Below, in pieces: positions 1 through 64,000 of a stretch of 64,000 nt of DNA. Positions within the stretch are counted from its first letter, which is position 1. The number at the start of each line of letters is the position of its first letter. The position numbers and the translations under genes were made by a program. Under the pieces are notes generated by a model. The model did no database searches and was not told the DNA's origin. It saw nothing but the letters and a program-made list of their open reading frames with translations. Source of the DNA: Bdellovibrio svalbardensis (GTDB lineage Bacteria > Bdellovibrionota > Bdellovibrionia > Bdellovibrionales > Bdellovibrionaceae); contig NZ_JANRMI010000004.1 in assembly GCF_029531655.1 (NCBI RefSeq), forward strand, positions 496,001 through 560,000, in the 5' to 3' direction.

Positions 1-708
1 CAGCTCCAAAATCCAACCGGCAACGTTGTCCAAGAAGTAACGATCATGCGTGACCGCGATAACAGTTCCTGGGAACTTCGAAAGATATTGCTCAAGCCAT
101 GCCACTGATTCCGCGTCCAAGTGATTCGTTGGCTCATCCAGAAGCAAAATATCTGGCTCTGACATGATCAATCTTGCCAATGCCACACGACGCTTTTCAC
201 CCCCAGAAAGGTTGGTGACAGCCATGTCGCCATCTGGACAGCGAAGTGCATCCATGACGATTTCGATCTTTTGATCGACATCCCAGGCACCCAAGGCTTC
301 TAGTTTTTCTTGAAGTACACCCTGTTTTTCAATCAGCTTGTTCATTTCGTCTGGATCCAAATCTGGATCTGCGAATTTATCATTGATCGCGTTGTACTCT
401 TTCATCACCTTCGGCAATTCGCCCATACCTGCGAAGATGTTTTCTTTCACAGTCAGAGTGTCATCGAGTTTTGGTTCTTGCTCGAAGTAGCCGACTTTCA
501 TTGTCTTAGATGGGAAGGCTTCACCAAGGAAATCCTTGTCGACTCCTGCCATGATTCTGAGCAAAGTGGATTTACCAGAACCGTTCAGACCCAGAACGCC
601 GATCTTCGCGCCATAGAAGTAAGAAAGATAGATGTCCTTCAAAACATAACGATTTGGAGGATATACTTTACTTACGCCCTTCATTGTGTAGATAATCTCT
701 TGAGACAT
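1..708 (-). CDS. ettA: Energy-dependent translational throttle protein EttA (ABC-F ATPase), 3' end cut by window
   Basis: ABC-F ATPases bind the ribosomal E site and couple ATP use to translation; they have no membrane domain. The window holds the first 236 codons. Visible are Walker A GLNGSGKST (about residues 40-48), the family-type inter-subdomain arm, the signature LSGGEKRR, Walker B followed by LLLDEPTNHLD, and the switch histidine in THDRYFL near the window edge. The second ABC domain lies outside. The ATG at 706-708 is preceded by GGAGAG. The opening MSQEIIYTMKGVSKVYPP is typical of EttA rather than of Uup or ABCF2-type paralogues. The reading frame runs off position 1 without a stop, so the gene is partial only because of the window. 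Confidence 0.93.
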   Translation of the reverse strand, partial: MSQEIIYTMKGVSKVYPPNRYVLKDIYLSYFYGAKIGVLGLNGSGKSTLLRIMAGVDKDFLGEAFPSKTMKVGYFEQEPKLDDTLTVKENIFAGMGELPKVMKEYNAINDKFADPDLDPDEMNKLIEKQGVLQEKLEALGAWDVDQKIEIVMDALRCPDGDMAVTNLSGGEKRRVALARLIMSEPDILLLDEPTNHLDAESVAWLEQYLSKFPGTVIAVTHDRYFLDNVAGWILEL

Positions 709-966
709 GATGTCACTCTCCTAAAACAAGCTTAGCTAAAAGAAGCAATTTATCAGGCTAAAAGTACTTGTCAAATGGAGTTCCTTTTATGAGACTATCG
801 CCCTTCCTTGACTGGTAAAGGGATTCCGAAGAGGACGAAACGTTTTAAGTTTTCGTATTATTTGGAGGCGATTTTAAAAAAACAGAAGAGCACGATGCGA
901 TTCTGGTAGCGAAACAGCACTTAAACAGCCTCGCGCTGATACAGAACTGAATAGATTTTAAGCATA

Positions 967-1224
967 ATGAGTGAAGACATCGTAGTGAAACAACCCGCAC
1001 CAATGGCACCTAGCAACAAAGAAGGCGCCAAAGAGAGCTCGAAAGAAAGCTCTCGCCGCTCATTATTCGGGAACCTGAACTCCGAACTCCAACAGGCTTT
1101 GAATACTTGGGACGTTCTCACCGAACAAATGGCTGAGAAGATCTCGCCGGAAGAAGAACAGCTTAAAGAAGTCAAAAGACTTCTGGGTGAGCTTAAATCC
1201 AAACTTTCTGAATTCTCTGAATAA
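967..1224 (+). CDS. Small hypothetical protein, Ser/Lys/Glu-rich
   Basis: 85 residues and not recognised. The N-terminal 40 residues are low-complexity (KEGAKESSKESSRRS). The C-terminal half looks like an amphipathic helix (EEQLKEVKRLLGELKSKL) that could form a coiled coil. There is no signal peptide or membrane segment. It is divergent from ettA and convergent with the BolA-like gene, 7 bp away. No strong Shine-Dalgarno precedes the ATG, which lowers confidence, but the composition is protein-like and the minus-strand ORFs over it look like shadows. Confidence 0.5.
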   Translation: MSEDIVVKQPAPMAPSNKEGAKESSKESSRRSLFGNLNSELQQALNTWDVLTEQMAEKISPEEEQLKEVKRLLGELKSKLSEFSE

Positions 1225-1231
1225 TTTTTTA

Positions 1232-1555
1232 TTACTTATCGTGTTTGCTGCCACCGCGACACTCTGGGGAAATAAAGTTCAAAGCGTCTTTTTGCTTTTC
1301 GAACTCTTCCGGAGTGAGGGTTTTCTGCGTCAGCGCGTGGAGCCCCGTTTGCAGCTCTTCTTTTAAGAGATCATTGACCATGCGCTGGCGATCGATGCGG
1401 GACTTCCCCTCGAACGCGGGCGCAACAACCAACACTTTATAATGGGAATCGCTGCGGGGGCCGGAGTGCATATGGCTCTCGTTTTCGATCTCCAACACCG
1501 TCGGAGCGAGAGCCTTGCTTAGATTTTCTCTGATTCTGGATTCGCGAGAAGACAT
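1232..1555 (-). CDS. BolA-family protein
   Basis: BolA proteins are small KH-like-fold proteins that pair with monothiol glutaredoxins in iron-sulfur and redox handling, and some act as regulators. The 107 residues contain the family pattern: RIRENLSKAL near the start, then ENESHMHSG, SHYKVLVVAPAFEGKSRIDRQRMV and a downstream GLHALTQKTLTPEEF. A C-terminal tail of about 20 residues ends in CRGGSKHDK; its Cys and His could be a metal site or simply lineage-specific. It starts 3 bp after the upstream gene's stop and is probably the last gene of a ParA-like/unknown/BolA operon. Confidence 0.85.
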   Translation of the reverse strand: MSSRESRIRENLSKALAPTVLEIENESHMHSGPRSDSHYKVLVVAPAFEGKSRIDRQRMVNDLLKEELQTGLHALTQKTLTPEEFEKQKDALNFISPECRGGSKHDK

Positions 1556-1558
1556 GAA

Positions 1559-2134
1559 TTAATGCTTTTTCCTTTTATTGATTTCCGCTTTCACGTAGTC
1601 AGCACCCATTTTTGCCATCGCAAAAACGCCTCTTTCCTCAAGCTTCTTTTCAACGTCTTTGGCTTTGCGCAGGACTTTTGCCGCTGCGATTTGCGCCAAC
1701 GGATTGCCCACAGGAAGACCTTCAAACTGCCCGTCTTTCACCCACTCATCGGCCACGGTGTCTGCCAATTCCATAACCTTCGGAGCTTTTTGGCGAATGA
1801 CTTCACTGCCATAGAATTCCAAATGAACTTTTTCAGCATTTGGTTCCGCCGCGGGAGCACCTTCAGCGATCATCTCGCTGGCTGCCAATGATTCATCATC
1901 GTAAGTGGAAGGATGGATGCCTTCATTTTGTGCCTCAGTATTGATCGCTTCCATCTCGTCAGCCGCTTGTTCATTGATCTCAGCCGCGTCCGCCATAATT
2001 TCTTCGGCTTCATTCATGGCGTCAGTCATTTCATCATGAGGTCTGCGCTTTGCATGCTTATTATGATGTTTGCCGTGAGAGTTTTCACGGTTGGGACTTT
2101 TTTTCTTACCATCGTAATTCTTAATTTCTGGCAT
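1559..2134 (-). CDS. Hypothetical protein with basic N-terminus and acidic Ala-rich middle
   Basis: 191 residues and not recognised. Residues 10-35 are very basic and His-rich (SHGKHHNKHAKRRPHDE). Residues 36-75 are acidic and alanine/methionine-rich with a likely helical repeat. The C-terminal 100 residues look like a compact helical domain ending in KAEINKRKKH. There is no signal peptide. GAGGT lies 7 bp upstream of the ATG. It sits between a ParA-like ATPase and a BolA-like gene on the same strand, 35 bp after the ParA-like stop. The charged tail suggests nucleic-acid or partner binding, but that is inference. Confidence 0.75.
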   Translation of the reverse strand: MPEIKNYDGKKKSPNRENSHGKHHNKHAKRRPHDEMTDAMNEAEEIMADAAEINEQAADEMEAINTEAQNEGIHPSTYDDESLAASEMIAEGAPAAEPNAEKVHLEFYGSEVIRQKAPKVMELADTVADEWVKDGQFEGLPVGNPLAQIAAAKVLRKAKDVEKKLEERGVFAMAKMGADYVKAEINKRKKH

Positions 2135-2169
2135 ATTTACCTCACAATTTTTAAAACAATATTAACGAG

Positions 2170-3111
2170 CTAGCAGAAGCCCAACATTTCCCGGGTAACA
2201 AAGTCATAGTCGGCCTTCACCGAAGACTTGCCGCTAAAAAGGCTTTTGCCCGAACGCACAGAGTTTTTCACCTCTGAAGAAGTTCGAATATAGCCCTTCA
2301 TAAGGTGTCCCTCAAAAGATTCGATACACTTCTGTAAAAGCTCATGACTGGCATTCTCCCGTCCATCAAACTTTGTGAATAAAATCTTATTTGTAAAGCT
2401 CAGCTCAAAATCTTCTTTAATGTCTTCCAACTCACTCAAGTTCTTTTGCAAGCCCAGGAAGGCGAATTTATCAGGATTGACCGGCAATATAACCTCATCA
2501 GAGGCAATAGTCACAGCCGTGTTCGTAGCACTGAGGGCTGGGGCCGTATCGATAAGAATCAGATCATAGCGATGCTGGATCTTTTCCAGAGGAGCCTTAA
2601 CCGCCTGAGCCCAGTTGCGGTTGGAGTTCATCAGAACCCGGTCCAAAACGGAGTTGTTCAAGCTTGAAGGGATTAAATCCACATGCGGCTCGATAAAGCG
2701 GACGCACTCTTCAATGCTTTTCTTTTTCTCTACGATATCCACCCAGACTGGAAGGCTTTCGTCCTCCACCCCAAGAGCGAAACTGAGATTGGCTTGCTGA
2801 TCCAAATCGATAAACAACACTCGCGCCCCGTACATGGCAGCTCTTAATCCCATGTTCAAAACAGAGGTCGTTTTCGCGACTCCTCCTTTGAGCATTTGAA
2901 TCGAAATCACCTTTTTCGGGTATTTATATCCTTGCGCCAATACGATGCGACGAGCTTCCTCTGGCATCAGCCAAGTGGAATGAAGAGGCGTTTTGAGCTT
3001 TTTCCCAAGAATGGATTCGGCTTTCTTTTTAACTTCGGCGGGATTCATTTCCAAAAAGGCGGCAAGATCGCTTAAGGTGATGCAAAACTCTTGTTGCGTG
3101 AGTGTCGACAC
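2170..3111 (-). CDS. ParA/MinD-superfamily ATPase (AAA_31 type)
   Basis: ParA-type ATPases position DNA or protein cargo through ATP-dependent dimerisation on the nucleoid or membrane. The deviant Walker A LKGGVAKTTS is visible, followed by VLFIDLDQQANLS (Walker A') and DLILIDTAPALSATN (Walker B). An N-terminal extension of about 75 residues (FCITLSDLAAFLEMNPAEVKKKAE) looks like a MerR/KorB-like helical DNA-binding domain, as in plasmid-type ParA proteins. I chose the GTG at 3111 because GAGGAGG lies 6 bp before it; an in-frame GTG at 3129 would place that Shine-Dalgarno inside the gene. No parB is adjacent, so this is an orphan whose cargo is unknown. Confidence 0.88.
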   Translation of the reverse strand: MSTLTQQEFCITLSDLAAFLEMNPAEVKKKAESILGKKLKTPLHSTWLMPEEARRIVLAQGYKYPKKVISIQMLKGGVAKTTSVLNMGLRAAMYGARVLFIDLDQQANLSFALGVEDESLPVWVDIVEKKKSIEECVRFIEPHVDLIPSSLNNSVLDRVLMNSNRNWAQAVKAPLEKIQHRYDLILIDTAPALSATNTAVTIASDEVILPVNPDKFAFLGLQKNLSELEDIKEDFELSFTNKILFTKFDGRENASHELLQKCIESFEGHLMKGYIRTSSEVKNSVRSGKSLFSGKSSVKADYDFVTREMLGFC

Positions 3112-3194
3112 AGAAGACCTCCTCTTCACCTAGAGCCTAACCCCATTTCCCGCCAAATGCGAAGCTTGGAATTTGCTTTGAAAGGGCGCGTCGC

Positions 3195-3248
3195 TACTCC
3201 GACGGAGTCGGAGTGTAGAATAGCCTACTCCGACGGAGTCGGAGTGTA
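3195..3248. repeat. Two tandem copies of a 23-bp palindromic repeat (GACGGAGTC family)
   Basis: Copies at 3195-3217 and 3226-3248 are identical, with stem CTCCGAC, loop GGA and stem GTCGGAG, flanked by TA and TGTA. The pair ends 7 bp past the stop of the minus-strand gene at 3256. Further copies lie at 17157 and 34844. The positions suggest a REP-like element at 3' ends. Confidence 0.85.
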
Positions 3249-3255
3249 GAACAGC

Positions 3256-3534
3256 CTAAGGAGACTGCTCTAGCCGACCAATCTCGTTTTTAATATGACT
3301 GCGCATTTCCTCCACATCATCGTGGTACATCCACAAAAGCTCTTCACGCAGCTTGCGCAGACGCAAAATCTTCTCAGTGCTAAGGGGCCGAAGGCTTTCT
3401 GACAACTGCAGCAAATGAAGATCCACCTCCCGCTTGAAATCACCGTAATCTTGATCGTCTTCCTTATCTAAAAAGTTCAGGAACTCTTGAATATAGAAAT
3501 TCATAGGCACCTCGTTCTTATTATTTTGAGCCAT
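3256..3534 (-). CDS. Small hypothetical protein
   Basis: 92 residues and not recognised. It is acidic and helical (FLNFLDKEDDQDYGDFKREV, then LRPLSTEKILRLRKLREELLWMY), with no signal peptide or membrane helix. A very strong Shine-Dalgarno AAAGGAGG stands 7 bp before the ATG, which supports a real gene. It is divergent from the pseudouridine synthase. Two palindromic repeats lie directly behind its stop. Confidence 0.75.
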   Translation of the reverse strand: MAQNNKNEVPMNFYIQEFLNFLDKEDDQDYGDFKREVDLHLLQLSESLRPLSTEKILRLRKLREELLWMYHDDVEEMRSHIKNEIGRLEQSP

Positions 3535-3648
3535 AAAAATGCCTCCTTTAAAGAGGAACTCTTGGCCTCACTAAGAAAGTTGCTAAGAATCAGGAAGGAC
3601 ACTAAGATGGGAACCTGCCAATCAGCAGCACCTTAAAGGAATTCAAGA

Positions 3649-4347
3649 ATGAATACTCTACCCATCATAGCTCAAGACACTTCTTGGATTGTTATCAACA
3701 AACCTGCGGGAATCAGCGTTCATAACGCTGGCGCCGATAGCGGCCAGGATGTGATTCAGATTTTAAAAAAACAGCTTAAACCTGGCACATTCACCGACAT
3801 TCATCCCGTGCATCGTTTGGACAAGGAAACCAGTGGGTTGCTGTTAATTGCACTGAATAGCAAGGCTGCCAAAGAATTGGCTGAACAGTTTCAAGAGCGC
3901 AATTGCGAAAAAACTTATATCGCGGTTTTACGTGGCGCCCTTCCTCTGTCAGAAAATTGGCAATCGTGGGGTATGGCGATCTCTGATAAGTCTGAAGGCC
4001 GAAAAAATCCGCAAGGTCTATCAAAAGACCGCGTCGAAGCTCGTACTGATTTTAAAGTGGTCAAAGTTTCGCATTATTTTTCTTTGATTGAAGTCAAACT
4101 TCTGACAGGCCGACAGCATCAAATTCGCAAACACAGCGCCATCGCCAAACACAATATCATCGGCGATGGCCGCTATGGCGACCCCAAGTACAATGAACGC
4201 ATGGCGAAGATTTACGGTACAGATCGCATGTTCTTGCACGCGGCCCGTTTGAAAATCAATATCGGCGGCAAAGAACGTGTTTTCGAAGCTCCGCGACCTG
4301 AGGAATTTGAAGCCTTGTTCCGCGAAGCGACACCATCGCCTGTTTAG
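3649..4347 (+). CDS. RluA-family RNA pseudouridine synthase
   Basis: Converts uridine to pseudouridine in rRNA or tRNA. The catalytic motif HRLDKETSG (Asp about residue 58) is intact, and VINKPAGISVH (about 15-25), a TGRQHQIRKH motif and a C-terminal FLHAARL motif follow in family order. At 232 residues it lacks an N-terminal S4 domain, so it resembles the short RluA/TruC-type enzymes rather than RluC/RluD; the target base cannot be read from the sequence. AAAGGAA lies 8 bp upstream of the ATG. Confidence 0.9.
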   Translation: MNTLPIIAQDTSWIVINKPAGISVHNAGADSGQDVIQILKKQLKPGTFTDIHPVHRLDKETSGLLLIALNSKAAKELAEQFQERNCEKTYIAVLRGALPLSENWQSWGMAISDKSEGRKNPQGLSKDRVEARTDFKVVKVSHYFSLIEVKLLTGRQHQIRKHSAIAKHNIIGDGRYGDPKYNERMAKIYGTDRMFLHAARLKINIGGKERVFEAPRPEEFEALFREATPSPV

Positions 4348-4356
4348 ATCACTAGC

Positions 4357-5787
4357 TTAGTTCGACTTCTTCAAGATCTGATTTAGAACTTCAAAGCCCT
4401 GTTTGATTTCGGCTTCATTCACGCCAGCAAAACCGATGCGCAAATGGGTGCCGTCTTTTTTCGCAAAATCCAGTTCCGTTTCATTCATAAAGAAAACGTC
4501 CTTCCTCTTGGCGGCCTCACTCACTTTGCGAGAATTCGTTTTCAAGTTAACCCAGTAAGACATGCCTCCGTTGGGTTGCACCCAATCAATGCCGTAGGTT
4601 ACTTTAAGAAGTTCTAGCTGTTCTTGCATATAATGGAAGCGTTTTTCATACACTCGAGTTGTGCGACGTAAATGTCGCTCAAAACCGCCTTCTTTCATCC
4701 AGGCTGCCAGTGATAACTGCGACAAAGAATCAGACTGACGCGACAGTAAGAACTTTTGCATCGCAAACGCCTCAAACAGACTTTCATGACAAGCCAGAAC
4801 GCCTATTCTGGCTCCGGGATAAAGAATTTTTGAAAAGCTTGCTACATAAATCGCATAAGGAGTTTGCGTGGCCAGAGGAGCTGGGGGCGGACTTAAATAG
4901 TGAAACTCATGATCATAGTCATCTTCCAGAATGGGAATGCGATAGCTTTCTGCTAATTGAATAAGTTTTTGCCTGCGACGCGGGCTCAGTGTCACCGTCG
5001 TCGGATACTGATGCAGCGGAGTGGTGTAGATCAGTTTTACTTTCTTCTTTTTTAAAATCAAAGCTAGTTCATCAGTGTTCAGACCTTCGTCATCGACTGC
5101 GATCGGAATCAGTTTTGCCCCTAAACTTTCTAGAACTCGCCACGCAGGTGTATAACCTTTGCCCTCGACCACAACATAGTCACCGGGCTTTAAAAAAGTC
5201 TGAGCGATGATATAGATGCCTTCTTGCGACCCATTGGTAATTAAATATTCTATTTCCAGCAAACCTCGAGAGCGACGAAAATATTCTTCGACCTGCTCAA
5301 GTAAAACCGGCAGTCCTTGAGTTGCGCCATAAGATAGTTGATCTGGTTTTACTCGACGAAGTGCTTCAGAGGTGATTTTACGAAATTCGTCTTTAGGAAA
5401 AAGACGCAGATCGGGTTGGCCTCCCCAGAATTCAATTTTATAGCGGGTTCGTTCTGCCGTCAGAGAAAAAGCGGGAGAAGCCAATTCAAAGTGTGGCGCC
5501 TTCTTTTTGGAGGGACTTTCTTTTGTGGATTCGGTGATCGGTGCTTTTTCTGAAACTTGATAATGAGCTTTCTCTTTGGCTTCGAGCCAACCTTCCGCGA
5601 CCAAAGCCTGCAACGCATTCATCACCGTCAAACGATGACATTTATAGATTTTTGCAAGATCCCTTGTCGAGGGAATGCGCTCCCCTGGCTTTAGGACACC
5701 GTCCTTCAACGCAGTTAGAAAGCCGGCATAGATGCGTTCATACTTGGGCTTCTTACTGTCTTGGATCTTAATATTTACCGATTTCAC
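4357..5787 (-). CDS. MocR/PdxR-type regulator (GntR winged helix fused to aminotransferase fold)
   Basis: MocR regulators combine an N-terminal GntR winged helix with a C-terminal fold-type I aminotransferase domain that senses PLP or amino compounds. The winged helix covers about residues 15-80 (GERIPSTRDLAKIYKCHRLTV). A Lys/Ser-rich linker runs to about 115, and the aminotransferase-like domain fills the rest, with LEDDYDHEF near 290 and the likely PLP lysine K320 in YVASFSKILYPGARIG. The start is GTG. It is divergent from a GNAT/PaiB pair with repeated CTGGT boxes in the 75-bp gap, which makes that pair its likely target. The effector is unknown. Confidence 0.9.
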   Translation of the reverse strand: MKSVNIKIQDSKKPKYERIYAGFLTALKDGVLKPGERIPSTRDLAKIYKCHRLTVMNALQALVAEGWLEAKEKAHYQVSEKAPITESTKESPSKKKAPHFELASPAFSLTAERTRYKIEFWGGQPDLRLFPKDEFRKITSEALRRVKPDQLSYGATQGLPVLLEQVEEYFRRSRGLLEIEYLITNGSQEGIYIIAQTFLKPGDYVVVEGKGYTPAWRVLESLGAKLIPIAVDDEGLNTDELALILKKKKVKLIYTTPLHQYPTTVTLSPRRRQKLIQLAESYRIPILEDDYDHEFHYLSPPPAPLATQTPYAIYVASFSKILYPGARIGVLACHESLFEAFAMQKFLLSRQSDSLSQLSLAAWMKEGGFERHLRRTTRVYEKRFHYMQEQLELLKVTYGIDWVQPNGGMSYWVNLKTNSRKVSEAAKRKDVFFMNETELDFAKKDGTHLRIGFAGVNEAEIKQGFEVLNQILKKSN

Positions 5788-5797
5788 GTCACACCAT

Positions 5798-5842
5798 CTG
5801 GTCTATTAGTTTTATTCATTCTGGTTATTTATATTGTACCAG
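5798..5842. promoter_or_regulatory. Candidate MocR operator: repeated CTGGT boxes
   Basis: CTGGTCTATTAG at 5798-5809 and CTGGTTATTTAT at 5821-5832 are direct repeats 23 bp apart. An inverted half ACCAG follows at 5838-5842, so 5821-5842 is also an inverted repeat. They lie between the divergent MocR gene and the GNAT gene. MocR proteins are known to bind mixed direct and inverted boxes; that this one does so is inference. Confidence 0.55.
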
Positions 5843-5862
5843 TAATAGCCTACAACTTCTAT

Positions 5863-6510
5863 ATGGAAACACTTAAGACTTCGCGCGAATTACAAACTGA
5901 TCTCTGGACAAAAGAAATCACCCTTGAGGGGGCTCTTGTACGCCTAGCCCCCACAGGCTTGGCGCATTTACAGAGCTTGTCTTGCAACATCCTCTACCCT
6001 CGCTATTGGGTGGATGATTTTGGTGGCTGCATCAGCCCGGAGGATGTAGAAAAAGAGATCAGGCACTCTTTACAAGCGCGCCAAGATCGCCTCGAAAACG
6101 GTTTCACCATGATCGACAAAAAGACTGGCGAAGCTATTGGTCTGACAAATTATCTCTATTTCAATCGGAAACTTAAAGGTCTTGAAATCGGTCGCACTCG
6201 TGTTGGAATCTCTTGGCATAAAACATCGGCGAACACTGAAGCAAAACTTCTGCTTATGACCTATGCCTTCGAAACTCTTGGTTGCCAGCGCGTCGGTTTC
6301 AAGGTGGACTCGTTAAATTTCAACTCCCAGCGCGCAGTCAAAAGAATCGGTGGAAAGTTTGAAGGTGAAATTCGTAACTACATGCTTCTACCTGACGGCA
6401 GAAAACGTGACTACCACTCTTACTCGATCATTGATTCTGAATGGTTGAATGTGAAGAAAACCCTGCAAGGATATTTGGAGAAGTATTATGTATCGCCCGA
6501 ATCACTTTAA
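5863..6510 (+). CDS. GNAT-family N-acetyltransferase (RimJ/RimL-like)
   Basis: Transfers an acetyl group from acetyl-CoA to an amine of a small molecule or protein. The 215 residues follow the RimL/spermidine-type layout: LEGALVRLAPTGLAHL at the start, GFTMIDKKTGEAIG in the middle, and a C-terminal GCQRVGFKVDSLNFNSQRAVKRIGGKFEG, which holds the NxxSxRAxxxxG acceptor/CoA region. I use the ATG at 5863; the open frame extends upstream through the operator region, but that part encodes a hydrophobic stretch foreign to the family. The next gene overlaps its end by 23 bp, so the two are probably translated together. Confidence 0.88.
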   Translation: METLKTSRELQTDLWTKEITLEGALVRLAPTGLAHLQSLSCNILYPRYWVDDFGGCISPEDVEKEIRHSLQARQDRLENGFTMIDKKTGEAIGLTNYLYFNRKLKGLEIGRTRVGISWHKTSANTEAKLLLMTYAFETLGCQRVGFKVDSLNFNSQRAVKRIGGKFEGEIRNYMLLPDGRKRDYHSYSIIDSEWLNVKKTLQGYLEKYYVSPESL

Positions 6511-7087
6511 AATGAATGACACGCAGTTGATTCAAGAACTTGTTAGCGACTACCCACTGGGATGTTTGATTTCGTCTTCAGAAAACTACTTGCAAACGAA
6601 CTATCTCCCCTTCTTGTTGGAAGGCGGTTTTCTTATCAGCCATATGGCAAAAGCCAATCCCCAGGTCGAGCATCTAGATGGCAGCTTTGTGGTGGTGACC
6701 TTTCAAGGGCCCGAACGGTATATATCGCCGTCTTGGTATAAAAGCGCCATGCAAGTTCCTACTTGGAATTATGCCGTCGTTGAAGTGCGTGGAAGAATTG
6801 AAATCTTAGGCCAGCCCAATGAGATTGAAGAAATTCTGCAAAAATCAGTCACGCAGTTTGAAGCCATGAACAACACGGCTTGGAAATACAATTTGCCTGA
6901 AAAATTTCGCAACGAACTCATCAAACATATAGTCGGTGTGAAAATTCATATCGAACAGATCGAGGGAAAATTCAAGCTCAGCCAAAACCGAGATTCGCAA
7001 GATCGCGAATCGGTTAAAACTGAACTTTTCCAAAGCTCTCACAGCAAGGATTTAGCTATGCTTAAATTAATGAAGACCCTTTTCTAG
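6488..7087 (+). CDS. PaiB-family FMN-binding split-barrel protein
   Basis: The start MYRPNHF and the motif ISHMAKANPQ are diagnostic of the PaiB group (YwoH/PaiB, FMN-binding split barrel). In Bacillus, paiB sits beside paiA, an acetyltransferase, and was described as a negative regulator; the biochemical role is not settled. Here too it follows an acetyltransferase gene, overlapping it by 23 bp, so the paiA-paiB theme is kept under a MocR regulator. At 199 residues it has the normal family length. The stop overlaps the convergent delta-60 gene by 4 bp. Confidence 0.88.
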   Translation: MYRPNHFKMNDTQLIQELVSDYPLGCLISSSENYLQTNYLPFLLEGGFLISHMAKANPQVEHLDGSFVVVTFQGPERYISPSWYKSAMQVPTWNYAVVEVRGRIEILGQPNEIEEILQKSVTQFEAMNNTAWKYNLPEKFRNELIKHIVGVKIHIEQIEGKFKLSQNRDSQDRESVKTELFQSSHSKDLAMLKLMKTLF

Positions 7088-9606
7088 TTTACTTTTTTCA
7101 TGAAGATATCCCGCGGAGAGCTCAAGAGACCGTTTAAAAAATAGGATCCATCTTCAGCCACCTTAAGATGGATGAAGTCCCAATAAGGACCTCCATTGGC
7201 AGACTCATCAGAGAAATAGGTTCCGTTGGTTCCAAAGCTAGCATCAGCGACGCCAGAAGAATCCAAACGAATAATACCCGTTCCAGACTTGCCGCCTGCA
7301 TCATCAACCCAACCCACGACAACAACCTTATAGCTGCCATCACTTTGAATATCTAAGGCCAGATCACTGGTATATGCATACGTCCAACTATTGCTTAACG
7401 AAGCATATCCATTTGTTCCAAAAGTTGAGTCCAACTGACCAAGCGCTGTTAATCTTAAAGCGGCCAAGCTCACACCGTCAGGATTCCAATTAGTCCCCGC
7501 GACAACTCGTCCCTGCGGATCTAATTTTATATTCCAAATTCCCGCATCTCCACCAAGGTTATTGGAGTTCATAAACTTCCCGTTGGTCGCAAATATCGTA
7601 TCCAACTGTCCCGCCGCTGTGACTTTAACAATCAAATCAAAATAATTAGACGAAGCATCACTGGCATAGCCTCCTAAGAGGTAGCCATGATCCTGGGACT
7701 CTATCAGCGCATACACGCCCGATCTGTTGGCATTGGTCATTTCAAGAATTCCTAGGGTTCCAAAGCCAGTATCCAAAGCTCCACTCAAATCCATTTTCAG
7801 AATGAAGTTTTGCGAAGAAGCGGCCCCCATATCTCCGGCAAGGATAATTTTGTCATTCGCGTCTATTAAGGCTTTCGTGGCTTTTGAGGGATTCACTGAA
7901 GTTGCAATCTCCAAAATTCCGGCAGTTCCAAATGAAGATCGATAGCTGCCATCTTTATTAAGACTTATCGCAACTACCTTTCCATTATTATAGTTCGTTC
8001 CTACGATGAGATATCCTTGATCGGGAAGTTCAACGACATCTGCCACTTCGCAAGTTGCACAGGCCGACAGATCTACTGCTCCACTCAAACCAAAGGTCGA
8101 ATCCACGGTATAATCTGATTTTAATTTTAACAGGACATTGCCAGCATCACTCGCACCAAGAATCGCAAAGCCATGATCCGAGGTGATAATACTCTGAAGG
8201 TAAGAGCTGTCTCCACTGGCCAAAGTCGGATAGATAACTCCATTCGTGCCCACGCCATTAACAGGGACTCCTGTCGTCGAATCTATCTTGTAGAGAAACA
8301 CTTTATCCGCGCCATCATTCAGAAGCCCATACAGCAAAACCGAACCGTCAGTGGCCACTTTAATATCGCTGGACTCCCAGGCATTTGCATCCGCAATATT
8401 AAATCCGCCGTCACCTGCAAAGGAAGTATCCAATGCCCCGGTCGGAGTTAATTTCACCACGACGATGTCGCCATCACTCATTTCATTGACGGCGACAAAA
8501 ACTTCCCCACTTGAATTAGCCGCGGCCGCCGAGACGTTTTCATCAGCTAGAATATTAAAACTTGCTTTTCCAGAAGCTCCATAGCTTGTGTCAAGAGCAC
8601 CCGTTGCCAGAACCTTGTCCACTTCAAAATTAAAGTTTGTATAATCATATGAACTCATAGCCACAATGTATTTGCCATCGTTCAATCTTATAAGGGAACT
8701 TCCCCAAAGTTCTATCGTTGTCGGAATGTCAAAATGCCCACCAGCTCCAAAACTGTTGTCAACACTACCGTTCATTTGCAGTCGGGTAAGGCGAACTGTC
8801 GTGGCTGCCGGACCTGTCGGATCTGCATAGCGGCCCAAAGTCAAATATTTGGTACCACTGATATCCTCTTCAAGGACTTCCCAAGCATAATTGCTATTTA
8901 CATCCGTCATGAGCAAAATGCCGTCACCGGAAAAACTTGTATCAAGATTTCCCGAAGCATCAAACATCGCAACTAAGGTGGACGATGTTTCATTTGGATT
9001 GAACACGGCTCCCACTGCAACAACGCCCCCACCAGACAAAGGAGCTACTGCATAAAATCTTGAACCCGCTTGATTCAGCTCCACATAACCCGAGCTGCCA
9101 AAACTCGCATCGGGCTGTCCCGCCGCTGTAAATCTAAAAATGATCGGTTTTGCATTCTTGCTTCGACCGACCATATAAGTACGGCCCGTGGAATCCATGG
9201 CCATCTTCATTTGACTCGAGCTACTGGCCAGCATTCCCGCACCAACCACACGTCCTTGGTTTCCAAAGCTGGAATCGAATTGAAGCTGACTGCTGAGCTT
9301 ACCGATTGCTGGGTAATAGGGAGAATTTTTAGTTCTGCCCGAGGCGTAAACAGAGCCATTTGCCGCAACAACTAGGTTTTGCGGATCCGCATATCCAAAG
9401 GAAAAATTTTTCCGGAAGACACCATCTGGGATAGGATCATAGCCAGCAAAGGCTTCGTCTCCTGTAGAAGGAGCAGTAATTTCGCCACTATTACCACCGT
9501 TATTTGCGCTAAAAAGAATATTCGCACCAAGGGTGCATCCCAGCGTTCCCAATGCAAAAGTGGACAGCAGAAACAGTCGTACAAGCACGTTCAATGAAGT
9601 TCTCAT
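7084..9606 (-). CDS. Large lipoprotein made of delta-60 repeats
   Basis: About 840 residues. The N-terminus MRTSLNVLVRLFLLSTFALG leads into the lipobox LGC, so it is a lipoprotein. The rest is a tandem series of about 13 units of roughly 60 residues, each carrying a pattern like LDTSFGTNG, SFGSSGYV or DSTFGLSGAV. This is the delta-60 repeat family, which forms beta-propeller-like surface structures. I chose the ATG at 9606 because it begins the signal peptide; an upstream GTG at 9642 would add 12 hydrophilic residues. Delta-60 proteins are abundant in predatory deltaproteobacteria-like lineages; the function is not known. The gene stands alone and is convergent with the PaiB-like gene. Confidence 0.88.
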   Translation of the reverse strand: MRTSLNVLVRLFLLSTFALGTLGCTLGANILFSANNGGNSGEITAPSTGDEAFAGYDPIPDGVFRKNFSFGYADPQNLVVAANGSVYASGRTKNSPYYPAIGKLSSQLQFDSSFGNQGRVVGAGMLASSSSQMKMAMDSTGRTYMVGRSKNAKPIIFRFTAAGQPDASFGSSGYVELNQAGSRFYAVAPLSGGGVVAVGAVFNPNETSSTLVAMFDASGNLDTSFSGDGILLMTDVNSNYAWEVLEEDISGTKYLTLGRYADPTGPAATTVRLTRLQMNGSVDNSFGAGGHFDIPTTIELWGSSLIRLNDGKYIVAMSSYDYTNFNFEVDKVLATGALDTSYGASGKASFNILADENVSAAAANSSGEVFVAVNEMSDGDIVVVKLTPTGALDTSFAGDGGFNIADANAWESSDIKVATDGSVLLYGLLNDGADKVFLYKIDSTTGVPVNGVGTNGVIYPTLASGDSSYLQSIITSDHGFAILGASDAGNVLLKLKSDYTVDSTFGLSGAVDLSACATCEVADVVELPDQGYLIVGTNYNNGKVVAISLNKDGSYRSSFGTAGILEIATSVNPSKATKALIDANDKIILAGDMGAASSQNFILKMDLSGALDTGFGTLGILEMTNANRSGVYALIESQDHGYLLGGYASDASSNYFDLIVKVTAAGQLDTIFATNGKFMNSNNLGGDAGIWNIKLDPQGRVVAGTNWNPDGVSLAALRLTALGQLDSTFGTNGYASLSNSWTYAYTSDLALDIQSDGSYKVVVVGWVDDAGGKSGTGIIRLDSSGVADASFGTNGTYFSDESANGGPYWDFIHLKVAEDGSYFLNGLLSSPRDIFMKKVN

Positions 9607-9760
9607 TCCGTACTTCTCGGAAGGTTGGGGCTCAGCCTTCACAGTATCCCATTGAAAGCGAAGTATCCGATTATATAGGGGTAACTAATGTGAAAACCTC
9701 TATGTCGAAATCGAGGATTTACATAATTTGTGAATCAAAATGAGAGGGTCGCGAAATATA

Positions 9761-10330
9761 TTAGTAACCTACTCCGAATGACAGAGTGTTTTGGATGTCA
9801 TTCTTAGAAAGATCTGAATAGTCTCTAAAAACCATTGTGGAGCTGGCGTTCAGAGAGAAAACACCAAACGAGACGCCCAGCTGTAAGCCCGCATAAGGAT
9901 TGTAACGAATGTCTTTGTCTTTACGAGTAAGGATTCCACTGGAGGTTGTTTCCTCGATGCCTCTGGTTGCCTGCGCGCCCACGCGCAATGATGAATGCAA
10001 ATAGTTATTGAAGCGATAAGTTGATCGAATGCCTAGCTTTGCGATTTCGTCTTCGTTATAGATTTTTTCAGGGGCTGTAGACATGTTCTCTGTGTCTGAG
10101 GCCTTTGAGTATTCCACTTCTGCAGAAAGAATATCCTCCCCCACTGTCACGCGCAGTCCATACATCGCACGAGTGGCAAGATGCGGAGTTGGGCTGTCAC
10201 GGTAAACGGTTTCGTATCCATATAAAGGCGACACCGTATAACCCGGACCGCTTGAGAGTTTGAATTCTCTGGCTGAAGCAACGGAGGTTCCAAGCACGGC
10301 TGCTAAAAAGATGTAAGCTTGAAATTTCAC
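9761..10330 (-). CDS. Outer-membrane beta-barrel protein (OmpW/OMP_b-brl-like)
   Basis: 189 residues with a Sec signal peptide ending in SVASA and a mature part built of alternating hydrophobic/polar strands. It ends in TLSFGVGY, a C-terminal aromatic as expected for BAM recognition. The motifs YNPYAGLQLGVSFGVFSLNASS and IRSTYRFNNYLHSSLRVGAQ are typical small-barrel strands. The length suits an 8-stranded barrel. No exact family can be named. It lies downstream of the helicase gene behind a probable terminator. Confidence 0.8.
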   Translation of the reverse strand: MKFQAYIFLAAVLGTSVASAREFKLSSGPGYTVSPLYGYETVYRDSPTPHLATRAMYGLRVTVGEDILSAEVEYSKASDTENMSTAPEKIYNEDEIAKLGIRSTYRFNNYLHSSLRVGAQATRGIEETTSSGILTRKDKDIRYNPYAGLQLGVSFGVFSLNASSTMVFRDYSDLSKNDIQNTLSFGVGY

Positions 10331-10398
10331 AAGGCCTCCCGATGATTGAAGAAATCTACACTTCTATTTCGGAAGAATTGCGGAATTGATAAACGAGA

Positions 10399-10420
10399 CC
10401 ACGACCAGAGTCGTGGCTTT
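10399..10420 (-). terminator. Probable terminator behind the helicase gene
   Basis: CCACGAC (10399-10405), loop CAGA and GTCGTGG (10410-10416) form a perfect 7-bp stem. On the minus strand it is followed by TCTCGTTT, a weak T-tract. It is located 16 bp after the minus-strand helicase stop. Confidence 0.5.
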
Positions 10421-10431
10421 AAGTAGCCACT

Positions 10432-12441
10432 TTACTTGTTAATCTTGCTGTCGAGTTTGGAAAGAAAGCTGGCCACCAAATCATCACGTTCTTGCCCAGA
10501 CACGGGACGTGCTCCCAACGGGTACTCTTTATAAAGGTTGGTCGGAATCTCGAGAAGAAAACGCGATGGTGTCGACGGACGAACCACACCGTTTTTCTTT
10601 CGTTGCATACAGCGAGACATCACCAGACGTTTCTTTGCGCGCGTCACGCCAACATAGAACAAACGACGCTCTTCATCGATATCGGAGCCCAGATTTTTAT
10701 GTGGCAAAAGATCTTCTTCAATCCCCGCCAGAATCACCACGGGGAACTCCAGACCTTTGGAGGCATGCAGGGTCATGAGCTGAATCTTCTCTGCCTGATC
10801 TTCTTCAGACAAATCATCACGCAACATCATCGAATCAATGAAGGATTTGATGTATTCAACAGAGTAAGCGCGTCTGCCGAGGTAAGAATCCAGGATTTTA
10901 CCGAGGATTTCAACGACCACCCATTTCTTCTCGCCTGCTTTAGGATCTTTTGCAGAATTGTAAACGTAATCGCGATAACCAAGCTCTGAAAAGATTTCGA
11001 CCATCTTCGCGCCCGGCGAAGAGCCCACGTTAAAATTCAGAATTTGTTCTGGGAATCCCTCAAGGAAGGCCAACAAATCTTCGATGGCGTCTCCGGCCTT
11101 TTCCCCGACTTCGGCATCTCGCCACAAACGGCAGGCATCCAAGAAGCTCACGCGTTTCTTTTTGGAGAACTCCGTCAGCTTCTCAATTGTCGAATCCCCG
11201 ATGCCACGATTAGGCACATTGATGATACGACGAAGCGATACTTCATTCGGAGCCAAAGACTGCTTCAGATAAGCCATCAAATCCTTGATCTCTTTACGGT
11301 CAAAGATCGACGTGCCACCGGAAATATTATAGGGAATGCCCGCACGACGTAAAGAGGCCTCAATCAAGGCACCCTGAGTGTTGGAGCGATACAAAACCGC
11401 GAAGTCTTTGTACTTAAAACCTTCGCGCTGGAAATGCAGGACTTCACTGACAACGAATTCGCACTCGTCTTCCTCGCGGTCCAAGATAAAGACCTCAGGA
11501 AGATCGCCGGATTCTTGTGCTGCTTCTGCGCGCAAGACTTTGCCGTGACGATTCTTGTTTTTGGAAATCGCGGCATTAGCCACCGCCAAAATTTCAGACG
11601 AAGAGCGATAGTTTCTTTCAAGTTTAATCACTTCGCAGTTTTTAAACTCTTGCGGAAAATTCAGAATGTTTTTTACTTCCGCGCCACGCCAGCCATAGAT
11701 CGACTGATCGTCATCACCGACGACAGTGATGTTGTTGTGCGAGCGCACGATTTGATGAATCAGATCCATCTGCATGCGATTGGTATCCTGGAACTCATCG
11801 ACCATCACTTGCGAGAACTGACTTTGAACTTTTTCAAGAAGTTCTGGATGCTCTTTGAACAACTGCAAAGGCTTGATCAGAAGACCTTCAAAGTCGACCA
11901 CCCCCAAATGCTCCAGGCGTTTTGCAAATTTTGGAGCGAGTGTTTCCACCATCTCGTGGTATTCGTCAAAACCTTCGTGCGTCGGTGCCTGCCCGGTGCG
12001 ACGGTCATTGATCATGTTGAGAATCTTATCGATATCAAAACTGTCTTTGCCGGAATTTTTAATATCTTTGATCAGCTCTTTCAGAATCGCATTGCAATCA
12101 GTTTGATCGACGATTCCGAAGTAAGGGGACAGATTAGCGTGTTTATGAAAACGACGAAGGATTTGCAAACCGAAGGAGTGGAAAGTCCCCGCCCACAGGC
12201 CTTGCCCTGCACTGCCAAGTTTTTGGCCCACACGGTGTTTTAGCTCACGCGCAGATTTATTTGTGAACGTCAGAACGCAAATCTCTGGAGCTTGTGCAAC
12301 CCGCTCAGAAATCATACGCCCTGTGCGCGAAACAAGCACAGTTGTTTTGCCTGAACCAGCACCAGCTAGAATAAGCAAAGGCCCATAATTATGCTTAACA
12401 GCTTTCTGCTGTTCCGGGTTTAACCCCTTAAGCCAATCCAA
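10432..12441 (-). CDS. UvrD/Rep/PcrA-type superfamily 1A DNA helicase
   Basis: ATP-driven 3'-5' helicase for repair and replication-transcription conflicts. All SF1A motifs are readable: Q-motif LNPEQQKAV, Walker A AGAGSGKTT (about 26-34), TFTNKSARELK, MVDEFQDTN, GDDDQSIYGWRGA, LERNYRSS, LHASKGLEFPVV and VGVTRAKKRL. At 669 residues it has the length of Rep and lacks the C-terminal Tudor-like domain that PcrA and UvrD use to touch RNA polymerase. A Tudor-like segment occurs instead in the small zinc-ribbon protein encoded just upstream in the same operon (12602-13042). Confidence 0.93.
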   Translation of the reverse strand: MDWLKGLNPEQQKAVKHNYGPLLILAGAGSGKTTVLVSRTGRMISERVAQAPEICVLTFTNKSARELKHRVGQKLGSAGQGLWAGTFHSFGLQILRRFHKHANLSPYFGIVDQTDCNAILKELIKDIKNSGKDSFDIDKILNMINDRRTGQAPTHEGFDEYHEMVETLAPKFAKRLEHLGVVDFEGLLIKPLQLFKEHPELLEKVQSQFSQVMVDEFQDTNRMQMDLIHQIVRSHNNITVVGDDDQSIYGWRGAEVKNILNFPQEFKNCEVIKLERNYRSSSEILAVANAAISKNKNRHGKVLRAEAAQESGDLPEVFILDREEDECEFVVSEVLHFQREGFKYKDFAVLYRSNTQGALIEASLRRAGIPYNISGGTSIFDRKEIKDLMAYLKQSLAPNEVSLRRIINVPNRGIGDSTIEKLTEFSKKKRVSFLDACRLWRDAEVGEKAGDAIEDLLAFLEGFPEQILNFNVGSSPGAKMVEIFSELGYRDYVYNSAKDPKAGEKKWVVVEILGKILDSYLGRRAYSVEYIKSFIDSMMLRDDLSEEDQAEKIQLMTLHASKGLEFPVVILAGIEEDLLPHKNLGSDIDEERRLFYVGVTRAKKRLVMSRCMQRKKNGVVRPSTPSRFLLEIPTNLYKEYPLGARPVSGQERDDLVASFLSKLDSKINK

Positions 12442-12475
12442 AAAAATACCTCAATTATTCAAGAAGCCCCAATGA

Positions 12476-12605
12476 GGCTGAGCCAAACGGTTCAGCCGCA
12501 AGGCGGAGGTCCATCCTCACAGCGCAGGCGTGGCAGCGCCACGTCGGAGCGAGGAGATGGGCCGACAACGCAGTCGGATGGGCCGTTTCGCTCGGCCGAC
12601 GCTAG
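12476..12605 (-). repeat. Structured intergenic element, family 2, copy 1
   Basis: A 130-bp segment that aligns end to end with 45411-45538. Outer arms at 12476-12490 and 12583-12597 pair at 13 of 15 positions. Inner helices are GGTCCATC with GATGGGCC, GCGTGGC with GCCACGT, and CCGAC with GTCGG around loop AACGCA. Between the two copies the paired bases change together while loops and GCAAGGCGGAGG stay constant. The end CTAG overlaps the TAG stop of the minus-strand gene at 12602. Confidence 0.8.
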
Positions 12606-13042
12606 ACGCGGTTGTGGATTAGGGAACGAACTTCATCTTCAAAGACCACTTCGATTTTGTCGTTCGCAGAATCTTTAACGAAGCCCAAACCGAATTTTGG
12701 ATGTTGAAGTTTTGTGTTCTTTTCGAAGTTGCCCTTCATGCTGTATGTCGCTGTAGGAGCTTTTTCGTTAGACATTAACATTTCGTATTCATTGCGGTGG
12801 CTTGATTTACGTGAACTCATTGTTTGTTCGCGTTTTTTAGCCGCTGCGCCTGTCAAAGGTTTGCCAGTGCGAGTTTGTGCTTTAGGAAGTGAATACGTTT
12901 TTTGCGAACCACAGATTTCGCATTTGATTTTTGCAGACGTCGCGGACGTGTGCGCTAAAACCACGTGGTATCTGTCGGCATCACACTTTTTACAGAATGC
13001 AAAAAAGGATTTCGCGACAGGGGGCAAAGTATTCATCGTCAT
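12602..13042 (-). CDS. Zinc-ribbon protein with C-terminal Tudor/CarD-like segment
   Basis: 146 residues. The N-terminal zinc ribbon is CKKCDADRYHVVL followed by CEICGSQK (two CxxC pairs, about residues 17-45). A basic linker RTGKPLTGAAAKKREQ follows. The C-terminal KNTKLQHPKFGLGFVKD then IEVVFEDEVRSLIH resembles the small barrel at the C-terminus of PcrA/UvrD and the RNA-polymerase-interacting domain of CarD. It is encoded just upstream of a helicase that lacks such a tail, so it may act with that helicase at RNA polymerase; this is inference. The Shine-Dalgarno AGGAAGA precedes the ATG. Confidence 0.8.
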   Translation of the reverse strand: MTMNTLPPVAKSFFAFCKKCDADRYHVVLAHTSATSAKIKCEICGSQKTYSLPKAQTRTGKPLTGAAAKKREQTMSSRKSSHRNEYEMLMSNEKAPTATYSMKGNFEKNTKLQHPKFGLGFVKDSANDKIEVVFEDEVRSLIHNRV

Positions 13043-13055
13043 TAGATCTTCCTAT

Positions 13056-13988
13056 CTAGTATTGTTGCTTTAATCGATAAATCATTAACTTCTCGTCCAG
13101 ATTCTTTTGCGCAATTTCACCTGCACTCAAGAAATATGGTCCCTGCTCCAGCTCGATCTTCTGCTGCAGATCCATCATACTGTCTTCACTCTTTGGATCA
13201 ATGAAGGTTCCCGTAGGGCCGTATCTTTCCAAGAATGCCAGATCAGACTCTTTGTTAAAGAATTTTTCCCAACAATGAGTATTCACCTGAACTCGATAAG
13301 TAATAGTTTTAGCATGAGAATGCACCGGAGCGTAAGCCCCAATTACCTCTAAATGCCCATAATGCGAGTGAAGTTTCAATGCCGGGCTGCCCCATTGGGT
13401 CATTCCAGAGCACTGTTCGACGTTCGCGTACCATAATCCGAAGGCTTTCGACAAAAATCCTAGACCGTAAAACTGCTCTTCCTTCGGCAAAAGAGAGTTT
13501 ACAGAGCATAGGTTGTGGGCAACCCACTCCCCTTTATGCATGGTCGGAATGATAATAAACAAAGAAAGTGGAACCCAATCCATTTCATCCAAAGACTCGA
13601 TCTCTTTTAAAACTTTCGAAGTTTTAATGGGACTTTGTGACGCAGGATATTTTTTTGGATCGAGAATGTCGCGGACGACCTTGGACAAAAACTTCGGTCT
13701 GGCGGCGAAACCCGCCACGAAACCCGGCATCACTGCGCAGTCATAGAACACCCAGCGAGGCATGGCCATGTTCGAAGGTCCGAAGGCACGTTCTTCAATG
13801 GAGTAAATGCGATCAGCAAAGCCGATCTCTTTCACATCGAGAGGATCTTTGAAAATGGGGCTATTCTTGAACCAATCCAAGCGATGGATCGAACCAGGTT
13901 GTGCGATCTCATTCTCATGACGAACGAAAACATAAGGTCTTACGTCGTCACTGTTCATCCACTCTGCTTTTTTTAGTAGCTCATTCAT
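13056..13988 (-). CDS. Conserved-looking protein of unknown function
   Basis: 310 residues, cytosolic (no signal peptide or membrane helix), and not assigned to a family. Candidate conserved patches are FYDCAVMPGFVAGFAARP, MHKGEWVAHNLCSVN, LHSHYGHLEVIGAYAPVHSHAKTITYRVQ and HCWEKFF; the clustered His residues could bind metal. The start is the ATG at 13988 overlapping the fumC stop as TGATG, which implies translational coupling; a TTG one codon earlier is less likely. It sits between fumC and the zinc-ribbon gene in one operon. Confidence 0.8.
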   Translation of the reverse strand: MNELLKKAEWMNSDDVRPYVFVRHENEIAQPGSIHRLDWFKNSPIFKDPLDVKEIGFADRIYSIEERAFGPSNMAMPRWVFYDCAVMPGFVAGFAARPKFLSKVVRDILDPKKYPASQSPIKTSKVLKEIESLDEMDWVPLSLFIIIPTMHKGEWVAHNLCSVNSLLPKEEQFYGLGFLSKAFGLWYANVEQCSGMTQWGSPALKLHSHYGHLEVIGAYAPVHSHAKTITYRVQVNTHCWEKFFNKESDLAFLERYGPTGTFIDPKSEDSMMDLQQKIELEQGPYFLSAGEIAQKNLDEKLMIYRLKQQY

Positions 13989-15364
13989 CAAACCATACTC
14001 TCCGGTCTGACTATCTTATCAAATTCTTCGCCAGAAAGGAGTCCAAGATTAATAGCTTCTTCGCGGAGTGTTGTGCCGTTTTTATGAGCAGTTTTGGCTA
14101 TTTTTGCTGAATTGTCGTAACCAAGTCGAGGGTTCAAGGCCGTCACAAGCATCAAGGAGTGTTCCAAATGCTTCTGAATCTGTTTGCGGTTCGCCTCGAT
14201 GCCTTCCACGCAGTGATCAGTGAAGCTTTCGCAGGCATCTGCAATCAAACGAATCGAATTCAGGACGTTAAAAACAATCAGTGGTTTAAACACATTGAGC
14301 TCAAAGTGCCCCGTTGCCCCGCCGATACTGGCTGCCACGTGATTTCCCATGACCTGCGCACAGACCATGGTCATGGCTTCGCTCTGTGTGGGATTCACTT
14401 TCCCCGGCATGATCGAGCTGCCCGGTTCATTTTCAGGAAGATGCAGCTCGCCGATTCCACATCGGGGTCCTGAGCCAAGAAGACGAATGTCATTCGCGAT
14501 CTTCATCAAAGACACGGCGGCGGAATTGAGTGCGCCGCTGACTTCAATCAAGGCATCATGAGCAGCCAAGGCCTCGAATTTATTTTCTGCTGTGACAAAG
14601 GGAATCTTTGTTTCCGTCGCGATAGCTTTCGCGGCATCGACGGCAAACTTTGGATGAGTGTTCAAACCCGTCCCCACGGCCGTTCCGCCCAGCGCAAGTT
14701 CATGCAAGTGTGGCAGAGCATTTTTCACTCTTTGAATCGCGTGTTTCATTTGCATCGAATAACCCGAGAACTCCTGCCCTAGAGTCAACGGCGTCGCATC
14801 CATCAAGTGCGTGCGCCCGATTTTTACGATGTCCTTAAATTCATTTTGTTTTTTCTCGAGAGACTTTTGCAGCTTTTCCATCATCGGAATCAAGCGATGA
14901 TAGACTTGCTCGCCAACGGCGATATGCATGGCTGTCGGGAAAGTGTCATTCGAAGATTGGCCTTTGTTGACGTCATCATTCGGATGGATCTCTTTGCTGG
15001 GAAGTTTGATCCCCTGCATATCCATCGCGCGATTGGCGATGACTTCATTGGCGTTCATATTGGTTTGCGTACCCGAACCCGTTTGCCACACGACGAGTGG
15101 AAAATGGGCGTCCAGTTTTCCTTCGATCACTTCATCAGCAGCTTTGACGATGAATTCGGTTTTCTTTGCATCAAGAAGTCCGAGCTGGTGATTTGTTTGC
15201 GCGGCACATTTCTTCAAGATGCCAAGGGCCCGAATCATTTCTCTGGGAAAGCGATCCCCACCAATGCGGAAATTTTCTGTCGATCTTTGAGTTTGAGCTC
15301 CCCAGAATTTATCTGTGGGAACCTTCACCTCACCCATGGTGTCTTTTTCAATACGGAAACTCAT
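13988..15364 (-). CDS. fumC: Class II fumarate hydratase
   Basis: Catalyses reversible hydration of fumarate to malate in the TCA cycle, as a homotetramer without iron-sulfur cluster. The protein starts [16 protein letters not shown] and carries the superfamily signature [11 protein letters not shown], plus [35 protein letters not shown] and [20 protein letters not shown]. 458 residues is the normal length. The ATG at 15364 has GGAGG 6 bp upstream, so the longer open frame to 15460 is excluded. Its start overlaps the stop of the SDR gene by 1 bp. Confidence 0.97.
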
Positions 15365-16125
15365 CAAGACCTCCTGGTCACCATTCCAACATGAGCTTGA
15401 TCGGTTGGGTAAATAACGAGTTCTTGTATATTCACATGAGCTGGGCGCGACACGCACCATGCGATCGTTTCCGCAATGTCCTCTGGCTTCAATGGAGTCA
15501 TGCCTTCATAAACTTTGTCGGCCTTCTGTTGGTCTGCCAAGCGCACCATTGAAAACTCTGTATGCACCATGCCGGGTTCAATATTGGTGACTCTGACATT
15601 CGTGCCCTGCAGATCCATGCGCATGCCTTCGGAAAGGGCGCGGACTGCAAATTTTGTCGCGCAGTAAACTCCGCCACCCGGGTAAGTCCATCTGCCGGCG
15701 ACAGAACCGATGTTGACGATATGGCCGGATTTTCTTTTGGCCATATGCTCAATCACTCCTCGAGTCATGTAGAGCAAGCCTTTAACGTTGGTGTTTACCA
15801 TCGTGTCCCAGTCATCGAGAGAGGCTTCCTGCATTTTCTCCACACCTTTTGCAAGACCCGCGTTGTTTACTAACACTTCAAGATTGGAAATCTCTGGATA
15901 ATGCGCTTTAAGAAATTGCGTCACATCGTCGCGATCGGAGATGTCGAACGAGGCTTTTTTAATCTCAATTTTTGGAAACTTGGTGCGCAGATGACTTTCG
16001 AGGTTTTGCAGGCGTTCCGCTCTTCTGCCCGTGATAAAAAGAGAAAATCCCTGAGCGCCCAAGGCCTCTGCCGTCGCCCAACCAATTCCCGAAGTTGCTC
16101 CCGTAATTAACGCCCATTTTGCCAT
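15364..16125 (-). CDS. Short-chain dehydrogenase/reductase (YdfG-like)
   Basis: Classical SDR with NAD(P)-binding TGATSGIG near residues 8-15, NNAGLAKG, catalytic Ser in [10 protein letters not shown] and the YCATK active-site motif. 253 residues. Members closest in pattern ([18 protein letters not shown], then [12 protein letters not shown]) are the YdfG/serine 3-dehydrogenase group, which acts on 3-hydroxy acids, but the substrate cannot be fixed here. I start at 16125, where GAGGTG stands 4 bp before ATG; the ATG at 16140 would place that site inside the gene. It is the first gene of the fumC operon. Confidence 0.9.
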
Positions 16126-16180
16126 ACTCACCTCAATCATTTTATGGTGAGCCTGAGGGAGCTTTTTGGGTAGCTCTGTC

Positions 16181-16200
16181 GCGTCAGTCTACTCTGACGC
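16181..16200. promoter_or_regulatory. Inverted repeat in divergent promoter region
   Basis: GCGTCAG (16181-16187) and CTGACGC (16194-16200) form a perfect 7-bp inverted repeat with a 6-bp spacer. It lies between the divergent SDR operon and the YchJ-like gene. It could be an operator or a small hairpin; nothing in the sequence decides. Confidence 0.35.
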
Positions 16201-16304
16201 AATGAGCCTCAAAAAAGGTACTCCCCAAGGAAAAGCCACTTCGTGCCTTTTCTTGTACCTTTCCCTCTTCCCTTTCGCCATCAGCCCCTGCTAGATTCGG
16301 GGGC

Positions 16305-16697
16305 ATGAAATGTCCATGTGGGTCTGAGAAAAATTATTTAGAGTGTTGTGGTGTTTATCATTCAGGCAAAGAGAAAGCTCCGACGGCAGAAGCTTTGATG
16401 CGTTCTCGTTATAGTGCCTTTGCGAAAAATCAAATGGATTACTTGAAAAACACGACGGATCCGCAAACTTTGCAAGATATCGACGAAGAGGCCAACCAAG
16501 AGTGGGCGGAACGCGCGAAGTTCTTGAAACTGGAAGTGATCAAATCTGAAGAAAAAGGCACCAAAGGAACTGTTGAGTTCAAAGCTTATTATTCTGTTGA
16601 TGACGAAGAATACATCCATCACGAAGTGAGCACTTTCCGCAAACAAGCTGGCGAGTGGTTCTTTAAATCCGGCAAAGTCAAAGAGGCCAAAGTATGA
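16305..16697 (+). CDS. YchJ-family protein with SEC-C zinc motif
   Basis: The protein opens with MKCPCGSEKNYLECCG, the CxCx(n)CC SEC-C-type metal motif, followed by the YchJ core TAEALMRSRYSAFAKNQMDYL and a C-terminal NTF2-like YYSVDDEEYIHHEVSTF region. 130 residues matches the UPF0225/YchJ family. The function is not established. Its stop overlaps the start of the next gene by 4 bp (ATGA), so the two genes are coupled. Confidence 0.9.
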   Translation: MKCPCGSEKNYLECCGVYHSGKEKAPTAEALMRSRYSAFAKNQMDYLKNTTDPQTLQDIDEEANQEWAERAKFLKLEVIKSEEKGTKGTVEFKAYYSVDDEEYIHHEVSTFRKQAGEWFFKSGKVKEAKV

Positions 16698-17152
16698 AGT
16701 ACTGGCTGATGAAATCAGAGCCCGATGTTTTTTCTATCGATCAGTTGAAGAAAGATTCCACGACATGGTGGGAAGGCGTGCGCAACTATCAAGCGCGCAA
16801 TTTCATGATGAAAGATATGGAAGTTGGTGACGCAGTTTTGTTTTATCACTCCAATGCGACCCCACCGGGAGTCGCGGGATTGGCCGTGATTTCCAAGGCA
16901 GCTGAACCAGATCAACTTCAATTTGATAAAAAGTCAGAATATTTTGATCCCAAAGCCACTAAAGAAAAACCAATTTGGTACTGCGTTCAGGTGAAGTATG
17001 CCGACAAGTTTAAAGAGCTTGTGAGCCTTCAGGATCTTCGTGACAACGATAAATTGAAAGAAATGCTCGTTCTCGCAAAAGGTTCTCGCCTTTCGATCCA
17101 ACCCGTTGATAAAAAGCACTTCGATATCGTCAAGAAAATGGGCGGGCTTTAG
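16694..17152 (+). CDS. EVE-domain protein (YTH/PUA-like, modified-nucleobase binder)
   Basis: MKYWLMKSEPDVFSIDQL and WWEGVRNYQARNFMMKDMEVGD are hallmarks of the EVE domain found in bacterial YciI-neighbour proteins and eukaryotic thymocyte nuclear protein 1. EVE domains bind modified bases in DNA or RNA. The 152 residues are the bare domain without a restriction-type fusion, so a housekeeping RNA-related role is as likely as defence. It overlaps the YchJ-like gene by 4 bp. A palindromic repeat begins 5 bp after its stop. Confidence 0.92.
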   Translation: MKYWLMKSEPDVFSIDQLKKDSTTWWEGVRNYQARNFMMKDMEVGDAVLFYHSNATPPGVAGLAVISKAAEPDQLQFDKKSEYFDPKATKEKPIWYCVQVKYADKFKELVSLQDLRDNDKLKEMLVLAKGSRLSIQPVDKKHFDIVKKMGGL

Positions 17153-17156
17153 AGCC

Positions 17157-17179
17157 TACTCCGACGGAGTCGGAGTGTA
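17157..17179. repeat. 23-bp palindromic repeat (GACGGAGTC family)
   Basis: Identical to the two copies near 3.2 kb (stem CTCCGAC/GTCGGAG). It sits 5 bp behind the stop of the EVE gene and before the Dus gene. Confidence 0.85.
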
Positions 17180-17213
17180 AGCCAGCCCTCCGACGAAAAA
17201 AACAGGTGTCATA

Positions 17214-18167
17214 ATGAAGAAACTATTTTTAGCTCCCATGGAGGGTGTCGTTGACTGGGTCATGCGCGACACACTCACAAGTTTAGGAGGCATCGATCAA
17301 TGTGTGACGGAATTCTTACGCGTCACTGATCGCCTGCACCCTGAAAGTGTCTTCTTCAAAAATTGCCCTGAACTAAAAACAGGATCGCGCACTCGCTGGG
17401 GAACACCCGTCTTTGTTCAACTCTTGGGTGGCCAAGCCGAACCTCTTGCCATGAACGCCCAAAGAGCTGTAAAGCTAGGCGCCCTTGGCGTCGACTTAAA
17501 CTTCGGCTGCCCTGCTAAAACCGTCAACCGCCACGACGGCGGAGCTAGCCTTTTGAAATCTTGCGACCGTGTCTTCACCATCGTCGACACTGTTCGCAAA
17601 GCCGTCCCAGCAAATGTTCCGGTCACCGCGAAAATTCGCCTGGGCTTTGATGATCCAACAAAGTGTATCGATATCGCGCAAGCCGTCCAAGAAGCCAACG
17701 CCGATTGGATTACCATCCACTGCCGCACTAAAACCGATGGCTACAAACCACCGGCTTATTGGGAATGGATTCCAAAAATTAAAGAGAAAACAACTTTGAA
17801 GATCATCGCCAACGGCGAAATCTGGAACGTCAGTGATTTCAATCGCTGCGTTGAAGTCACTCAATGCGACGATTACATGATCGGACGCGGAGTCATGTCG
17901 AACCCCTTCATCTTCAAACAAATCAAACAAAGCCTCGCACAAGAACCCGTGATGGAAACAAGCTGGGAAAACGCCAAGCCCTTACTGCCACAATTCTTCG
18001 AGGCCAGCACTGCCCACATCAACGACTACTTCGCCGTCTCACGCACCAAACAATGGCTCAAAGCCTTGTCACTAAAAAATCAAGAAGCCAAAGCCGTCTT
18101 CGACGAAATCAAAGTCCTAAAGAAACCCGCCGAATTCCAAGCCCAACTCCTCAAGCACACCACTTAG
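17214..18167 (+). CDS. tRNA dihydrouridine synthase, DusC-like
   Basis: FMN/NADPH-dependent reduction of uridine in tRNA. The start MKKLFLAPMEGVVDWVMRD holds the FMN-binding APMEG motif. The catalytic cysteine is in DLNFGCPAKTVNRHDGGASLL, followed by VTAKIRLGFD, ITIHCRTKTDGY and a terminal GRGVMSNPFIF. MEGVVDWVMRDTLT and the NRHDGGA form fit the DusC subfamily (position 16 in Escherichia coli) better than DusA/B. 317 residues is full length. A second Dus gene of the DusB/A type lies at 25097. A short GTACGCCGTAC palindrome follows the stop directly. Confidence 0.93.
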   Translation: MKKLFLAPMEGVVDWVMRDTLTSLGGIDQCVTEFLRVTDRLHPESVFFKNCPELKTGSRTRWGTPVFVQLLGGQAEPLAMNAQRAVKLGALGVDLNFGCPAKTVNRHDGGASLLKSCDRVFTIVDTVRKAVPANVPVTAKIRLGFDDPTKCIDIAQAVQEANADWITIHCRTKTDGYKPPAYWEWIPKIKEKTTLKIIANGEIWNVSDFNRCVEVTQCDDYMIGRGVMSNPFIFKQIKQSLAQEPVMETSWENAKPLLPQFFEASTAHINDYFAVSRTKQWLKALSLKNQEAKAVFDEIKVLKKPAEFQAQLLKHTT

Positions 18168-18180
18168 GGTACGCCGTACC
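18168..18180. repeat. Short palindrome GGTACGCCGTACC
   Basis: A 13-bp near-perfect palindrome starting immediately after the Dus stop codon. The same unit forms both outer ends of the long hairpin at 32525-32575. Confidence 0.7.
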
Positions 18181-18185
18181 GGCTC

Positions 18186-20558
18186 TTAGTTTGCGCGATA
18201 GGTTGAGGTTATGCCTTTGCTGCTGAAGCCTTGATTGAGTTCTTGCAGGGACTGTTCGAATTTTTTCTGAATGAGGGCGCGTTCTTGAGTGGTTAAGCGG
18301 ACCCCCGGAGCTTCGCCTATCAATAGCTTGATAGATCCACTGTTAACGGTCTGGGTGTTCATATCGAGACCAAAGGTAAGACCCTGCATTTTGCGAGGCT
18401 CCATCACTGTGCTCAATGAAGACCTTAATATTTTTTCCACACTTTCCCCGTGCGTGCTCAGTGTGTTGCGTGCCGAAACATCTGTCACACCCTCAGGAAT
18501 GAATGCCAAGCGGAACTTCCCTGAATACTTACTGTCTGCCAATCCGTTTAAGATATTCTTTTTATCAGATTCATTGAGAGGTTTAACAGCAATCGCAACG
18601 CAATCATCGCCAGAACAAATGGTCTTTAATTTTCCCGGGTCCACAGATCGTCTGACGACATCTTCAAAATATTTCTTCTGTGCTTGGAATTCGACAGTCA
18701 CCGCTTTTTCTGCTTTGCGGGTTTCTTCCAAAACTTGATCTAAGTTTTTCGAACGCGCCAGGGCTTCTGCCGTCCCTTTGATATTTGAGGCCCCCAAGCC
18801 AATGACATCGGCAGAGAATCCCCCTTTGGCAGCTTCATTGAGATTCGCGACTTCACGCTTGGGCACAAAAATTCCCGGTGAAAATTCATCAGATGACTTC
18901 ACGTAAATCTGCAGCTCTTTCACCGTCGAAGCCGGTAAAGAGGAAAGCGCAAAGCGCTGCTTAAGAGCCTCCGCCACTTTTTTGTCATCACCCGCATTTT
19001 TTCTGACAATATCAAAGGCATCAGCATGCAAGGTATTACCATCCACCATGGAGGTCTTAGCCAGCTCTGTTCTCAAAGTCTGACGACTCTTCTCTATGGA
19101 ATTGAGTTTTGAGGTCAGTTCTGTTGTTAATTTTGCTTGTGAATAGTTTTGCAGTTTATTCTCAGCTTCCAGACGCGAATAGCGCGCGGCCACATTGGCC
19201 TGTTCTGCTGACTGTCCCACTCCGGCGCGGAACCAGTCCTTGGAGGCATCACCATCTCTGACAATTTTTTCGGCCTTTAAATAGGTTGTAAATTCATCAT
19301 TGGTTTCTTTAAAAGCCTTTTGAAGCTTGGTCTCGAACTCCTTCGGAATATCGCCACTAAAGGCAAATCGCGAAGATTTAAAGTCGGAGTACTGTTCCAC
19401 CTTCAAATTCGGGAATTCCTTTTTAAGAACCTCAATTTTTTCAAACAACAACTTCTTATGGTAGTTCGTCAAACTGGTAACTAAATTTTTATCTTTCAAA
19501 GTGTCATTGAGAGTTTTGAGCTGGCTGTTTTCTACATCCAAGAAGCGAACCTTCGAGTTCACACCTTTTTCAGCCAGCGCAATCCATTTCTCATTATCCG
19601 CCACACTCGTCGGAGAATAAGTTAAGAAGTCTTTTATTAAATTTTCACGAGTGAGCCTGCCCGCGCGCATGACCTCAAAGGATTTTGCTGCAGTTCCCTC
19701 GACCCTCAATGCCTCTTCGGCCTTGATCGCCTTTCCAGCAGCCACTGCAAGTCTGGCCCCCTTGAAGGCCGCTCCAAACAAAATCGTCGGATCAATGACA
19801 TTGCCAACGGCATAGCAAGCCATCTCTGCTTGGATCAAAGGTTTGTAACAGGAAAACTTATGATACTGTTCTTTGATCTGTCCACCGACCATCGCCATAA
19901 GATCATTCATTTTATGGCGCTGGTCCGGCGTTAGTGAATCATCTCTTGGTGGCGGTCGAACCGGAGCACGTCCTGGAGCACGATCCAAAGATGCCTTCCA
20001 AGCCTTCATGTCTTGGGACTCGACGTACAGGAACGAGGCGGATAGTTTACCCAGTTCCTCGTCGCTCAACCTGTTATAACGATGATCGTCTTTGACGAGA
20101 TCACGCTTACAAGCGATGGACTTTTGGCATTGGCGAATGAATTCGTTTTTCTTTTTGATATTCGACTTAAAACTGTCCCAACTGCTCTCGACAAAGTCAC
20201 CGAGCGAAACGGCCATGTCTTTCAAGGCGATTCCAGTGTCGACCAAGGCATTTTTATATCCCCGAAGACATGCCAGATCTTGACCAACTAAATTCTCTTC
20301 ACTCTGTTGGCACTGCGATTTGAAATCACATTTCCGTAAAGAACTTTGCATTTCGGGATATTTCTTAGCGAGTCCTTCACAATCCAAGGCCTTCACTTCA
20401 ATCTCACAAGTGCTTACTAAATTCTTTACGAAGTCAGATTGCTGCGAAGAACAGCTTTTCGTCTGTGAACAAAGCGCAGTGATACCGGCCGAATAAATAT
20501 CAACCGCATGGCTTTGAGAGCCCACTAGAATAAGGACTAGCAGATGAACAAGAGGCAA
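18186..20558 (-). CDS. Large secreted protein of unknown function, Cys-rich N-terminal region
   Basis: 790 residues. The start is a TTG with GGAG 9 bp upstream; the first 18 residues PLVHLLVLILVGSQSHA form a signal peptide. Residues 20-160 contain about ten cysteines, many in CxxxxC or CxxxxxC spacing (CSQTKSC, CDFKSQC, CQKSIAC), suggesting disulfides in the periplasm. The middle has a proline-rich linker (RAPGRAPVRPPPRDD) and a glycine/alanine-rich segment (GNVIDPTILFGAAFKGARLAVAAG). The remainder is long and charged with helical character. No family recognised. It is convergent with the Dus gene. Confidence 0.8.
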   Translation of the reverse strand: MPLVHLLVLILVGSQSHAVDIYSAGITALCSQTKSCSSQQSDFVKNLVSTCEIEVKALDCEGLAKKYPEMQSSLRKCDFKSQCQQSEENLVGQDLACLRGYKNALVDTGIALKDMAVSLGDFVESSWDSFKSNIKKKNEFIRQCQKSIACKRDLVKDDHRYNRLSDEELGKLSASFLYVESQDMKAWKASLDRAPGRAPVRPPPRDDSLTPDQRHKMNDLMAMVGGQIKEQYHKFSCYKPLIQAEMACYAVGNVIDPTILFGAAFKGARLAVAAGKAIKAEEALRVEGTAAKSFEVMRAGRLTRENLIKDFLTYSPTSVADNEKWIALAEKGVNSKVRFLDVENSQLKTLNDTLKDKNLVTSLTNYHKKLLFEKIEVLKKEFPNLKVEQYSDFKSSRFAFSGDIPKEFETKLQKAFKETNDEFTTYLKAEKIVRDGDASKDWFRAGVGQSAEQANVAARYSRLEAENKLQNYSQAKLTTELTSKLNSIEKSRQTLRTELAKTSMVDGNTLHADAFDIVRKNAGDDKKVAEALKQRFALSSLPASTVKELQIYVKSSDEFSPGIFVPKREVANLNEAAKGGFSADVIGLGASNIKGTAEALARSKNLDQVLEETRKAEKAVTVEFQAQKKYFEDVVRRSVDPGKLKTICSGDDCVAIAVKPLNESDKKNILNGLADSKYSGKFRLAFIPEGVTDVSARNTLSTHGESVEKILRSSLSTVMEPRKMQGLTFGLDMNTQTVNSGSIKLLIGEAPGVRLTTQERALIQKKFEQSLQELNQGFSSKGITSTYRAN

Positions 20559-20736
20559 TTAAAACTCCACGAAGTTCTTTTCGGTTTTAAAATCGCCAAG
20601 TTAAGACCTCATGAAGACTATATAAAAACTCTAGACTAAAACTCGCAGATGTATGGGTGCGCAAATACACGATGGCAGCTCAGAGTGCTGACGGTACTAT
20701 GAAAGGCATCGACAAGACTCTAACCAGGAGGCTTCC

Positions 20737-21417
20737 ATGACCAGACTTATGGCTGCACTTGTATTGATCTTCTCGTTCTCAGTAGCTCAAGTTCAAGCTG
20801 ACGACACATATGATCGCATTCAGGAGTTGAAGTATGAAATTCTTGAGATCTCCTTCAACGCCCAAGGTGAATACGACAGTGACGACAACAATCTCGAAGT
20901 GAGACAGAGGTTGGACCCTTTGGTTGAAGAACTGATCTCTCTTGCTCCGCCGCGCTCCGAACAGCAAAAACTCGTCGATGTGATTGGGACTTGGTATCAG
21001 GTCTGGGCTGACGGCCCCGGTGGCCCTCCTGGCCAAGGCGCCCGTGGCGACTCCATCTGGCAAGTGGTCTTTCCTGAAGGCTACTACTGGAATGTTGCGC
21101 GCAATCAATATGGACCGGTGCAAAACATGGGCTACCTGCGCGGTAAGTTTTCAGTCAACACAGATTCCCTCGCGATCGAATTCACCAAAGCTGTATTCAA
21201 TCCGCAATGGAGTTTTGCCGAACCGACACGACTGGCCATGCTGGCGGAATTCGGGGCCTTTGATGCCAATCCCACTCCCTTCCCGCCAGGCACAAGTCCC
21301 ATAGGCAAAAAAGGCTATCTTGCCAATGTTTATGTCGATGAAGACATTCGCATCTGCCGTGGCGGTGGCACCGACTTCGGCGACAATACATATTTGTACA
21401 TCCTTGAACGAGATTAG
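20737..21417 (+). CDS. Secreted protein of unknown function (possible lipocalin/PAP-fibrillin-like fold)
   Basis: 226 residues with a clear signal peptide (MTRLMAALVLIFSFSVAQVQA). The AGGAGG Shine-Dalgarno precedes the ATG. The mature part has a helical segment (residues 25-75), then VDVIGTWYQVWADGP and strand-like stretches ending in CRGGGTDFGDNTYLYILERD. The GTWxxVW opening and the length resemble the PAP/fibrillin lipid-associated beta-barrel family, but only weakly, so the name is a guess. No operon partner. Confidence 0.75.
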   Translation: MTRLMAALVLIFSFSVAQVQADDTYDRIQELKYEILEISFNAQGEYDSDDNNLEVRQRLDPLVEELISLAPPRSEQQKLVDVIGTWYQVWADGPGGPPGQGARGDSIWQVVFPEGYYWNVARNQYGPVQNMGYLRGKFSVNTDSLAIEFTKAVFNPQWSFAEPTRLAMLAEFGAFDANPTPFPPGTSPIGKKGYLANVYVDEDIRICRGGGTDFGDNTYLYILERD

Positions 21418-21471
21418 CGTTGCACACTCAAATAAGTTTTATAAGATGAGGGCCTCGAAAAAGGGGCCTTC

Positions 21472-23631
21472 ATGCGTTATCTGCACATTCTTTTGCACGG
21501 ACTTCTGCTTCCACTTCTATTCCAACTGACCGCTTGCACGACAAAAAATACCCAAGTACAAAAAGAAACTATGAAGAAGGAAACTCCGCACATGGCCGAC
21601 CCGTATTTATGGCTTGAAGAAGTGGAAGGCGCACAAGCTTTGGCATTTGCAAAAGCGGAAAGCACTCGCACGCTCGCCCACTTTGAAAAAGATCCTCAAT
21701 TCGCCAAAATCAAAGCAGATCTGACCAAGATCGCTTTGGCCGAAGACAAACTTCCGGGCATCACCTTGATCAATGGTGAGGTCTATAATTTCTGGCAGGA
21801 CAAAAAGCATGTGCGCGGAATTTGGCGCCGCACCTCAGTGAGTGAATTCAAAAAAATCAAACCCAAATGGGAAACCATTCTGGATTTGGATCAACTCGCA
21901 AAAGATGAAAATGAGAACTGGGTTTGGGGCTGGCAAAATTGTTTGCCTCCCGAAAACAGACTTTGCCTTCTTACTCTCTCGCGCGGAGGTAAAGATGCCT
22001 CTGTCGTGCGCGAATTTGATCTTACAACAAAAGCCTTTGTAAAAGACGGATTCACCTTGCCTGAGGCTAAAAGCGATATCAGTTGGATTGATAAGGACAC
22101 CGTCTTTGTCGGAACTGATTTCGGACCAGGCAGTTTAACTGACTCTGGCTACCCGATGATTTCCAAAATCTGGAAACGGGGTCAGCCCCTCAAAGAGGCC
22201 AAAGAAGTTTTCAAAGGCGGACCTCAAGATATGAGCGCCTCAAGCTTTGTCTATACGACAGAAAATAAGAAATACCGCTTTCACTTCCGGGTGATCTCAT
22301 TTTATGAAAATGAAATCTGGTACGAAGATGAACAGGGTCTTCGCACTCATCTGCCCTTACCTTCAAGCGCCCAAATGTCTGGAGTATTCAATGACTCTTT
22401 TTTATTTTTGTTGCGCGAAGATCTGAAGACAAAAACGCAGACAATTCCCGTGGGAAGTCTTGTGGCACTCCCCGTGTCCCAACTAAAGAACAAAGAAAAG
22501 GCCTTAGATTCCCTTGAAGTTCTTTTCACTCCGAGCGCAAAAAGATTCTTGAACTCGGTTGAAGTGAGCAAGTCCGCAATCTATCTAAACCTGCTAGACA
22601 ATATTCAAGGAAAGATAGCTCGCATCACACACACCGAAAAAGGCTGGCTTCTTGAAGACCTCAAAATGGGCAACCAAGGAGTGGCGCGAGTCTATTCTGC
22701 CGACCCTTGGGACGACAACTATCTTGTTGCCTACACGGATTTCTTAACTCCTTCGTCAATCTATCAAGGAGTCTCAGCTCACAAAGGTGCCACTTGGGAT
22801 TTATTGAAGCAGGCGCCAGAGCGATTCAAGTCCAAAGATTTGATCGTTGAGCAACGACACGCAAAAAGCGCTGACGGCACAATGATTCCATACTTCATCG
22901 TTCACAAAAAGAACCTGGTCCTGAATGGAAAAAACCCGACGCTTCTTTATGGCTACGGCGGTTTCGAGTCCCCGATTCAACCATTCTACTTGGATAGTAT
23001 TGGAAAATTGTGGTTGGAAAGAGGTGGCGTTTATGTTGCTGCCAACCTTCGTGGCGGTGGTGAATTCGGCCCGACTTGGCATCGTTCCGTGATGCGCGAA
23101 AATCGCCCTAAGGTCTATGAAGACTTTATCGCGATTGGCGAAGATCTCATTCAACACAAAATAACGAGTGCGACCCATCTGGGAATTCAAGGTCGCTCGA
23201 ACGGAGGCCTTCTGACCGGAGCGACCTTCGTGAAACGCCCTGATTTGTTCAATGCCGTTCTTTGCGAGGTGCCCCTGCTGGACATGGCCCGCTATCACAA
23301 ACTTCTGGCTGGCGCGAGCTGGATGGAGGAATATGGAAATCCTGATGACTCTAAAATGAATGACGTTTTGATGAGCTATTCTCCGTACCAAAACGTGAAG
23401 GCCCAAGTAAAATATCCGGAAGTGCTATTCATGACGAGCACGAAGGATGATCGCGTTCACCCAGGACACGCGCGCAAGATGGTCGCCCGCATGAAAGAAC
23501 AAGGTCATAAAATTTATTATTACGAAAACACCGAAGGTGGCCACGCCGGAAACGCAAACATTCAGCAAAAGATTTTGTGGAATACTCTGGAGTACACTTA
23601 TCTGTGGCAAAAATTGAGTGGCAAAAACTAG
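21472..23631 (+). CDS. S9A prolyl oligopeptidase-family lipoprotein
   Basis: Serine peptidase that cleaves short peptides after proline or similar residues. The N-terminus is a lipoprotein signal (LLPLLFQLTAC, lipobox LTAC). A seven-blade propeller-like domain follows (residues about 60-430), then the alpha/beta hydrolase domain with nucleophile GRSNGG, acid in TKDDRVHPGHA and His in EGGHAGNANIQQK. GGEFGPTWHRSVMRENRPKVYEDFIAIGEDL is the typical oxyanion-side block. 719 residues is normal. Attachment to the envelope would place it where prey or peptide debris is met; that is inference. Confidence 0.93.
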   Translation: MRYLHILLHGLLLPLLFQLTACTTKNTQVQKETMKKETPHMADPYLWLEEVEGAQALAFAKAESTRTLAHFEKDPQFAKIKADLTKIALAEDKLPGITLINGEVYNFWQDKKHVRGIWRRTSVSEFKKIKPKWETILDLDQLAKDENENWVWGWQNCLPPENRLCLLTLSRGGKDASVVREFDLTTKAFVKDGFTLPEAKSDISWIDKDTVFVGTDFGPGSLTDSGYPMISKIWKRGQPLKEAKEVFKGGPQDMSASSFVYTTENKKYRFHFRVISFYENEIWYEDEQGLRTHLPLPSSAQMSGVFNDSFLFLLREDLKTKTQTIPVGSLVALPVSQLKNKEKALDSLEVLFTPSAKRFLNSVEVSKSAIYLNLLDNIQGKIARITHTEKGWLLEDLKMGNQGVARVYSADPWDDNYLVAYTDFLTPSSIYQGVSAHKGATWDLLKQAPERFKSKDLIVEQRHAKSADGTMIPYFIVHKKNLVLNGKNPTLLYGYGGFESPIQPFYLDSIGKLWLERGGVYVAANLRGGGEFGPTWHRSVMRENRPKVYEDFIAIGEDLIQHKITSATHLGIQGRSNGGLLTGATFVKRPDLFNAVLCEVPLLDMARYHKLLAGASWMEEYGNPDDSKMNDVLMSYSPYQNVKAQVKYPEVLFMTSTKDDRVHPGHARKMVARMKEQGHKIYYYENTEGGHAGNANIQQKILWNTLEYTYLWQKLSGKN

Positions 23632-23632
23632 G

Positions 23633-23662
23633 TCCCTCTGCAAAACCTTAAGCTAAGAGGGA
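23633..23662. terminator. Possible bidirectional terminator between convergent genes
   Basis: TCCCTCT (23633-23639) and AGAGGGA (23656-23662) form a 7-bp stem around a 16-nt loop, between convergent stops. The T-tracts are short, so support is weak. Confidence 0.35.
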
Positions 23663-24324
23663 GTTTGTGCATCCCATTTTTGAAAAATCCAATAAGGGCT
23701 TCGGCCCTTGATCAACTGTAAATTGAAATGATCCGCGATCCACTTCATGGTTTTTTCCGAAAAGAAGGTCACGTGAGTGAGATCGCGACGGTAATACCAG
23801 TCATGAAAAGCCGCTTCACCTTTATGCGAAGAAGTCATCACCGCCAGAATCCCACCCGTCTTTAGCATCTTTATCATTTTCACAAGTTCCGCACGCGGAT
23901 CGTACAGGTGCTCCCACACTTCTGTGGAAGTAATGACGTGATAGCTTTTCTTCAAAGAGTCTTGATCCGGAAAATAATAAAGATCGTAGTTGGTCACGCG
24001 GAAGGATTTTTCAGTGAACCAATTTCCTAAGAAGGCCGTAGGACCGCAACCATAATCCAGAACGCTGACGTCAGAAGGTTCGCGCTTTGCATTCTTCGCA
24101 AACTGCTCAACATCCTTCACAAGAGGCTCTAAAAATGCTCGGTAGCCCTTCATATCCTCGTTTTGATGAAAGTCGTAACGAGCTTTCTCTTGTGCCGCAT
24201 CGAGACGCTCTTTCGGGTTCATAAAGATTAAGTCACACTGCGCGCAATGATAATAGCTACGCTCGGGTTTCTTAACCACTTTAAAGGCCGCTGAATGAGG
24301 GGTCTGACACAGTAAGCATTCCAT
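23653..24324 (-). CDS. SAM-dependent methyltransferase with N-terminal zinc motif
   Basis: The first 35 residues carry a zinc-binding pattern CLLCQ then CAQCDLIF, as in the Methyltransf_13/23-type proteins that modify sugars or small molecules. The class I methyltransferase follows: VLDYGCGPTAFLGNWF is the SAM-binding motif I, and STEVWEHLYDPRAELVKMIKMLKTGGILAVMTS the later core. 223 residues. The substrate is unknown. It is convergent with the S9 peptidase and divergent from glutaredoxin, so probably monocistronic. Confidence 0.88.
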   Translation of the reverse strand: MECLLCQTPHSAAFKVVKKPERSYYHCAQCDLIFMNPKERLDAAQEKARYDFHQNEDMKGYRAFLEPLVKDVEQFAKNAKREPSDVSVLDYGCGPTAFLGNWFTEKSFRVTNYDLYYFPDQDSLKKSYHVITSTEVWEHLYDPRAELVKMIKMLKTGGILAVMTSSHKGEAAFHDWYYRRDLTHVTFFSEKTMKWIADHFNLQLIKGRSPYWIFQKWDAQTPS

Positions 24325-24392
24325 CTGCTAGACCTTGTCTCTGCTCTAGGCACATGTCAAAAAGAATTATATACTTTCATCTGAGGTAAAAT

Positions 24393-24647
24393 ATGGCACA
24401 AATCACAATCTACAAAAAAGACCCTTGTCCTTTCTGCGATCGCGCAATCAATTTTCTTAACGGTAAGGGTTTGGCTTACGACATGGTCGACCTCACCAAC
24501 AAACCGGAAGAGATCGACCGCATCAAAAGCGAAACTGGCTGGAGAACGGTTCCTATCATTTTGATCAATGGCAAACTTATCGGTGGCTACACGGATCTGA
24601 AGGCCCTTGATGACGAGGGTAAGCTTACTGCCCTGCTCGAAGCCTAG
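24393..24647 (+). CDS. grxC: Glutaredoxin (GrxC type)
   Basis: Dithiol glutaredoxin that reduces disulfides with glutathione. The CPFC active site is at residues 12-15, with the cis-proline motif TVPIILING and the GSH-binding GGYTDLKALD. 84 residues is the standard length. GAGG lies upstream of the ATG. The CPFC pair, rather than CGFS, makes it a dithiol enzyme. Confidence 0.95.
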   Translation: MAQITIYKKDPCPFCDRAINFLNGKGLAYDMVDLTNKPEEIDRIKSETGWRTVPIILINGKLIGGYTDLKALDDEGKLTALLEA

Positions 24648-24684
24648 TGCTGACTTCGGGCGGAAGACTGTGCTGGATGCGAAG

Positions 24685-24837
24685 GATTTGTTAAGGAAGT
24701 GGAATTCTTAGCTCATGCTTCGATCGGCACGCCGTCCGGGCTCGATCACCGCCGAGCTAAAGCTCGGTTCGCGGCATCGTGCCGCCGGTGAAGGCCGCTC
24801 TACGCATGAACTAAGAATTCCACTTCCTTAACAAATC
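24685..24837 (+). repeat. Long-arm inverted element, family 1, copy A
   Basis: A perfect 27-bp inverted repeat (24685-24711 with 24811-24837) closes a 99-bp core. The core contains hairpins CCGAGC/GCTCGG and GGCA/TGCC and the conserved stretch GGTTCGCGGCATCGTGCCG. The core matches copies B (56891-57038) and C (57310-57454, reverse), while the arm sequence is unrelated to theirs. Confidence 0.85.
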
Positions 24838-24897
24838 TTGCTTCCGAGTTTTTTCTTGTTCGTTAAGTGGGGCGTTGTCTTTGCTTCGCAAAGATTC

Positions 24898-24928
24898 ACT
24901 TTCGGCGCCGGTGTTGCGTTGCTTCTTC
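24898..24928 (-). repeat. 31-bp intergenic repeat, copy 1
   Basis: Read on the minus strand it matches 43760-43790 with one difference in 31. It includes the palindrome CGGCGCCG. Flanks of the two copies are not clearly related. Confidence 0.75.
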
Positions 24929-25096
24929 GTTTCGATTTTGCTCTTAGAGCCCAATCCTCTGTCTTAGATTAGAGTCTCCACACAGACCCCACATAAAGCT
25001 ATTCATTTTTAAGAGGAGCACATCGAAGGCAAAAATTTGACTAAGGCATAGTCCTTAGCCAAATTCTTCGAATTCAGATCTGATCATCTTAGGAAA

Positions 25097-26161
25097 CTAC
25101 TGACGAAGCTCCGTACGTTGACTCATCTCGTGAGGAACGTCGAAGAACTTCGTCACAAGTTCTAGCATCTGTTCAATCGTTTGCGCTTTCGCGCAAACTC
25201 CCGTGAGCGCATTGCCAAATGGAAGCCACACACCCGTCGTGCGTACATAGAATCGGACCTTTCTCATTGCGCGATCAGGTCCGAAGTACTTGTTACTGGC
25301 CTGTATCAGCTTGAGTAAAACTTTGCCGTACTCTGCGCCTTCCTCTTCGGGAGTTCTTGGCGCTTTTTGATTTTCTTTTCCAAGTGGTGGTGCAAAGCCC
25401 AATTCTTCGCCGAGCTGCCACAGCATCCATGGACGTGCGGCAAGACCTCTTCCAGACATTGCCATATCACAGCCCGTTTCACTGAGCATATTGATCGCAT
25501 CTTCAACGGTTTGTACGTCGCCGTTTCCGATGACTGGGAAATCGACGGCTTGATGCAATTGTTTGATTTGCTCCCAATCGGCACTGCCTCTGCGTTTTTG
25601 GGCGGCGGTTCTGGGATGCAAACACACCCATGCGGCTCCGGAATTTCGGAGACCTGATACGAACGTCAATAATTCGTCGAACTCTTTGGTGCTACCGACG
25701 GCGCGCAATTTTACACTGACTGGAATCGTTGAATTTTTGACGGTCATACGTACAACTTCGGCGGCGTAACTTGGATCACCCATCAAGGCGACACCGTAGT
25801 TATGCTTTAAGGCCTTTTGTACGGGACAGCCCATGTTGATGTCGATGGCTTCCGCTCCCCACTCAATCAGACGTTTTACGGTCTTTGCGATGGGTTCTTC
25901 TTCATTGCCGAGAATTTGTGGGACCAATCCATTTTCACTGGCTGAGCGCATGGTTTCCGGCGTGGTTTCCAGATTTTCATCCGGAACCCTGCGCGAGTTC
26001 AACATTTCCGTGGGCCAGATGGTGAAAGCATCCTGTGGTAAATACTCGCGCATGACTTCACGTAATGCGACGTGTGTCAGTCCTACCATCGGCGCCAAGC
26101 ACAGAGGGAAATTTACTTTACCATCTAGTATCGGGCGATGAAGGCCCAATTTGCGACTCAT
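25097..26161 (-). CDS. tRNA dihydrouridine synthase, DusB/DusA-like
   Basis: Second Dus of the window. FMN site APMVGLTHVALREVM, catalytic Cys in DINMGCPVQKALKHNYG, then SVKLRAVG, VCLHPRTAAQKRRGSADW, VIGNGDVQT and GRGLAARPW. The KHNYGVALMGDP block and HPRT...GSADW follow the DusB-like pattern. The start at 26161 (ATG) gives MSRKLGLHRPILDG; a TTG at 26197 would add 12 residues rich in Cys and Ser without family support. 354 residues. The upstream gene is separated by a terminator. Confidence 0.92.
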   Translation of the reverse strand: MSRKLGLHRPILDGKVNFPLCLAPMVGLTHVALREVMREYLPQDAFTIWPTEMLNSRRVPDENLETTPETMRSASENGLVPQILGNEEEPIAKTVKRLIEWGAEAIDINMGCPVQKALKHNYGVALMGDPSYAAEVVRMTVKNSTIPVSVKLRAVGSTKEFDELLTFVSGLRNSGAAWVCLHPRTAAQKRRGSADWEQIKQLHQAVDFPVIGNGDVQTVEDAINMLSETGCDMAMSGRGLAARPWMLWQLGEELGFAPPLGKENQKAPRTPEEEGAEYGKVLLKLIQASNKYFGPDRAMRKVRFYVRTTGVWLPFGNALTGVCAKAQTIEQMLELVTKFFDVPHEMSQRTELRQ

Positions 26162-26201
26162 CTGAACTACTCTCGACGTGCAACTAAGATTGCACAAACA
26201 A

Positions 26202-26237
26202 AAACGGAGTCCACTGCTTGCACAATGAACTCCGTTT
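26202..26237 (-). terminator. Rho-independent terminator
   Basis: AAACGGAGT (26202-26210) and ACTCCGTTT (26229-26237) form a 9-bp stem. On the minus strand it is followed by TTTTGTTTGT. It closes the DUF6580-like gene. Confidence 0.65.
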
Positions 26238-26256
26238 GGAATTAAAGACCTAAAAA

Positions 26257-26784
26257 CTAAACTGACTTCGCTGAGAAGAATTCAGGAGCCGTTCTTTTCA
26301 AAGCTTCAGCCGCACCGAACATCACACCAGAGAAAAACAAATCGCCAAGGATTTGGTTGTCAAAGAATGGGATCGCAGCAACGTAACAGCTCACAAGACC
26401 TTGCCATGTTTGCGGATACATTCCTTCCATGATCCAAACACCAAAGTTTGAAACCAAGAAGAACACGGAACTTGTCACCAATGAAGCCGTCACGATACGC
26501 ATTGGACTTTTGCCTTCACGCAAAGTCCAACCCAACATCACCATCAAAGTGAATGGCAGGTAGACAAACAACATTGTGGAGTGGAAACCCAATACGAGAT
26601 CGCTTAGGAGCAAAGCCAACAATGGCACCAACATCGAAAGGCGTTTTGATGGAAAATAAGAACCACCAAACAAAGCCATCGCGCCGATAGCAGTGAAATT
26701 CCAAGGATGAGGCATCAAACGGCTAAAAGCCGCGCCCAAAACCATCAAAACAAGCGTCATATAAGTAGTTGTGCGTGTAGTCAT
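26257..26784 (-). CDS. Integral membrane protein, DUF6580-like (ECF S-component-like)
   Basis: 175 residues with about five membrane helices. The block LMPHPWNFTAIGAMALFGGSYF is the recognisable motif of the DUF6580 group, whose fold resembles the substrate-binding S components of ECF transporters. The following LLALLLSDLVLGFHSTMLFVYL fits too. No cognate ECF ATPase is nearby, and the substrate is unknown. It lies downstream of acs on the same strand, 13 bp after its stop, so it may share the transcript. Confidence 0.8.
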   Translation of the reverse strand: MTTRTTTYMTLVLMVLGAAFSRLMPHPWNFTAIGAMALFGGSYFPSKRLSMLVPLLALLLSDLVLGFHSTMLFVYLPFTLMVMLGWTLREGKSPMRIVTASLVTSSVFFLVSNFGVWIMEGMYPQTWQGLVSCYVAAIPFFDNQILGDLFFSGVMFGAAEALKRTAPEFFSAKSV

Positions 26785-26797
26785 GAGGCCGAAATTA

Positions 26798-28735
26798 TCA
26801 CTTATTCATTCGGTTGTCTACCAACTCTTGAACCACTCCTGGCTCAGATAAAGTTGTGATATCGCCCAATTGATCCGGATGATTTTCAGCAATTTTTCGC
26901 AAGATTCGACGCATGATTTTCCCCGAGCGAGTCTTCGGTAAACGCGGCGCCCATTGTATAAGATCTGGAGTCGCAATCGGACCGATCTCTTTACGCACCG
27001 TCAAAACCAATTCCTTCTTCAGTTCGTCAGAGGGAACTTCGCCGGTTTTCAAAGTCACGAAGGCATAAATCCCCTGCCCTTTGATATCATGTGGATAACC
27101 CACCACCGCCGCCTCGGCAACGCGATGATCCGCAACCAATGCGGATTCGATCTCTGCTGTTCCCAGCCTATGGCCCGAAACATTGATCACATCATCCACG
27201 CGACCCGTGATCCAATAATAACCGTCTTCATCACGACGACATCCGTCACCAGTGAAATAGAATCCTGGATAATTTGCGAAGTAGGTATCTTCAAAACGGG
27301 CATGATCATGATAAACCGTGCGCATTTGTCCAGGCCAAGAATCCGCGATCACCAAAACGCCCTCGCCAGCGCCTTCAATCTCTTTACCTTCAAGAGTCAA
27401 AAGTTTTGGCTGAACACCAAAGAATGGCAAAGTTGCGGAGCCCGGTTTTGTCGCGATCGCTCCTGGCAATGGAGAGATCAAGATGCCACCTGTTTCAGTT
27501 TGCCACCAAGTATCGACGATGGGACATTTGTTGTTGCCAACTAAATCATGATACCAAGCCCAAGCTTCGGGATTGATTGGCTCGCCCACCGAACCCAGAA
27601 GACGCAAACTTTGACGTGAAGTTTTTGTGACGAAGTCATCTCCTTCACGCATCAAAGAACGAATGGCTGTTGGAGAGGTGTAGAAGATTGAAACTTGGTG
27701 CTTATCCACGATCTCCCAGAATCTCGCAGGAGTTGGATAATTGGGAACACCCTCAAAGAAAACTGAAGTCGCACCGTTGGCCAATGGACCATAGACAATG
27801 TAACTGTGCCCTGTGACCCAACCAACGTCGGCAGAACACCAGTAGATATCATTCTCGTGATAATCAAAAACATATTGATGAGTCAGACTGGCATAGACAA
27901 GATAGCCACCCGTCGTATGCATAACGCCCTTAGGTTTTCCCGTAGAACCTGAGGTGTACAAAAGAAACAAAGGATCTTCTGCATCCATGGGCTCCGCTTC
28001 GCACTGATCAGTCACAGATTGAACGATCTCGTGATACCAGATATCACGTCCCGCCTTCATCTCCACATTGGTTTGCGCATACTTAACAACCAAAACTTTT
28101 TCAACAATGTTCGCCTTCACGACAGCCTTGTCGATATTTTCCTTCAATGCGATGACTTTGCTTCCACGGAATCCAGCATCTGCGGTGATTACAAATTTCG
28201 AACCACCGTCGACGATACGATCTGAAATTGAATCAGGAGCAAAACCGCCAAAGACGACAGAGTGAATCGCCCCGATGCGAGTGCATGCTAACATCGCGTA
28301 CGTGGTTTCCAGAATCATCGGCATATAGATGGTGACGACATCACCTTTTTTGACTCCCATTTTTTTCAATACGTTCGCAAAGCGGCAGACTTCTTTATGG
28401 AGTTCTTTATACGTGATTTTTTTAGAGGGAATCTCTGGCTTATCAGCTTCCCAGATAAAAGCGATCTTATCGCCGCGCTTGTCGAGATGACGATCTATGC
28501 AATTGTAAGAGACATTGAGTTTTCCACCTTGGTACCATTTGATACTCACTGGTTTTTTGAAACTTGTCTCTTTAACTTTGTCCCATTTCTTAAACCAATC
28601 AAGACGCGCCCCTTGCTCTGCCCAAAAACTTTCTGGATCCTTGACCGAGCGTTCATACATCTCTTTGTATTTCTGCTCGGTAATAAGGGCCGTTTTTGCG
28701 AAATTAGCGTCTACAGGATAAAGTTCTTTGTGCAT
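26798..28735 (-). CDS. acs: Acetyl-coenzyme A synthetase
   Basis: Activates acetate to acetyl-CoA through acetyl-AMP. The AMP-binding P-loop [15 protein letters not shown], the substrate pocket [11 protein letters not shown] and the C-terminal [23 protein letters not shown] are present. The regulatory acetylation lysine lies in [13 protein letters not shown]. 645 residues is the standard length. GAGG stands upstream of ATG. Control by lysine acetylation is known in this family; no acetyltransferase partner is adjacent. Confidence 0.97.
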
Positions 28736-28809
28736 AATAACCTCGAACTTCTATTCTAGAAGAGGACTTCCAAATGTCAAATACGAGAGTCTTTGCGGTC
28801 TGCCATATA

Positions 28810-29616
28810 TTATAGCTTAGAGAGCTGCTGCATAAAGATTAGGGCTCCGACAATCAGAACAAAATATCCAAATGCAGGTTTTAATTTTTGCTCCGAAGTT
28901 TTTTGTCCCCAAACCAAGCCCGCGAAAATCCCGACGACGGAAATTGCAGCCAACTTGAGTAAGAATAAGTAGTCAATGGCAACTCCACCGATGGCATCAC
29001 CGGTAAAACCCAATAAGGAGTTCAAAGCTATCACACCCAAAGAAGTTCCTACCGCCAAAGCCATAGGCAATCGATTCATGACAACCAAGGCCGGTACAAT
29101 TAGAAAACCTCCCCCTGCTCCGACAAAACCTGTCACTCCTCCAACCAAAACTGCTTTCGTCAATGAAACCGGCAAGGAGGACTTTTGTTCAAGCTTGTTC
29201 CCTTTGTGGCGAATCATCGAGATCGAAGCCAAGAGCATCACGACCGCAAAACTTGTCATGATCAAAACATTCTTATCGACTTCAAATTCGAACACCAAAA
29301 ACTTCGCCGGAATGCTCGGCAAGATCAAACGTCGCACGGCGAGCAATCCTGCCAAGGAAGGAATCCCGAAACCAAACAGCGCTTTCCAACTGACTCGGTT
29401 GACATGGGCCGCTCTGGCAAATCCGACAAGACTTGTTAAGCCGACGATAAACAATGAATAAGTTGTAGCCAGGGATGCGGGAACATAAAACAGATACACC
29501 AACAGTGGGACAGCTAAGATGGAGCCTCCTCCACCAAGAACACCAAGCGAGACGCCAATCAAAAGCGCGCCAAAGTACCCAGCAATGAAACTGCCATATT
29601 GATGGAGGATTTCCAT
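28810..29616 (-). CDS. TauE/SafE-family sulfite/anion exporter
   Basis: 268 residues with about eight membrane helices in the two-repeat TauE/SafE layout: GALLIGVSLGVLGGGGSILAVPLLV in the first half and a matching GGVTGFVGAGGGFLIVPALVV in the second. These proteins move sulfite, sulfonates or sulfur compounds out of the cell. It is the last gene of an operon after a rhodanese and two YedE halves, so export of sulfite formed by sulfur oxidation is the likely role. AAGGTGA precedes the ATG. Confidence 0.92.
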   Translation of the reverse strand: MEILHQYGSFIAGYFGALLIGVSLGVLGGGGSILAVPLLVYLFYVPASLATTYSLFIVGLTSLVGFARAAHVNRVSWKALFGFGIPSLAGLLAVRRLILPSIPAKFLVFEFEVDKNVLIMTSFAVVMLLASISMIRHKGNKLEQKSSLPVSLTKAVLVGGVTGFVGAGGGFLIVPALVVMNRLPMALAVGTSLGVIALNSLLGFTGDAIGGVAIDYLFLLKLAAISVVGIFAGLVWGQKTSEQKLKPAFGYFVLIVGALIFMQQLSKL

Positions 29617-29668
29617 AACTTCACCTTTTTCCTAACTACTAGTAATTCAAGTTTTATTGAGTGCTATT

Positions 29669-30139
29669 TCACAGCGGTTTTAGCTGTGACCTTCTGACTG
29701 CAGCTTTAGCTGCAACTTTCTGATAGAGGCGTTGCAAAACCATTCCCGCCACCAAAAAGATCACAAACAAAATCGCACTTGGTGCCCCCGCTCCCAAAGA
29801 AGCCAAGCCCGGCCCAGGACAGAATCCTCCCAACGCCCAACCAAAACCAAAAAGCGCGCTGCCGACAATCAAGGGTTTGGTGATTTCACGAGATTGCGGA
29901 ACATGGAATTTCATATCAAACAAAGGACTCTTACGACCGCGAATCAAACGATAAGCCAAAGCATGTACCGGAATCGCACCGATCATCACAAACATCAGTG
30001 ATGGATCCCAGTCTTTGGTGAGCTGAAGGAAGCCAATGACTTTTTGAGGCTGAGTCATACCAGAGATCCCAAGTCCGATCGCAAATAAAAGTCCAACCAC
30101 GAACGCTGCTAAAATTTGAAAATGTTTTTGTTGTTTCAT
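29669..30139 (-). CDS. YeeE/YedE-type transporter, C-terminal half (DUF6691)
   Basis: 156 residues and four to five membrane helices, with the family motif GFGWALGGFCPGPGLASLGAG that carries the conserved GFCPGP. It corresponds to the second half of YeeE/YedE, a thiosulfate-type sulfur importer. Its partner half lies 3 bp upstream, so the two are expected to assemble into one pore. The tail after residue 135 is basic. Confidence 0.9.
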   Translation of the reverse strand: MKQQKHFQILAAFVVGLLFAIGLGISGMTQPQKVIGFLQLTKDWDPSLMFVMIGAIPVHALAYRLIRGRKSPLFDMKFHVPQSREITKPLIVGSALFGFGWALGGFCPGPGLASLGAGAPSAILFVIFLVAGMVLQRLYQKVAAKAAVRRSQLKPL

Positions 30140-30142
30140 AGA

Positions 30143-30562
30143 TTATCCCAAAATCGCTTTCAATAAAGTTGCAGAAGCCATTCCGACCAGCATAAACACC
30201 AATGTTGCCACTAACGATCGAGGCGAAAATCTGGCAATGCCGCACACCCCGTGACCGCTGGTACAACCACTTCCCAGAACTGTCCCAAAACCCACAATCA
30301 AACCGGCCACGGCAATCATGACGGAAGGACGGCCCGTGGTGTTTTCAAAAAACTCTGGATGTAATTGTCCAAGAATAAAACCGCCCCCTAGCAAGCCTCC
30401 GACAAAGGCTGCTCGCCAGGCATAATCCCCTTTTACAAAGCTCAAAAGACCGTTGGTGATGCCACTAATTCCCGTGACACGTCCGTTTAAAACCAACATC
30501 AAAGAGGCGGCGAGCCCAATCAAAGCCCCGCCGAATAAAGCCATTAAAATACTGTGCAACAT
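30143..30562 (-). CDS. YeeE/YedE-type transporter, N-terminal half
   Basis: 139 residues, about four membrane helices. The motif GSGCTSGHGVCGIARFSPRS is the conserved cysteine block of the YeeE/YedE family, in which cysteines pass thiosulfate along the channel. AAGGAG lies before the ATG. It follows the rhodanese with a 2-bp gap and precedes the other half with a 3-bp gap, so the operon is tight. Confidence 0.92.
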   Translation of the reverse strand: MLHSILMALFGGALIGLAASLMLVLNGRVTGISGITNGLLSFVKGDYAWRAAFVGGLLGGGFILGQLHPEFFENTTGRPSVMIAVAGLIVGFGTVLGSGCTSGHGVCGIARFSPRSLVATLVFMLVGMASATLLKAILG

Positions 30563-30564
30563 AC

Positions 30565-30879
30565 TTACTCCTTCACCACAGGTAGATTTAAATTATTCCA
30601 TTGAATCATGCCTCCAAGCATATTGCTTGTCTGCCGAAATCCCATTTCTTCACTCAGCAAAGTCGTTTGCCCCGAGCGAGCCCCACTTCGACATACAAAA
30701 ACAACAGACTCATCGCGATTCAAAGTATTCAAAAAATTTATTAAGTCGGGTCCGAGAGTGACTAGCTCTGCGTTCTCAATATGCCCCAACTCCCCCTTGA
30801 ACTCTTCGGGAGTGCGGACATCAATGATTCGCACTTTATTGCGCTGCTCATGAACCTCTTGGCAGGTGATTTCACGCAT
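30565..30879 (-). CDS. Single-domain rhodanese (sulfurtransferase)
   Basis: 104 residues. The active-site loop CRSGARS follows SVVFV, and IIDVRTPEEFKGELGHIENA is the usual DVR/E block. Rhodaneses move sulfane sulfur between persulfides, thiosulfate and acceptor thiols. It is the first gene of the sulfur operon and divergent from an ETHE1-like gene; a palindromic operator candidate lies 49 bp upstream. The Shine-Dalgarno GGAGAAAG is clear. Confidence 0.93.
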   Translation of the reverse strand: MREITCQEVHEQRNKVRIIDVRTPEEFKGELGHIENAELVTLGPDLINFLNTLNRDESVVFVCRSGARSGQTTLLSEEMGFRQTSNMLGGMIQWNNLNLPVVKE

Positions 30880-30927
30880 AAACTTTCTCCTTCACTGGAA
30901 ACCATCCTACAGCTATTCTAAAGTTGG

Positions 30928-30951
30928 CAATTATGCTCACGGACATAATTG
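30928..30951. promoter_or_regulatory. 24-bp palindromic operator candidate of the sulfur genes
   Basis: CAATTATG (30928-30935), 8 bp, then CATAATTG (30944-30951) form a perfect 8-bp inverted repeat. It lies between the divergent rhodanese and MBL-hydrolase genes. The local Crp/Fnr-type regulator is the natural candidate to bind it; this is inference. Confidence 0.6.
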
Positions 30952-31067
30952 AGGTGCCGGATCTTGATTTATAGTTGTTTTATGGCTGATCTATTGTTTT
31001 GGTTTTAGCTGTATTCGATTTAAATCCGAGCTTTAATTGAGCTTTAAAAATTGTTAGGAGTCTCATT

Positions 31068-31931
31068 ATGAGCATTAAAATTCAGCACTTTTTCGACCCA
31101 GCAACATCAACTCTGACCTATGTCGTTCACGACCCTCAAACTCGAGACTCTGTTGTTATTGACCCTGTTTGGGACTATGAACCTGCGTCTGGAAAGCTCA
31201 GCACAAAGTCGATGGAGCCAGTGCTTCACTACCTGAAAGAGAACAATCTTTCTCCAAAGTGGGTTTTAGAAACACATGCTCACGCCGACCATTTGTCGAG
31301 CTCACAGCTTTTTAAAAACTTCTTCCCGGATATCAAAGTGGCCATCGGTGAGCGCATCACTGAAGTGCAAAAGACTTTTAAGACCATCTTAAATTTGGAT
31401 CCAGAGTTCGACACCTCTGGAAAAGCTTTTGATCTTCTATTGAAGGAAGGACAAATTTTTGAGGTGGGCTCTTTAAAGTTCAAGGTATTGTTCACGCCAG
31501 GCCATACGCCGGCTTGTGCTTCTTACCTCATTGAAGACGCTTTGTTTTCAGGGGACGCTATTTTTATGCCAGACTCCGGCACCGGTCGCTGTGACTTCCC
31601 TGCTGGCAGTGCGGAAACTCTTTATGAGTCTATCACAAAAAACATTTACACTTTGCCTGACAACATTCGTATTTTCGTGGGACATGACTATCAGCCTGAA
31701 GGCCGAAGTTTGAAGTTTGAAACGACTGTGAAAGAAGAAAAAGAGCAGAATATTCAGCTGAAGGCGACGACAACAAAAAGTGAATATATTGAGTTCCGCA
31801 AGCGTCGTGATGCGACCTTAGCTGCACCTAAGCTTCTTTTCCCGAGCATTCAAGTCAACATCAACGCGGGTCACCTGCCGCCCCCAGAAGCCAACGGGGT
31901 GAGCTATTTGAAGTCACCCCTGCGACAATAG
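31068..31931 (+). CDS. MBL-fold persulfide dioxygenase-like hydrolase (ETHE1/Blh type)
   Basis: The metallo-beta-lactamase motif THAHADHLSS is intact, with FTPGHTPACASYLIEDALFSGDAIF, then CDFPAGSAETLYESI and FVGHDYQP. These are the marks of the ETHE1/Blh group, which oxidises glutathione persulfide to sulfite. 287 residues, including a C-terminal extension typical of the Blh branch (EEKEQNIQLKATT...FRKRRDATL). Together with rhodanese, YedE and TauE it forms a sulfane-sulfur import, oxidation and export module. AGGAG stands upstream of ATG. The stop overlaps the convergent regulator by 18 bp. Confidence 0.88.
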   Translation: MSIKIQHFFDPATSTLTYVVHDPQTRDSVVIDPVWDYEPASGKLSTKSMEPVLHYLKENNLSPKWVLETHAHADHLSSSQLFKNFFPDIKVAIGERITEVQKTFKTILNLDPEFDTSGKAFDLLLKEGQIFEVGSLKFKVLFTPGHTPACASYLIEDALFSGDAIFMPDSGTGRCDFPAGSAETLYESITKNIYTLPDNIRIFVGHDYQPEGRSLKFETTVKEEKEQNIQLKATTTKSEYIEFRKRRDATLAAPKLLFPSIQVNINAGHLPPPEANGVSYLKSPLRQ

Positions 31932-32510
31932 ACTTTCCCGGTCCAGTATAATAATATCACGGCCTTGTTGTTCAATAAGGCCGTCATCCACGAACTTCGC
32001 CAATGTGCGAATCACCGTCGCCACTGTTGTCCCACAAAAGTCAGCAATCTCCTGTCGTGTCCATGAATGAGTTGGATGAAGCTCTTTAAAGTAAATAATC
32101 GCTTCAGCAATGCGTGCCGAGACGTCTTTTTCAGTTAAGACAACCTGCTTCGCTTCAGCCACGCGAAGTTCTTTGGCGAGATTCTGCAAAAGATTTTCGG
32201 CAAGGTCACAATTGCCCTTCATACGCTCGCGAAGCTGCGCTTTGGACATCACCAATACTTCCACATCATCTAAAGCCGTCGCCGAAGCATGATATCTTTC
32301 TTGAGCAAACAAACTGCGATGCCCGAAAATCTGCCCTGCCTTAAAAAGACGCACGAGATGATCTTTGCCAGACTCGCTCCACACAACCAAGCCCACCAAG
32401 CCTTTGTCCAAAAAATAAATATTCTCAGGCTCATCGCCCATTTTATAAATGACATCATGACGCTTGTATTGAACTCGTCGAGCTTCGCTAAAAATCTCTC
32501 TCAATTCCAC
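31914..32510 (-). CDS. Crp/Fnr-family transcription regulator
   Basis: 198 residues: cyclic-nucleotide-type barrel (IYKMGDEPENIYFLDKGLVGLV, then GQIFGHRSLFAQERYHASATAL), a dimer helix and a C-terminal winged helix SWTRQEIADFCGTTVATVIRTLAKF. It lacks the N-terminal four-Cys cluster of FNR; two Cys remain (in GNCDL and DFCGTT). I start at the GTG at 32510, which has GGAGTGAGG upstream; an ATG at 32555 would place the N-terminus inside a perfect palindrome. It is convergent with the persulfide dioxygenase-like gene, so it probably regulates the sulfur cluster. Confidence 0.85.
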   Translation of the reverse strand: MELREIFSEARRVQYKRHDVIYKMGDEPENIYFLDKGLVGLVVWSESGKDHLVRLFKAGQIFGHRSLFAQERYHASATALDDVEVLVMSKAQLRERMKGNCDLAENLLQNLAKELRVAEAKQVVLTEKDVSARIAEAIIYFKELHPTHSWTRQEIADFCGTTVATVIRTLAKFVDDGLIEQQGRDIIILDRESLLSQG

Positions 32511-32524
32511 AGCCCTCACTCCAC

Positions 32525-32575
32525 GTACGCCGTACCTTTTTGCGATGCTCGGCATCGCAAAAAGGTACGGCGTAC
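32525..32575. repeat. Perfect 24-bp inverted repeat with 3-nt loop
   Basis: Arms at 32525-32548 and 32552-32575 are exactly complementary, with loop TCG. The outer ends are GTACGCCGTAC units like the palindrome at 18168. It lies between the Crp/Fnr gene start and the dnaK terminator on the minus strand, so it may also block transcription. Confidence 0.85.
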
Positions 32576-32583
32576 CCTAAAAA

Positions 32584-32609
32584 AAAAGCCCGGGTTGCCC
32601 CGGGCTTTT
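32584..32609 (-). terminator. Rho-independent terminator of dnaK
   Basis: AAAAGCCCGGG (32584-32594), loop TTGC, CCCGGGCTTTT (32599-32609). On the minus strand it is followed by a run of T. It starts 11 bp after the dnaK stop. Confidence 0.9.
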
Positions 32610-32619
32610 GGTTTTACTC

Positions 32620-34533
32620 TTAGTTAACGTCTTTGTAGTCAGCGTCGATAACATCGTCGCCGCCTTTGTTTTCAGAAGCCTTTGGAGCCTCTTCGCCTTG
32701 AGCCTGCTGGCCTTCAGCTCCTGGTTGCGCGCCTTGCTTTTTGTAAAGCTCAGAGCTCAATTTGTGAGTAAGGTTTTGCAATCTCTCAAAAGCACCCTTC
32801 ATGTCATCAGCGCTTGCTGATTTGTTTTCAAGGATCTTTTTCGCTTCATCAACAGCTTCAGTTGCCGCTTTCACTTCAGATTCAGGAAGTTGAGATCCTG
32901 AGTCCTTGACCAATTTCTCTGTTTGGTAAACGAGATTGTCCAGGTTGTTTCTTTGTGTAGCTGCTTCTGCTTTACGTTTATCTTCGTCAGCGTGGCCTTC
33001 AGCATCGCGAACTGCCTTTTTGATTTCCTCTTCAGACAAACCACTTTGTGCCGTGATTTTGATGTTCTGAGATTTACCAGAAGACATATCTTTCGCAGAT
33101 ACGTGCAAGATACCATTGGCGTCGATATCGAAAGTCACTTCAACTTGAGGAACTCCGCGAGGCGCTGGAGGCAAACCTACCAACTCAAAGCGTCCCAAAG
33201 TTCTGTTGTCTGTCGCCATCTTACGCTCACCTTGAAGAACATGGATGTCTACGGCTGGTTGATTGTCTGCTGCAGTCGAGAACACTTGTGATTTCTTAGT
33301 AGGAATCGCAGTGTTTCTTTCGATAAGCGGAGTCATCACACCACCCAAAGTTTCGATACCCAAAGACAATGGAGTTACGTCTAGCAACAACACGTCTTTA
33401 ACGTCTCCGGCCAAGACACCACCTTGTACAGCGGCACCTACTGCAACCACTTCGTCAGGGTTTACAGTGCGGTTTGGTTCTTTACCAAAGAAGTCTTTAA
33501 CTGCTTTTTGGATCGCAGGAATACGAGTCGAACCACCGACCAAGATCACTTCGTCGATATCCGCTGGTTTCAAGCCCGCATCAGCCAAAGCTTTACGGCA
33601 AGGCTCCATAGAGCGTTTTACCAAGTCTTCAGTCATCTGATCAAATTTAGCTCTTGTAAGCTTAGTTTGAAGATGTTTCGGACCTGATTGGTCTGCCGTG
33701 ATGAACGGCAAGTTGATTTCAGTTTCTTGTGCAGAAGAAAGTTCGATTTTTGCTTTCTCTGCCGCTTCTTTCAAACGTTGCAAAGCCATTTTATCGTTTT
33801 TCAAATCGATAGCTTGGTCTTTTTTGAACTCCGTGATCAACCACTCAAGGATGATCGTATCGAAGTTGTCACCACCCAAGTGAGTGTCACCGTTTGTTGC
33901 GCGAACTTCAACGACACCGTCGCCCACTTCAAGAACTGATACGTCGAACGTACCACCACCGAAGTCGTAGATCGCAATTTTTTCTTCTTTTTTCTTATCC
34001 AAACCGTATGCAAGAGCTGCTGCAGTTGGCTCATTGATAATACGTTTAATATCAAGACCCGCGATACGACCGGCATCTTTCGTCGCCTGTCTTTGCGCAT
34101 CGTTGAAATAAGCTGGAACAGTCACAACAGCTTCTGTTACCGGCTCGCCCAAATAGTCTTCAGCAACTTTTTTAAGTTTTGCCAAAACTGCCGCACCAAT
34201 TTCTTCTGGAGAAGCGGTTTTACCTTGAACCTTGAAAGCACAGTCATTGCCTTTAGCAACTACAGTGTAAGGAACAAGTTTGATTTCTTCTTGAACTTCT
34301 TCAAATTTACGACCGATGAAACGTTTTGCAGAGTAGATTGTGTTCTCTGGATTCGTCACCGCTTGACGTTTAGCGATTTGACCAACAAGACGATCACCGT
34401 CTTTTGTGTACGCAACAACGGATGGAGTGGTACGCGCGCCTTCTTCGTTCACAAGCACTTTCGGCTCTCCGCCTTCCATGATCGAAACGCAAGAGTTTGT
34501 CGTTCCTAAGTCGATACCAATAATTTTACCCAT
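32620..34533 (-). CDS. dnaK: Chaperone protein DnaK (Hsp70)
   Basis: ATP-dependent Hsp70. The N-terminus [21 protein letters not shown], the phosphate motif [17 protein letters not shown], the hinge block [14 protein letters not shown]-like [11 protein letters not shown], and the linker [15 protein letters not shown] are present. The C-terminal lid ends in an [24 protein letters not shown] tail with the usual acidic motif. 637 residues. It works with DnaJ, encoded upstream on the same strand but behind its own terminator, and GrpE, not in the window. A sigma-32-like promoter precedes it. Confidence 0.98.
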
Positions 34534-34573
34534 ACGTGAACTCCTTCAATTTATATCTATATTAAGACACTTT

Positions 34574-34603
34574 AAATGTGGGGCCTGCCGCCGTTTCGTC
34601 AAG
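34574..34603 (-). promoter_or_regulatory. Sigma-32-like heat-shock promoter of dnaK
   Basis: On the minus strand CTTGA (34603-34599) is followed after 15 bp by CCCCACATTT (34583-34574), close to the sigma-32 consensus CTTGAA and CCCCATNT. The start codon is 41 bp downstream, with GGAG before it. No CIRCE element is visible. Confidence 0.7.
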
Positions 34604-34752
34604 GTCAGGGCCTCACTTTTTTCTCAGAACCAACAGCTGCCTTACTTAAACCAAAAGATGACAGCTTTTTAATAAACAATATCAATATGTTACAGGGTTT
34701 TAACTAGTGTTGGAGGGCAGCTTAAGACATTATCTTGCTTCGCTCCTCTCTT

Positions 34753-34779
34753 AAAAACTAAGCGCCCAAAAGGCGCTTA
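34753..34779 (-). terminator. Terminator of dnaJ
   Basis: TAAGCGCC (34759-34766) and GGCGCTTA (34772-34779) form an 8-bp stem. On the minus strand it is followed by TTTTT, and it lies about 120 bp past the dnaJ stop. Confidence 0.65.
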
Positions 34780-34796
34780 ATAATTAGTCCCTCTAC

Positions 34797-34838
34797 GGCC
34801 CCGGTCGCAACCCTTCATGCACCGGGGTCTTTTTTTTT
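34797..34838 (+). terminator. Plus-strand terminator without an assigned gene
   Basis: GGCCCCGGT (34797-34805) pairs with ACCGGGGTC (34821-34829), followed by nine or more T on the plus strand. No plus-strand gene precedes it, so an unannotated small RNA or antisense transcript may end here. Confidence 0.7.
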
Positions 34839-34843
34839 AGCCT

Positions 34844-34892
34844 TACTCCGACAGAGTCGGAGTGTAGACCAGCCCGACAGAGTCGGAGTGTA
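34844..34892. repeat. Palindromic repeats (GACAGAGTC variant), one full and one partial
   Basis: A full 23-bp copy at 34844-34866 and a partial copy at 34875-34892. Both have A in place of G in the loop (GACAGAGTC). They end 7 bp after the dnaJ stop. Confidence 0.8.
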
Positions 34893-34898
34893 AGTCAG

Positions 34899-36011
34899 CT
34901 ACTTTTTACGGAATATTCCGCCCTCACCCTTCACATCCAGACCGCGAGCCTTCGCGATTTCACGCAAAAGCTTTTCCTCGTCCTTATGAAGTTTGTCTGG
35001 GAACTGCACATTCACTAAGAAGTAGATATCGCCGCGACGGCTGCCTTTCAAAGACGGCAAACCCTCACCCGCAAGTTTCACTTTGTCACCAGGCTGAGAG
35101 CCTTTTGGAATTTCCACTTTGGCTTTGCCAGTAACAGTTGGAACTTCGATTTCAGCGCCCAAAAGCATTTGCACATAAGGAACTGAAAGCTCCGCAAAGA
35201 GATCTTCATTGCGACGTTCAAAATTATTGTGCGGCTTCACGCGAATTTCCACATAGAGATCGCCCGGAGGTCCCCCCATGTAACCACCCTCGCCTTCAGT
35301 CGCCACACGCAAACGAGTGCCTGTATCGACTCCAGGAGGAATATTTAAGCGGATTTTTTTATGCTGAGCTTTACGGCCTTTGCCTTTGCACGACTTGCAC
35401 GGATGTTTAACAACAGTGCCTTTGCCATGACAGGTTGGGCAAGTTGAAGCCATCGCAAAGAAACCTTGTGAGCGAACCACCTGGCCCGAGCCATTACACA
35501 TTGGGCAAGTTTCAGGATGATGACCTTTTTCTGCGCCACTGCCTTTGCATTCACCGCAAGATTCATCGGTATCAAATTCAATTTCTTTTTCCATACCAGA
35601 GATCACGTCTTTCAACGAAACCTCTGTCACATAGCGAAGGTCAGAACCACGACGTGGTCCGTTTTGAGAACGACTTTGACGGGCACCACCGCCTCCGCCA
35701 CCAAAGAAGTCACCGAAGATATCACCAAAGTGAGAGAATATATCGTCCACATCTTGGAAGCCTTGATGACCGCCTCCGCGTCCACCGCTAAATGCCTGAT
35801 GACCGAAACGATCATACTGAGCACGCTTTTGTGGATCACTCAGGATCTCGTAAGCCCCTGCAGCCTCTTTGAATTTTTCTTCTGATTCTTTATCTCCCGG
35901 GTTCTTATCCGGATGAAATTGCATCGCCAGCTTGCGGTAAGCTTTTTTAATAACATCTGCTTCAGCGTCGCGGGCCACGCCTAAAATCTCGTAGTAATCT
36001 CTTTGTGCCAT
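34899..36011 (-). CDS. dnaJ: Chaperone protein DnaJ (Hsp40, type I)
   Basis: Co-chaperone that delivers clients to DnaK and stimulates its ATPase. The J domain has HPDKNPGD, followed by a Gly/Phe-rich region ([15 protein letters not shown]). Four CxxCxGxG zinc repeats are present ([32 protein letters not shown]), then the client-binding C-terminal domain. 370 residues. No Shine-Dalgarno stands before the ATG, and a sigma-32-like promoter ends only 10 bp upstream, so the message could be nearly leaderless. dnaJ is upstream of dnaK here, the reverse of the common order. Confidence 0.97.
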
Positions 36012-36020
36012 AGCATGACA

Positions 36021-36050
36021 AAATATGGTGACGATAAAGCTCCCGTCAAG
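36021..36050 (-). promoter_or_regulatory. Sigma-32-like promoter of dnaJ
   Basis: On the minus strand CTTGA (36050-36046), a 15-bp spacer, then CACCATATTT (36030-36021). The spacing equals that of the dnaK promoter. The -10 box differs from CCCCATNT at one base. It ends 10 bp before the start codon. Confidence 0.6.
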
Positions 36051-36107
36051 GGCTACGGGCTTTCTTTTCGCGAGGTTTGCCTAGATTTATGGCAATTAGC
36101 TTTTGCG

Positions 36108-36809
36108 TTACTGTTTACTGGAGACTTTCGATGCCTTCATCGAGTCAATTTTGTCCTGAAGGCGTTTAATCAGAGTTTCATCTTGGTTTGTGTCCTTCAT
36201 TTCCTGAAGGAGATTTTGCGCCAAGTCCAACTCGCCGGAGTCAGAATACAAACGTCCCGCCAAAGTGAAAACCCATGGTGGTGCACCGTTTTGACCGGCT
36301 TGAATAAGAAGCTCCGCTGCGCGTTTTTTATCTTTTACTTCGTAGAGGTAGTGGTAAGCCGCGCGGTAACTGATTGTCCAATCATGAGGCAACATTTGAA
36401 CGCCTCTTTCAAAAATCTTTGTCGCCCCCTCGAGATCCCCAACCAGCACCGTTAATGAAATGCCTCCAGCGGCATAGGCAATCCGAAAATGCGGAGCCAA
36501 CTTTGTGGTCACATCAAGCATTTGAAACATCCAAGAATTGTTCCGGCATTGACCTTCAACAATCTTCTCGTCGCAATAATCAAAGTCCTGTAGAATTCGA
36601 ATCCAGAAAACATCCGCTACAACTTCACTGTAGCCAAAACTAAATCGCTCAATTTGAGGTGGAGGCAATATCAAATGCTTTTCTTCGAATTTAACGCCAG
36701 GTCTAAGCAGGCTTGACAATACGACGAGTAAAAATGCAAAGATCCCAAGCTGAAAGCTTGAGATCTTTATTTTCAGAGTAGCGCAATGATCAGAATTATC
36801 TAATGCCAT
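36108..36809 (-). CDS. Membrane-anchored TPR-like protein next to pilA
   Basis: 233 residues. A single N-terminal membrane helix (QLGIFAFLLVVLSSLL, about residues 20-35) places the rest in the periplasm. The C-terminal 130 residues form TPR-like helices: ATKIFERGVQMLPHDWTISYRAAYHYLYEV, then AELLIQAGQNGAPPWVFTLAGRLYSDSGELDLAQNLL. A motif PPPQIERFSFGYSEVVADVFWIRILQDFDY lies between. Its start overlaps the end of pilA by 14 bp, so it is translated with pilA and probably serves the pilus. No family name is certain. Confidence 0.8.
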   Translation of the reverse strand: MALDNSDHCATLKIKISSFQLGIFAFLLVVLSSLLRPGVKFEEKHLILPPPQIERFSFGYSEVVADVFWIRILQDFDYCDEKIVEGQCRNNSWMFQMLDVTTKLAPHFRIAYAAGGISLTVLVGDLEGATKIFERGVQMLPHDWTISYRAAYHYLYEVKDKKRAAELLIQAGQNGAPPWVFTLAGRLYSDSGELDLAQNLLQEMKDTNQDETLIKRLQDKIDSMKASKVSSKQ

Positions 36810-37401
36810 CCTGAGTGTTTCTTACAACTTTATTACTATCAATAGTCCAAAAGTCATCTACGCCCGCATTTGTTGAAATTCTCGCACCAGCACCAGCTTG
36901 AAATATGTTTGCACCAGTTACGCAAGTAGCCCCCACACCGCCAGCACCAGCACACATAGCATCTGCAATCGCTGGAGGCGCAGCATTCGTAGCACCATTA
37001 ACCATTTTACAGCCTACAGTACCCGCACCCATTACCGCAGCCCCCCCCAAGCAATAAGCTGAAGCTGAAACAAATGTAACCGAAGGAATCGTACTGTACC
37101 CATTAGCGATACCGGCCTGCGTACCTACCCCAGAGAACCCAACATTATAGCGTAGATTACCTTCTGGAATATATCCAACCGCACCAAAACGACTGTCATA
37201 AACATTATACTCAGCAAAAAATGCTTTTTCCGAAGTATAAAGTGTTGATAGGTTTGTTTTAGCTTCGGTTTGGCGGGCCTTCGCAATGTATCTATTGATC
37301 GAAGGAATTGCGATCGACGCTAGTACACCAATGATCGCTACTACGACCATCAATTCTACTAGTGAGAAACCGCGTTGAGACGCGCGAGATGATTGGTTCA
37401 T
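36796..37401 (-). CDS. pilA: Type IV major pilin PilA
   Basis: Pilin subunit. A short leader of 11 residues ends in QRG, followed by FSLVELMVVVAIIGVLASIA, with the prepilin cleavage site G11/F12 and the conserved Glu at +5. The mature part is Gly/Ala-rich with four cysteines (CLGGAAVMGAGTVGC and CAGAGGVGATC) that can form disulfides. 201 residues is longer than minimal pilins. GGAGG is 7 bp before ATG, and a TTGACA at 37461-37456 is a possible -35 box. Type IV pili are needed for prey entry in Bdellovibrio. Confidence 0.95.
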   Translation of the reverse strand: MNQSSRASQRGFSLVELMVVVAIIGVLASIAIPSINRYIAKARQTEAKTNLSTLYTSEKAFFAEYNVYDSRFGAVGYIPEGNLRYNVGFSGVGTQAGIANGYSTIPSVTFVSASAYCLGGAAVMGAGTVGCKMVNGATNAAPPAIADAMCAGAGGVGATCVTGANIFQAGAGARISTNAGVDDFWTIDSNKVVRNTQDGIR

Positions 37402-37663
37402 TTAAAGACCTCCATATGTCTTAAAAAATCGTTCAATTGTTTAACAACATTAGTGTGTCAAAACTGCCTAGCAAAATCAATACACCGTCTCAGATACGAG
37501 ACTAGAAACTTTTAAATGTTTACATAATAATGTCCCCTAGCGTTTCAAAGGAACAGGCCGGAGCAACACCAGATTCACAGACCAAGTTCCAGCTTTTCCC
37601 TTCAAGCTAGACTTGCAATCTCGTAAATCGTGATCAAATTGAGTCATGGAGTAGAATAAAGAC

Positions 37664-38008
37664 ATGGGAAATAGCAACGACAACAACAATAGTAACTACC
37701 CTTTCTCCAACACGGAAGGCGACTCAGCTGTACAATCTGTCCCAAAACTGGACACTCCAAAGATGTACAAGGTGATTTTGCTCAATGACGACTACACGCC
37801 CATGGATTTCGTGGTTCTTGTATTGCGTCGATTTTTTGCGAAAACAGAAGAGCAAGCCACGCAAATAATGTTAGATGTACATAAGAAGGGTGCCGGAGTT
37901 GCTGGAGTCTTTAGTCTAGAGATAGCAGAGATGAAAGTAATGCAAGTGAACCAATTCGCGCAGCTCAACCAGAACCCGCTTAAGAGCACACTGGAGGAGG
38001 AACCATGA
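37664..38008 (+). CDS. clpS: ATP-dependent Clp protease adaptor ClpS
   Basis: N-end-rule adaptor for ClpA. The core is [24 protein letters not shown] with the binding pocket [11 protein letters not shown], and the later [21 protein letters not shown]. 114 residues; the 30-residue N-terminal extension ([19 protein letters not shown]) is longer and more Asn-rich than usual. Its stop overlaps the clpA start by 4 bp, so the two are coupled. It is divergent from pilA. Confidence 0.95.
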
Positions 38009-40347
38009 TGAGTCGAGAACTTGAACGAAAACTTGGTGAAGCGACGGAACTTGCAAAACGCCATCGTCATGAGTTCGTAACTCTGGAGCACATTCTTTTA
38101 GTGCTTTCCGAGTCCCCGATCATGGTGGAAATCCTTGAAGCCTGCGCCGTCAACGTGCAGAAGCTTCGTCAGGATTTGCGTGATCATTTGAAAGTGGGAA
38201 TCCCGCAAATTACGGATGATCAGTTGTCATCCTATGGCGGCTTCGACACGTGGAATCCTGAGTTCACACTGGCTTGTCACCGCCTGATTCAACGTGCAGC
38301 AATTCAAATGAAAAGCGCTGGACGCAATCAGATCAGCGAAGGCAGTTTGTTGGTTTCTTTATTCTATGAGCAGGACTCTCACGCGACATTTGCACTGGCG
38401 CGCCAGGGACTTACTCAATTCGATATTATTAATTATATCTCGCACGGAATTACCAAAGACGGAAAAGAACATGACGTTCCACCCGCTTCATCTCGCCAAG
38501 ACTATCAGCAACCACAGCAAAATGGTCAGGACAGTTATGAAGAAGGACGCGGCTCCCCTCTTGAAAGTTTCTGTGTGAATTTAAACGAACGCGCTCGTCA
38601 GGGCAAATTAGACCCTCTGATTGGCCGAGAAGATGTTTTGGCAAGAACAGTTCAAGTTCTTTGCCGACGCACGAAGAACAATCCTTTGCTCATCGGTGAA
38701 CCGGGTGTTGGTAAGACCGCCATCGCGGAAGGACTGGCGCAAAGAATTGTATCTGGGGATGTGCCAGAGAAACTAAAAAACGCGGTGATCTATTCTTTGG
38801 ATCTTGGCGGTTTGCTGGCAGGAACAAAATTCCGCGGTGACTTCGAGGGCCGTCTTAAAGCGGTCGTAAAAGAAATCGCTAAACGTCCGAATACAATTTT
38901 ATTTATTGATGAAATTCACACGATTGTTGGTGCGGGTGCTACCAGCGGCGGCTCGATGGATGCTTCTAACTTATTGAAGCCGGCCCTCGCAAGCGGAGAA
39001 ATCAGCTGCATTGGCTCAACAACTCATACTGAGTATCGTCAGTATTTCGAAAAAGATCGCGCACTGAATCGTCGCTTCCAAAAAATCGACGTCAATGAAC
39101 CTTCTAATGAAGATTGCGTTAAAATTCTTCAAGGACTGCGCAAGTCTTATGAAGAATTCCATAAAGTTAAATTCACTGATGAGGCCCTCAAATCAGCAGT
39201 GGAACTTTCGCAAAAGCATATTCACGGAAAACTTTTGCCCGACAAAGCCATCGACGTTTTGGACGAGGCCGGAGCCCACTTCCGCTTGAAAAATGAAGCC
39301 GCGGAAGACATTAAAATTGATATCCCTGAAATTGAGGAAGTCATTGCCAAAATGACCGGCCTCCCAGTGGCAAGTATTTCTTCTACAGAAAAATCTCAAC
39401 TTAAAGATTTGGACAAAAAACTCAAAGCCCTTATCTTTGGTCAAGATGAAGCTATTGACCGTCTGGTTAACAGCATTAAATTCTCACGCAGCGGACTGGG
39501 TCGACCTGAAAAACCTATTGGCAGCTTCCTTTTCACCGGCCCCACTGGCGTCGGCAAAACCGAAGTGTGTCGCCAACTCGCGACGATCATGGGTGTTCAC
39601 TTTGAACGCTTTGATATGAGTGAGTACATGGAGAAACATGCCGTTTCAAGATTGGTCGGAGCGCCTCCGGGCTATGTGGGCCATGAAGAAGGCGGTTTGC
39701 TGACAGAAGCTGTGACGAAACACCCTTACTGCGTGCTACTTCTTGATGAGATTGAAAAGGCTCATCCCGATATCACGAATATTTTATTGCAGGTTATGGA
39801 TGCGGGTCGCTTGACTGACAGCAATGGTCGCGTGGCCGTCTTTAAAAATGCGGTCATTGTGATGACTTCAAATGCGGGAGCAATGGAAACATCCCGTGGA
39901 TCCATCAGTATGGTTGAAGAAAATCGCAGCTCGCTATCAATGGATGCGATCAAGAAAGCATTTGCTCCTGAGTTCATCAATCGCTTGGATGCGGTGGTGT
40001 CATTTAAAGATCTCAGTGAGGACATGGTTTTGAAAATCACTCAGAAATTCGTGAACGAGTTGAAGATGACTTTGCTCACGAAAAAAGTAGAGCTGAATGC
40101 AACTCCTGATGTGATCAAATGGCTGATGAAAAAGGGCTATGACAAAGTTTATGGCGCACGTCCCCTTGCTAGATGTGTGGATGAACACTTGAAAAAAGCT
40201 CTTGTAGATGAACTTTTGTTCGGACGACTTGTCGACGGTGGACGTGTCAATGTGGAACTCGAAAAAGATGTTTTGAAGTTCCATTTTAGCACCACTTCCA
40301 ACGGCGGAACTGGACAAAAGAATCAGAAGCAACCAGTCACGACATAG
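38005..40347 (+). CDS. clpA: ATP-dependent Clp protease ATP-binding subunit ClpA
   Basis: Unfoldase for ClpP. The N-terminal double Clp repeat ([15 protein letters not shown]) is followed by two AAA+ modules: Walker [10 protein letters not shown] near residue 230, Walker [13 protein letters not shown], and a second Walker [10 protein letters not shown] near 510, with [12 protein letters not shown]. 780 residues is the ClpA length, without the ClpB middle domain. ClpS is encoded just upstream; clpP is not in the window. Confidence 0.97.
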
Positions 40348-40365
40348 CTACGACCGCTCCGGGTA

Positions 40366-40394
40366 TTGACAATTCCTAAAGAGGCATCACAATT
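40366..40394 (+). promoter_or_regulatory. Probable sigma-70 promoter of htpX
   Basis: TTGACA (40366-40371), 17-bp spacer, ACAATT (40389-40394). The ATG is 25 bp further, with AAAGGAGTG before it. The -35 is perfect; the -10 is a moderate match. Confidence 0.55.
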
Positions 40395-40419
40395 AGGGTG
40401 TCTCTTAAAGGAGTGATCT

Positions 40420-41316
40420 ATGGCATTTTTTAAACGTATCGGTTTGTTCGTCCTCACAAACGTTCTTGTGATGGTAACAATTGGTATAGTGTGGTCTATC
40501 GTAAGCCATTTCTTGGGTCTTGCGGGTCTTAACTCTTACATTCCGTTCCTCATGGCATTCTGTCTTGTATGGGGTATGGGCGGCGCCTTCATTTCTTTGC
40601 TGATGTCCAAGTGGATGACAAAGATGTTCCATGGCGTGCAAATTATTGATCCACAAAATCAAAACCCAGAATTGCGTTCTCTTGTTAACACAGTTCATGA
40701 ACTCGCTCGTCGCGCGAAGCTTCCTAAGATGCCTGAAGTCGGTATCTATGAATCTCCGGACGTGAATGCATTTGCCACAGGTCCTTCAAAAGGAAACGCC
40801 CTCGTTGCGGTTTCTACGGGTCTATTGCAAAGAATGTCTAAAGATGAAGTCGAAGGCGTTCTGGGCCATGAAGTGGCGCATATTGCGAATGGCGACATGG
40901 TTACTATGACTTTGATCCAAGGTATCGTGAATGCCTTCGCTATGTTCTTCTCTCGTATCTTGGCGGGCCTTGTGGCTTCCAATGTCGACGAGAAATTCCG
41001 CGAAATCGTGCGCTTTGCCGTAACGATCTTAGGCGACATTGCTTTCACAATGCTGGGATCTATCGTCGTGAACTACTACTCTCGCAAGCGTGAGTTTAGA
41101 GCTGACATCGGTGGCGCTAAGTTTGCGTCTCGCGAGAAAATGATTGCGGCTTTGAGAAAATTGCAAGCGGCTTACGAATTGCCAATTCCGGCAGATGATA
41201 CGGCAACTGGCACATTGAAGATTTCAAACCGCGACAAAGGCGGCTTGGCTGGACTTTTCATGACCCATCCCCGCCTTGAAGATCGTATCGATGCTTTGCA
41301 ACGTGCAAGAATCTAG
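40420..41316 (+). CDS. htpX: Membrane zinc metalloprotease HtpX
   Basis: Inner-membrane M48 protease that removes damaged membrane proteins, in concert with FtsH. The zinc motif HEVAH is in LGHEVAHIANGD, with the third ligand Glu in RKREFRADIGGAKFAS. Two N-terminal helices (LFVLTNVLVMVTIGIVWSIV and SYIPFLMAFCLVWGMGGAFI) and two more behind the active site. 298 residues. Its last codons are included in a 23-bp tandem duplication that runs past the stop. Confidence 0.96.
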   Translation: MAFFKRIGLFVLTNVLVMVTIGIVWSIVSHFLGLAGLNSYIPFLMAFCLVWGMGGAFISLLMSKWMTKMFHGVQIIDPQNQNPELRSLVNTVHELARRAKLPKMPEVGIYESPDVNAFATGPSKGNALVAVSTGLLQRMSKDEVEGVLGHEVAHIANGDMVTMTLIQGIVNAFAMFFSRILAGLVASNVDEKFREIVRFAVTILGDIAFTMLGSIVVNYYSRKREFRADIGGAKFASREKMIAALRKLQAAYELPIPADDTATGTLKISNRDKGGLAGLFMTHPRLEDRIDALQRARI

Positions 41317-41338
41317 CCTTGCAACGTGCAAGAATCTA
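41296..41338 (+). repeat. 23-bp tandem duplication at the htpX 3' end
   Basis: TTGCAACGTGCAAGAATCTA occurs at 41296-41315 and again at 41319-41338. The first copy contains the htpX stop (TAG at 41314-41316); the second would read outside the gene. Confidence 0.8.
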
Positions 41339-41374
41339 AGAGTTAGATCTTAGGTCATTATCAGTTTTTATACA

Positions 41375-41407
41375 AAACGCGCATCCTGAACAGATGCGCG
41401 TTTTTTT
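41375..41407 (+). terminator. Rho-independent terminator of htpX
   Basis: AAACGCGCATC (41375-41385), loop CTGAACA, GATGCGCGTTT (41393-41403), then more T. A strong plus-strand terminator about 60 bp after the htpX stop. Confidence 0.92.
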
Positions 41408-41476
41408 ATTTTAAAGATTACAAAAAAACTAACCGTCAAGGTTGTCCTTACCCCTTTGAGAGCGTAAGCTTTCTTC

Positions 41477-43642
41477 ATGCCACGAATTATCATTGCCCTG
41501 TCTTTTATTTCAGTACTTATGGGATGCACGACCACTTCGCGCATCGACACCCGCATTGAGAAACATCTCAACCCGCCTTTGCCAAGTTTTCTTGCAAAGT
41601 GGAAGAATGCAACTCCTGCGCAATTGGAAAAACTTGCAGTCGGTTCAAACGAGAATAATATTTTTTGGTGGAAGACCTACACACTCAGTCTTGTGAAAAA
41701 AACTTCTACTCCAGCTGAGTCCTGCACTGGCTTCAAAACACTTTCGGAAATTCAAGAATTTCCACTACATGATCTTGCGTTACTTCGTGCCTATGAAGTT
41801 TGCCCTAACAACGAAAAGCTTAATCCACTTCCTCAAGCTGTGACTCCTTGGTACCGCAATCTTTACGCGGACATCAAATTGAAAGAGTCTTTAGAAACTC
41901 CCGATCTAAAAGATGATTTGGATGCTTATCTTGAAAAAGCCAAGCTTGAATCCAATAAGAAAAACAAAGAAGACTATCTTTTGAAGTCGCTGCTGTTGGC
42001 GCAAAAGTTAGAGCTAAAAGATGAAACGGAACAAGTTCAAACGCAACTTTATAGAAACTCCCCGCGCCTAAATCCCGCTCCGACGTTTAAGGATCTCAGC
42101 GCTGTTGCGATGGACTATCGATTCCATCGCGATTTCGATAAAGCTCTTGGAACTTACAAAAAAATCATCGCAAGCAAAGAAGCGACAACAGATGACAAGT
42201 TTCAGGCCTTCAAAAATATTCGCATGACTTATAAGGTGGCACAACGCCGTCAAGAATATATCAACGCGTCGTCAGATTTAGTGAATTGGTCAAAAAAGCA
42301 ATTCAAGGCCAATAAAAAAGACAAACGTGTGATCGCAAGATTTCACGACACCCAGGTTCTTTTTGCTCGTACACTTTGGACTGAGGATCAAAGCACTCAA
42401 GCCATGAAGGTACTTAACGAAACACATAAGCTTCTGCGCGGCTTGTACCCTATGGATGAGGTCTATTTCATCATGGGTCGCATGGAAGAGGAAAAAGGCA
42501 ACTTCGCAAAGGCCCTTGAATATCTGGAGGCCAGCTACGAACAACCTGTCAGCATGGCCGGCTTGCGCGACAAGATCGTTTGGTTAAAGTCCTGGAACTA
42601 CTACAAGCTTGAGAAATGGGCAGAAGCTCGCAAAAGCCTCGAGCAAATGAAAGAAGTTACCAAAGAGCCTTCTGATATGGCCAAGGCTCGCTTCTGGTTG
42701 TCGCGCACTTTAAACAAGCTCAACGACCGCCCTGCTGCCACTTCCGAGCTTGAGATGCTCTCAAAAGAAGACCCTCTTGGTTATTATGGTATGCTGGCTT
42801 ACCGCGAATTGGACCGCGAATTCCCTGCGGTTAAAAATGATACTGATGAGACGATGAATTTGAGCCTTTTGGGCGTCAATGAACTGGATCCACAACTTCG
42901 TCAAAATATTGAGTGGTTGATCGCAGTGAATGAAAAGCCTTTTGCGGAAAAAGCTTTAAATCAAGCTGCCGACGAACTTAAGAAAAACAATGTCACTTCC
43001 GAATCCACTTGGTTGACGATGTCTTCAGGCTTCGCTCGAGCGGGTTTGTATCTACCCTTGTTCTCAACTATCGGCGCCTTACAACCTGAAGTGAAAGATC
43101 AATTGCAAAAAGATCACCCAGATCTCCTCTTCCCTCAACCCTATCGTGATGTGGTTGACAAGGCTTCGCAAAAAAGTGGCACACCCCGTGAGTTCATTTA
43201 CTCTATCATTCGCCAGGAGTCCGCATTCAACCCTGAGGCACGCAGTCCAGCGGATGCTTTTGGTTTGATGCAATTGTTACCAAGCGTGGCGAAGCAACTC
43301 GCTGTACAAAACAAGCTTGAATACAAAGAGGCCAATGACTTGTTTAAGCCTGAAATCAATATTCCCTTGGGTGCTTTTGAATTGAAGACTTTAATGAAAA
43401 AGTACAACAATCAGTACATCCTGGCGGTCTCTGGCTACAACGCGAACGACAGCGCCATTCGTGGGTGGTTGAAGACGCGCTTCCGTCCGGACTCTGTGGA
43501 GTTCATCGAGGAAGTTCCTTACGAGGAAACACGCGCTTACATCAAACTGACCATGCGCAATTATGTTTTCTATCAGCGCCTCCTGAGCCCTGGAACGAAC
43601 ATCAAGTTCCCTGAGGAATTGTTAAAACTGAATCGACCGTAA
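41477..43642 (+). CDS. Soluble lytic murein transglycosylase (Slt family) lipoprotein
   Basis: Cleaves peptidoglycan glycan strands to anhydro-muropeptides. The lipobox is LMGC. A long superhelical TPR region (residues 120-570) precedes the GEWL-like domain: YSIIRQESAFNPEARSPADAFGLMQLLP, with catalytic Glu in RQESAF and the AFGLMQ motif, and later YNANDSAIRGWL. 721 residues is close to the Slt70 layout. It is lipidated, unlike E. coli Slt70. Wall-cutting enzymes are used by these predators on self and prey walls; which applies here is not known. Confidence 0.93.
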   Translation: MPRIIIALSFISVLMGCTTTSRIDTRIEKHLNPPLPSFLAKWKNATPAQLEKLAVGSNENNIFWWKTYTLSLVKKTSTPAESCTGFKTLSEIQEFPLHDLALLRAYEVCPNNEKLNPLPQAVTPWYRNLYADIKLKESLETPDLKDDLDAYLEKAKLESNKKNKEDYLLKSLLLAQKLELKDETEQVQTQLYRNSPRLNPAPTFKDLSAVAMDYRFHRDFDKALGTYKKIIASKEATTDDKFQAFKNIRMTYKVAQRRQEYINASSDLVNWSKKQFKANKKDKRVIARFHDTQVLFARTLWTEDQSTQAMKVLNETHKLLRGLYPMDEVYFIMGRMEEEKGNFAKALEYLEASYEQPVSMAGLRDKIVWLKSWNYYKLEKWAEARKSLEQMKEVTKEPSDMAKARFWLSRTLNKLNDRPAATSELEMLSKEDPLGYYGMLAYRELDREFPAVKNDTDETMNLSLLGVNELDPQLRQNIEWLIAVNEKPFAEKALNQAADELKKNNVTSESTWLTMSSGFARAGLYLPLFSTIGALQPEVKDQLQKDHPDLLFPQPYRDVVDKASQKSGTPREFIYSIIRQESAFNPEARSPADAFGLMQLLPSVAKQLAVQNKLEYKEANDLFKPEINIPLGAFELKTLMKKYNNQYILAVSGYNANDSAIRGWLKTRFRPDSVEFIEEVPYEETRAYIKLTMRNYVFYQRLLSPGTNIKFPEELLKLNRP

Positions 43643-43666
43643 AGCAAAATAGAAAGCTTTACTATT

Positions 43667-43700
43667 ACCCACAATTCTGACGAGTTGTGGGTTTTCCTTT
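43667..43700 (+). terminator. Rho-independent terminator of the transglycosylase gene
   Basis: ACCCACAA (43667-43674) and TTGTGGGT (43685-43692) form an 8-bp stem, followed by TTTTCCTTTT. Confidence 0.85.
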
Positions 43701-43759
43701 TAAGGATCTCGCGTTACTTTTTGCCGCCAAAAAAATAGATGACGGCCTCCTTTACAACT

Positions 43760-43790
43760 GAAGAAGCAATGCAACACCGGCGCCGAAAGT
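43760..43790 (+). repeat. 31-bp intergenic repeat, copy 2
   Basis: Matches the minus strand of 24898-24928 with one difference. It includes ACACCGGCGCCGAAAGT with the palindrome CGGCGCCG. Confidence 0.75.
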
Positions 43791-43937
43791 AAACTTACTG
43801 CTGGCAGAAGAAATCACTCTCGCTCATTGCGGCACAGTCTAGTCCAGAGCCTTGCTTTGCGAGTCCTTCAATCATGAAAACAAGGTTAGCAACGACTTGA
43901 TTGTCTCACTTTGAAACACGGAAAGACTTTAAAAATG

Positions 43938-43965
43938 CTTCATCACTGCTTCATCTCTCTTCATC
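43938..43965 (+). promoter_or_regulatory. Three phased CTTCATC direct repeats
   Basis: CTTCATC occurs at 43938, 43949 and 43959, at 11- and 10-bp periods, i.e. on one face of the helix. This spacing is typical of OmpR/PhoB-type response regulator boxes. The subtilisin gene starts 49 bp downstream. Confidence 0.45.
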
Positions 43966-44014
43966 TCAGTGTGAATCTGCCGATAAGTCCTACTAGTGAA
44001 AGGGGAACAATTTC

Positions 44015-45391
44015 ATGTTTTCTCGCAAATTGTGGATTGCATCTGGCTGTACAGCATTAGTCTTCTTCGGAGGCCTTGGCTATTATGTCTATCAATCAGA
44101 AATGTCCCCTGCTCGCACACAAAGTTCCAAAAAAGACAGCAATCGTCTTTTCGAAAACTCTTTCATCACCTCACAAACTGACAAGGTCGAAGACGAGCCC
44201 AGCGCTTTGTTCAATGACCCTGCTATCAGTCAAGCTTGGGGCCTGAAGAAATCCGACGCTGCTCGCGCCTGGTCGATCACCAAAGGCAGCAAAGAAATTC
44301 TTGTCGCTATTATTGATACCGGTATTGATGTTAATCACGAAGATTTGGCGGACAACCTTTGGAAAAATCCTGGCGAAACCGGCAAAGATGCGCAAGGTCG
44401 CGACAAGGCCAGCAATGGCGTGGATGACGACAACAACGGCTTTATCGATGACGTCCATGGTTGGAACTTTGTTTCTAACAATCCCAAGCTTGACGACAAT
44501 CACGGTCACGGAACTCATATTGCCGGCATCGTGGGTGCCGAAGCCGGTAACGGCAAAGGCATCATCGGGATCTCTCCGCAAGTCAGTTTGATGATTCTTA
44601 AATACTACGATCCAAAAGTTCCAAGTGCTGACAATCTTAAAAACACCGTAGCCTCTATTAAGTATGCGGTGAAAATGGGCGCAAACATCATCAATTACTC
44701 TGGTGGTGGCACTGAGTTCTCTCAAGAGGAACACGATGCTGTTGCTGAAGCTGAAAAAAAGGGAATCCTTTTTGTCGCCGCTGCGGGCAACGAACGCTCC
44801 AATTCAGATCAGCATCACTACTACCCTGCTGACTACAAGCTCAGAAACATTATCTCTGTGACAGCGATTGATCCTGCGACTCAAGTTCTGTCTTCTTCAA
44901 ACTATGGCGTAGATACCGTGGATATCGCGGCTCCGGGACAAAATATTCTTTCATGTCTTCCCAACAACTCATATGGATACATGACAGGCACTTCGCAAGC
45001 GACAGCCTTTGTAACCGGTGCTGCGGCTTTGGTGATGGCTCACAAACAAAATTTCCAGGCTGAAGAAGTAAAAAGATACATTCTTTCAACAGGTGATGCT
45101 CAAACGCAGTTGGCTTCAAAAACCAAGTCATCTCGTCAGTTGAATCTTTTCAAAGCTTTGGCAATTCTGGATCAGGGCGTTTCCGCTACAGGTGTGGTGG
45201 CTGTGAACACACAGAACATCAAGCGCTTCACTGCAGACCCTAACGATAAGAATTCGAAGCTGACAGCAGAAGATGGCGTCGATCAAACCGCCTCTGACAT
45301 GAGTCACTTCGGCCGTTCACTGATCGATGCCATGGGTTCAAAAATAAAACCGAGCAAAGTCGGCACCAAACAAGACGGCGAAGGTTTTTAA
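44015..45391 (+). CDS. Secreted subtilisin-like serine protease (S8)
   Basis: Catalytic triad: Asp in AIIDTGIDVNHEDL, His in DDNHGHGTHIAGIVG, Ser in MTGTSQATAFVTGAAALVMA, plus the oxyanion Asn in AAAGNERS. The N-terminus is a signal peptide or anchor (WIASGCTALVFFGGLGYYVY); no lipobox is clear because C10 sits before the hydrophobic core. After residue 400 a tail of about 60 residues (RFTADPNDKNSKLTAEDGVD) has no assigned domain. 458 residues. AAGGGGAAC lies 6 bp before ATG. Secreted proteases of this kind are numerous in predatory bacteria. Confidence 0.94.
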   Translation: MFSRKLWIASGCTALVFFGGLGYYVYQSEMSPARTQSSKKDSNRLFENSFITSQTDKVEDEPSALFNDPAISQAWGLKKSDAARAWSITKGSKEILVAIIDTGIDVNHEDLADNLWKNPGETGKDAQGRDKASNGVDDDNNGFIDDVHGWNFVSNNPKLDDNHGHGTHIAGIVGAEAGNGKGIIGISPQVSLMILKYYDPKVPSADNLKNTVASIKYAVKMGANIINYSGGGTEFSQEEHDAVAEAEKKGILFVAAAGNERSNSDQHHYYPADYKLRNIISVTAIDPATQVLSSSNYGVDTVDIAAPGQNILSCLPNNSYGYMTGTSQATAFVTGAAALVMAHKQNFQAEEVKRYILSTGDAQTQLASKTKSSRQLNLFKALAILDQGVSATGVVAVNTQNIKRFTADPNDKNSKLTAEDGVDQTASDMSHFGRSLIDAMGSKIKPSKVGTKQDGEGF

Positions 45392-45410
45392 AAATTCACC
45401 ACGCAAAGCT

Positions 45411-45538
45411 GGCTTGGTCAAAAAGGTTCACATGCAAGGCGGAGGGTTTTATTCGTAACGGAAGCGTAGCAGCGCTACGCTGGAGAGAAGGATAAGACCC
45501 GACAACGCAGTCAGGTGGGCCTTTTTCACCAAGCCCTA
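45411..45538 (-). repeat. Structured intergenic element, family 2, copy 2
   Basis: Aligns end to end with 12476-12605. Arms 45411-45426 and 45520-45535 pair at 15 of 16 positions. Inner helices are GGGTTTTAT with ATAAGACCC, AGCGTAGC with GCTACGCT, and CGAC with GTC around AACGCA. The end CTAG overlaps the TAG stop of the minus-strand gene at 45536. Confidence 0.8.
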
Positions 45539-46330
45539 GTCTAAGAAGTCGGAAAGAGAGATCTTTCCGCGTATCATGACGATCAAACCAGATGTCATGC
45601 AAGTGAGAGCCACCCCGACACCAATCAGATTGCGGTGGCCTAAACTCAACATCCCCCAAAGAATCAGCAGAGCACTCAAACCGTAAGGTCCCCAGTACAT
45701 ATACTTCTGCCATTTAGGACGAGAGAGATCTTTTTCGGATTTAACATACGAATTCTGTGACAGACCCACCATCATCAAACCATTGATTTTGGCAATCATC
45801 TGATCACAAAGGACATCCCCACCCTGCGCAGTTTTGATCTCTTCGTACTTCATAATCGCGAAGCGCAAAGCATCGAGTTCATGGCAGCTGCGGATGAATT
45901 CGTCGTGAAGATCTTCATTTTCGAAGTTCTCGAGAAGATTCTTCCACTTACGCACCAAGCTGGGCTGAGCACGCAAAGTTGGATCCTGAGGCAGCCCCTC
46001 GAGGCGCTCAAAAATCACGTGGCAAGAATAACACTCCGAAGATTTACGGCCGTTCAAAGCACCACATTTCGGGCAAGATTTCATGTCGGCATGGGCCGTT
46101 TGCTCCTGAATCGCCTCTTGTTGCTGAGCGGCAAAAGCCTTCTCTGCGGGAGTTTGAATCAAAAAAGCCAGAATTTGCTGAGTTCCGAGAGCATGCTCTT
46201 CGGGAGAGTACTCAAAACCGAATCGACTGTCGCATGAGATGCACTGAAATACAGGCACTTCATTGAGAATTTCTTCACTCTCAACTTCGTACAACTTAGC
46301 GCATGATGGGCATCGAACTTTCAATTTCAC
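45536..46330 (-). CDS. Zinc-ribbon membrane protein of unknown function
   Basis: 264 residues from a GTG start. The N-terminal MJ0042-type zinc finger reads CPSCAKLYEV then CISCDSRFGFEYSP. A second ribbon CPKCGALNGRKSSECYSC lies near residue 90. The C-terminus has two close membrane helices (YGLSALLILWGMLS and IGVGVALTCMTSGLIVMI). The middle is helical. Two zinc ribbons before a membrane tail suggest a sensor or assembly role; no family is certain. It is convergent with the subtilisin gene and divergent from lnt. Confidence 0.82.
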   Translation of the reverse strand: MKLKVRCPSCAKLYEVESEEILNEVPVFQCISCDSRFGFEYSPEEHALGTQQILAFLIQTPAEKAFAAQQQEAIQEQTAHADMKSCPKCGALNGRKSSECYSCHVIFERLEGLPQDPTLRAQPSLVRKWKNLLENFENEDLHDEFIRSCHELDALRFAIMKYEEIKTAQGGDVLCDQMIAKINGLMMVGLSQNSYVKSEKDLSRPKWQKYMYWGPYGLSALLILWGMLSLGHRNLIGVGVALTCMTSGLIVMIRGKISLSDFLD

Positions 46331-46363
46331 GTAGACTCACTCACTCTTTGTGTTACTAATACC

Positions 46364-47992
46364 ATGATGATGAAATGGATACAATTTTTCAAGCATAAAG
46401 CCTACGATTTTCTTCGACTCAATTTTTCTCCTTACGCGCTTCTCTCTGGAATTCTCGTCGGTACCAGTTACATTCCGTTTCCACCTTGGGCTTTGATCTT
46501 CTGCTACGCTCCCCTTTGGATATCTGTCACGAACGAAAAAACTTCTGTGAAGAAAGCGTTCTGGGCCGGATGGCTGACTCAGTTCACTCTGACTTTGATT
46601 GGATTTCATTGGATTGGCTACACTGCTCATGAGTTTGGCCAACTCCCTTGGGCCATTTCAATTGTCGCTTTGCTGCTTTTTTGTGCGCTTATGCACCTGT
46701 ACGTCCCTGCAGCAACGGCACTTGCTGTCTGGCTAAAAAATAAACTATCACTTTCGGTAACGGCCACTTTATTTACGATCGCCCTGCTGCATACTCTGCT
46801 TGAACGCATTTGGCCCGTTATTTTTGAATGGCATTTGGGTTACACGCTCTTGTGGGCAAAAATCCCCGCTTATCACTTTGCTGATCTGATTGGATTCCAA
46901 GGTCTGTCATCCCTCGTGCTTATCTTTAACGCATGGGTTGCTTATATCTGGCTACAACAAAGTCACCTCAAGAAAGCGCTCAGCCACTTGGCGGCCTTGG
47001 TCGCTCTTTGTATCTTGCTCATTCTGGGTGGATCTTTGCACAACAAAAACTGGAACCACTTCGATGGAAAAGTAAACGCCACGATCATCCAAGCCAACAT
47101 TGGCAACTTGGAAAAAGTTTACGCGGAACAAGGACGCGGCTACCAAGAGAACATCACTCGCCGCTTTACAAAGCTGTCAAAAGAAGCCTTCTTGAAGTTC
47201 CCCAACACCGATATCTTTATCTGGCCCGAAACGGCCTTCCCCGACTACCTCGATCAACATCTTTTGGGACGCAAGCACACAAATATTTTAGCTGAAGAGA
47301 TGGGCCCCATGGGCCGCCCCCTCATTACTGGTGCTTACTCCAAGGACGCAAAGACTGATATCAAGTTGGATCAATCAACTTATAACGCCCTTTTCCTTGT
47401 CGACGCTCAAGGAAACAATCTTGATAAGCCCTATCGCAAAACAGAGTTGTTGGCTTTTGGTGAATATCTGCCATTGAGCGAAAGATTCCCATTCTTGCTT
47501 AAACTCCTTCCATTTGTTTCAAATTTTGGACGAGGACATGGCCCCGATGTTATGGCTTGGCAATTCAATGGCGACACCATTCACTGGGGTGGTCAGGTTT
47601 GTTATGAAGGTTTGTATCCAGCCTTCACTCGCGGTCTTGAAGAAAAAGGCGCTGATATTTTGGTGAATGTTACAAATGATTCTTGGTTCGGAGCCCCTTC
47701 TGAACCACGCCAGCATCTTTACATGACCTTGGCTCGCGCCATCGAAGTGCGTCGCCCTTTGATTCGTTCAACGAACACAGGAATCAGCACCGCCATCTTG
47801 GCAAATGGTGACGTTCAACAAAAATCACCTCTCCATGAGGAATGGTCTGGTGAGTTCGTGATAAAGTATTTAAAAAATGCCCCTTCCACTTTTTATGTGA
47901 CTACGGGCCATTGGGATTGGGCTCTTCTTTCACTCATCCTGCTTGCGATTTTAATTACAGGAGTTTTCAATGCAAGATCTCGTCGTACTTGA
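46364..47992 (+). CDS. lnt: Apolipoprotein N-acyltransferase
   Basis: Adds the third acyl chain to the N-terminal Cys of lipoproteins at the inner membrane. N-terminal half: several helices (PFPPWALIFCYAPLW, then SIVALLLFCALMHLYVPAATALAVWL). The nitrilase domain has the Glu-Lys-Cys triad: Glu in FIWPETAFPDYL, Lys in YRKTELLAFGEYLPL, Cys in GGQVCYEGLYP. 542 residues. The next gene starts 23 bp inside its end, so lnt and mutS2 are coupled. It serves the many lipoproteins of this window. Confidence 0.95.
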   Translation: MMMKWIQFFKHKAYDFLRLNFSPYALLSGILVGTSYIPFPPWALIFCYAPLWISVTNEKTSVKKAFWAGWLTQFTLTLIGFHWIGYTAHEFGQLPWAISIVALLLFCALMHLYVPAATALAVWLKNKLSLSVTATLFTIALLHTLLERIWPVIFEWHLGYTLLWAKIPAYHFADLIGFQGLSSLVLIFNAWVAYIWLQQSHLKKALSHLAALVALCILLILGGSLHNKNWNHFDGKVNATIIQANIGNLEKVYAEQGRGYQENITRRFTKLSKEAFLKFPNTDIFIWPETAFPDYLDQHLLGRKHTNILAEEMGPMGRPLITGAYSKDAKTDIKLDQSTYNALFLVDAQGNNLDKPYRKTELLAFGEYLPLSERFPFLLKLLPFVSNFGRGHGPDVMAWQFNGDTIHWGGQVCYEGLYPAFTRGLEEKGADILVNVTNDSWFGAPSEPRQHLYMTLARAIEVRRPLIRSTNTGISTAILANGDVQQKSPLHEEWSGEFVIKYLKNAPSTFYVTTGHWDWALLSLILLAILITGVFNARSRRT

Positions 47993-50300
47993 TTGGATCG
48001 AAATTTTAGAGAAAATTAAGTCTCACGCAACGAGCGATGCCGGCCGCGAGGCAGTCATGGGAATCAAACCTCACCGCTCCGAAACCGAGGCTTATGCTAG
48101 CTTCCATGAGATTGCTCATGCGACTGAAGTGCTCAACCAAGGTGTCCGACCTTATATGAGCAGCTTGGATCTCTATTCCACTTGGATTTTACGTCTCAAG
48201 AAAAACGCGGTCCTTAAGACTTTGGAAATCAAAGACGTGCGCAGCTTCTGTCTTGAAGCCTTGGCGCTGAAGGAAGCTTTGCATGAAGTGCAAAACGAAT
48301 GGGCGCAAACTATTTCTAAAAGCTTGATGGATGCCGAGGAACCCGTTTCCGCCATCGATCAAATCATCACTGGTGGCGGCGAGATTCGCTCAGATGCCAG
48401 TGAAACTTTGTATCGCTTGTTCAAAGAAAAAGAACGCCTGGCCCGGGAAGTTCAACAATCCATGGATCGCCTGGTTAAAGCGCATCAAATGGAAAATGTC
48501 ATTCAAGACAAATACGTCACAACTCGTGACGGGCGCTGGGTGATTCCAGTGCGTTCTGGAATGCAATCGCATCTTCCAGGCGTGATCCACGGATCTTCTC
48601 AGTCAAAACAGACTGTCTTCGTTGAACCACAAGCAGTTATCCCAAACAACAATCGTTTGCGCCAAATTGAAGTTGAAATCGAAGACGAAATTGAAAGACT
48701 TTTAACGGAACTTTCAAAATATCTTTCATCAAAATCCACAGACATTGAAAGCACTCGTCTTTTAATGGAAGAGTGTGACGTGCGCTTCGCCCAGGCTCAG
48801 TTCGCCAATCAGGTAAACGCTCAACCGATCGAGTTTTCAACTGACAGCATGGAGCTGATCGAAGTTCGCCATCCTTTGTTGCAATTGGCAGGAAAAAAAG
48901 TCGTTTCGAACACCGTGCTCTTGGACGGTCATAAAAGCATTCTTCTTCTCAGCGGTCCCAATGCCGGTGGTAAAACCGTTTTGCTAAAGTCGATTGGACT
49001 TGCCGCCCAGATGGCGCGCTGTGGACTTCCGATTTGCGCAAGTGAAACTTCCAAGATTCCTTTCTTTAAAGACATCCTTATCGGCATCGGCGATGCCCAA
49101 AGTGTGGATGAGGAACTCAGTACCTTCGCAGCACATCTAAAAATCCTGGGCAAAGCGGCTTCAGTCAAAGGGCATCAGAACCTAATCTTGATTGACGAAA
49201 TCTGCGGCTCGACGGACCCCGAAGAAGGCAGCGCCCTTGCAAGAAGCTTCATTGAAACATTTTCGACCAATGACATCTTTGGCGTAATCACTTCTCACTT
49301 AGGACCATTGAAGTCGGGCTGGGAAGATGACAGCCGCGTCTTGAATGGCAGCCTTGAGTACGATCCCAAAACAGGCCGCCCGACTTATCAGTTTATCGCT
49401 GGTATTCCTGGCGACTCTTTGGCAATTCAAACGGCGAAACGTGTTGGCGTTGCTCAAAGCATCGTCCAAAGAGCCATGGACATCCTGGCTCCTGCGACTC
49501 GCGCCCGACTGGAAGGACTTGAGCAAATCGAACGCCTGAAAGCCGACATCTCTGTGTTGCAGGATAATCTGCGCAAAGAAACTAAGAAAGCGGTCGAAAC
49601 AAAAAAGAAATACGAAGGCCTGCTCGAACAGTTCAATAAAGACAAAGATGAGTGGTTGCAGCGAACTTTGAAAAAAGCCGAGCGCAAAGTCGAAGAGGCC
49701 ATTGCACAAGCTAAGGTCACAGAAACTTTCAAACGCCACACGGCCCTTCAGGAGATTAAGTATAATCTTCCGGAAATCGTAAAAGCCAAGCCGATCACTC
49801 AGCCGGGAGCTCCGGAGACGGCGCAGGAGTTTGCAAAGAAATTCCCGCCAGGTTCAAAAGTTTTTGTACAAACCTTGAACCAAGACGGCATCGTACAATC
49901 CACGCCGAACAGCAAAGGCGAAGTGATGATCTTGTCTGGCTCGATCCGTCTGCAACTGCATTGGCAGGATCTGCGACCTCCTGGAAAACCGCAAAACCCG
50001 ACGTCGCAATTGGTGCGCCAAAGCTCCAACGTCACCGTTGCATTAGCGGATGAAGATCGAACTCTCGATCTGCGCGGGAAAACCGTCGAAGATGCCCTGT
50101 CTGATTTGGAAGTGGCATTGGATAAAGCCTCAACGGCTCGAGAAGATCGTATGAAGATCATTCATGGGCATGGAACCGAGGCTTTGAAAAAAGCGGTGCG
50201 CACTTATTTATCTAGATCGATGTATGTAAAGAAATGGAAAGCAGGATCTCCGGAGGGTGGTGGCGATGGCATCACCTGGGTCGAGCTCGGCGAACTCTAA
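47970..50300 (+). CDS. mutS2: Endonuclease MutS2 with Smr domain
   Basis: MutS2 binds branched DNA and limits recombination, and in some species rescues collided ribosomes. Core: clamp/lever region, then the MutS ATPase with Walker A GPNAGGKTVLLKSIG near residue 330 and LILIDEICGSTDPEEGSALA. A coiled coil follows (residues 520-600), then a KOW-like segment. The C-terminal Smr nuclease domain has LDLRGKTVEDALSDLE and the IIHGHGTEALKKAVR motif. 776 residues. The AGGAG before ATG lies within lnt. Confidence 0.95.
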   Translation: MQDLVVLDWIEILEKIKSHATSDAGREAVMGIKPHRSETEAYASFHEIAHATEVLNQGVRPYMSSLDLYSTWILRLKKNAVLKTLEIKDVRSFCLEALALKEALHEVQNEWAQTISKSLMDAEEPVSAIDQIITGGGEIRSDASETLYRLFKEKERLAREVQQSMDRLVKAHQMENVIQDKYVTTRDGRWVIPVRSGMQSHLPGVIHGSSQSKQTVFVEPQAVIPNNNRLRQIEVEIEDEIERLLTELSKYLSSKSTDIESTRLLMEECDVRFAQAQFANQVNAQPIEFSTDSMELIEVRHPLLQLAGKKVVSNTVLLDGHKSILLLSGPNAGGKTVLLKSIGLAAQMARCGLPICASETSKIPFFKDILIGIGDAQSVDEELSTFAAHLKILGKAASVKGHQNLILIDEICGSTDPEEGSALARSFIETFSTNDIFGVITSHLGPLKSGWEDDSRVLNGSLEYDPKTGRPTYQFIAGIPGDSLAIQTAKRVGVAQSIVQRAMDILAPATRARLEGLEQIERLKADISVLQDNLRKETKKAVETKKKYEGLLEQFNKDKDEWLQRTLKKAERKVEEAIAQAKVTETFKRHTALQEIKYNLPEIVKAKPITQPGAPETAQEFAKKFPPGSKVFVQTLNQDGIVQSTPNSKGEVMILSGSIRLQLHWQDLRPPGKPQNPTSQLVRQSSNVTVALADEDRTLDLRGKTVEDALSDLEVALDKASTAREDRMKIIHGHGTEALKKAVRTYLSRSMYVKKWKAGSPEGGGDGITWVELGEL

Positions 50301-50312
50301 GGCGGATTTTTT

Positions 50313-51758
50313 ATGCAAGCAGTTCACTATGAAGTTGCAAGCTGGTTTCTCAGCAAGTCACTGGCATTGTCTTACTTCATTGCTTTTCTGTCTCTGCTTC
50401 CCCAAGTTCTGGGACTGTACGGAAGACAGGGCATTCTTTCGATCGATCATCTCTTGTATTTGCTGGATTCCGAAATGGGTTCGGAGCGTTTTTTTCATAT
50501 GCCCTCCTTATTTTGGATCCTATCCAGCGACTCGGCCATTCGCTTCGTTTGCTTCCTTGGAATGTTCGCCGCGTCTTTGGCATTTTTAGGATTCAGCCAA
50601 AGCTGGATGTTTCTCATTTGCTGGCTTTGCTATCTTTCCTTCGTCAGTTGCGGGCAGAACTTTTTGTCATATCAATGGGACAGTCTGCTTTTGGAGTTTG
50701 GTTTCCTCGGCCTATTCATGGCACCTTGGCGATTTGAGTGGGTTCCTTTTGGGGCCCATGTTTTAAACCCCATCATCTTGGTTTTGTGCTGGTTGCTGCT
50801 GTTTAAGCTGATGCTGTCTTCAGGTGTCGTGAAACTGACACACAAAGATGCGAGTTGGAAAAATCTGACGGCTCTGACATACCACTACTGGACTCAACCC
50901 CTGCCCAATCCAATTGCATATTTCCTTCACAAGGCTCCCGCGCTCTTTCAAAAACTCAGTACACTTGTGATGTTTTCTATTGAGCTTATTGTTCCCGTAT
51001 TTATTTTCATCACGGGAACACCACAGGCCGTGGCTGCCTGGCTTTTAATTCTACTTCAAATTCTCATTATTCTTTCTGGCAACTTTGCTTTCTTCAATGT
51101 CATTACAATCGGTCTTTGCTTGGGAGTGATCCCAGATCCTTTCTGGAAGATTTCAGTTTCAAAATGGATTATCGCCTCCGCTTTCCCGACTGAAATAGCC
51201 TTGCTGGCTTTTATACTTTTGGTGCCAGCTGCCTATTTCTGGGTCTACAAAACCATTTTCGAAAAAAGTAAAACATTAGACTTTCTGCTCCCTTATATGC
51301 GCTTCCTTTATCCTTTTCGCATTTCCAATCCCTACGGGCTTTTTGCGGTGATGACAAAGAACCGCCCAGAGTTGGTAATTGAGGGCAGCAACGACGGATT
51401 GCACTGGCAAGAGTATGAGTTCAGGTTCAAACCGGCCTCTGTCACGAAGATGCCGTCCGTGGTGGCGCCCCATCAGCCTCGTCTAGACTGGCAATTGTGG
51501 TTTGCATCTTTGGAAAGTTTCGGTGAAAATTTGTGGCTGCAGAACCTGATTGCCAGGATGTTTGCAGAGTCCCGAGAAGTTCAAAGTTTGTTGGGCACAG
51601 ATCCTTTTGGCGGCAAATCTCCAAAATTTCTGCGCATACTCAAGTACGAATACACTTTCAGTGACCTGCAAACTCTACGTAAAAAAGGTCAATGGTGGGA
51701 ACGCCGATTTGTAGAAGTTTATAGTCCAACTTTTGAAAGAGATGAATTCGTTGCATGA
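50313..51758 (+). CDS. Lipase maturation factor (LMF) family membrane protein
   Basis: LMF1 and LMF2 are eukaryotic ER membrane proteins needed for folding of dimeric lipases; bacterial homologues have no proven role. The block FVSCGQNFLSYQWDSLLLEFGFLGLF (positions about 110-135) and HYWTQPLPNPIAYFLHKAP are conserved in the family. The C-terminal soluble part has PRLDWQLWFASLE, the family's most recognisable motif. About 8-9 helices over residues 10-330. 481 residues. It starts 12 bp after mutS2 and overlaps the kinase gene by 4 bp. Confidence 0.88.
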   Translation: MQAVHYEVASWFLSKSLALSYFIAFLSLLPQVLGLYGRQGILSIDHLLYLLDSEMGSERFFHMPSLFWILSSDSAIRFVCFLGMFAASLAFLGFSQSWMFLICWLCYLSFVSCGQNFLSYQWDSLLLEFGFLGLFMAPWRFEWVPFGAHVLNPIILVLCWLLLFKLMLSSGVVKLTHKDASWKNLTALTYHYWTQPLPNPIAYFLHKAPALFQKLSTLVMFSIELIVPVFIFITGTPQAVAAWLLILLQILIILSGNFAFFNVITIGLCLGVIPDPFWKISVSKWIIASAFPTEIALLAFILLVPAAYFWVYKTIFEKSKTLDFLLPYMRFLYPFRISNPYGLFAVMTKNRPELVIEGSNDGLHWQEYEFRFKPASVTKMPSVVAPHQPRLDWQLWFASLESFGENLWLQNLIARMFAESREVQSLLGTDPFGGKSPKFLRILKYEYTFSDLQTLRKKGQWWERRFVEVYSPTFERDEFVA

Positions 51759-53194
51759 TCGCAGATCAACAGCCGCTGTTTGATTCCAATATCGAGATGA
51801 GTGGAGAGTTCGGGCGCGATTGGACACCTGTATCTCTGAACGGACCGTGGTCTGAAGTGTTTGGTTGGAGTCTCGAGGAGCTTCTACAGACTCCATTTTA
51901 CAAACTCATTCACGCCGAAGATTTGCAAAAAACAGTTGAACTGGGCGCATACACCTTCACAACTCCCCACCCGATCTCTATTGAAAATCGCATTCGCTGC
52001 AAGAATGGTCACTATAGAGAAATTCTCTGGGATATCTTTGTCACACCAGGCACCGATAAGGTTTTAGTTTATATTCGCGACATTACAAAGCTCAAGGTTG
52101 AGAGATTCCTAGCTCAGAAGTCCCAGCAAGTCGCTCACATCGGCAGTTGGTCATTGGATTACAGTGATTTACAAGTTTGTTGGACTGAAGAAACATATCG
52201 CATTTTCGGAGTTCATCCAGATACGTTCACTCCAGATTTTAAAAATGTTTTTTCTTTCTACAGCCCTGAAGACGTCGAGGAACTTAGACTCTACTATAAC
52301 ACCTTACCCGAATCAGCCCGGGAATCAGATCGCGAAATTCAAATTTTCAAACCCAACGGTGAAACGGCCTTCATTCGTCTTACCGCCCGAGTTCTCAAAA
52401 ATAATGGCGTGAATGTTTATCTCTTTGGAACAGTTCAAGACATTTCTGCCGAAAGAGAAGTCAAGCGACGCCTGGTTCAGGCGAAGGAAGAAGCCGAGCT
52501 TGCGAGTAAAATCAAAACGGACTTTCTGGCAAACATCAGCCATGAAATACGTACTCCGATGAACTCCATCATCGGCATGGTGGACATACTGAGTGAAACA
52601 TCTCTGACCGAGGAACAACGTCAATACGCGGATGTTCTTTCACGAGCTTCTGAAAATCTACTGCGCATCTTGAATGACGTTTTGGACTTGGCAAAACTTG
52701 AAGCGAACCAGTTAAGATTTGAGAACATCGCTTTTAATGTTCATGATGTTATCTATCGTTCTGTTGAGCTGGTGAAACATAGAATCGAGAATAAAAAATT
52801 AAATCTCGAAGTTAACATTGAGCCTTCAGTGAATACTATTATCTACGGAGATCCAGCACGCATTGAGCAGGTGTTTAACAACCTCCTTGCCAACGCCGTC
52901 AAATTCACTGAACAAGGTACAATTCAAATTCATGCTCACAAAAGCAATCAACCGCAATTTATTGCCTTCAAAGTTATAGACACCGGAATCGGCATTCCTC
53001 CTGAAAGTATTCCTCATCTGTTCCGACGCTTCTATCAAGTCGATTCATCCATCTCACGAAGATACGGTGGCACCGGTTTGGGTCTAAGCATCTGCAAGGA
53101 AATTATTGAACGTATGGGAGGAAAGATTGAAGTGAACAGCGTCGAAGGACAAGGATCTTCATTCAATGTTCTGATTCCACTTTCTGTCCGCTGA
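51755..53194 (+). CDS. PAS-PAS sensor histidine kinase
   Basis: Cytosolic hybrid-like kinase without a receiver. Two PAS domains (residues about 20-120 and 125-235), the second with [25 protein letters not shown]. The HisKA H-box is [18 protein letters not shown]. The HATPase has N-box [35 protein letters not shown] and [19 protein letters not shown]. 479 residues, no membrane helix, so it senses an internal signal. It is last in the operon lnt-mutS2-LMF and overlaps the LMF gene by 4 bp (ATGA). No response regulator is adjacent. Confidence 0.95.
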
Positions 53195-53371
53195 ATCCTG
53201 AATGACACCTTTTTAACGTCTTCTGTTCACTCTGTCGACGGACCAGAGTGAGAACGTTTCAGAGCGGGATTTTCAAGCACTCTAAGTTGTCAATATCACG
53301 GAATATTTTCAACTGCCTCAGAGTGAAATATGGCACCACCCTTGCTTTATAGATTGGCATCAGGGGGCTTT

Positions 53372-54127
53372 ATGACAAATGCAAATCTTCTAAAAACAGT
53401 TTTGATTCTAAGTTTGGCAGCGATGATGACAGCTTGTGGTTCTAACCAACAAGCTAGCGGAACGAATGATCTTTCAAGTCGTTCCAATACAACATCAGGA
53501 ACAGATGCTGCAAATAAAGCCGTTGCTTCATGCAACCAAGGTTCTGGTTCTGGCATTGGTGTAAAACTTAAATCTTACACAAACGCTGCGGGTGCTTTGG
53601 ACATGAGCTATGTTTGGGTAAAGATGGCAACTCTTCCATCTGGCTTTTCATCCAACACCAGTTCAATTTCATTTTTCAAATGGTTGGGAAATCCAACAGG
53701 TTCTACTTACCTGGATCCGGCAAAATTGAACTTCGTAATCCAAGATCCAACAACAGGTCAGTACCTTCTTTCAACTTGGACAACATCTTTGAAATGGTCT
53801 GATGTATCAACAACAGCACAAAGCATCGGCATCACCGATGCACAAACTTTCTTTAACCGCGTTAACATCCTCGTATACCTTAACGATGCTCAAGGTGCTT
53901 ACGATGTGTTGAAAGTGGCAAGCTACACAAGTTCTTCAACTGCAGTGGCTTCTCAAATGGACATCTTACTTCCACCGTACTCTGCAAACCCTGCTGCTTA
54001 CGCTACGGAAGCTGATGGTTCTGCTCGCAACAGCGCTCTTCAAAGCCTGCACCCTTTCAAATCAATGACCAGCCAAGGTTGGACAACGGCCCAATACCAA
54101 TCAATGGCGCAATCATTCTGCTTCTAA
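53372..54127 (+). CDS. Lipoprotein of unknown function
   Basis: 251 residues. I start at the ATG at 53372, where CAGGGGG precedes MTNANLLKTVLILSLAAMM and the lipobox MTAC; the upstream frame would hide this signal. The mature N-terminus is Ser/Thr/Asn-rich (SSRSNTTSGTDAAN), and the body has segments like GVKLKSYTNAAGALDMSYVWVKMATLPSGF and a middle YLDPAKLNFVIQDPTTGQYLLSTWT with beta character. The C-terminus is HPFKSMTSQGWTTAQYQSMAQSFCF. No family recognised. It has its own terminator. Confidence 0.85.
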   Translation: MTNANLLKTVLILSLAAMMTACGSNQQASGTNDLSSRSNTTSGTDAANKAVASCNQGSGSGIGVKLKSYTNAAGALDMSYVWVKMATLPSGFSSNTSSISFFKWLGNPTGSTYLDPAKLNFVIQDPTTGQYLLSTWTTSLKWSDVSTTAQSIGITDAQTFFNRVNILVYLNDAQGAYDVLKVASYTSSSTAVASQMDILLPPYSANPAAYATEADGSARNSALQSLHPFKSMTSQGWTTAQYQSMAQSFCF

Positions 54128-54155
54128 TTTAAGAATAAACTTTAAAGATACAAAG

Positions 54156-54188
54156 AACGTCTTCCCCCACCCTGAGGAAGACGTTTTT
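54156..54188 (+). terminator. Rho-independent terminator
   Basis: AACGTCTTCC (54156-54165) and GGAAGACGTT (54176-54185) make a 10-bp stem, followed by TTTT. Confidence 0.92.
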
Positions 54189-54204
54189 CGTTTTAAGGAC
54201 CAGA

Positions 54205-55359
54205 TTATTCAGCCGAAGGCTTTCTTTCAAAAAAGTATTCAAAGGTATTTGTAAGAAGGAACGACAATAACAAAAACAACGGACCGAGATAAAGCGCATT
54301 GGAAATTCCGGCGCTATCAGTAATTTTTCCAACTAACAAGTGCATCACCACCAACATCACCGAATCCGTCGTCATCATATAAGACACGGCCGCATCCAAA
54401 TCATGGGGAAACTTTGAAGAGATCCACGAAATCGACATAGGATAAAACGGAGCCACGGTAAAGCCCACACCCGCCAAAAAAAGAGGATGCACGTTAATAC
54501 CCAAAAGAATCATCACCGCCGACGAAGCCGCTGAGATAGACAGTTGATTACGAATGCTGGTTGGAAACCGCACAATTGCAAACATCGTTCTTCCGATAAG
54601 CATGCAGACAAAGAAATAAGTTACGTAGAGACTTGACTGCTCCATGTCGTAATTCCAAGCCCTGCGCATATACAAAGCCAAGCGTGAGGAAATCATGATC
54701 TCAGCCGCCACACAGAAACTGACCATCAAGGCCAAAAACAACTGTGGCTTCAAATTCATTTTGCGATTTCTATGGTGATGTTCGCGAGAGTGTTCGGATT
54801 TCTTATGAAGATCCTTATGACTGGAGTGAAAAGAATAAAAAAGCAAACCCAGTGGTGCAATCGTCGCGACCACAAAGGTCCAACGCCAACTGCCCGTCAG
54901 CCACTCAATTCCCGCCGCCAGTAAGGGCGATAGCAAACTGGCAACTCCATACATTGCATGCAAGCCGGCCAAAAGTTGTTGCTTCTTTTCTGAACTGGAT
55001 CCCAAGGGAACAAGAACGTTGGGAATAAGACCCACGATCCCCAAACTCAAGCCGAAGAAAAAGCTAAAGACCAAGAAAAACCAAAAATTCAGCGAGGCCG
55101 CCATGCCGAGCATTGAAATAATCAAAGCAATGGCTCCGCCCTGAAGAACAAAGCGACGGTCATACCGACGCAACAAATGCCGCGCCAGATAGCTGGAAAT
55201 AAATCCAGAGATCGAGCTTAAGGCATACATCCACGATCCCATGGAGTCGCTGATAGCAAATGCTTTTAGAATTTCTGGAAACAAAGGCCCGCGGACATTG
55301 TCACACAGGCCAAAGACGAAAAGACTGAAATAAGAAATAAAAATGTAAGGCCAAATCAT
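54205..55359 (-). CDS. MFS transporter
   Basis: 384 residues with about 11-12 helices in the major-facilitator layout: GLCDNVRGPLFPEIL in the first loop, a basic loop ARHLLRRYDRR, and a His-rich central cytosolic loop (HKDLHKKSEHSREHHHRNRK) that separates the two halves. The FGLCDNVRGP opening and the fold of the first helices suit the fucose/sugar-permease-like branch, but the substrate is open. The His-rich loop could bind metal. It is convergent with the lipoprotein gene. Confidence 0.85.
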   Translation of the reverse strand: MIWPYIFISYFSLFVFGLCDNVRGPLFPEILKAFAISDSMGSWMYALSSISGFISSYLARHLLRRYDRRFVLQGGAIALIISMLGMAASLNFWFFLVFSFFFGLSLGIVGLIPNVLVPLGSSSEKKQQLLAGLHAMYGVASLLSPLLAAGIEWLTGSWRWTFVVATIAPLGLLFYSFHSSHKDLHKKSEHSREHHHRNRKMNLKPQLFLALMVSFCVAAEIMISSRLALYMRRAWNYDMEQSSLYVTYFFVCMLIGRTMFAIVRFPTSIRNQLSISAASSAVMILLGINVHPLFLAGVGFTVAPFYPMSISWISSKFPHDLDAAVSYMMTTDSVMLVVMHLLVGKITDSAGISNALYLGPLFLLLSFLLTNTFEYFFERKPSAE

Positions 55360-55382
55360 TTAGCAGATCGATTGCAATATCA

Positions 55383-56327
55383 TTAGTGCGAAGATTCTTG
55401 ACTGACTTCATCGGCCTGAAGGTTTTCACCCTGGCGATAACGATCTGCCAATGCACTGTCTGTCGTCGGGAATGAGAACAACAATGAATGAACATTGGAA
55501 TCCTCGTCCTCTTGAGTGACCGCAATATAAGTCAAATCTTTGACTTCGTGATCAGGGAATTCCTTGATGAAACAGACAAGAACATTTCCATCCAGATCAT
55601 TCTTACGCCAAATTTCGTCTGCCGACTCAATGGTTTCTTCGCGCAAAGCTGCAAAATCCTGGAATTTGTCTTGAGGAATGTCCTTATCACTGCGCACTTT
55701 AATCATCGCCTGATAAAGTCCGATGGCCAAAGGATCGCCTTCAAGAAGTGCGTCCCCTTCAACTCCGCCTACAGAAGCTTCTTCATAATCCCTGTCAAAA
55801 GCCATTTCGCCGCGTTGATAGTTCTGCCAAACACGGCTGTCTTTTGTCGGGAAATGGATGAACACGAAGGTTGGATATTCCTCTTCAGACGATACGTACG
55901 CAATGGCGACATACTTGAAAGCGATGTCCCCTTCTTCGATCTCTTTAATGTAAATAAAAATCGGATAGTCTTCGACGGTCTTATCGTCCATCCAAACTTC
56001 ATCAGGATCGTCCAAACAAGCGTCAAGAAAATGTTCGCGTTCGATTTGTTCTTCGTCAGTGAAATCATCTTCAGATCGAAGAGCTTGGTACTCAGCCTCT
56101 AATTTTTGAATAGCGGGTGCAAAATAGCCTTGAAGATCTTGCTCGTTTTCAAAAATAAGACCGGCAGCTTCATCAACAAGAATGAACTCTTTGTCCACCA
56201 CAGAAGCCGCCTTCTTTTTCGCCGGGGCTTTTACGGTGACTTTACCAGGGACTTTACCAGTGGCTTTCACTGTCGTTTTAACAGGGGCTTTTCCCTTTGT
56301 TACTGCTTTTGCCTTCGTCTTTGCCAT
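55383..56327 (-). CDS. Protein with histone-H1-like basic tail and a duplicated domain (possibly PBECR2-like)
   Basis: 314 residues. Residues 1-40 are almost only Lys, Ala, Val, Pro, Thr and Gly (KAPVKTTVKATGKVPGKVTV), like a histone H1 or Hc-type tail. The body has two copies of one domain: residues 98-175 and 229-302, each with a DEVW/DEIW motif, a CFIKEF or IYIKEI strand, YIAV/YVAIAYV, then FSFPTTDS or IHFPTKDS, and YRQGE or YQRGE. The pattern resembles PBECR-type RNase-like domains, but the match is by eye and the catalytic state is unknown. GAGGA precedes the ATG. Confidence 0.8.
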   Translation of the reverse strand: MAKTKAKAVTKGKAPVKTTVKATGKVPGKVTVKAPAKKKAASVVDKEFILVDEAAGLIFENEQDLQGYFAPAIQKLEAEYQALRSEDDFTDEEQIEREHFLDACLDDPDEVWMDDKTVEDYPIFIYIKEIEEGDIAFKYVAIAYVSSEEEYPTFVFIHFPTKDSRVWQNYQRGEMAFDRDYEEASVGGVEGDALLEGDPLAIGLYQAMIKVRSDKDIPQDKFQDFAALREETIESADEIWRKNDLDGNVLVCFIKEFPDHEVKDLTYIAVTQEDEDSNVHSLLFSFPTTDSALADRYRQGENLQADEVSQESSH

Positions 56328-56554
56328 ATTTTTGAGCGTCCTCTGTTTGCTTACATCCCACGATGATCAAATAACTTCACTTCATCATCATCGAACAAGC
56401 TTCAATTATCGAGACATTCCTGACTCACAACAACTAGAAAAACAATCAACACGACAAGCCCCGTCATAGTCCGTTCTTTTCCTCTTGCAACAGTGGGATT
56501 TAACCCACACCATCTTCTTATAGGGACATCTAATAGCGTCGCAAGGAGGCGGTC

Positions 56555-56878
56555 TTGGCTAACGCTAACATAGAAGAAACTAGTCTAGAACGAATGGAAG
56601 CTCTGCTTTCACACTCAGCAATGGGCGTTCACGTTCTCTTTGATAACAAGTCGATCGCAGACGTTCTCAAAGACGTCAAAGACGACAAGGACTTCTACAG
56701 CTTCGACAAAATGAAAAAGGTCCAAGACGTAATGACAGAGCTCATTGCGAAAAAAACCTATTTCGAAAAAATGGCTTACCTTCAGGCCTTGGACAACGAG
56801 TCTTACCAGATTCTCGTTCGTGCTTACTTCCACATCGTTGAGAATACCGTTCGGGCTAATCACGAGCATAGTCACTAG
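56555..56878 (+). CDS. Small hypothetical protein
   Basis: 107 residues from a TTG start with GGAGG 7 bp before it. Helical and charged: LERMEALLSHSAMGVHVLFD, a KDVKDDKDFYSFDKMKKVQDVM segment and RAYFHIVENTVRANHEHSH at the end. No signal peptide. Not recognised. A long-arm inverted element (copy B) starts 13 bp after the stop. Confidence 0.75.
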   Translation: MANANIEETSLERMEALLSHSAMGVHVLFDNKSIADVLKDVKDDKDFYSFDKMKKVQDVMTELIAKKTYFEKMAYLQALDNESYQILVRAYFHIVENTVRANHEHSH

Positions 56879-56890
56879 CTTCGACCGGGG

Positions 56891-57038
56891 ATTTGCGGCT
56901 TAGGCTGCTTTTCCGGTCATCGCTTCGTCGGGCACGCATCCATGCTCGATCGCCGCCGGGCTTTGCCCGGTTCGCGCCATCGTGGCGCCGGCTAAGGCCC
57001 GACTACGGATGCCCGGAAAATCATCCTAAGCCGCAAAT
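56891..57038 (+). repeat. Long-arm inverted element, family 1, copy B
   Basis: Arms 56891-56916 and 57013-57038 pair at 24 of 26 positions. The core (GCTCGATCGCCGCCGGGC, then GGTTCGCGCCATCGTGGCG) matches copies A and C; GGCATCGTGCC of A and C is GCCATCGTGGC here, so both sides of that small hairpin changed together. Confidence 0.85.
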
Positions 57039-57309
57039 TTCGGTGATGCTTGGGACTTCGCTCCGAATTTTTCTCTCTACTTCGCCAGCACGCGACTTTC
57101 ACTCTTCCAATCGCAAAAGGCCAAACTGCTTTTTCCAATCAAAATGTTAAATCATCCGCCTACCACGCCCTATTCCTAATGATTGAAGCTGTTGGCGTGT
57201 TCAATCGTTGAGCGCAGCTCCAGATAATTCACCAATCAAACATCCTGCGAGGAGCTTCGCATCGGTCATCAACGCGCCCTCTAAGTGCGAGGGGATGTGG
57301 ATTTGTCGA

Positions 57310-57454
57310 TTCAAGTTTTGCGTTGTTTGTAGAGTGTCCGTAGTCGGGCCTTAGCCGGCGGCACGATGCCGCGAACCGAGCGCAGCTCGGCGGCGACCGA
57401 GCCTGGAAGGCGTGCCCGACGAAGCGACACTCTACAAACAACGCAAAACTTGAA
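57310..57454 (-). repeat. Long-arm inverted element, family 1, copy C
   Basis: Perfect 28-bp arms at 57310-57337 and 57427-57454. The core lies in reverse orientation relative to A and B and contains CGAGC/GCTCG and GGCA/TGCC hairpins and TCGGGC/GCCCGA pairing. Confidence 0.85.
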
Positions 57455-57685
57455 CCGCGTGCGAAGCCGCCTCCCCACCCCGCCAAGAGGAAAGGTGTCT
57501 AAGAGCTTGGCAGTTTCCGAAAGATTTTGGGTTGAAGGAGTTCAGTTCCGGTGATGTTGGGAATTGTGTCGAAGTGATGGAGTCTTAAATTGATCGACGA
57601 GGTGAATTTTATCGCGGAAAAAAGAGGCAGTGGTAATCTGAGGGTGAGATTGAGTTTTCCCACCGCAAAGCCGATAGGAGAGATT

Positions 57686-58009
57686 GTGAAATATCGATTT
57701 CTTTTGTCGGCTTTCTTTTTTTTCGTTCTTCCGGTGGCTGCGCAGGCAGAGTATCGGGTGTTTTTGTTGCAGATTACGAAAAGGTCTGCAGATCCTGCTG
57801 TTCCCCCAGCCTCTCGTCTAGTTGAAAGTACCTTGGATCATATTCAGTATCGCTATTTCTATCAGGTCGATGCTGATGAAGATGTTACTTATATTGCTAC
57901 TTGGCGCTGCCGTGGTCGTACTGACGACTTCAAGGCGCACTGCCCGAATCCCCGCCAACCAGCGGCTGACGGGCTTTCGGACCAAAAGACCAGAATTCCA
58001 CAGACGTAA
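57686..58009 (+). CDS. Small secreted hypothetical protein
   Basis: 107 residues from a GTG start with AGGAG 5 bp upstream. A signal peptide KYRFLLSAFFFFVLPVAAQA is clear. The mature part is short (EYRVFLLQITKRSADPA then YRYFYQVDADEDVTYIATWRCRGRTDDF) with two Cys about 10 residues apart. Not recognised. A longer frame from 57590 would hide the signal peptide. The following coiled-coil gene starts 45 bp downstream on the same strand. Confidence 0.78.
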   Translation: MKYRFLLSAFFFFVLPVAAQAEYRVFLLQITKRSADPAVPPASRLVESTLDHIQYRYFYQVDADEDVTYIATWRCRGRTDDFKAHCPNPRQPAADGLSDQKTRIPQT

Positions 58010-58023
58010 GCCAGTAATCTTAA

Positions 58024-58051
58024 GGTAGTTGTATCACTTTGATACACTACC
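58024..58051 (+). promoter_or_regulatory. Hairpin directly before the start codon of the coiled-coil/sHsp gene
   Basis: GGTAGTTGTATCA (58024-58036), CTT, TGATACACTACC (58040-58051): a 12-bp stem with one bulged T. It ends 3 nt before the ATG and takes in part of the AAGG ribosome-binding region. It could be an operator or an RNA thermosensor. Confidence 0.6.
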
Positions 58052-58054
58052 AGT

Positions 58055-59338
58055 ATGTCATCTATCGACAATTCTACGCGTAAAGCACAACAGTCTGATT
58101 TGAGTGAGCTTCAAAACGAGTACAATCGTAAGAAGAAGGAAATCTCAAAGGATAATGAAAATCAGATCGCCGATCTGAAAGAATATTATTCCGAAAAGAA
58201 AGATGGTGTGCGCGAAGAGAATGAAGCAGCTATTAACCATCTTCGCAAGAATCAGCAGGAAAGTCTCGACAACGCCCTGGCTGAGCGCCAAAAATTGAAT
58301 GAGACCTACAACTCTCGCACGGCTGCGATGCAAAAAAACTTCGATCAAAAGCTCTCAGAAACTCGCGAGAAACGCCAAGAGCAAATTTCTGAAACTCAAG
58401 AAAACACTCGCGAAAAGATCCAAGCCACAAAGCAGAACGCCGAGAAAGACATCACTGCTGTTCGCGAGAAGTCCAACAAAGACGTCACCGAAGCCAAGCA
58501 ACGTTACACTCGTGATGTCGCGCAAATCAATGAATTCAGCGATAAGCGCCTGGAAAAACAACGCGAACAGAATAACATGGCTTTAAGCAATGAAGTTCAA
58601 CGTGGTCGTTCTGCGCAGGAAAAACTGCGCACCCGCAACGAAAAAGAATACGGCGAGCTTCGCCAAAAAGGCGACGTAAAAATCGCCTCAGAGCAAGAGA
58701 AGCAAGAGCAAAAAATAGAACGCGTCGATAAAGATGCAGCCTCTCGCTATGAAAAAAATCAAAAGCAATGGGCTTCCAAAGAAGAGAATCTGAACAAGCA
58801 GTATTCAACTCGTATTACTGACAACAAAGATGCTTACGAGAAGCAGATTCACACTCAAAACAAGCATTTCCAATCGACTTATCAAAAAAATGAAGAAGCC
58901 AATCGCGAAGCCCTGGACGTACAAAGTGAACGTTACGTCAAAGAACTTGCAAGCACTCACAAAGACTTCCTTAAGGCTTCAGAAAAGTACACCAACAAAC
59001 AAGCTGATCCTTTCTATCGCATCGAAAACCGTGGTAGCGACCTGCAAGAAAATGGTGGCTTTTACGTGCTCAGAGCTTTCGTACCTGAACACGAAAAAGA
59101 CGCCGTAAAAGTCAGCATTCAAAAAGACAAAGCAACAGTCTCAGGACAACGGGCTTTCAAAGATAAGATTGAAGATGGCGCGAAAAGCATGTCTTCCAGC
59201 AGTTATCAAACCTTCCGAGAGGACTTTGCTTTCGATAAGCCCATCATCGCAGAAGGCATGACTCGCGAACGCGACGGCGACTATGTCATCTATCGCATCC
59301 CTATTTTAAATAATCTTGGATTCAGCCGCAAAGCCTAG
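58055..59338 (+). CDS. Long coiled coil fused to a small-heat-shock-like (alpha-crystallin/CS) domain
   Basis: 427 residues. Residues 10-310 are an almost continuous charged coiled coil (SELQNEYNRKKKEISKDNEN, then NEKEYGELRQKGDVKIASEQ). Residues 318-417 read like an Hsp20/alpha-crystallin domain: DPFYRIENRGSDLQENGGFY, VLRAFVPEHEKDAVKVSIQK, DKATVSGQRAF, FREDFAFDKPII, ending RDGDYVIYRIPIL in place of the usual DGVLxIxxP strand. There is no signal peptide, so it is cytosolic. This fusion is uncommon; similarity to the Hsp20 layout is by eye. Confidence 0.88.
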   Translation: MSSIDNSTRKAQQSDLSELQNEYNRKKKEISKDNENQIADLKEYYSEKKDGVREENEAAINHLRKNQQESLDNALAERQKLNETYNSRTAAMQKNFDQKLSETREKRQEQISETQENTREKIQATKQNAEKDITAVREKSNKDVTEAKQRYTRDVAQINEFSDKRLEKQREQNNMALSNEVQRGRSAQEKLRTRNEKEYGELRQKGDVKIASEQEKQEQKIERVDKDAASRYEKNQKQWASKEENLNKQYSTRITDNKDAYEKQIHTQNKHFQSTYQKNEEANREALDVQSERYVKELASTHKDFLKASEKYTNKQADPFYRIENRGSDLQENGGFYVLRAFVPEHEKDAVKVSIQKDKATVSGQRAFKDKIEDGAKSMSSSSYQTFREDFAFDKPIIAEGMTRERDGDYVIYRIPILNNLGFSRKA

Positions 59339-59373
59339 AAGGAAGCTCAGACCTCAACTCGGTCGAGCGAAAT

Positions 59374-59406
59374 AAAAAAAGCTCCAACAATGTTGGAGCT
59401 TTTTTC
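59374..59406. terminator. Bidirectional rho-independent terminator
   Basis: AGCTCCAAC (59380-59388), AAT, GTTGGAGCT (59392-59400), with A7 before and T7 after. It serves the convergent genes on both sides. Confidence 0.92.
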
Positions 59407-59408
59407 TT

Positions 59409-59711
59409 TTAAGTCCCAGGAACTTTCTGGGTTGTTTGGAAATATTGGCAAGGAGATAGAAGATCCTCCAAGAACAGCGCCGCAAACTGATGGCGTCCTT
59501 CCACCGATGATTTCTTATAAAGCACAAGGGCTTGTTGGCGGACTGTTGTTTCTGAAGTACCACGGATCGTGGAGATTTCGCGAAGACTTAGACCTTTGAG
59601 AAGGAGAAGGCCGATTTCGCCCTCCGTTTTCGTCAGTCCCCACTGTTTAAACTGATCCTGAATATAGGGCTGAAGCCCCTGGCTCAAGATACAAGCGTTA
59701 GAACATTTCAT
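59409..59711 (-). CDS. Small LuxR-type helix-turn-helix regulator
   Basis: 100 residues. The LuxR/FixJ HTH is GLTKTEGEIGLLLLKGLSLREISTIRGTSETTVRQQALVLYKKS, followed by a short helical tail. There is no receiver or autoinducer domain, so it is a stand-alone HTH like GerE. I start at the ATG at 59711, which has GGGGAAGT upstream, in place of an ATG at 59735. The N-terminus holds two cysteines (MKCSNACIL). Its target is not indicated. Confidence 0.85.
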   Translation of the reverse strand: MKCSNACILSQGLQPYIQDQFKQWGLTKTEGEIGLLLLKGLSLREISTIRGTSETTVRQQALVLYKKSSVEGRHQFAALFLEDLLSPCQYFQTTQKVPGT

Positions 59712-59831
59712 TACTTCCCCATTCCGAATATTCAAGATCTGTTATCTTAAATAGAATGCGAAAAATACTTACATGTCATCTAACATATGTTTATGGTCTA
59801 GTAAATATAAGCCCCGAAAGGCCTTAGAACA

Positions 59832-60086
59832 TTACACTTTCATGAGATAGCGCACTTCTTTCATTACAAATGAAAGACGACCTTGAAGATCTTCAAGCAT
59901 AGCAAGGTTTGCATGCAACTGCGCCAAAGCATCGACTTCAACAACAGGCACATCGGCCATTTCATGATAGCTCTTGTGAGTCATGGGCTCGAGAGATTCA
60001 GAAAGTGCTCCCAAGAAAGATTCAACTGAAGTTGCAGTTTCTACTGTTGTTGCTTCGACTGTTTTATTCATATTGATCACTCTCAT
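59832..60086 (-). CDS. Small hypothetical protein, helical
   Basis: 84 residues. The ATG at 60086 has AGGGAG 7 bp before it, which decides the start against the ATG at 60104. A Thr/Val-rich N-terminus (MNKTVEATTVETATSVESFL) is followed by helices (DALAQLHANLAMLEDLQGRLSFVMKEVRYLMKV). No signal peptide; not recognised. Confidence 0.7.
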   Translation of the reverse strand: MRVINMNKTVEATTVETATSVESFLGALSESLEPMTHKSYHEMADVPVVEVDALAQLHANLAMLEDLQGRLSFVMKEVRYLMKV

Positions 60087-60201
60087 CACATACTCCCTGG
60101 CCACTTTCCGGCGACAGACTTAAAAGTCTATTGAGGTTCACTTCATTCCCACAACTTAAATAAACTTACATAGAGTTTTTACAACGCGGCCCTACTCTGC
60201 T

Positions 60202-60816
60202 TCAGTATTCGCACTTCAAATCGCTAACGTCTGTCGACGCCAGCTGTATTCTATTTGCACCACTTGGCAGATAAGTCGCCATGACCGATCCCCCAGAGTC
60301 CTTATGCTTAAGACCCAACACATGTCCTAGTTCATGAAGAAGCAAAGCTTCGATATTTACATTAGGATTGAATCCGCCCGAATCTTTCCAATAGAAACCA
60401 AAATTCAAGGCGTTAACGCGGATATCTGCCTCTGCGATCTGATCGCCATTCCAATAGATACTGGTTCTGGCTTGCTCTGTAGAACGGTTCGCTTCCCAGG
60501 TATTCATGAAATAGATAACGTTTTTTCCGTCTTTATGAGGGGCAATTTCCCCGCCCACTTTTTCTGTAATGATATTGAAGAGTCTGCGACCCGCACTGCG
60601 CTCCCAAGTAAGAGCTGCTGACTGCAAAGCGGGAATGTATTCATTCGGGAATGAGTCATGAATATAGAGGTCGATGATCCCTTCGTTTTTCCAAGAGACT
60701 CTCTCTCCATAGGAGTTTTGCACGAAGCCACAGTCTGTCTCTGCCGCTTTAGGCGCGCAGGCTTGTACAAATAAAGCTACTGATAGGAGCAAAGCTGCCC
60801 CAGTCCACTTCCACAT
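60202..60816 (-). CDS. Matrixin-like zinc metalloprotease lipoprotein
   Basis: The zinc site is HELGHVLGLKH, and SVMATYLP follows as a Met-turn, so it is a metzincin of the matrixin/M10 type. The N-terminus MWKWTGAALLLSVALFVQ ends in the lipobox QAC. 204 residues, no pro-domain or C-terminal hemopexin repeats. AGGAGG precedes the ATG. An envelope-bound protease of this small type is well suited to local wall or prey protein cleavage; that use is inference. Monocistronic. Confidence 0.9.
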   Translation of the reverse strand: MWKWTGAALLLSVALFVQACAPKAAETDCGFVQNSYGERVSWKNEGIIDLYIHDSFPNEYIPALQSAALTWERSAGRRLFNIITEKVGGEIAPHKDGKNVIYFMNTWEANRSTEQARTSIYWNGDQIAEADIRVNALNFGFYWKDSGGFNPNVNIEALLLHELGHVLGLKHKDSGGSVMATYLPSGANRIQLASTDVSDLKCEY

Positions 60817-61378
60817 CAGAGTGTCCTCCTGACCTCTTCCATTACAAGAAGAAGACCAATGTGGCTTGAACGCCTGACATCTCTAAGTTCATAGAATTAT
60901 TGATGATTCACCAAAGAGCCAAAGCTCGAGAGGTTTTCTGATTTTAGCCTGCTCGCGTGTCTACTGCACAGACAGGCCTGCCCGAGCCCCCTAAACCGTT
61001 GATATGACCTCAGTTTTTGGTGTCAAACATGAGTACACCCCCTCGCCGCAAAGTGTGGTGCAAAAAGACTCTAAACCCGTTGGTCCAGCGATTGCTTTAG
61101 GAGATAGGCAAGTCTCAAAATGAGACTGCATCGGGCACCCACACATCGTGGCCACAATCGTGGAATTCTTTGCGCCCACTACCCCATCCCATATCCTTCC
61201 TTGCCGGTGGAGAGCTAAAAGCTCCAACCACCTTCGCGCGCGATAAACGAATTCTTGCTTCAGAGCTTTTCATCGCAAAAGTTTTGATTTCGGGTCTGTC
61301 AGGTATCAAGGCTCGCAGCAAAAATACAAGAAGCCCCAGCTGTTGCTTCTGTCTTAAAATAAACTTAGCATTGTCTAT
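60817..61378. other. Gap of 562 bp with possible structured RNA or regulatory hairpins
   Basis: No gene is supported on either strand. Hairpins: AGTCTCA-AAA-TGAGACT (61111-61127); a bulged stem GGTGG...CCACC with inner GAGC/GCTC near 61207-61233. Short ORFs across the gap lack Shine-Dalgarno sites or protein-like composition. The downstream lipoprotein gene has no clear Shine-Dalgarno. Confidence 0.5.
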
Positions 61379-61840
61379 ATGAAAATCTCAGCTTTGCTTT
61401 TGTCTCTTTGCCTTTTCATCTCTGCATGCGCCACCAATCAAAAAAGTCGCCTGGCCGCCACAGCCGTCGGCATTGGTGTCGGTGGAGTCATCGGCGCAGC
61501 GACGGCTCCTGAAAACGAACGCAAAGAGTTGCATGCGATGTATTGGGCTGGGATTGTCGGAGTGGTGACTGCGATTGCCGCCAACTACTACTGGAATGAT
61601 GAAAACGATCTTAAAGTCATGAAGCTTGAAAATGACAAACTGAAGTCAGAGCTCGGACTCTTTGAAGGCACACCCAGTGTTTTATTGCGTCCGTTTAGTG
61701 AAAAAGAAAGCAAACGAATCTACAAAAAAGATAACGTTAAAATGAATCTCTATAAACGAGATGAATGGGTTGATGACGGACCTTATCGCAAGTATCACCA
61801 GGATCAAATGCTTGAAATAGTCCCTTTGGAGAAAAAGTAG
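61379..61840 (+). CDS. Lipoprotein of unknown function, glycine-zipper-like
   Basis: 153 residues. Signal peptide KISALLLSLCLFISAC with lipobox ISAC. A Gly/Ala-rich membrane-like stretch (TAVGIGVGGVIGAATAP) resembles a glycine zipper, and a second hydrophobic segment follows (AGIVGVVTAIAANYYW). The C-terminus is charged (NDLKVMKLENDKLKSELGLF, then KKDNVKMNLYKRDEWV). No Shine-Dalgarno is seen before the ATG. The next gene starts 3 bp after the stop, so the two form a unit. Confidence 0.85.
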   Translation: MKISALLLSLCLFISACATNQKSRLAATAVGIGVGGVIGAATAPENERKELHAMYWAGIVGVVTAIAANYYWNDENDLKVMKLENDKLKSELGLFEGTPSVLLRPFSEKESKRIYKKDNVKMNLYKRDEWVDDGPYRKYHQDQMLEIVPLEKK

Positions 61841-61843
61841 CTC

Positions 61844-62764
61844 ATGAAAAAAAAGCTGCTTGAGATTCTTCTATCCCTTGCGATCCTCTGGGCGGCCACC
61901 AGCACTTTTCTTTATGTGCAGTTGAAAAACAACCCCCGCGTCGTCGCAGTAACCACGGGGCTGAATTCCCCCTCATCACCAGAAAATTTCCAATTGGGCG
62001 AGATGGAGAAGATCACCTTTCTTCGCCAATACTTGGAACGTTATTTCAACTATGACTCAAATAACTTTTGGCAGACTCAAGCTTCTTTAAGTTTTTTGAT
62101 GGCTCCAGAACTGCGCGACAGACGTCTCGAGGAAGTGCGCCGCCTGCGTGAGAAGATTCAGCAGAAAAACCTTATTCAGAAAGCTCAATTAATATCTCTT
62201 TCTTCGAAAGGACCTAACTCCTTCGAAGCACTTATTACCCAGCAGCTTATTGAAGGCCAAAATAAGACCAGCGATCTGAATATCACAATTCAAATGGAAC
62301 TGAGTACGACGGAACGCACGCTTGAAAACCCCTGGGGCCTGGTGGTCAAGCATATGGAGATCCTCGCGCCAACAACAGATGCGGCCCCCTTCAACAGCCA
62401 TTTAAAAATTATCGCGAAAAACCCACTTATCATCACCTTCCCCTGCGCCATTCAAAATATTGAAAATTCCAACGAGGCGGATGTAAAAACGAAAATCACC
62501 ACTTTCAACGTCAGTGAAATCCAAATCACCACGGCGAAAGGCCTTAGCGCTCCAGTCACGATGAAGGCGCTCTGCAAAGACTCAGAATTTTCCTTTGAAC
62601 TTTCTGCTGTAGATAAACAACAAGACCTCTTCAAAGCTTTCCCTCTGGAATCAGGCACCGCGCGTAAGAAAGACCTTCCGACAAGCACACAGCCCAAGGT
62701 CCGCAAAAAAGATATTTACGAAGAAGCCGTTGAAAGAGCTTTACGCAGCAAGGGTTCAAATTAA
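61844..62764 (+). CDS. TraE/VirB8-like inner-membrane protein (tentative)
   Basis: 306 residues. One N-terminal membrane helix (LLEILLSLAILWAATSTFLYVQL, residues 3-26), then a periplasmic domain whose order fits TraE of F-type conjugation: EKITFLRQYLERYFNYDSNNF, LSFLMAPELRDRRLEEVRRL, REKIQQKNLIQKAQLISL and a beta-rich second half (LNITIQMELSTTERTLENPW). The C-terminal 90 residues are extra and end in KKDIYEEAVERALRSKGSN. No other conjugation genes are nearby. The likeness is pattern-based and may instead be a general NTF2-like fold. Confidence 0.75.
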   Translation: MKKKLLEILLSLAILWAATSTFLYVQLKNNPRVVAVTTGLNSPSSPENFQLGEMEKITFLRQYLERYFNYDSNNFWQTQASLSFLMAPELRDRRLEEVRRLREKIQQKNLIQKAQLISLSSKGPNSFEALITQQLIEGQNKTSDLNITIQMELSTTERTLENPWGLVVKHMEILAPTTDAAPFNSHLKIIAKNPLIITFPCAIQNIENSNEADVKTKITTFNVSEIQITTAKGLSAPVTMKALCKDSEFSFELSAVDKQQDLFKAFPLESGTARKKDLPTSTQPKVRKKDIYEEAVERALRSKGSN

Positions 62765-62771
62765 TTTTATT

Positions 62772-64000
62772 TTAAGAAGATTTAGCGACAGATTTTCCCG
62801 CCTTTGGGAAAATCAATAGAACTTGAGTTCCGACCGCAACACGTGAACGGATTTGCAAATCACCACCGATACTTTGCAATGTTTTGCGAGCGTCAAAAAG
62901 ACCTAAACCATGGCCATGATCTTTTCCAAAAGTCATACCTTCTGCCATCAAACGCGGAAGAACTTCTTCGGGAATCCCACAGCCATTGTCCATAATCTGC
63001 AAAAGCCAACAGTCTTCCCGGTCCAGCAATGAAACATTGATCTGCGCATCTTTCTCCAAAGACGCTTCGATGGCGTTATTTAAAATATTAGCCAGTATTC
63101 TTTGCAACTTCACTTCCGGCAATGCAATCATCACCTTGTCCGCTTTCACATGCTTGTGCCACGCAAATTCAATTTTCGAATGAGAAAAGCGATATTCTTT
63201 TAGAAGTCTGCCAGTCACCTCAGAAATCTCTGATACCATGGACTGAACTTCATTCGTCTTAAGATCAACATTTTCAGAAGAAGCAGAAAGACCTGCCGGG
63301 TCTCTCCCCTTCACTAGCAAGTCATCGGCAATCCCACGAATTCTAGAAACTGCCAAGGTCAGAAGTTCTTTTTTCTCTTCGGTCATCTCGTGAGACAATC
63401 GACTGAGCGTTGTCAGCGCCGTCAAAGGTCCGCGAATATCGTGCGCCACCTGGCGAGACATGGTTGAGATCTCTTTATTCAACGAAAGTTCGGCCTGCAG
63501 CTCTTGCGCACGCAAGCGATTGAGCAGTTCGCGACGAGAACCAAAAAATAAGAAAATCAATCCAAGGAAAAGTCCCAGCATAAAGATCGGCGACGTCATG
63601 GATTTCCAAGCCAGCTCTGCCGAGCTATAGCAGACATTCACGGTCCCCGCGGGCAATGAAAACAACGTGATGGGTACGGTGTTTGAGAAGGCACACAAAC
63701 CTTCAACTTTGGCAGCTCCTGGTGCACCAACAAGGCTGTTTTTAACCTGGACTGATGCCACCGCACTGTGAACATCGCGAAGCTGCCCAAGAATTTTATC
63801 CAACAAAGTGCTGTCTTTTTTCACCAACAAGGACTGCGCGATATCCTCTTCCCAGATCGAGAAGTACTGGGTCACCGCAGAGCGCGCACGATAAACCTCA
63901 TAGCTAAAGCTCAAACCGGCAATAGCAACCAAAACAACACAGAACACCGCCAACCAAGGCCATGAACTGCGTTTTAAGAGGTTTTGAAGAAGTGGTTTCA
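62772..64000 (-). CDS. Sensor histidine kinase, N-terminus cut by window
   Basis: The frame is open to the right edge, so the start lies outside. Visible: KPLLQNLLKRSSWPW then a membrane helix (LAVFCVVLVAIAGLSFSY), a periplasmic domain of about 110 residues, and a second helix (IFMLGLFLGLIFLFFGSR). The H-box is QVAHDIRGPLTALTTLS. The ATPase N-box is ILANILNNAIEAS, with DNGCGIPEEVLPRLMAEG and HGHGLGLFDARKTLQSIGG. The DIRGPL H-box and short GHGLGL box are typical of the HPK with periplasmic sensor. No response regulator in the window; its stop is 8 bp from the convergent TraE-like gene. Confidence 0.9.
   Translation of the reverse strand, partial: KPLLQNLLKRSSWPWLAVFCVVLVAIAGLSFSYEVYRARSAVTQYFSIWEEDIAQSLLVKKDSTLLDKILGQLRDVHSAVASVQVKNSLVGAPGAAKVEGLCAFSNTVPITLFSLPAGTVNVCYSSAELAWKSMTSPIFMLGLFLGLIFLFFGSRRELLNRLRAQELQAELSLNKEISTMSRQVAHDIRGPLTALTTLSRLSHEMTEEKKELLTLAVSRIRGIADDLLVKGRDPAGLSASSENVDLKTNEVQSMVSEISEVTGRLLKEYRFSHSKIEFAWHKHVKADKVMIALPEVKLQRILANILNNAIEASLEKDAQINVSLLDREDCWLLQIMDNGCGIPEEVLPRLMAEGMTFGKDHGHGLGLFDARKTLQSIGGDLQIRSRVAVGTQVLLIFPKAGKSVAKSS

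Follow-up and report, generated by a model that had tools for sequence, protein, structure and literature searches.

The 64,000-nucleotide stretch of Bdellovibrio svalbardensis DNA analysed here (the window; contig NZ_JANRMI010000004.1, positions 496,001 to 560,000) contains two matching stretches, each of which lies against the stop codon of a gene on the opposite strand, a 146-aa gene (ORF 12602..13042) for copy 1 and a 264-aa gene (ORF 45536..46330) for copy 2. A sequence-only reading had proposed that the two stretches align over their full length, with identical loops and linkers and with helices that change on both sides, and we confirmed each of these points. The features of the two copies are as follows.

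12474..12600 (+), copy 1 of the element
12476..12497 (+), copy 1, outer helix, 5' arm
12498..12509 (+), copy 1, conserved internal-loop strand GCAAGGCGGAGG
12527..12545 (+), copy 1, apical hairpin GGCGTGGC-AGC-GCCACGTC
12563..12575 (+), copy 1, opposite internal-loop strand CGACAACGCAGTC
12576..12597 (+), copy 1, outer helix, 3' arm
12602..12604 (-), stop codon (TAG) of the antisense 146-aa gene that copy 1 abuts
45410..45536 (+), copy 2 of the element
45411..45434 (+), copy 2, outer helix, 5' arm
45434..45445 (+), copy 2, internal-loop strand GCAAGGCGGAGG
45463..45481 (+), copy 2, apical hairpin AGCGTAGC-AGC-GCTACGCT
45500..45512 (+), copy 2, internal-loop strand CGACAACGCAGTC
45512..45535 (+), copy 2, outer helix, 3' arm
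45536..45538 (-), stop codon (TAG) of the antisense 264-aa gene that copy 2 abuts

To test if the two copies share a secondary structure, we folded them with RNAalifold, which gave one long hairpin with internal loops, rather than several independent palindromes, with 12 of 41 pairs changed on both sides. The + strand folded better than shuffled sequences in both copies (z = -4.5 and -6.8; 0 of 200 shuffles each) and better than the minus strand (z = -1.6 and -4.8). A BLAST search with copy 1 found matches in 16 of 29 related genomes, and we aligned 34 copies, all but one from the genus, after dropping two with inserts or misaligned ends, near-duplicates, and two partial copies. The two internal-loop strands were near-invariant in this alignment. 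Of 39 consensus pairs, 28 showed two-sided change; 96.9% of cells were paired, 206 cells were changed on both sides, and the covariation score was 0.482 compared to 0.177 for shuffled alignments, with 0 of 500 shuffles as high. Sliding the partner by 1-3 columns dropped pairing to 35-45%, the score to 0.05-0.11, and the number of pairs with two-sided change to 10-14. The shuffles do not control for relatedness, while the slid versions do. Although single motifs reach 2-mismatch matches by chance in the window, an origin as unrelated palindromes is rejected by these counts, by BLAST E values down to 1e-30 between genomes, and by covariance model scores above 100 bits.

Because an A-C cell on one strand would be G-U on the other, we next used wobble pairs to ask which strand is kept foldable. 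G-U outnumbered A-C on the + strand by 129 to 11 cells, and by 31 to 7 when wobble-dominated pairs were left out. Together with the folding energies, these data indicate that the + strand of each copy is the one that folds. The conserved single-strand structure proposed by the sequence-only reading, as RNA or single-stranded DNA (ssDNA), is strongly supported, but its suggestion of small RNAs from the minus strand is not. RNA and ssDNA cannot be told apart from sequence. However, no promoter-like site was found at either copy, and the orientation of copies follows replication as well as genes (see below), which leans towards DNA. A family of trans-acting small RNAs made from the + strand would fit the covariation and the G-U pairs, but we consider it improbable given the lack of promoter-like sites at the two copies, the presence of tens of diverse copies per genome, and an upstream flank that is not conserved apart from being A/C-rich and G-poor. 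The 15 nt on the 5' side hold 9.7% G and 32% C, compared to 23.5% and 22.4% in a control of intergenic DNA.

To determine how widely the element is distributed, we built a covariance model, R1, from the aligned copies. In the window's genome R1 gave 37 matches, corresponding to 32 places after removal of 5 reverse-strand doubles, as the model also scores the reverse strand of strong copies weakly. Copy 1 scored 129 bits (E 2.9e-31) and copy 2 scored 131.7 bits (E 5.5e-32), with model boundaries at 12474-12599 and 45410-45536, although both sequences are themselves in the model. Copies were present in 21 of 24 genus genomes (individual genomes are referred to below by number, such as G018), with up to 81 matches in G018, where 2 reverse-strand rows were dropped, and in 75 of 368 phylum genomes (40 of 181 genera), with at most 9 candidates scored per genome. 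Pattern hits with the same core lie in Streptomyces, Nocardioides, Planctomycetes, Nitrospirae, Geobacter, Clostridia, and others, and those scored (80 of 120) include matches in Myxococcales, Planctomycetota, Peregrinibacteria, Geobacter, Nitrospirae, Chloroflexi, Streptomyces, Nocardioidaceae, Ruminococcus, and Lachnospiraceae. Several of the 80 gave no match, and hits near E 0.001-0.01 may be due to chance and should be interpreted with caution. Since these loci were picked for the core, the independent support is the extra pairing: in 14 actinobacterial copies, 21 of 34 pairs showed two-sided change, mostly in the flanking stems. Some Streptomyces copies also carry or adjoin an inserted palindrome with a run like GGGGGCACCTCCC. 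An extra small stem-loop is inserted in the 5' internal-loop strand in one copy in the window's genome (contig C1, position 654976) and in the copy at the site of copy 1 in G032. There was no match in 50,697 phage records and none for the exact core pattern in viral contigs, while one copy lies on a Bdellovibrio sp. HAGR004 plasmid (AP029178.1 32510-32613). No Rfam model scored above its threshold in the window, and 10 loci from other taxa gave only a tmRNA next to one element.

We next examined the position of copies relative to genes, using gene calls from a simple codon-usage finder of our own, which missed genes in the island described below. Across 22 copies in G006, 18 have their 3' neighbour gene on the opposite strand, and 17 of the 22 have its stop codon within -11 to +3 nt of the element's end. 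Over 55 entries from G006, the window's genome, and G013, 43 have an antisense 3' gene, and in 41 of these the stop is within -11 to +8 nt, while the distance on the 5' side is broad. In four genomes, 53 of 68 copies abut within 15 nt. Nocardioides-type copies abut as well; nine of 20 actinobacterial loci abut within 20 nt, and four Streptomyces loci have a TAG stop at exactly +25. An exception is the Dive96 bin, whose 37 examined copies do not abut gene ends and whose elements have a longer outer palindrome. Many flanks suggested CTAG as a target, but all three stop codons occur (TAG 22, TAA 14, TGA 7; background TAA 183, TAG 114, TGA 65). In a Myxococcales contig, the element begins 5 nt after the 3' end of the tmRNA gene, so the landmark is the gene end rather than a stop codon as such. 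TAG is nonetheless enriched, and a sequence preference is not excluded.

This placement raised the possibility that the element is a host-selected 3'-end structure, either a two-way terminator or an mRNA-end stabiliser, that is inherited and copied by recombination rather than mobile. Consistent with this reading, species without the element often carry ordinary terminator-like hairpins at the same site, orthologous copies diverge less than flanking DNA, and A-tract/T-tract pairs hardly vary in Bdellovibrio. However, this reading does not explain the replication-strand rule beyond gene bias, the choice of the strand antisense to the abutting gene as the one kept foldable, or the same core in distant phyla, and we consider it unlikely.

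To test if orientation is linked to replication, we compared the strand of each copy with GC skew. In complete genomes, the element's strand switches where GC skew switches: skew is positive in all 10 sampled G006 regions before 1.6 Mb and negative in all 10 from 2.0 Mb on, and likewise in G002, G030, and G012. Consistent copies numbered 45/45 in G013, 26/27 in G012, 29/29 in G006, and 70/77 in G018 (170 of 178 in total), although genes in the sampled regions are only 57% co-oriented with replication (298 co-oriented to 224 not). The folded strand thus lies on the leading-strand template. The flip points used for these counts were fitted to the element strands; GC skew supports them in G006, G002, G030, G012, and most of G013, but is noisy for G018. 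Of the 53 copies that abut an antisense gene end, 51 follow the rule, as do 12 of the 15 that do not, which are too few to separate the replication rule from the gene rule, and orthologous copies in G002, G006, and G030 are not independent. Some of the exceptions are accounted for by two inverted pairs of elements, in G002 and G030, each facing outward and enclosing other GC-rich repeat-like DNA. The rule refers to Bdellovibrio, as actinobacterial genomes had only 1-14 matches on many contigs.

We then compared the two window sites across the genus to determine whether copies come and go. The genes around copy 1 are neighbours in 24 of 24 genomes, but an element is present in only four of them: three with similar outer arms and G018 with a different one, plus about 1 kb of other DNA that includes a 180-aa ORF between the uvrD-like gene and the element. 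Three of the four filled sites look orthologous. The other 20 genomes have about 30-160 nt there, with ordinary terminator-like hairpins in several or other inserts. At the site of copy 2, 14 of 24 loci were resolved and only the window's own genome showed the element, while the two convergent stops lie 3-6 nt apart in two relatives. Both window sites lack the copy in most relatives, so the element is gained and lost alone. Among 12 orthologous pairs, the element in 8 differs at 1-4 positions while the 3' flank differs by 1.8-10.7%; in the other 4 it differs at 7-28 positions, in blocks that change both arms of a helix, or through exchange of most of the inside, while the outer arms stay similar. 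G013 has about nine same-strand neighbours 125-138 nt apart, mostly of two different core types with similar outer arms, and G012 has a recent tandem copy. This looks like repeated arrival at, or rewriting of, the same sites, with strong upkeep in between.

Dispersed palindromic repeats next to gene 3' ends are known from the REP and REPIN elements, which are found in tandem or paired copies and are thought to move as ssDNA (PMC3733652; PMC3116915), and proximity of REPs to stop codons has been reported (PMC12306157; PMC3733652). We therefore asked whether the element is a REP/REPIN in the strict sense, mobilised by a Y1 (RAYT) transposase. Y1 genes occur in 21 of 24 genus genomes, and 8 of 48 Y1 genes have an element 40-287 nt downstream on the same strand. 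This adjacency, which an earlier count had placed at 9 of 52 loci, reduces to about 3 independent loci when flanks are compared. G013, G017, and G008, with 46, 19, and 9 model matches, have no Y1 match, nor do 9 of 17 element-bearing genomes in all (E<=0.01). RAYT-like Y1 genes at three loci are surrounded by a different repeat, GGGTATCGGTCA, in both orientations. The element is also 105-127 nt long, rather than a 20-40 bp palindrome with a GTAG or CGTC tag at one end, and has no such tag in the 34-copy alignment; it differs further from REPs in its conserved internal-loop core shared across phyla, its fixed antisense orientation, and its replication-strand bias. Mobilisation by a Y1 transposase is thus not supported and remains doubtful.

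A second comparison is with attC sites of chromosomal integrons, which are hairpins with unpaired parts that sit just after a stop codon, with the foldable bottom strand antisense to the preceding gene and on the leading-strand template (PMC11023631). The element shares these properties, and 15 copies lie in a 55-kb island of the window's genome. However, no integron integrase passed the TIGR02249 cut-off in 24 of 24 genus genomes, no conserved core of the GTT/AAC type that attC sites would be expected to carry was seen at the stem base, and the copies are dispersed rather than in one array. Elements are also gained without a gene at the two sites examined, as judged from gene order and without strain-level reads. 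A folded recombination site of an integron-like cassette system therefore appears improbable, and the published mechanism is taken by analogy only, not as membership.

Collectively, these findings suggest that the element is a non-autonomous, REP-like dispersed repeat of about 105-127 nt with a single-stranded folded stage, an interpretation we hold to be about as likely as not. We infer that the folded single strand, probably as ssDNA, is the form recognised by an unidentified protein when copies spread or are rewritten, and that copies whose folded strand lies on the lagging-strand template are lost or never inserted, because that template is often single-stranded. Once in place, the hairpin would be kept as a 3'-end structure of the neighbouring gene, and in Bdellovibrio the A4-5/T4-5 segment of the stem would suit a two-way terminator. 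However, G+C-rich phyla lack the A/T segment, and a scan for intrinsic terminators (a short G+C-rich hairpin followed by a T run) found none at copy 1 and only one weak minus-strand match inside copy 2. No mobiliser was found, no target duplication was seen, and no element was caught moving, and strong conservation in place with orthologous retention could equally mean an ordinary host-selected structure. A bolder reading, which we offer only tentatively, is that this is a broadly distributed bacterial single-strand DNA element, recognised through its conserved asymmetric internal loop by a widespread but unidentified enzyme or host factor, placed precisely at the 3' ends of coding genes and tmRNA in step with replication, and rewritten by exchange of matched helix arms.

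Repeats of this kind are usually described genome by genome, whereas here a 20-odd-nt paired core recurs in distant phyla with the same placement at gene ends and, in Bdellovibrio, with a sharp replication-strand rule. The family, which genome annotation now misses, offers a test bed for how folded single strands at replication forks shape repeat insertion and loss, and a structure with which to isolate the binding protein. We found no description of it in the open-licence literature, to which our searches were limited. BRE, a beta-proteobacterial repeat element of unknown function described in Bordetella (PMC3110155), is a candidate relative; it is multi-copy, about 75-91 bp, tandem at some loci, touches gene ends, and is present in several genera. 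A set of 250 unnamed mobile/repeat candidates, multi-copy structured intergenic motifs in bacterial genomes that are predicted to be selfish, has also been listed (PMC11109978).

The island of the window's genome (within contig C2, 715001-788000) begins with a phage-type tyrosine recombinase and a small HTH protein. Its 15 divergent copies of the element are mostly on one strand, and many lie right after + strand ORFs, with a 1341-aa Rhs-like protein and small membrane proteins between them (all of these proteins named by eye). The window itself contains other repeats, including five copies of a 35-nt palindromic repeat containing GGAGTGTA(G) at 3191-3256, 17153-17187, and 34840-34900. Two further regions, 56891-57457 and 24685-24928, share long inverted repeats with each other and within themselves, another mobile-looking structure.

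What the first reader, a model, noticed from the sequence alone, without database searches (positions are those of the whole stretch)
24685..24837. Family 1 elements: conserved core closed by long arms that differ at each locus yet are self-complementary
Three ~150-bp elements (this one, 56891-57038, and 57310-57454 reversed) share a core of about 90-100 bp with the same hairpins, but their outer arms (27 bp perfect; 26 bp with two mismatches; 28 bp perfect) have unrelated sequences. Homologous cores in non-homologous but perfectly paired arms means either that the arms are under selection for structure, or that the element makes or targets palindromes, for example by inserting into existing hairpins or by inverted copying of flanking DNA. 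I know of no named family with this design. Seen: the arms, positions and core similarity. Inferred: a mechanism.
Basis: partly seen in the sequence, partly recalled or inferred. Interest (0 to 1): 0.82.

Follow-up and report, generated by a model that had tools for sequence, protein, structure and literature searches.

The report
Bdellovibrio palindromes with self-rewriting arms
Bdellovibrio genomes carry dozens of similar ~150-bp DNA palindromes between genes whose paired arms differ in sequence at every site yet stay almost perfectly complementary, and the pattern of changes suggests that the arms are copied from one another at the DNA level rather than kept paired by selection on an RNA.

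Summary
A covariance model of the core finds 14 copies in this genome and 311 matches in 22 of 24 Bdellovibrio genomes; one other genus of the family has 3 weak ones. In 110 copies the arms (positions 7-27 from the core) are 89-97% Watson-Crick, but carry almost no sequence conservation; only the outermost ends share a motif. Arms are not new at each insertion: close relatives keep the same copies at the same loci. Yet arms can be rewritten there, both sides together and including indels, while flanks stay 93-98% identical. Wobble intermediates are missing: in 20 core pairs of 45 copies there are 86 two-sided and 0 one-sided changes, whereas SRP RNA of the same genomes shows 2 and 25. RNA-level selection therefore does not explain the pairing. 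The best reading is a Bdellovibrio-specific interspersed palindrome family whose stems are kept complementary by inverted, templated DNA copying. Copies lie near gene ends, and close pairs always face inward (17 of 17). One sits in a published HD100 transcript. Function and mobility remain open.

The parts
24685..24711 (+). Element 1, left arm (27 bp, perfectly complementary to 24811-24837), outer end GATTTG
24716..24807 (+). Element 1, conserved core (H1 24746-24751/24786-24791; P2 24752-24757/24762-24767; P3 24771-24776/24780-24785)
   Evidence: R1 hit G000:C4:520716-520807, 104.3 bits; fold
24811..24837 (+). Element 1, right arm, outer end CAAATC
56886..56920 (+). Element 2, outer motif CGGGGATTTG and left arm
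56921..57010 (+). Element 2, conserved core
   Evidence: R1 hit G000:C4:552921-553010, 103.9 bits
57011..57041 (+). Element 2, right arm and outer end CAAATTT
57426..57454 (-). Element 3, left arm in element orientation (29-bp perfect pairing with 57310-57338)
57336..57426 (-). Element 3, conserved core; forms an inward-facing pair with element 2
   Evidence: R1 hit G000:C4:553336-553426, 111.4 bits; pair rule
57310..57338 (-). Element 3, right arm in element orientation
24393..24647 (+). Glutaredoxin gene just upstream of element 1; no element was seen between this gene and the dus gene in any of the other genomes in which the locus was read

Best explanation
The three loci belong to a Bdellovibrio family of interspersed, strongly palindromic intergenic elements. 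Each has outer end motifs, variable self-complementary arms of about 25-30 bp, and a conserved ~90-nt core with a three-way junction (H1, P2, P3). The stems stay complementary because one strand of a stem is re-made by inverted templating from the other when the sequence folds as single-stranded DNA, for example by intrastrand template switching in replication or by repair of mismatches in an extruded hairpin. That gives block-wise two-sided changes, compensated indels and no wobble intermediates, and it lets arm sequence drift or be replaced faster than the flanks while the core sequence is held. Shown: the family, its copy numbers, pairing without sequence conservation, the missing wobble, rewritten arms at orthologous loci, and the inward pairs. 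Inferred: the copying mechanism, and that the elements are mainly DNA-level repeats rather than RNA genes.
For: Pairing at arm positions 7-27 is 89-97% Watson-Crick at 0.04-0.4 bits of positional conservation. Mismatches in arm positions 10-24 are G.T 8, A.C 16, C.T 20 and A.G 2 in 1530 cells. H1 occurs in at least ten fully Watson-Crick types with 0 G.T in 570 cells; P2 has 0 G.T in 489. The 20 core pairs of A6 show 86 two-sided and 0 one-sided wobble changes; SRP RNA of the same genus shows 2 and 25. At G003/G006 orthologous loci with flanks 93-98% identical, whole arms differ yet pair in each species (L041/L089, L098/L091, L122/L090, with compensated indels), and G001/G004 L031/L032 behaves alike. 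Over 11 G003/G006 pairs there are 60 compensated columns (21 of them gap columns) against 24 one-sided; 12 of those 24 come from one locus. At L082/L078 the left arm and most of the core are identical while one right arm differs at 12 columns. Template switching is known to homogenise inverted-repeat arms and hairpins (PMC8794818, PMC8604942).
Against: No copying event was observed directly; the direction of change at L082/L078 could not be polarised because G010 is too diverged. Mismatches near the core (positions 4-6) and the one-directional G.T asymmetry at the outer ends (163 against 12) persist, so copying would have to spare these or selection would have to hold them. Selection on a DNA hairpin or cruciform recognised by a protein could also remove wobble. 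The 21 compensated gap columns come from one strongly diverged pair whose alignment is poor (L098/L091). Recombination importing a diverged allele could explain some rewritten loci, though flanks and core argue against it.
Confidence: 0.55

Rival explanations
1. The element works as a folded DNA (single-stranded hairpin or cruciform) bound by a protein, as integron attC sites or REP hairpins do. Selection on Watson-Crick pairing, not copying, keeps the arms complementary.
For: Absence of G.T and near-absence of other mismatches in H1 and P2; a sequence-conserved core and ends with sequence-free stems resembles a structure-recognised site; inward pairs in 17 of 17 cases.
Against: Selection alone cannot push arm divergence above the flank rate, yet about half or more of the arm columns differ at some loci where flanks are 93-98% identical. 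No linked protein was found: RAYT-like genes are in 21 of 24 genomes, but none of the 15 neighbourhoods examined shows these elements.
Confidence: 0.2
2. A structured RNA (3'-UTR element or small RNA) whose helices are kept by ordinary compensatory evolution.
For: Copies lie near gene ends with a same-strand upstream gene in 84 of 110 cases, and the core starts 30-72 nt after a stop codon in 48 of those 84. An HD100 copy lies inside published transcript APsRNA6 on the same strand.
Against: No wobble tolerance: 0 one-sided against 86 two-sided core changes, while SRP RNA shows 25 against 2. No Rfam family. In tandem gene contexts orientation is only weakly biased (26 sense, 14 antisense, p=0.08).
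Confidence: 0.1
3. A mobile element that re-inserts at preferred gene-end sites and makes fresh inverted arms at each insertion, so that orthologous loci with different arms are independent insertions.
For: Core types are partly genome-specific (G000 within 0.82 against between 0.77 identity); at orthologous loci of distant species the cores are no closer than random copies (difference +0.003, 23 pairs). Element 1 is absent from that locus in the rest of the genus.
Against: At L041/L089 the two species share a rare core variant and flanks but not arms; partial homology of arms is common among close orthologues; no target duplication, transposase or clean empty site was found.
Confidence: 0.12
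4. Insertion of a conserved core into pre-existing long hairpins, such as terminators.
For: Some copies lie just downstream of intrinsic terminators.
Against: The site without an element in G010 has no arm-like sequence; long hairpins are rare in the window; the outer end motif is shared by many copies, which independent host hairpins would not provide.
Confidence: 0.03

Closest known systems
Quasipalindrome correction / template-switch mutation (PMC8794818, PMC8604942, PMC7202029)
   Same: Inverted, templated copying that makes or restores perfect arms in one event, including multibase compensatory changes; the abstract of PMC8604942 states that it homogenises inverted-repeat arms.
   Different: Described for hairpins in RNA genes and coding sequences; here it would run on a dispersed repeat family with ~25-30 bp arms, and almost no wobble pairs are seen.
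REP / REPIN elements with RAYT (TnpA-REP) (PMC3116915, PMC8266576)
   Same: Intergenic, palindromic, multicopy, occurring singly or in inverted pairs, without a coding sequence.
   Different: REPs are 20-40 bp palindromes (PMC3733652 abstract) and, from my own knowledge, have conserved stems; here stems vary freely and the core is ~90 nt. The Bdellovibrio RAYT neighbourhoods examined do not carry these elements.
Perfect inverted repeats in Nematomorpha mitochondrial genes (PMC6649704)
   Same: Long perfect inverted repeats.
   Different: Lie inside coding genes; nothing in the abstract suggests one family with a conserved core.
Integron attC sites (own knowledge)
   Same: Imperfect palindromes, conserved ends, variable complementary stems, recognised as folded single-stranded DNA.
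   Different: No attC consensus sites or integrase were looked for here; the conserved part is the centre, not only the ends.

Membership tests
REP / REPIN family | Short palindrome with conserved stem sequence | tested here: not met
   Arms at 0.04-0.4 bits per position in 110 copies; element ~150 bp
REP / REPIN family | Copies flank a RAYT (Y1 transposase) gene | tested here: not met
   No long-arm element of this family at the 15 RAYT neighbourhoods fetched
REP / REPIN family | GTAG-type tetranucleotide at the hairpin base | tested here: inconclusive
   CTACG (CGTAG on the other strand) in the window's three copies, CTTCG or others in most copies
Structured RNA family | Helices conserved with wobble-tolerant compensatory changes | tested here: not met
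   0 one-sided against 86 two-sided changes in 20 core pairs; SRP control 25 against 2
Structured RNA family | Match to a curated family | tested here: not met
   Rfam none at gathering; best chance hits E 0.5-0.6
Structured RNA family | Transcribed | tested here: inconclusive
   One HD100 copy lies inside published APsRNA6, which also carries an ORF of about 90 codons
Intrinsic terminator | Stem followed by a T run | tested here: not met
   No terminator-like site directly after elements 1-3
MITE / insertion element | Terminal inverted repeats shared between copies, and target duplication | tested here: not met
   Arms not shared between copies apart from a short outer motif; no duplication seen at the sites compared by eye
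Template-switch-maintained hairpin | Two-sided, block-wise, indel-tolerant stem changes without wobble intermediates | tested here: met
Template-switch-maintained hairpin | Single events seen between ancestor and descendant | tested here: inconclusive
   L082/L078 fits one-arm change but could not be polarised
Integron attC site | Integrase core sites and cassette arrays | not tested
   No integrase search was run

The most novel reading that the evidence does not exclude
The element has its own active cycle through a single-stranded hairpin intermediate that rewrites its stems, so arm sequences are generated and replaced by a dedicated process: a class of dispersed repeat that transmits its fold but not its sequence.
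Probability: 0.15. Interest if true: 0.85.

Novelty: new variant of a known kind. Interest (0 to 1): 0.6.

Why it matters
How long stems keep perfect pairing while their sequence changes is an old question, and template switching has been proposed from reconstructed events in RNA genes. Here up to 29 copies per genome in a cultivable genus show the effect repeatedly, with a contrasting control (SRP RNA) in the same genomes. That makes the mechanism directly testable, and it warns that strong covariation need not mean a functional RNA.

Tried and rejected
RAYT partnership: 15 RAYT neighbourhoods carry no such elements. Known RNA family: none. Phage or plasmid origin: no phage match and only chance-level plasmid matches. 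Scan of one core pattern over GTDB genomes: only the 4 Bdellovibrio records were taken as family members; the other 10 hits were judged chance and not examined. Inverted duplication as the source of pairs: pair members are no more alike than random copies (mean difference 0.0002). Clean empty site: none found; G006 at the L128 locus has lost most of the element to a 1.8-kb insertion. A viral scan with the glutaredoxin protein was uninformative.

Full report
Observation. Arms of 27 and 29 bp are perfect and the middle one has two mismatches. Long inverted repeats are rare in this window: five of 13 bp or more against 0.2 in shuffles, and three of the five are these.

A family. A covariance model of the 91-nt core built from four copies finds 14 copies in this 3.9-Mb genome and 311 matches at E up to 1 in 22 of 24 genomes of the genus (summed by me from its table). 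Record titles of an independent scan name the genus Bdellovibrio. Outside the genus only one of 42 family members has matches, three of them. I fetched 111 distinct copies with flanks. Each consists of an outer motif (left GCGGGGATTTG-like, right CAAATTTTGC-like), arms of about 25-30 bp, and a core whose helices are H1, P2 and P3 in a three-way junction.

Arms. In 110 copies arm positions 7-27 pair at 89-97% Watson-Crick against about 30% expected from composition, with 0.04-0.4 bits of conservation. The register of each copy was chosen for best pairing, which raises the figure slightly. Own arms match with median score 32, arms of other copies with 8.

Orthologous loci. Many copies occupy the same intergenic site in different species. 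Between the close pair G003/G006 some loci keep nearly identical arms (L020/L021 first copy, L106/L135), some change a few columns on both sides (L119/L121), and some have nearly new arms while flanks are 93-98% identical and the core is recognisably the same (L041/L089). G001/G004 shows the same at L031/L032. Such rates exceed those of neighbouring sequence, so selection for pairing alone cannot produce them. In L098/L091 and L081/L137 the compensated changes include indels or whole core-type changes; the column alignment of L098/L091 is poor, so its counts are rough.

No wobble. If an RNA helix were selected, G.U would be the main intermediate. In arm positions 10-24 G.T is 8, A.C 16 and C.T 20 of 1530. 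H1 exists as TTGCCG/CGGCAA, TCGTCG/CGACGA, TCGCCG/CGGCGA, TCGGTG/CACCGA, TCAGCG/CGCTGA, CCGTGG/CCACGG and more, with no G.T in 570 cells; P2 has none in 489. P3 shows 17 G.T, which from the sequences I place at its loop end. RNAalifold on 45 copies counts 86 two-sided and 0 one-sided changes in the 20 core pairs (summed by me). The SRP RNA of 23 genomes of the genus, treated the same way, gives 2 and 25. SRP is far more conserved, so this control shows the kind of change, not its rate.

Context. The upstream gene is on the same strand in 84 of 110; the core starts 30-72 nt after its stop codon in 48 of these. Gene calls were a simple greedy ORF scheme. Divergent contexts are rare (4). In convergent contexts the element is closer to the upstream gene in 34 of 42 single copies (p=7e-5); in tandem contexts the sense bias is weak (26 to 14, p=0.08). 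Among 140 listed copies 17 close pairs occur and all 17 face inward, including elements 2 and 3. Some of these pairs are orthologous, so they are not all independent. Pair members are no more similar than random copies.

Expression. G001 has a contig of 3,782,950 bp, which from memory is the HD100 genome size; the c-di-GMP-I riboswitch falls inside the published merRNA coordinates, confirming the coordinate match. One copy (1339153-1339243, +) lies inside published APsRNA6 (1338787-1339441, +), after an ORF of about 90 codons (PMC3627812). So at least one copy is transcribed in what looks like a 3' untranslated region, and the reported transcript runs past it. One overlap is not proof of function.

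Mobility. Element 1 is absent from the orthologous locus in all other genomes read; the G010 site at L081 lacks both element and arms. Cores at orthologous loci of distant species are no closer than random copies. This fits turnover, gene conversion or strong constraint on the core equally.

Conclusion. The special design is real. The mechanism best supported is inverted templating within folded DNA, as known for quasipalindromes and template-switch mutations (PMC8794818 read; PMC8604942 and PMC7202029 from their abstracts). Selection on a DNA fold is the chief rival and both may act together. The rewriting was shown in relatives, not at the three window loci themselves, which have no close sister genome here.

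Noticed in passing
window 12482-12590 and 45408-45535; L067, L037, L174: A second element family with a different core (AAGGCGGAGG ... CCGACAACGCAG) and outer arms that also differ between copies but pair; one copy lies about 160 bp after a RAYT gene in L174. The same rewriting may apply.
   Followed up: partly
window 32525-32575: A 51-bp palindrome with 24-bp perfect arms and a 3-bp spacer at the start of a Crp/Fnr-like regulator ORF, just before a terminator-like hairpin downstream of the dnaK-like gene. Gene names are from reading the translations.
   Followed up: no
L068 around position 1300: Another long-armed element (CATTTTCCAGAGTATGGGAGTGGG and its complement) with an unrelated core, next to the dus gene in G017.
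   Followed up: no
G001:3606850-3606942, G004:209579-209671, G007:3824299-3824391: An element lies next to the SRP RNA gene in three genomes.
   Followed up: no
L016 after 1600, L177, L178: Short repeats of the type GGTGCCTGCCATCTTTTGGG, seen near RAYT genes, look like a separate repeat family in the same genome.
   Followed up: no
L207:1740-1860 (HD100): A degraded minus-strand copy that seems to have lost P2 still shows paired arms, downstream of the APsRNA6 copy.
   Followed up: no
arm positions 10-24, all copies: Pair types are skewed: G-C 522 against C-G 200, T-A 421 against A-T 340, the direction of asymmetry that PMC8794818 attributes to intrastrand template switching.
   Followed up: partly
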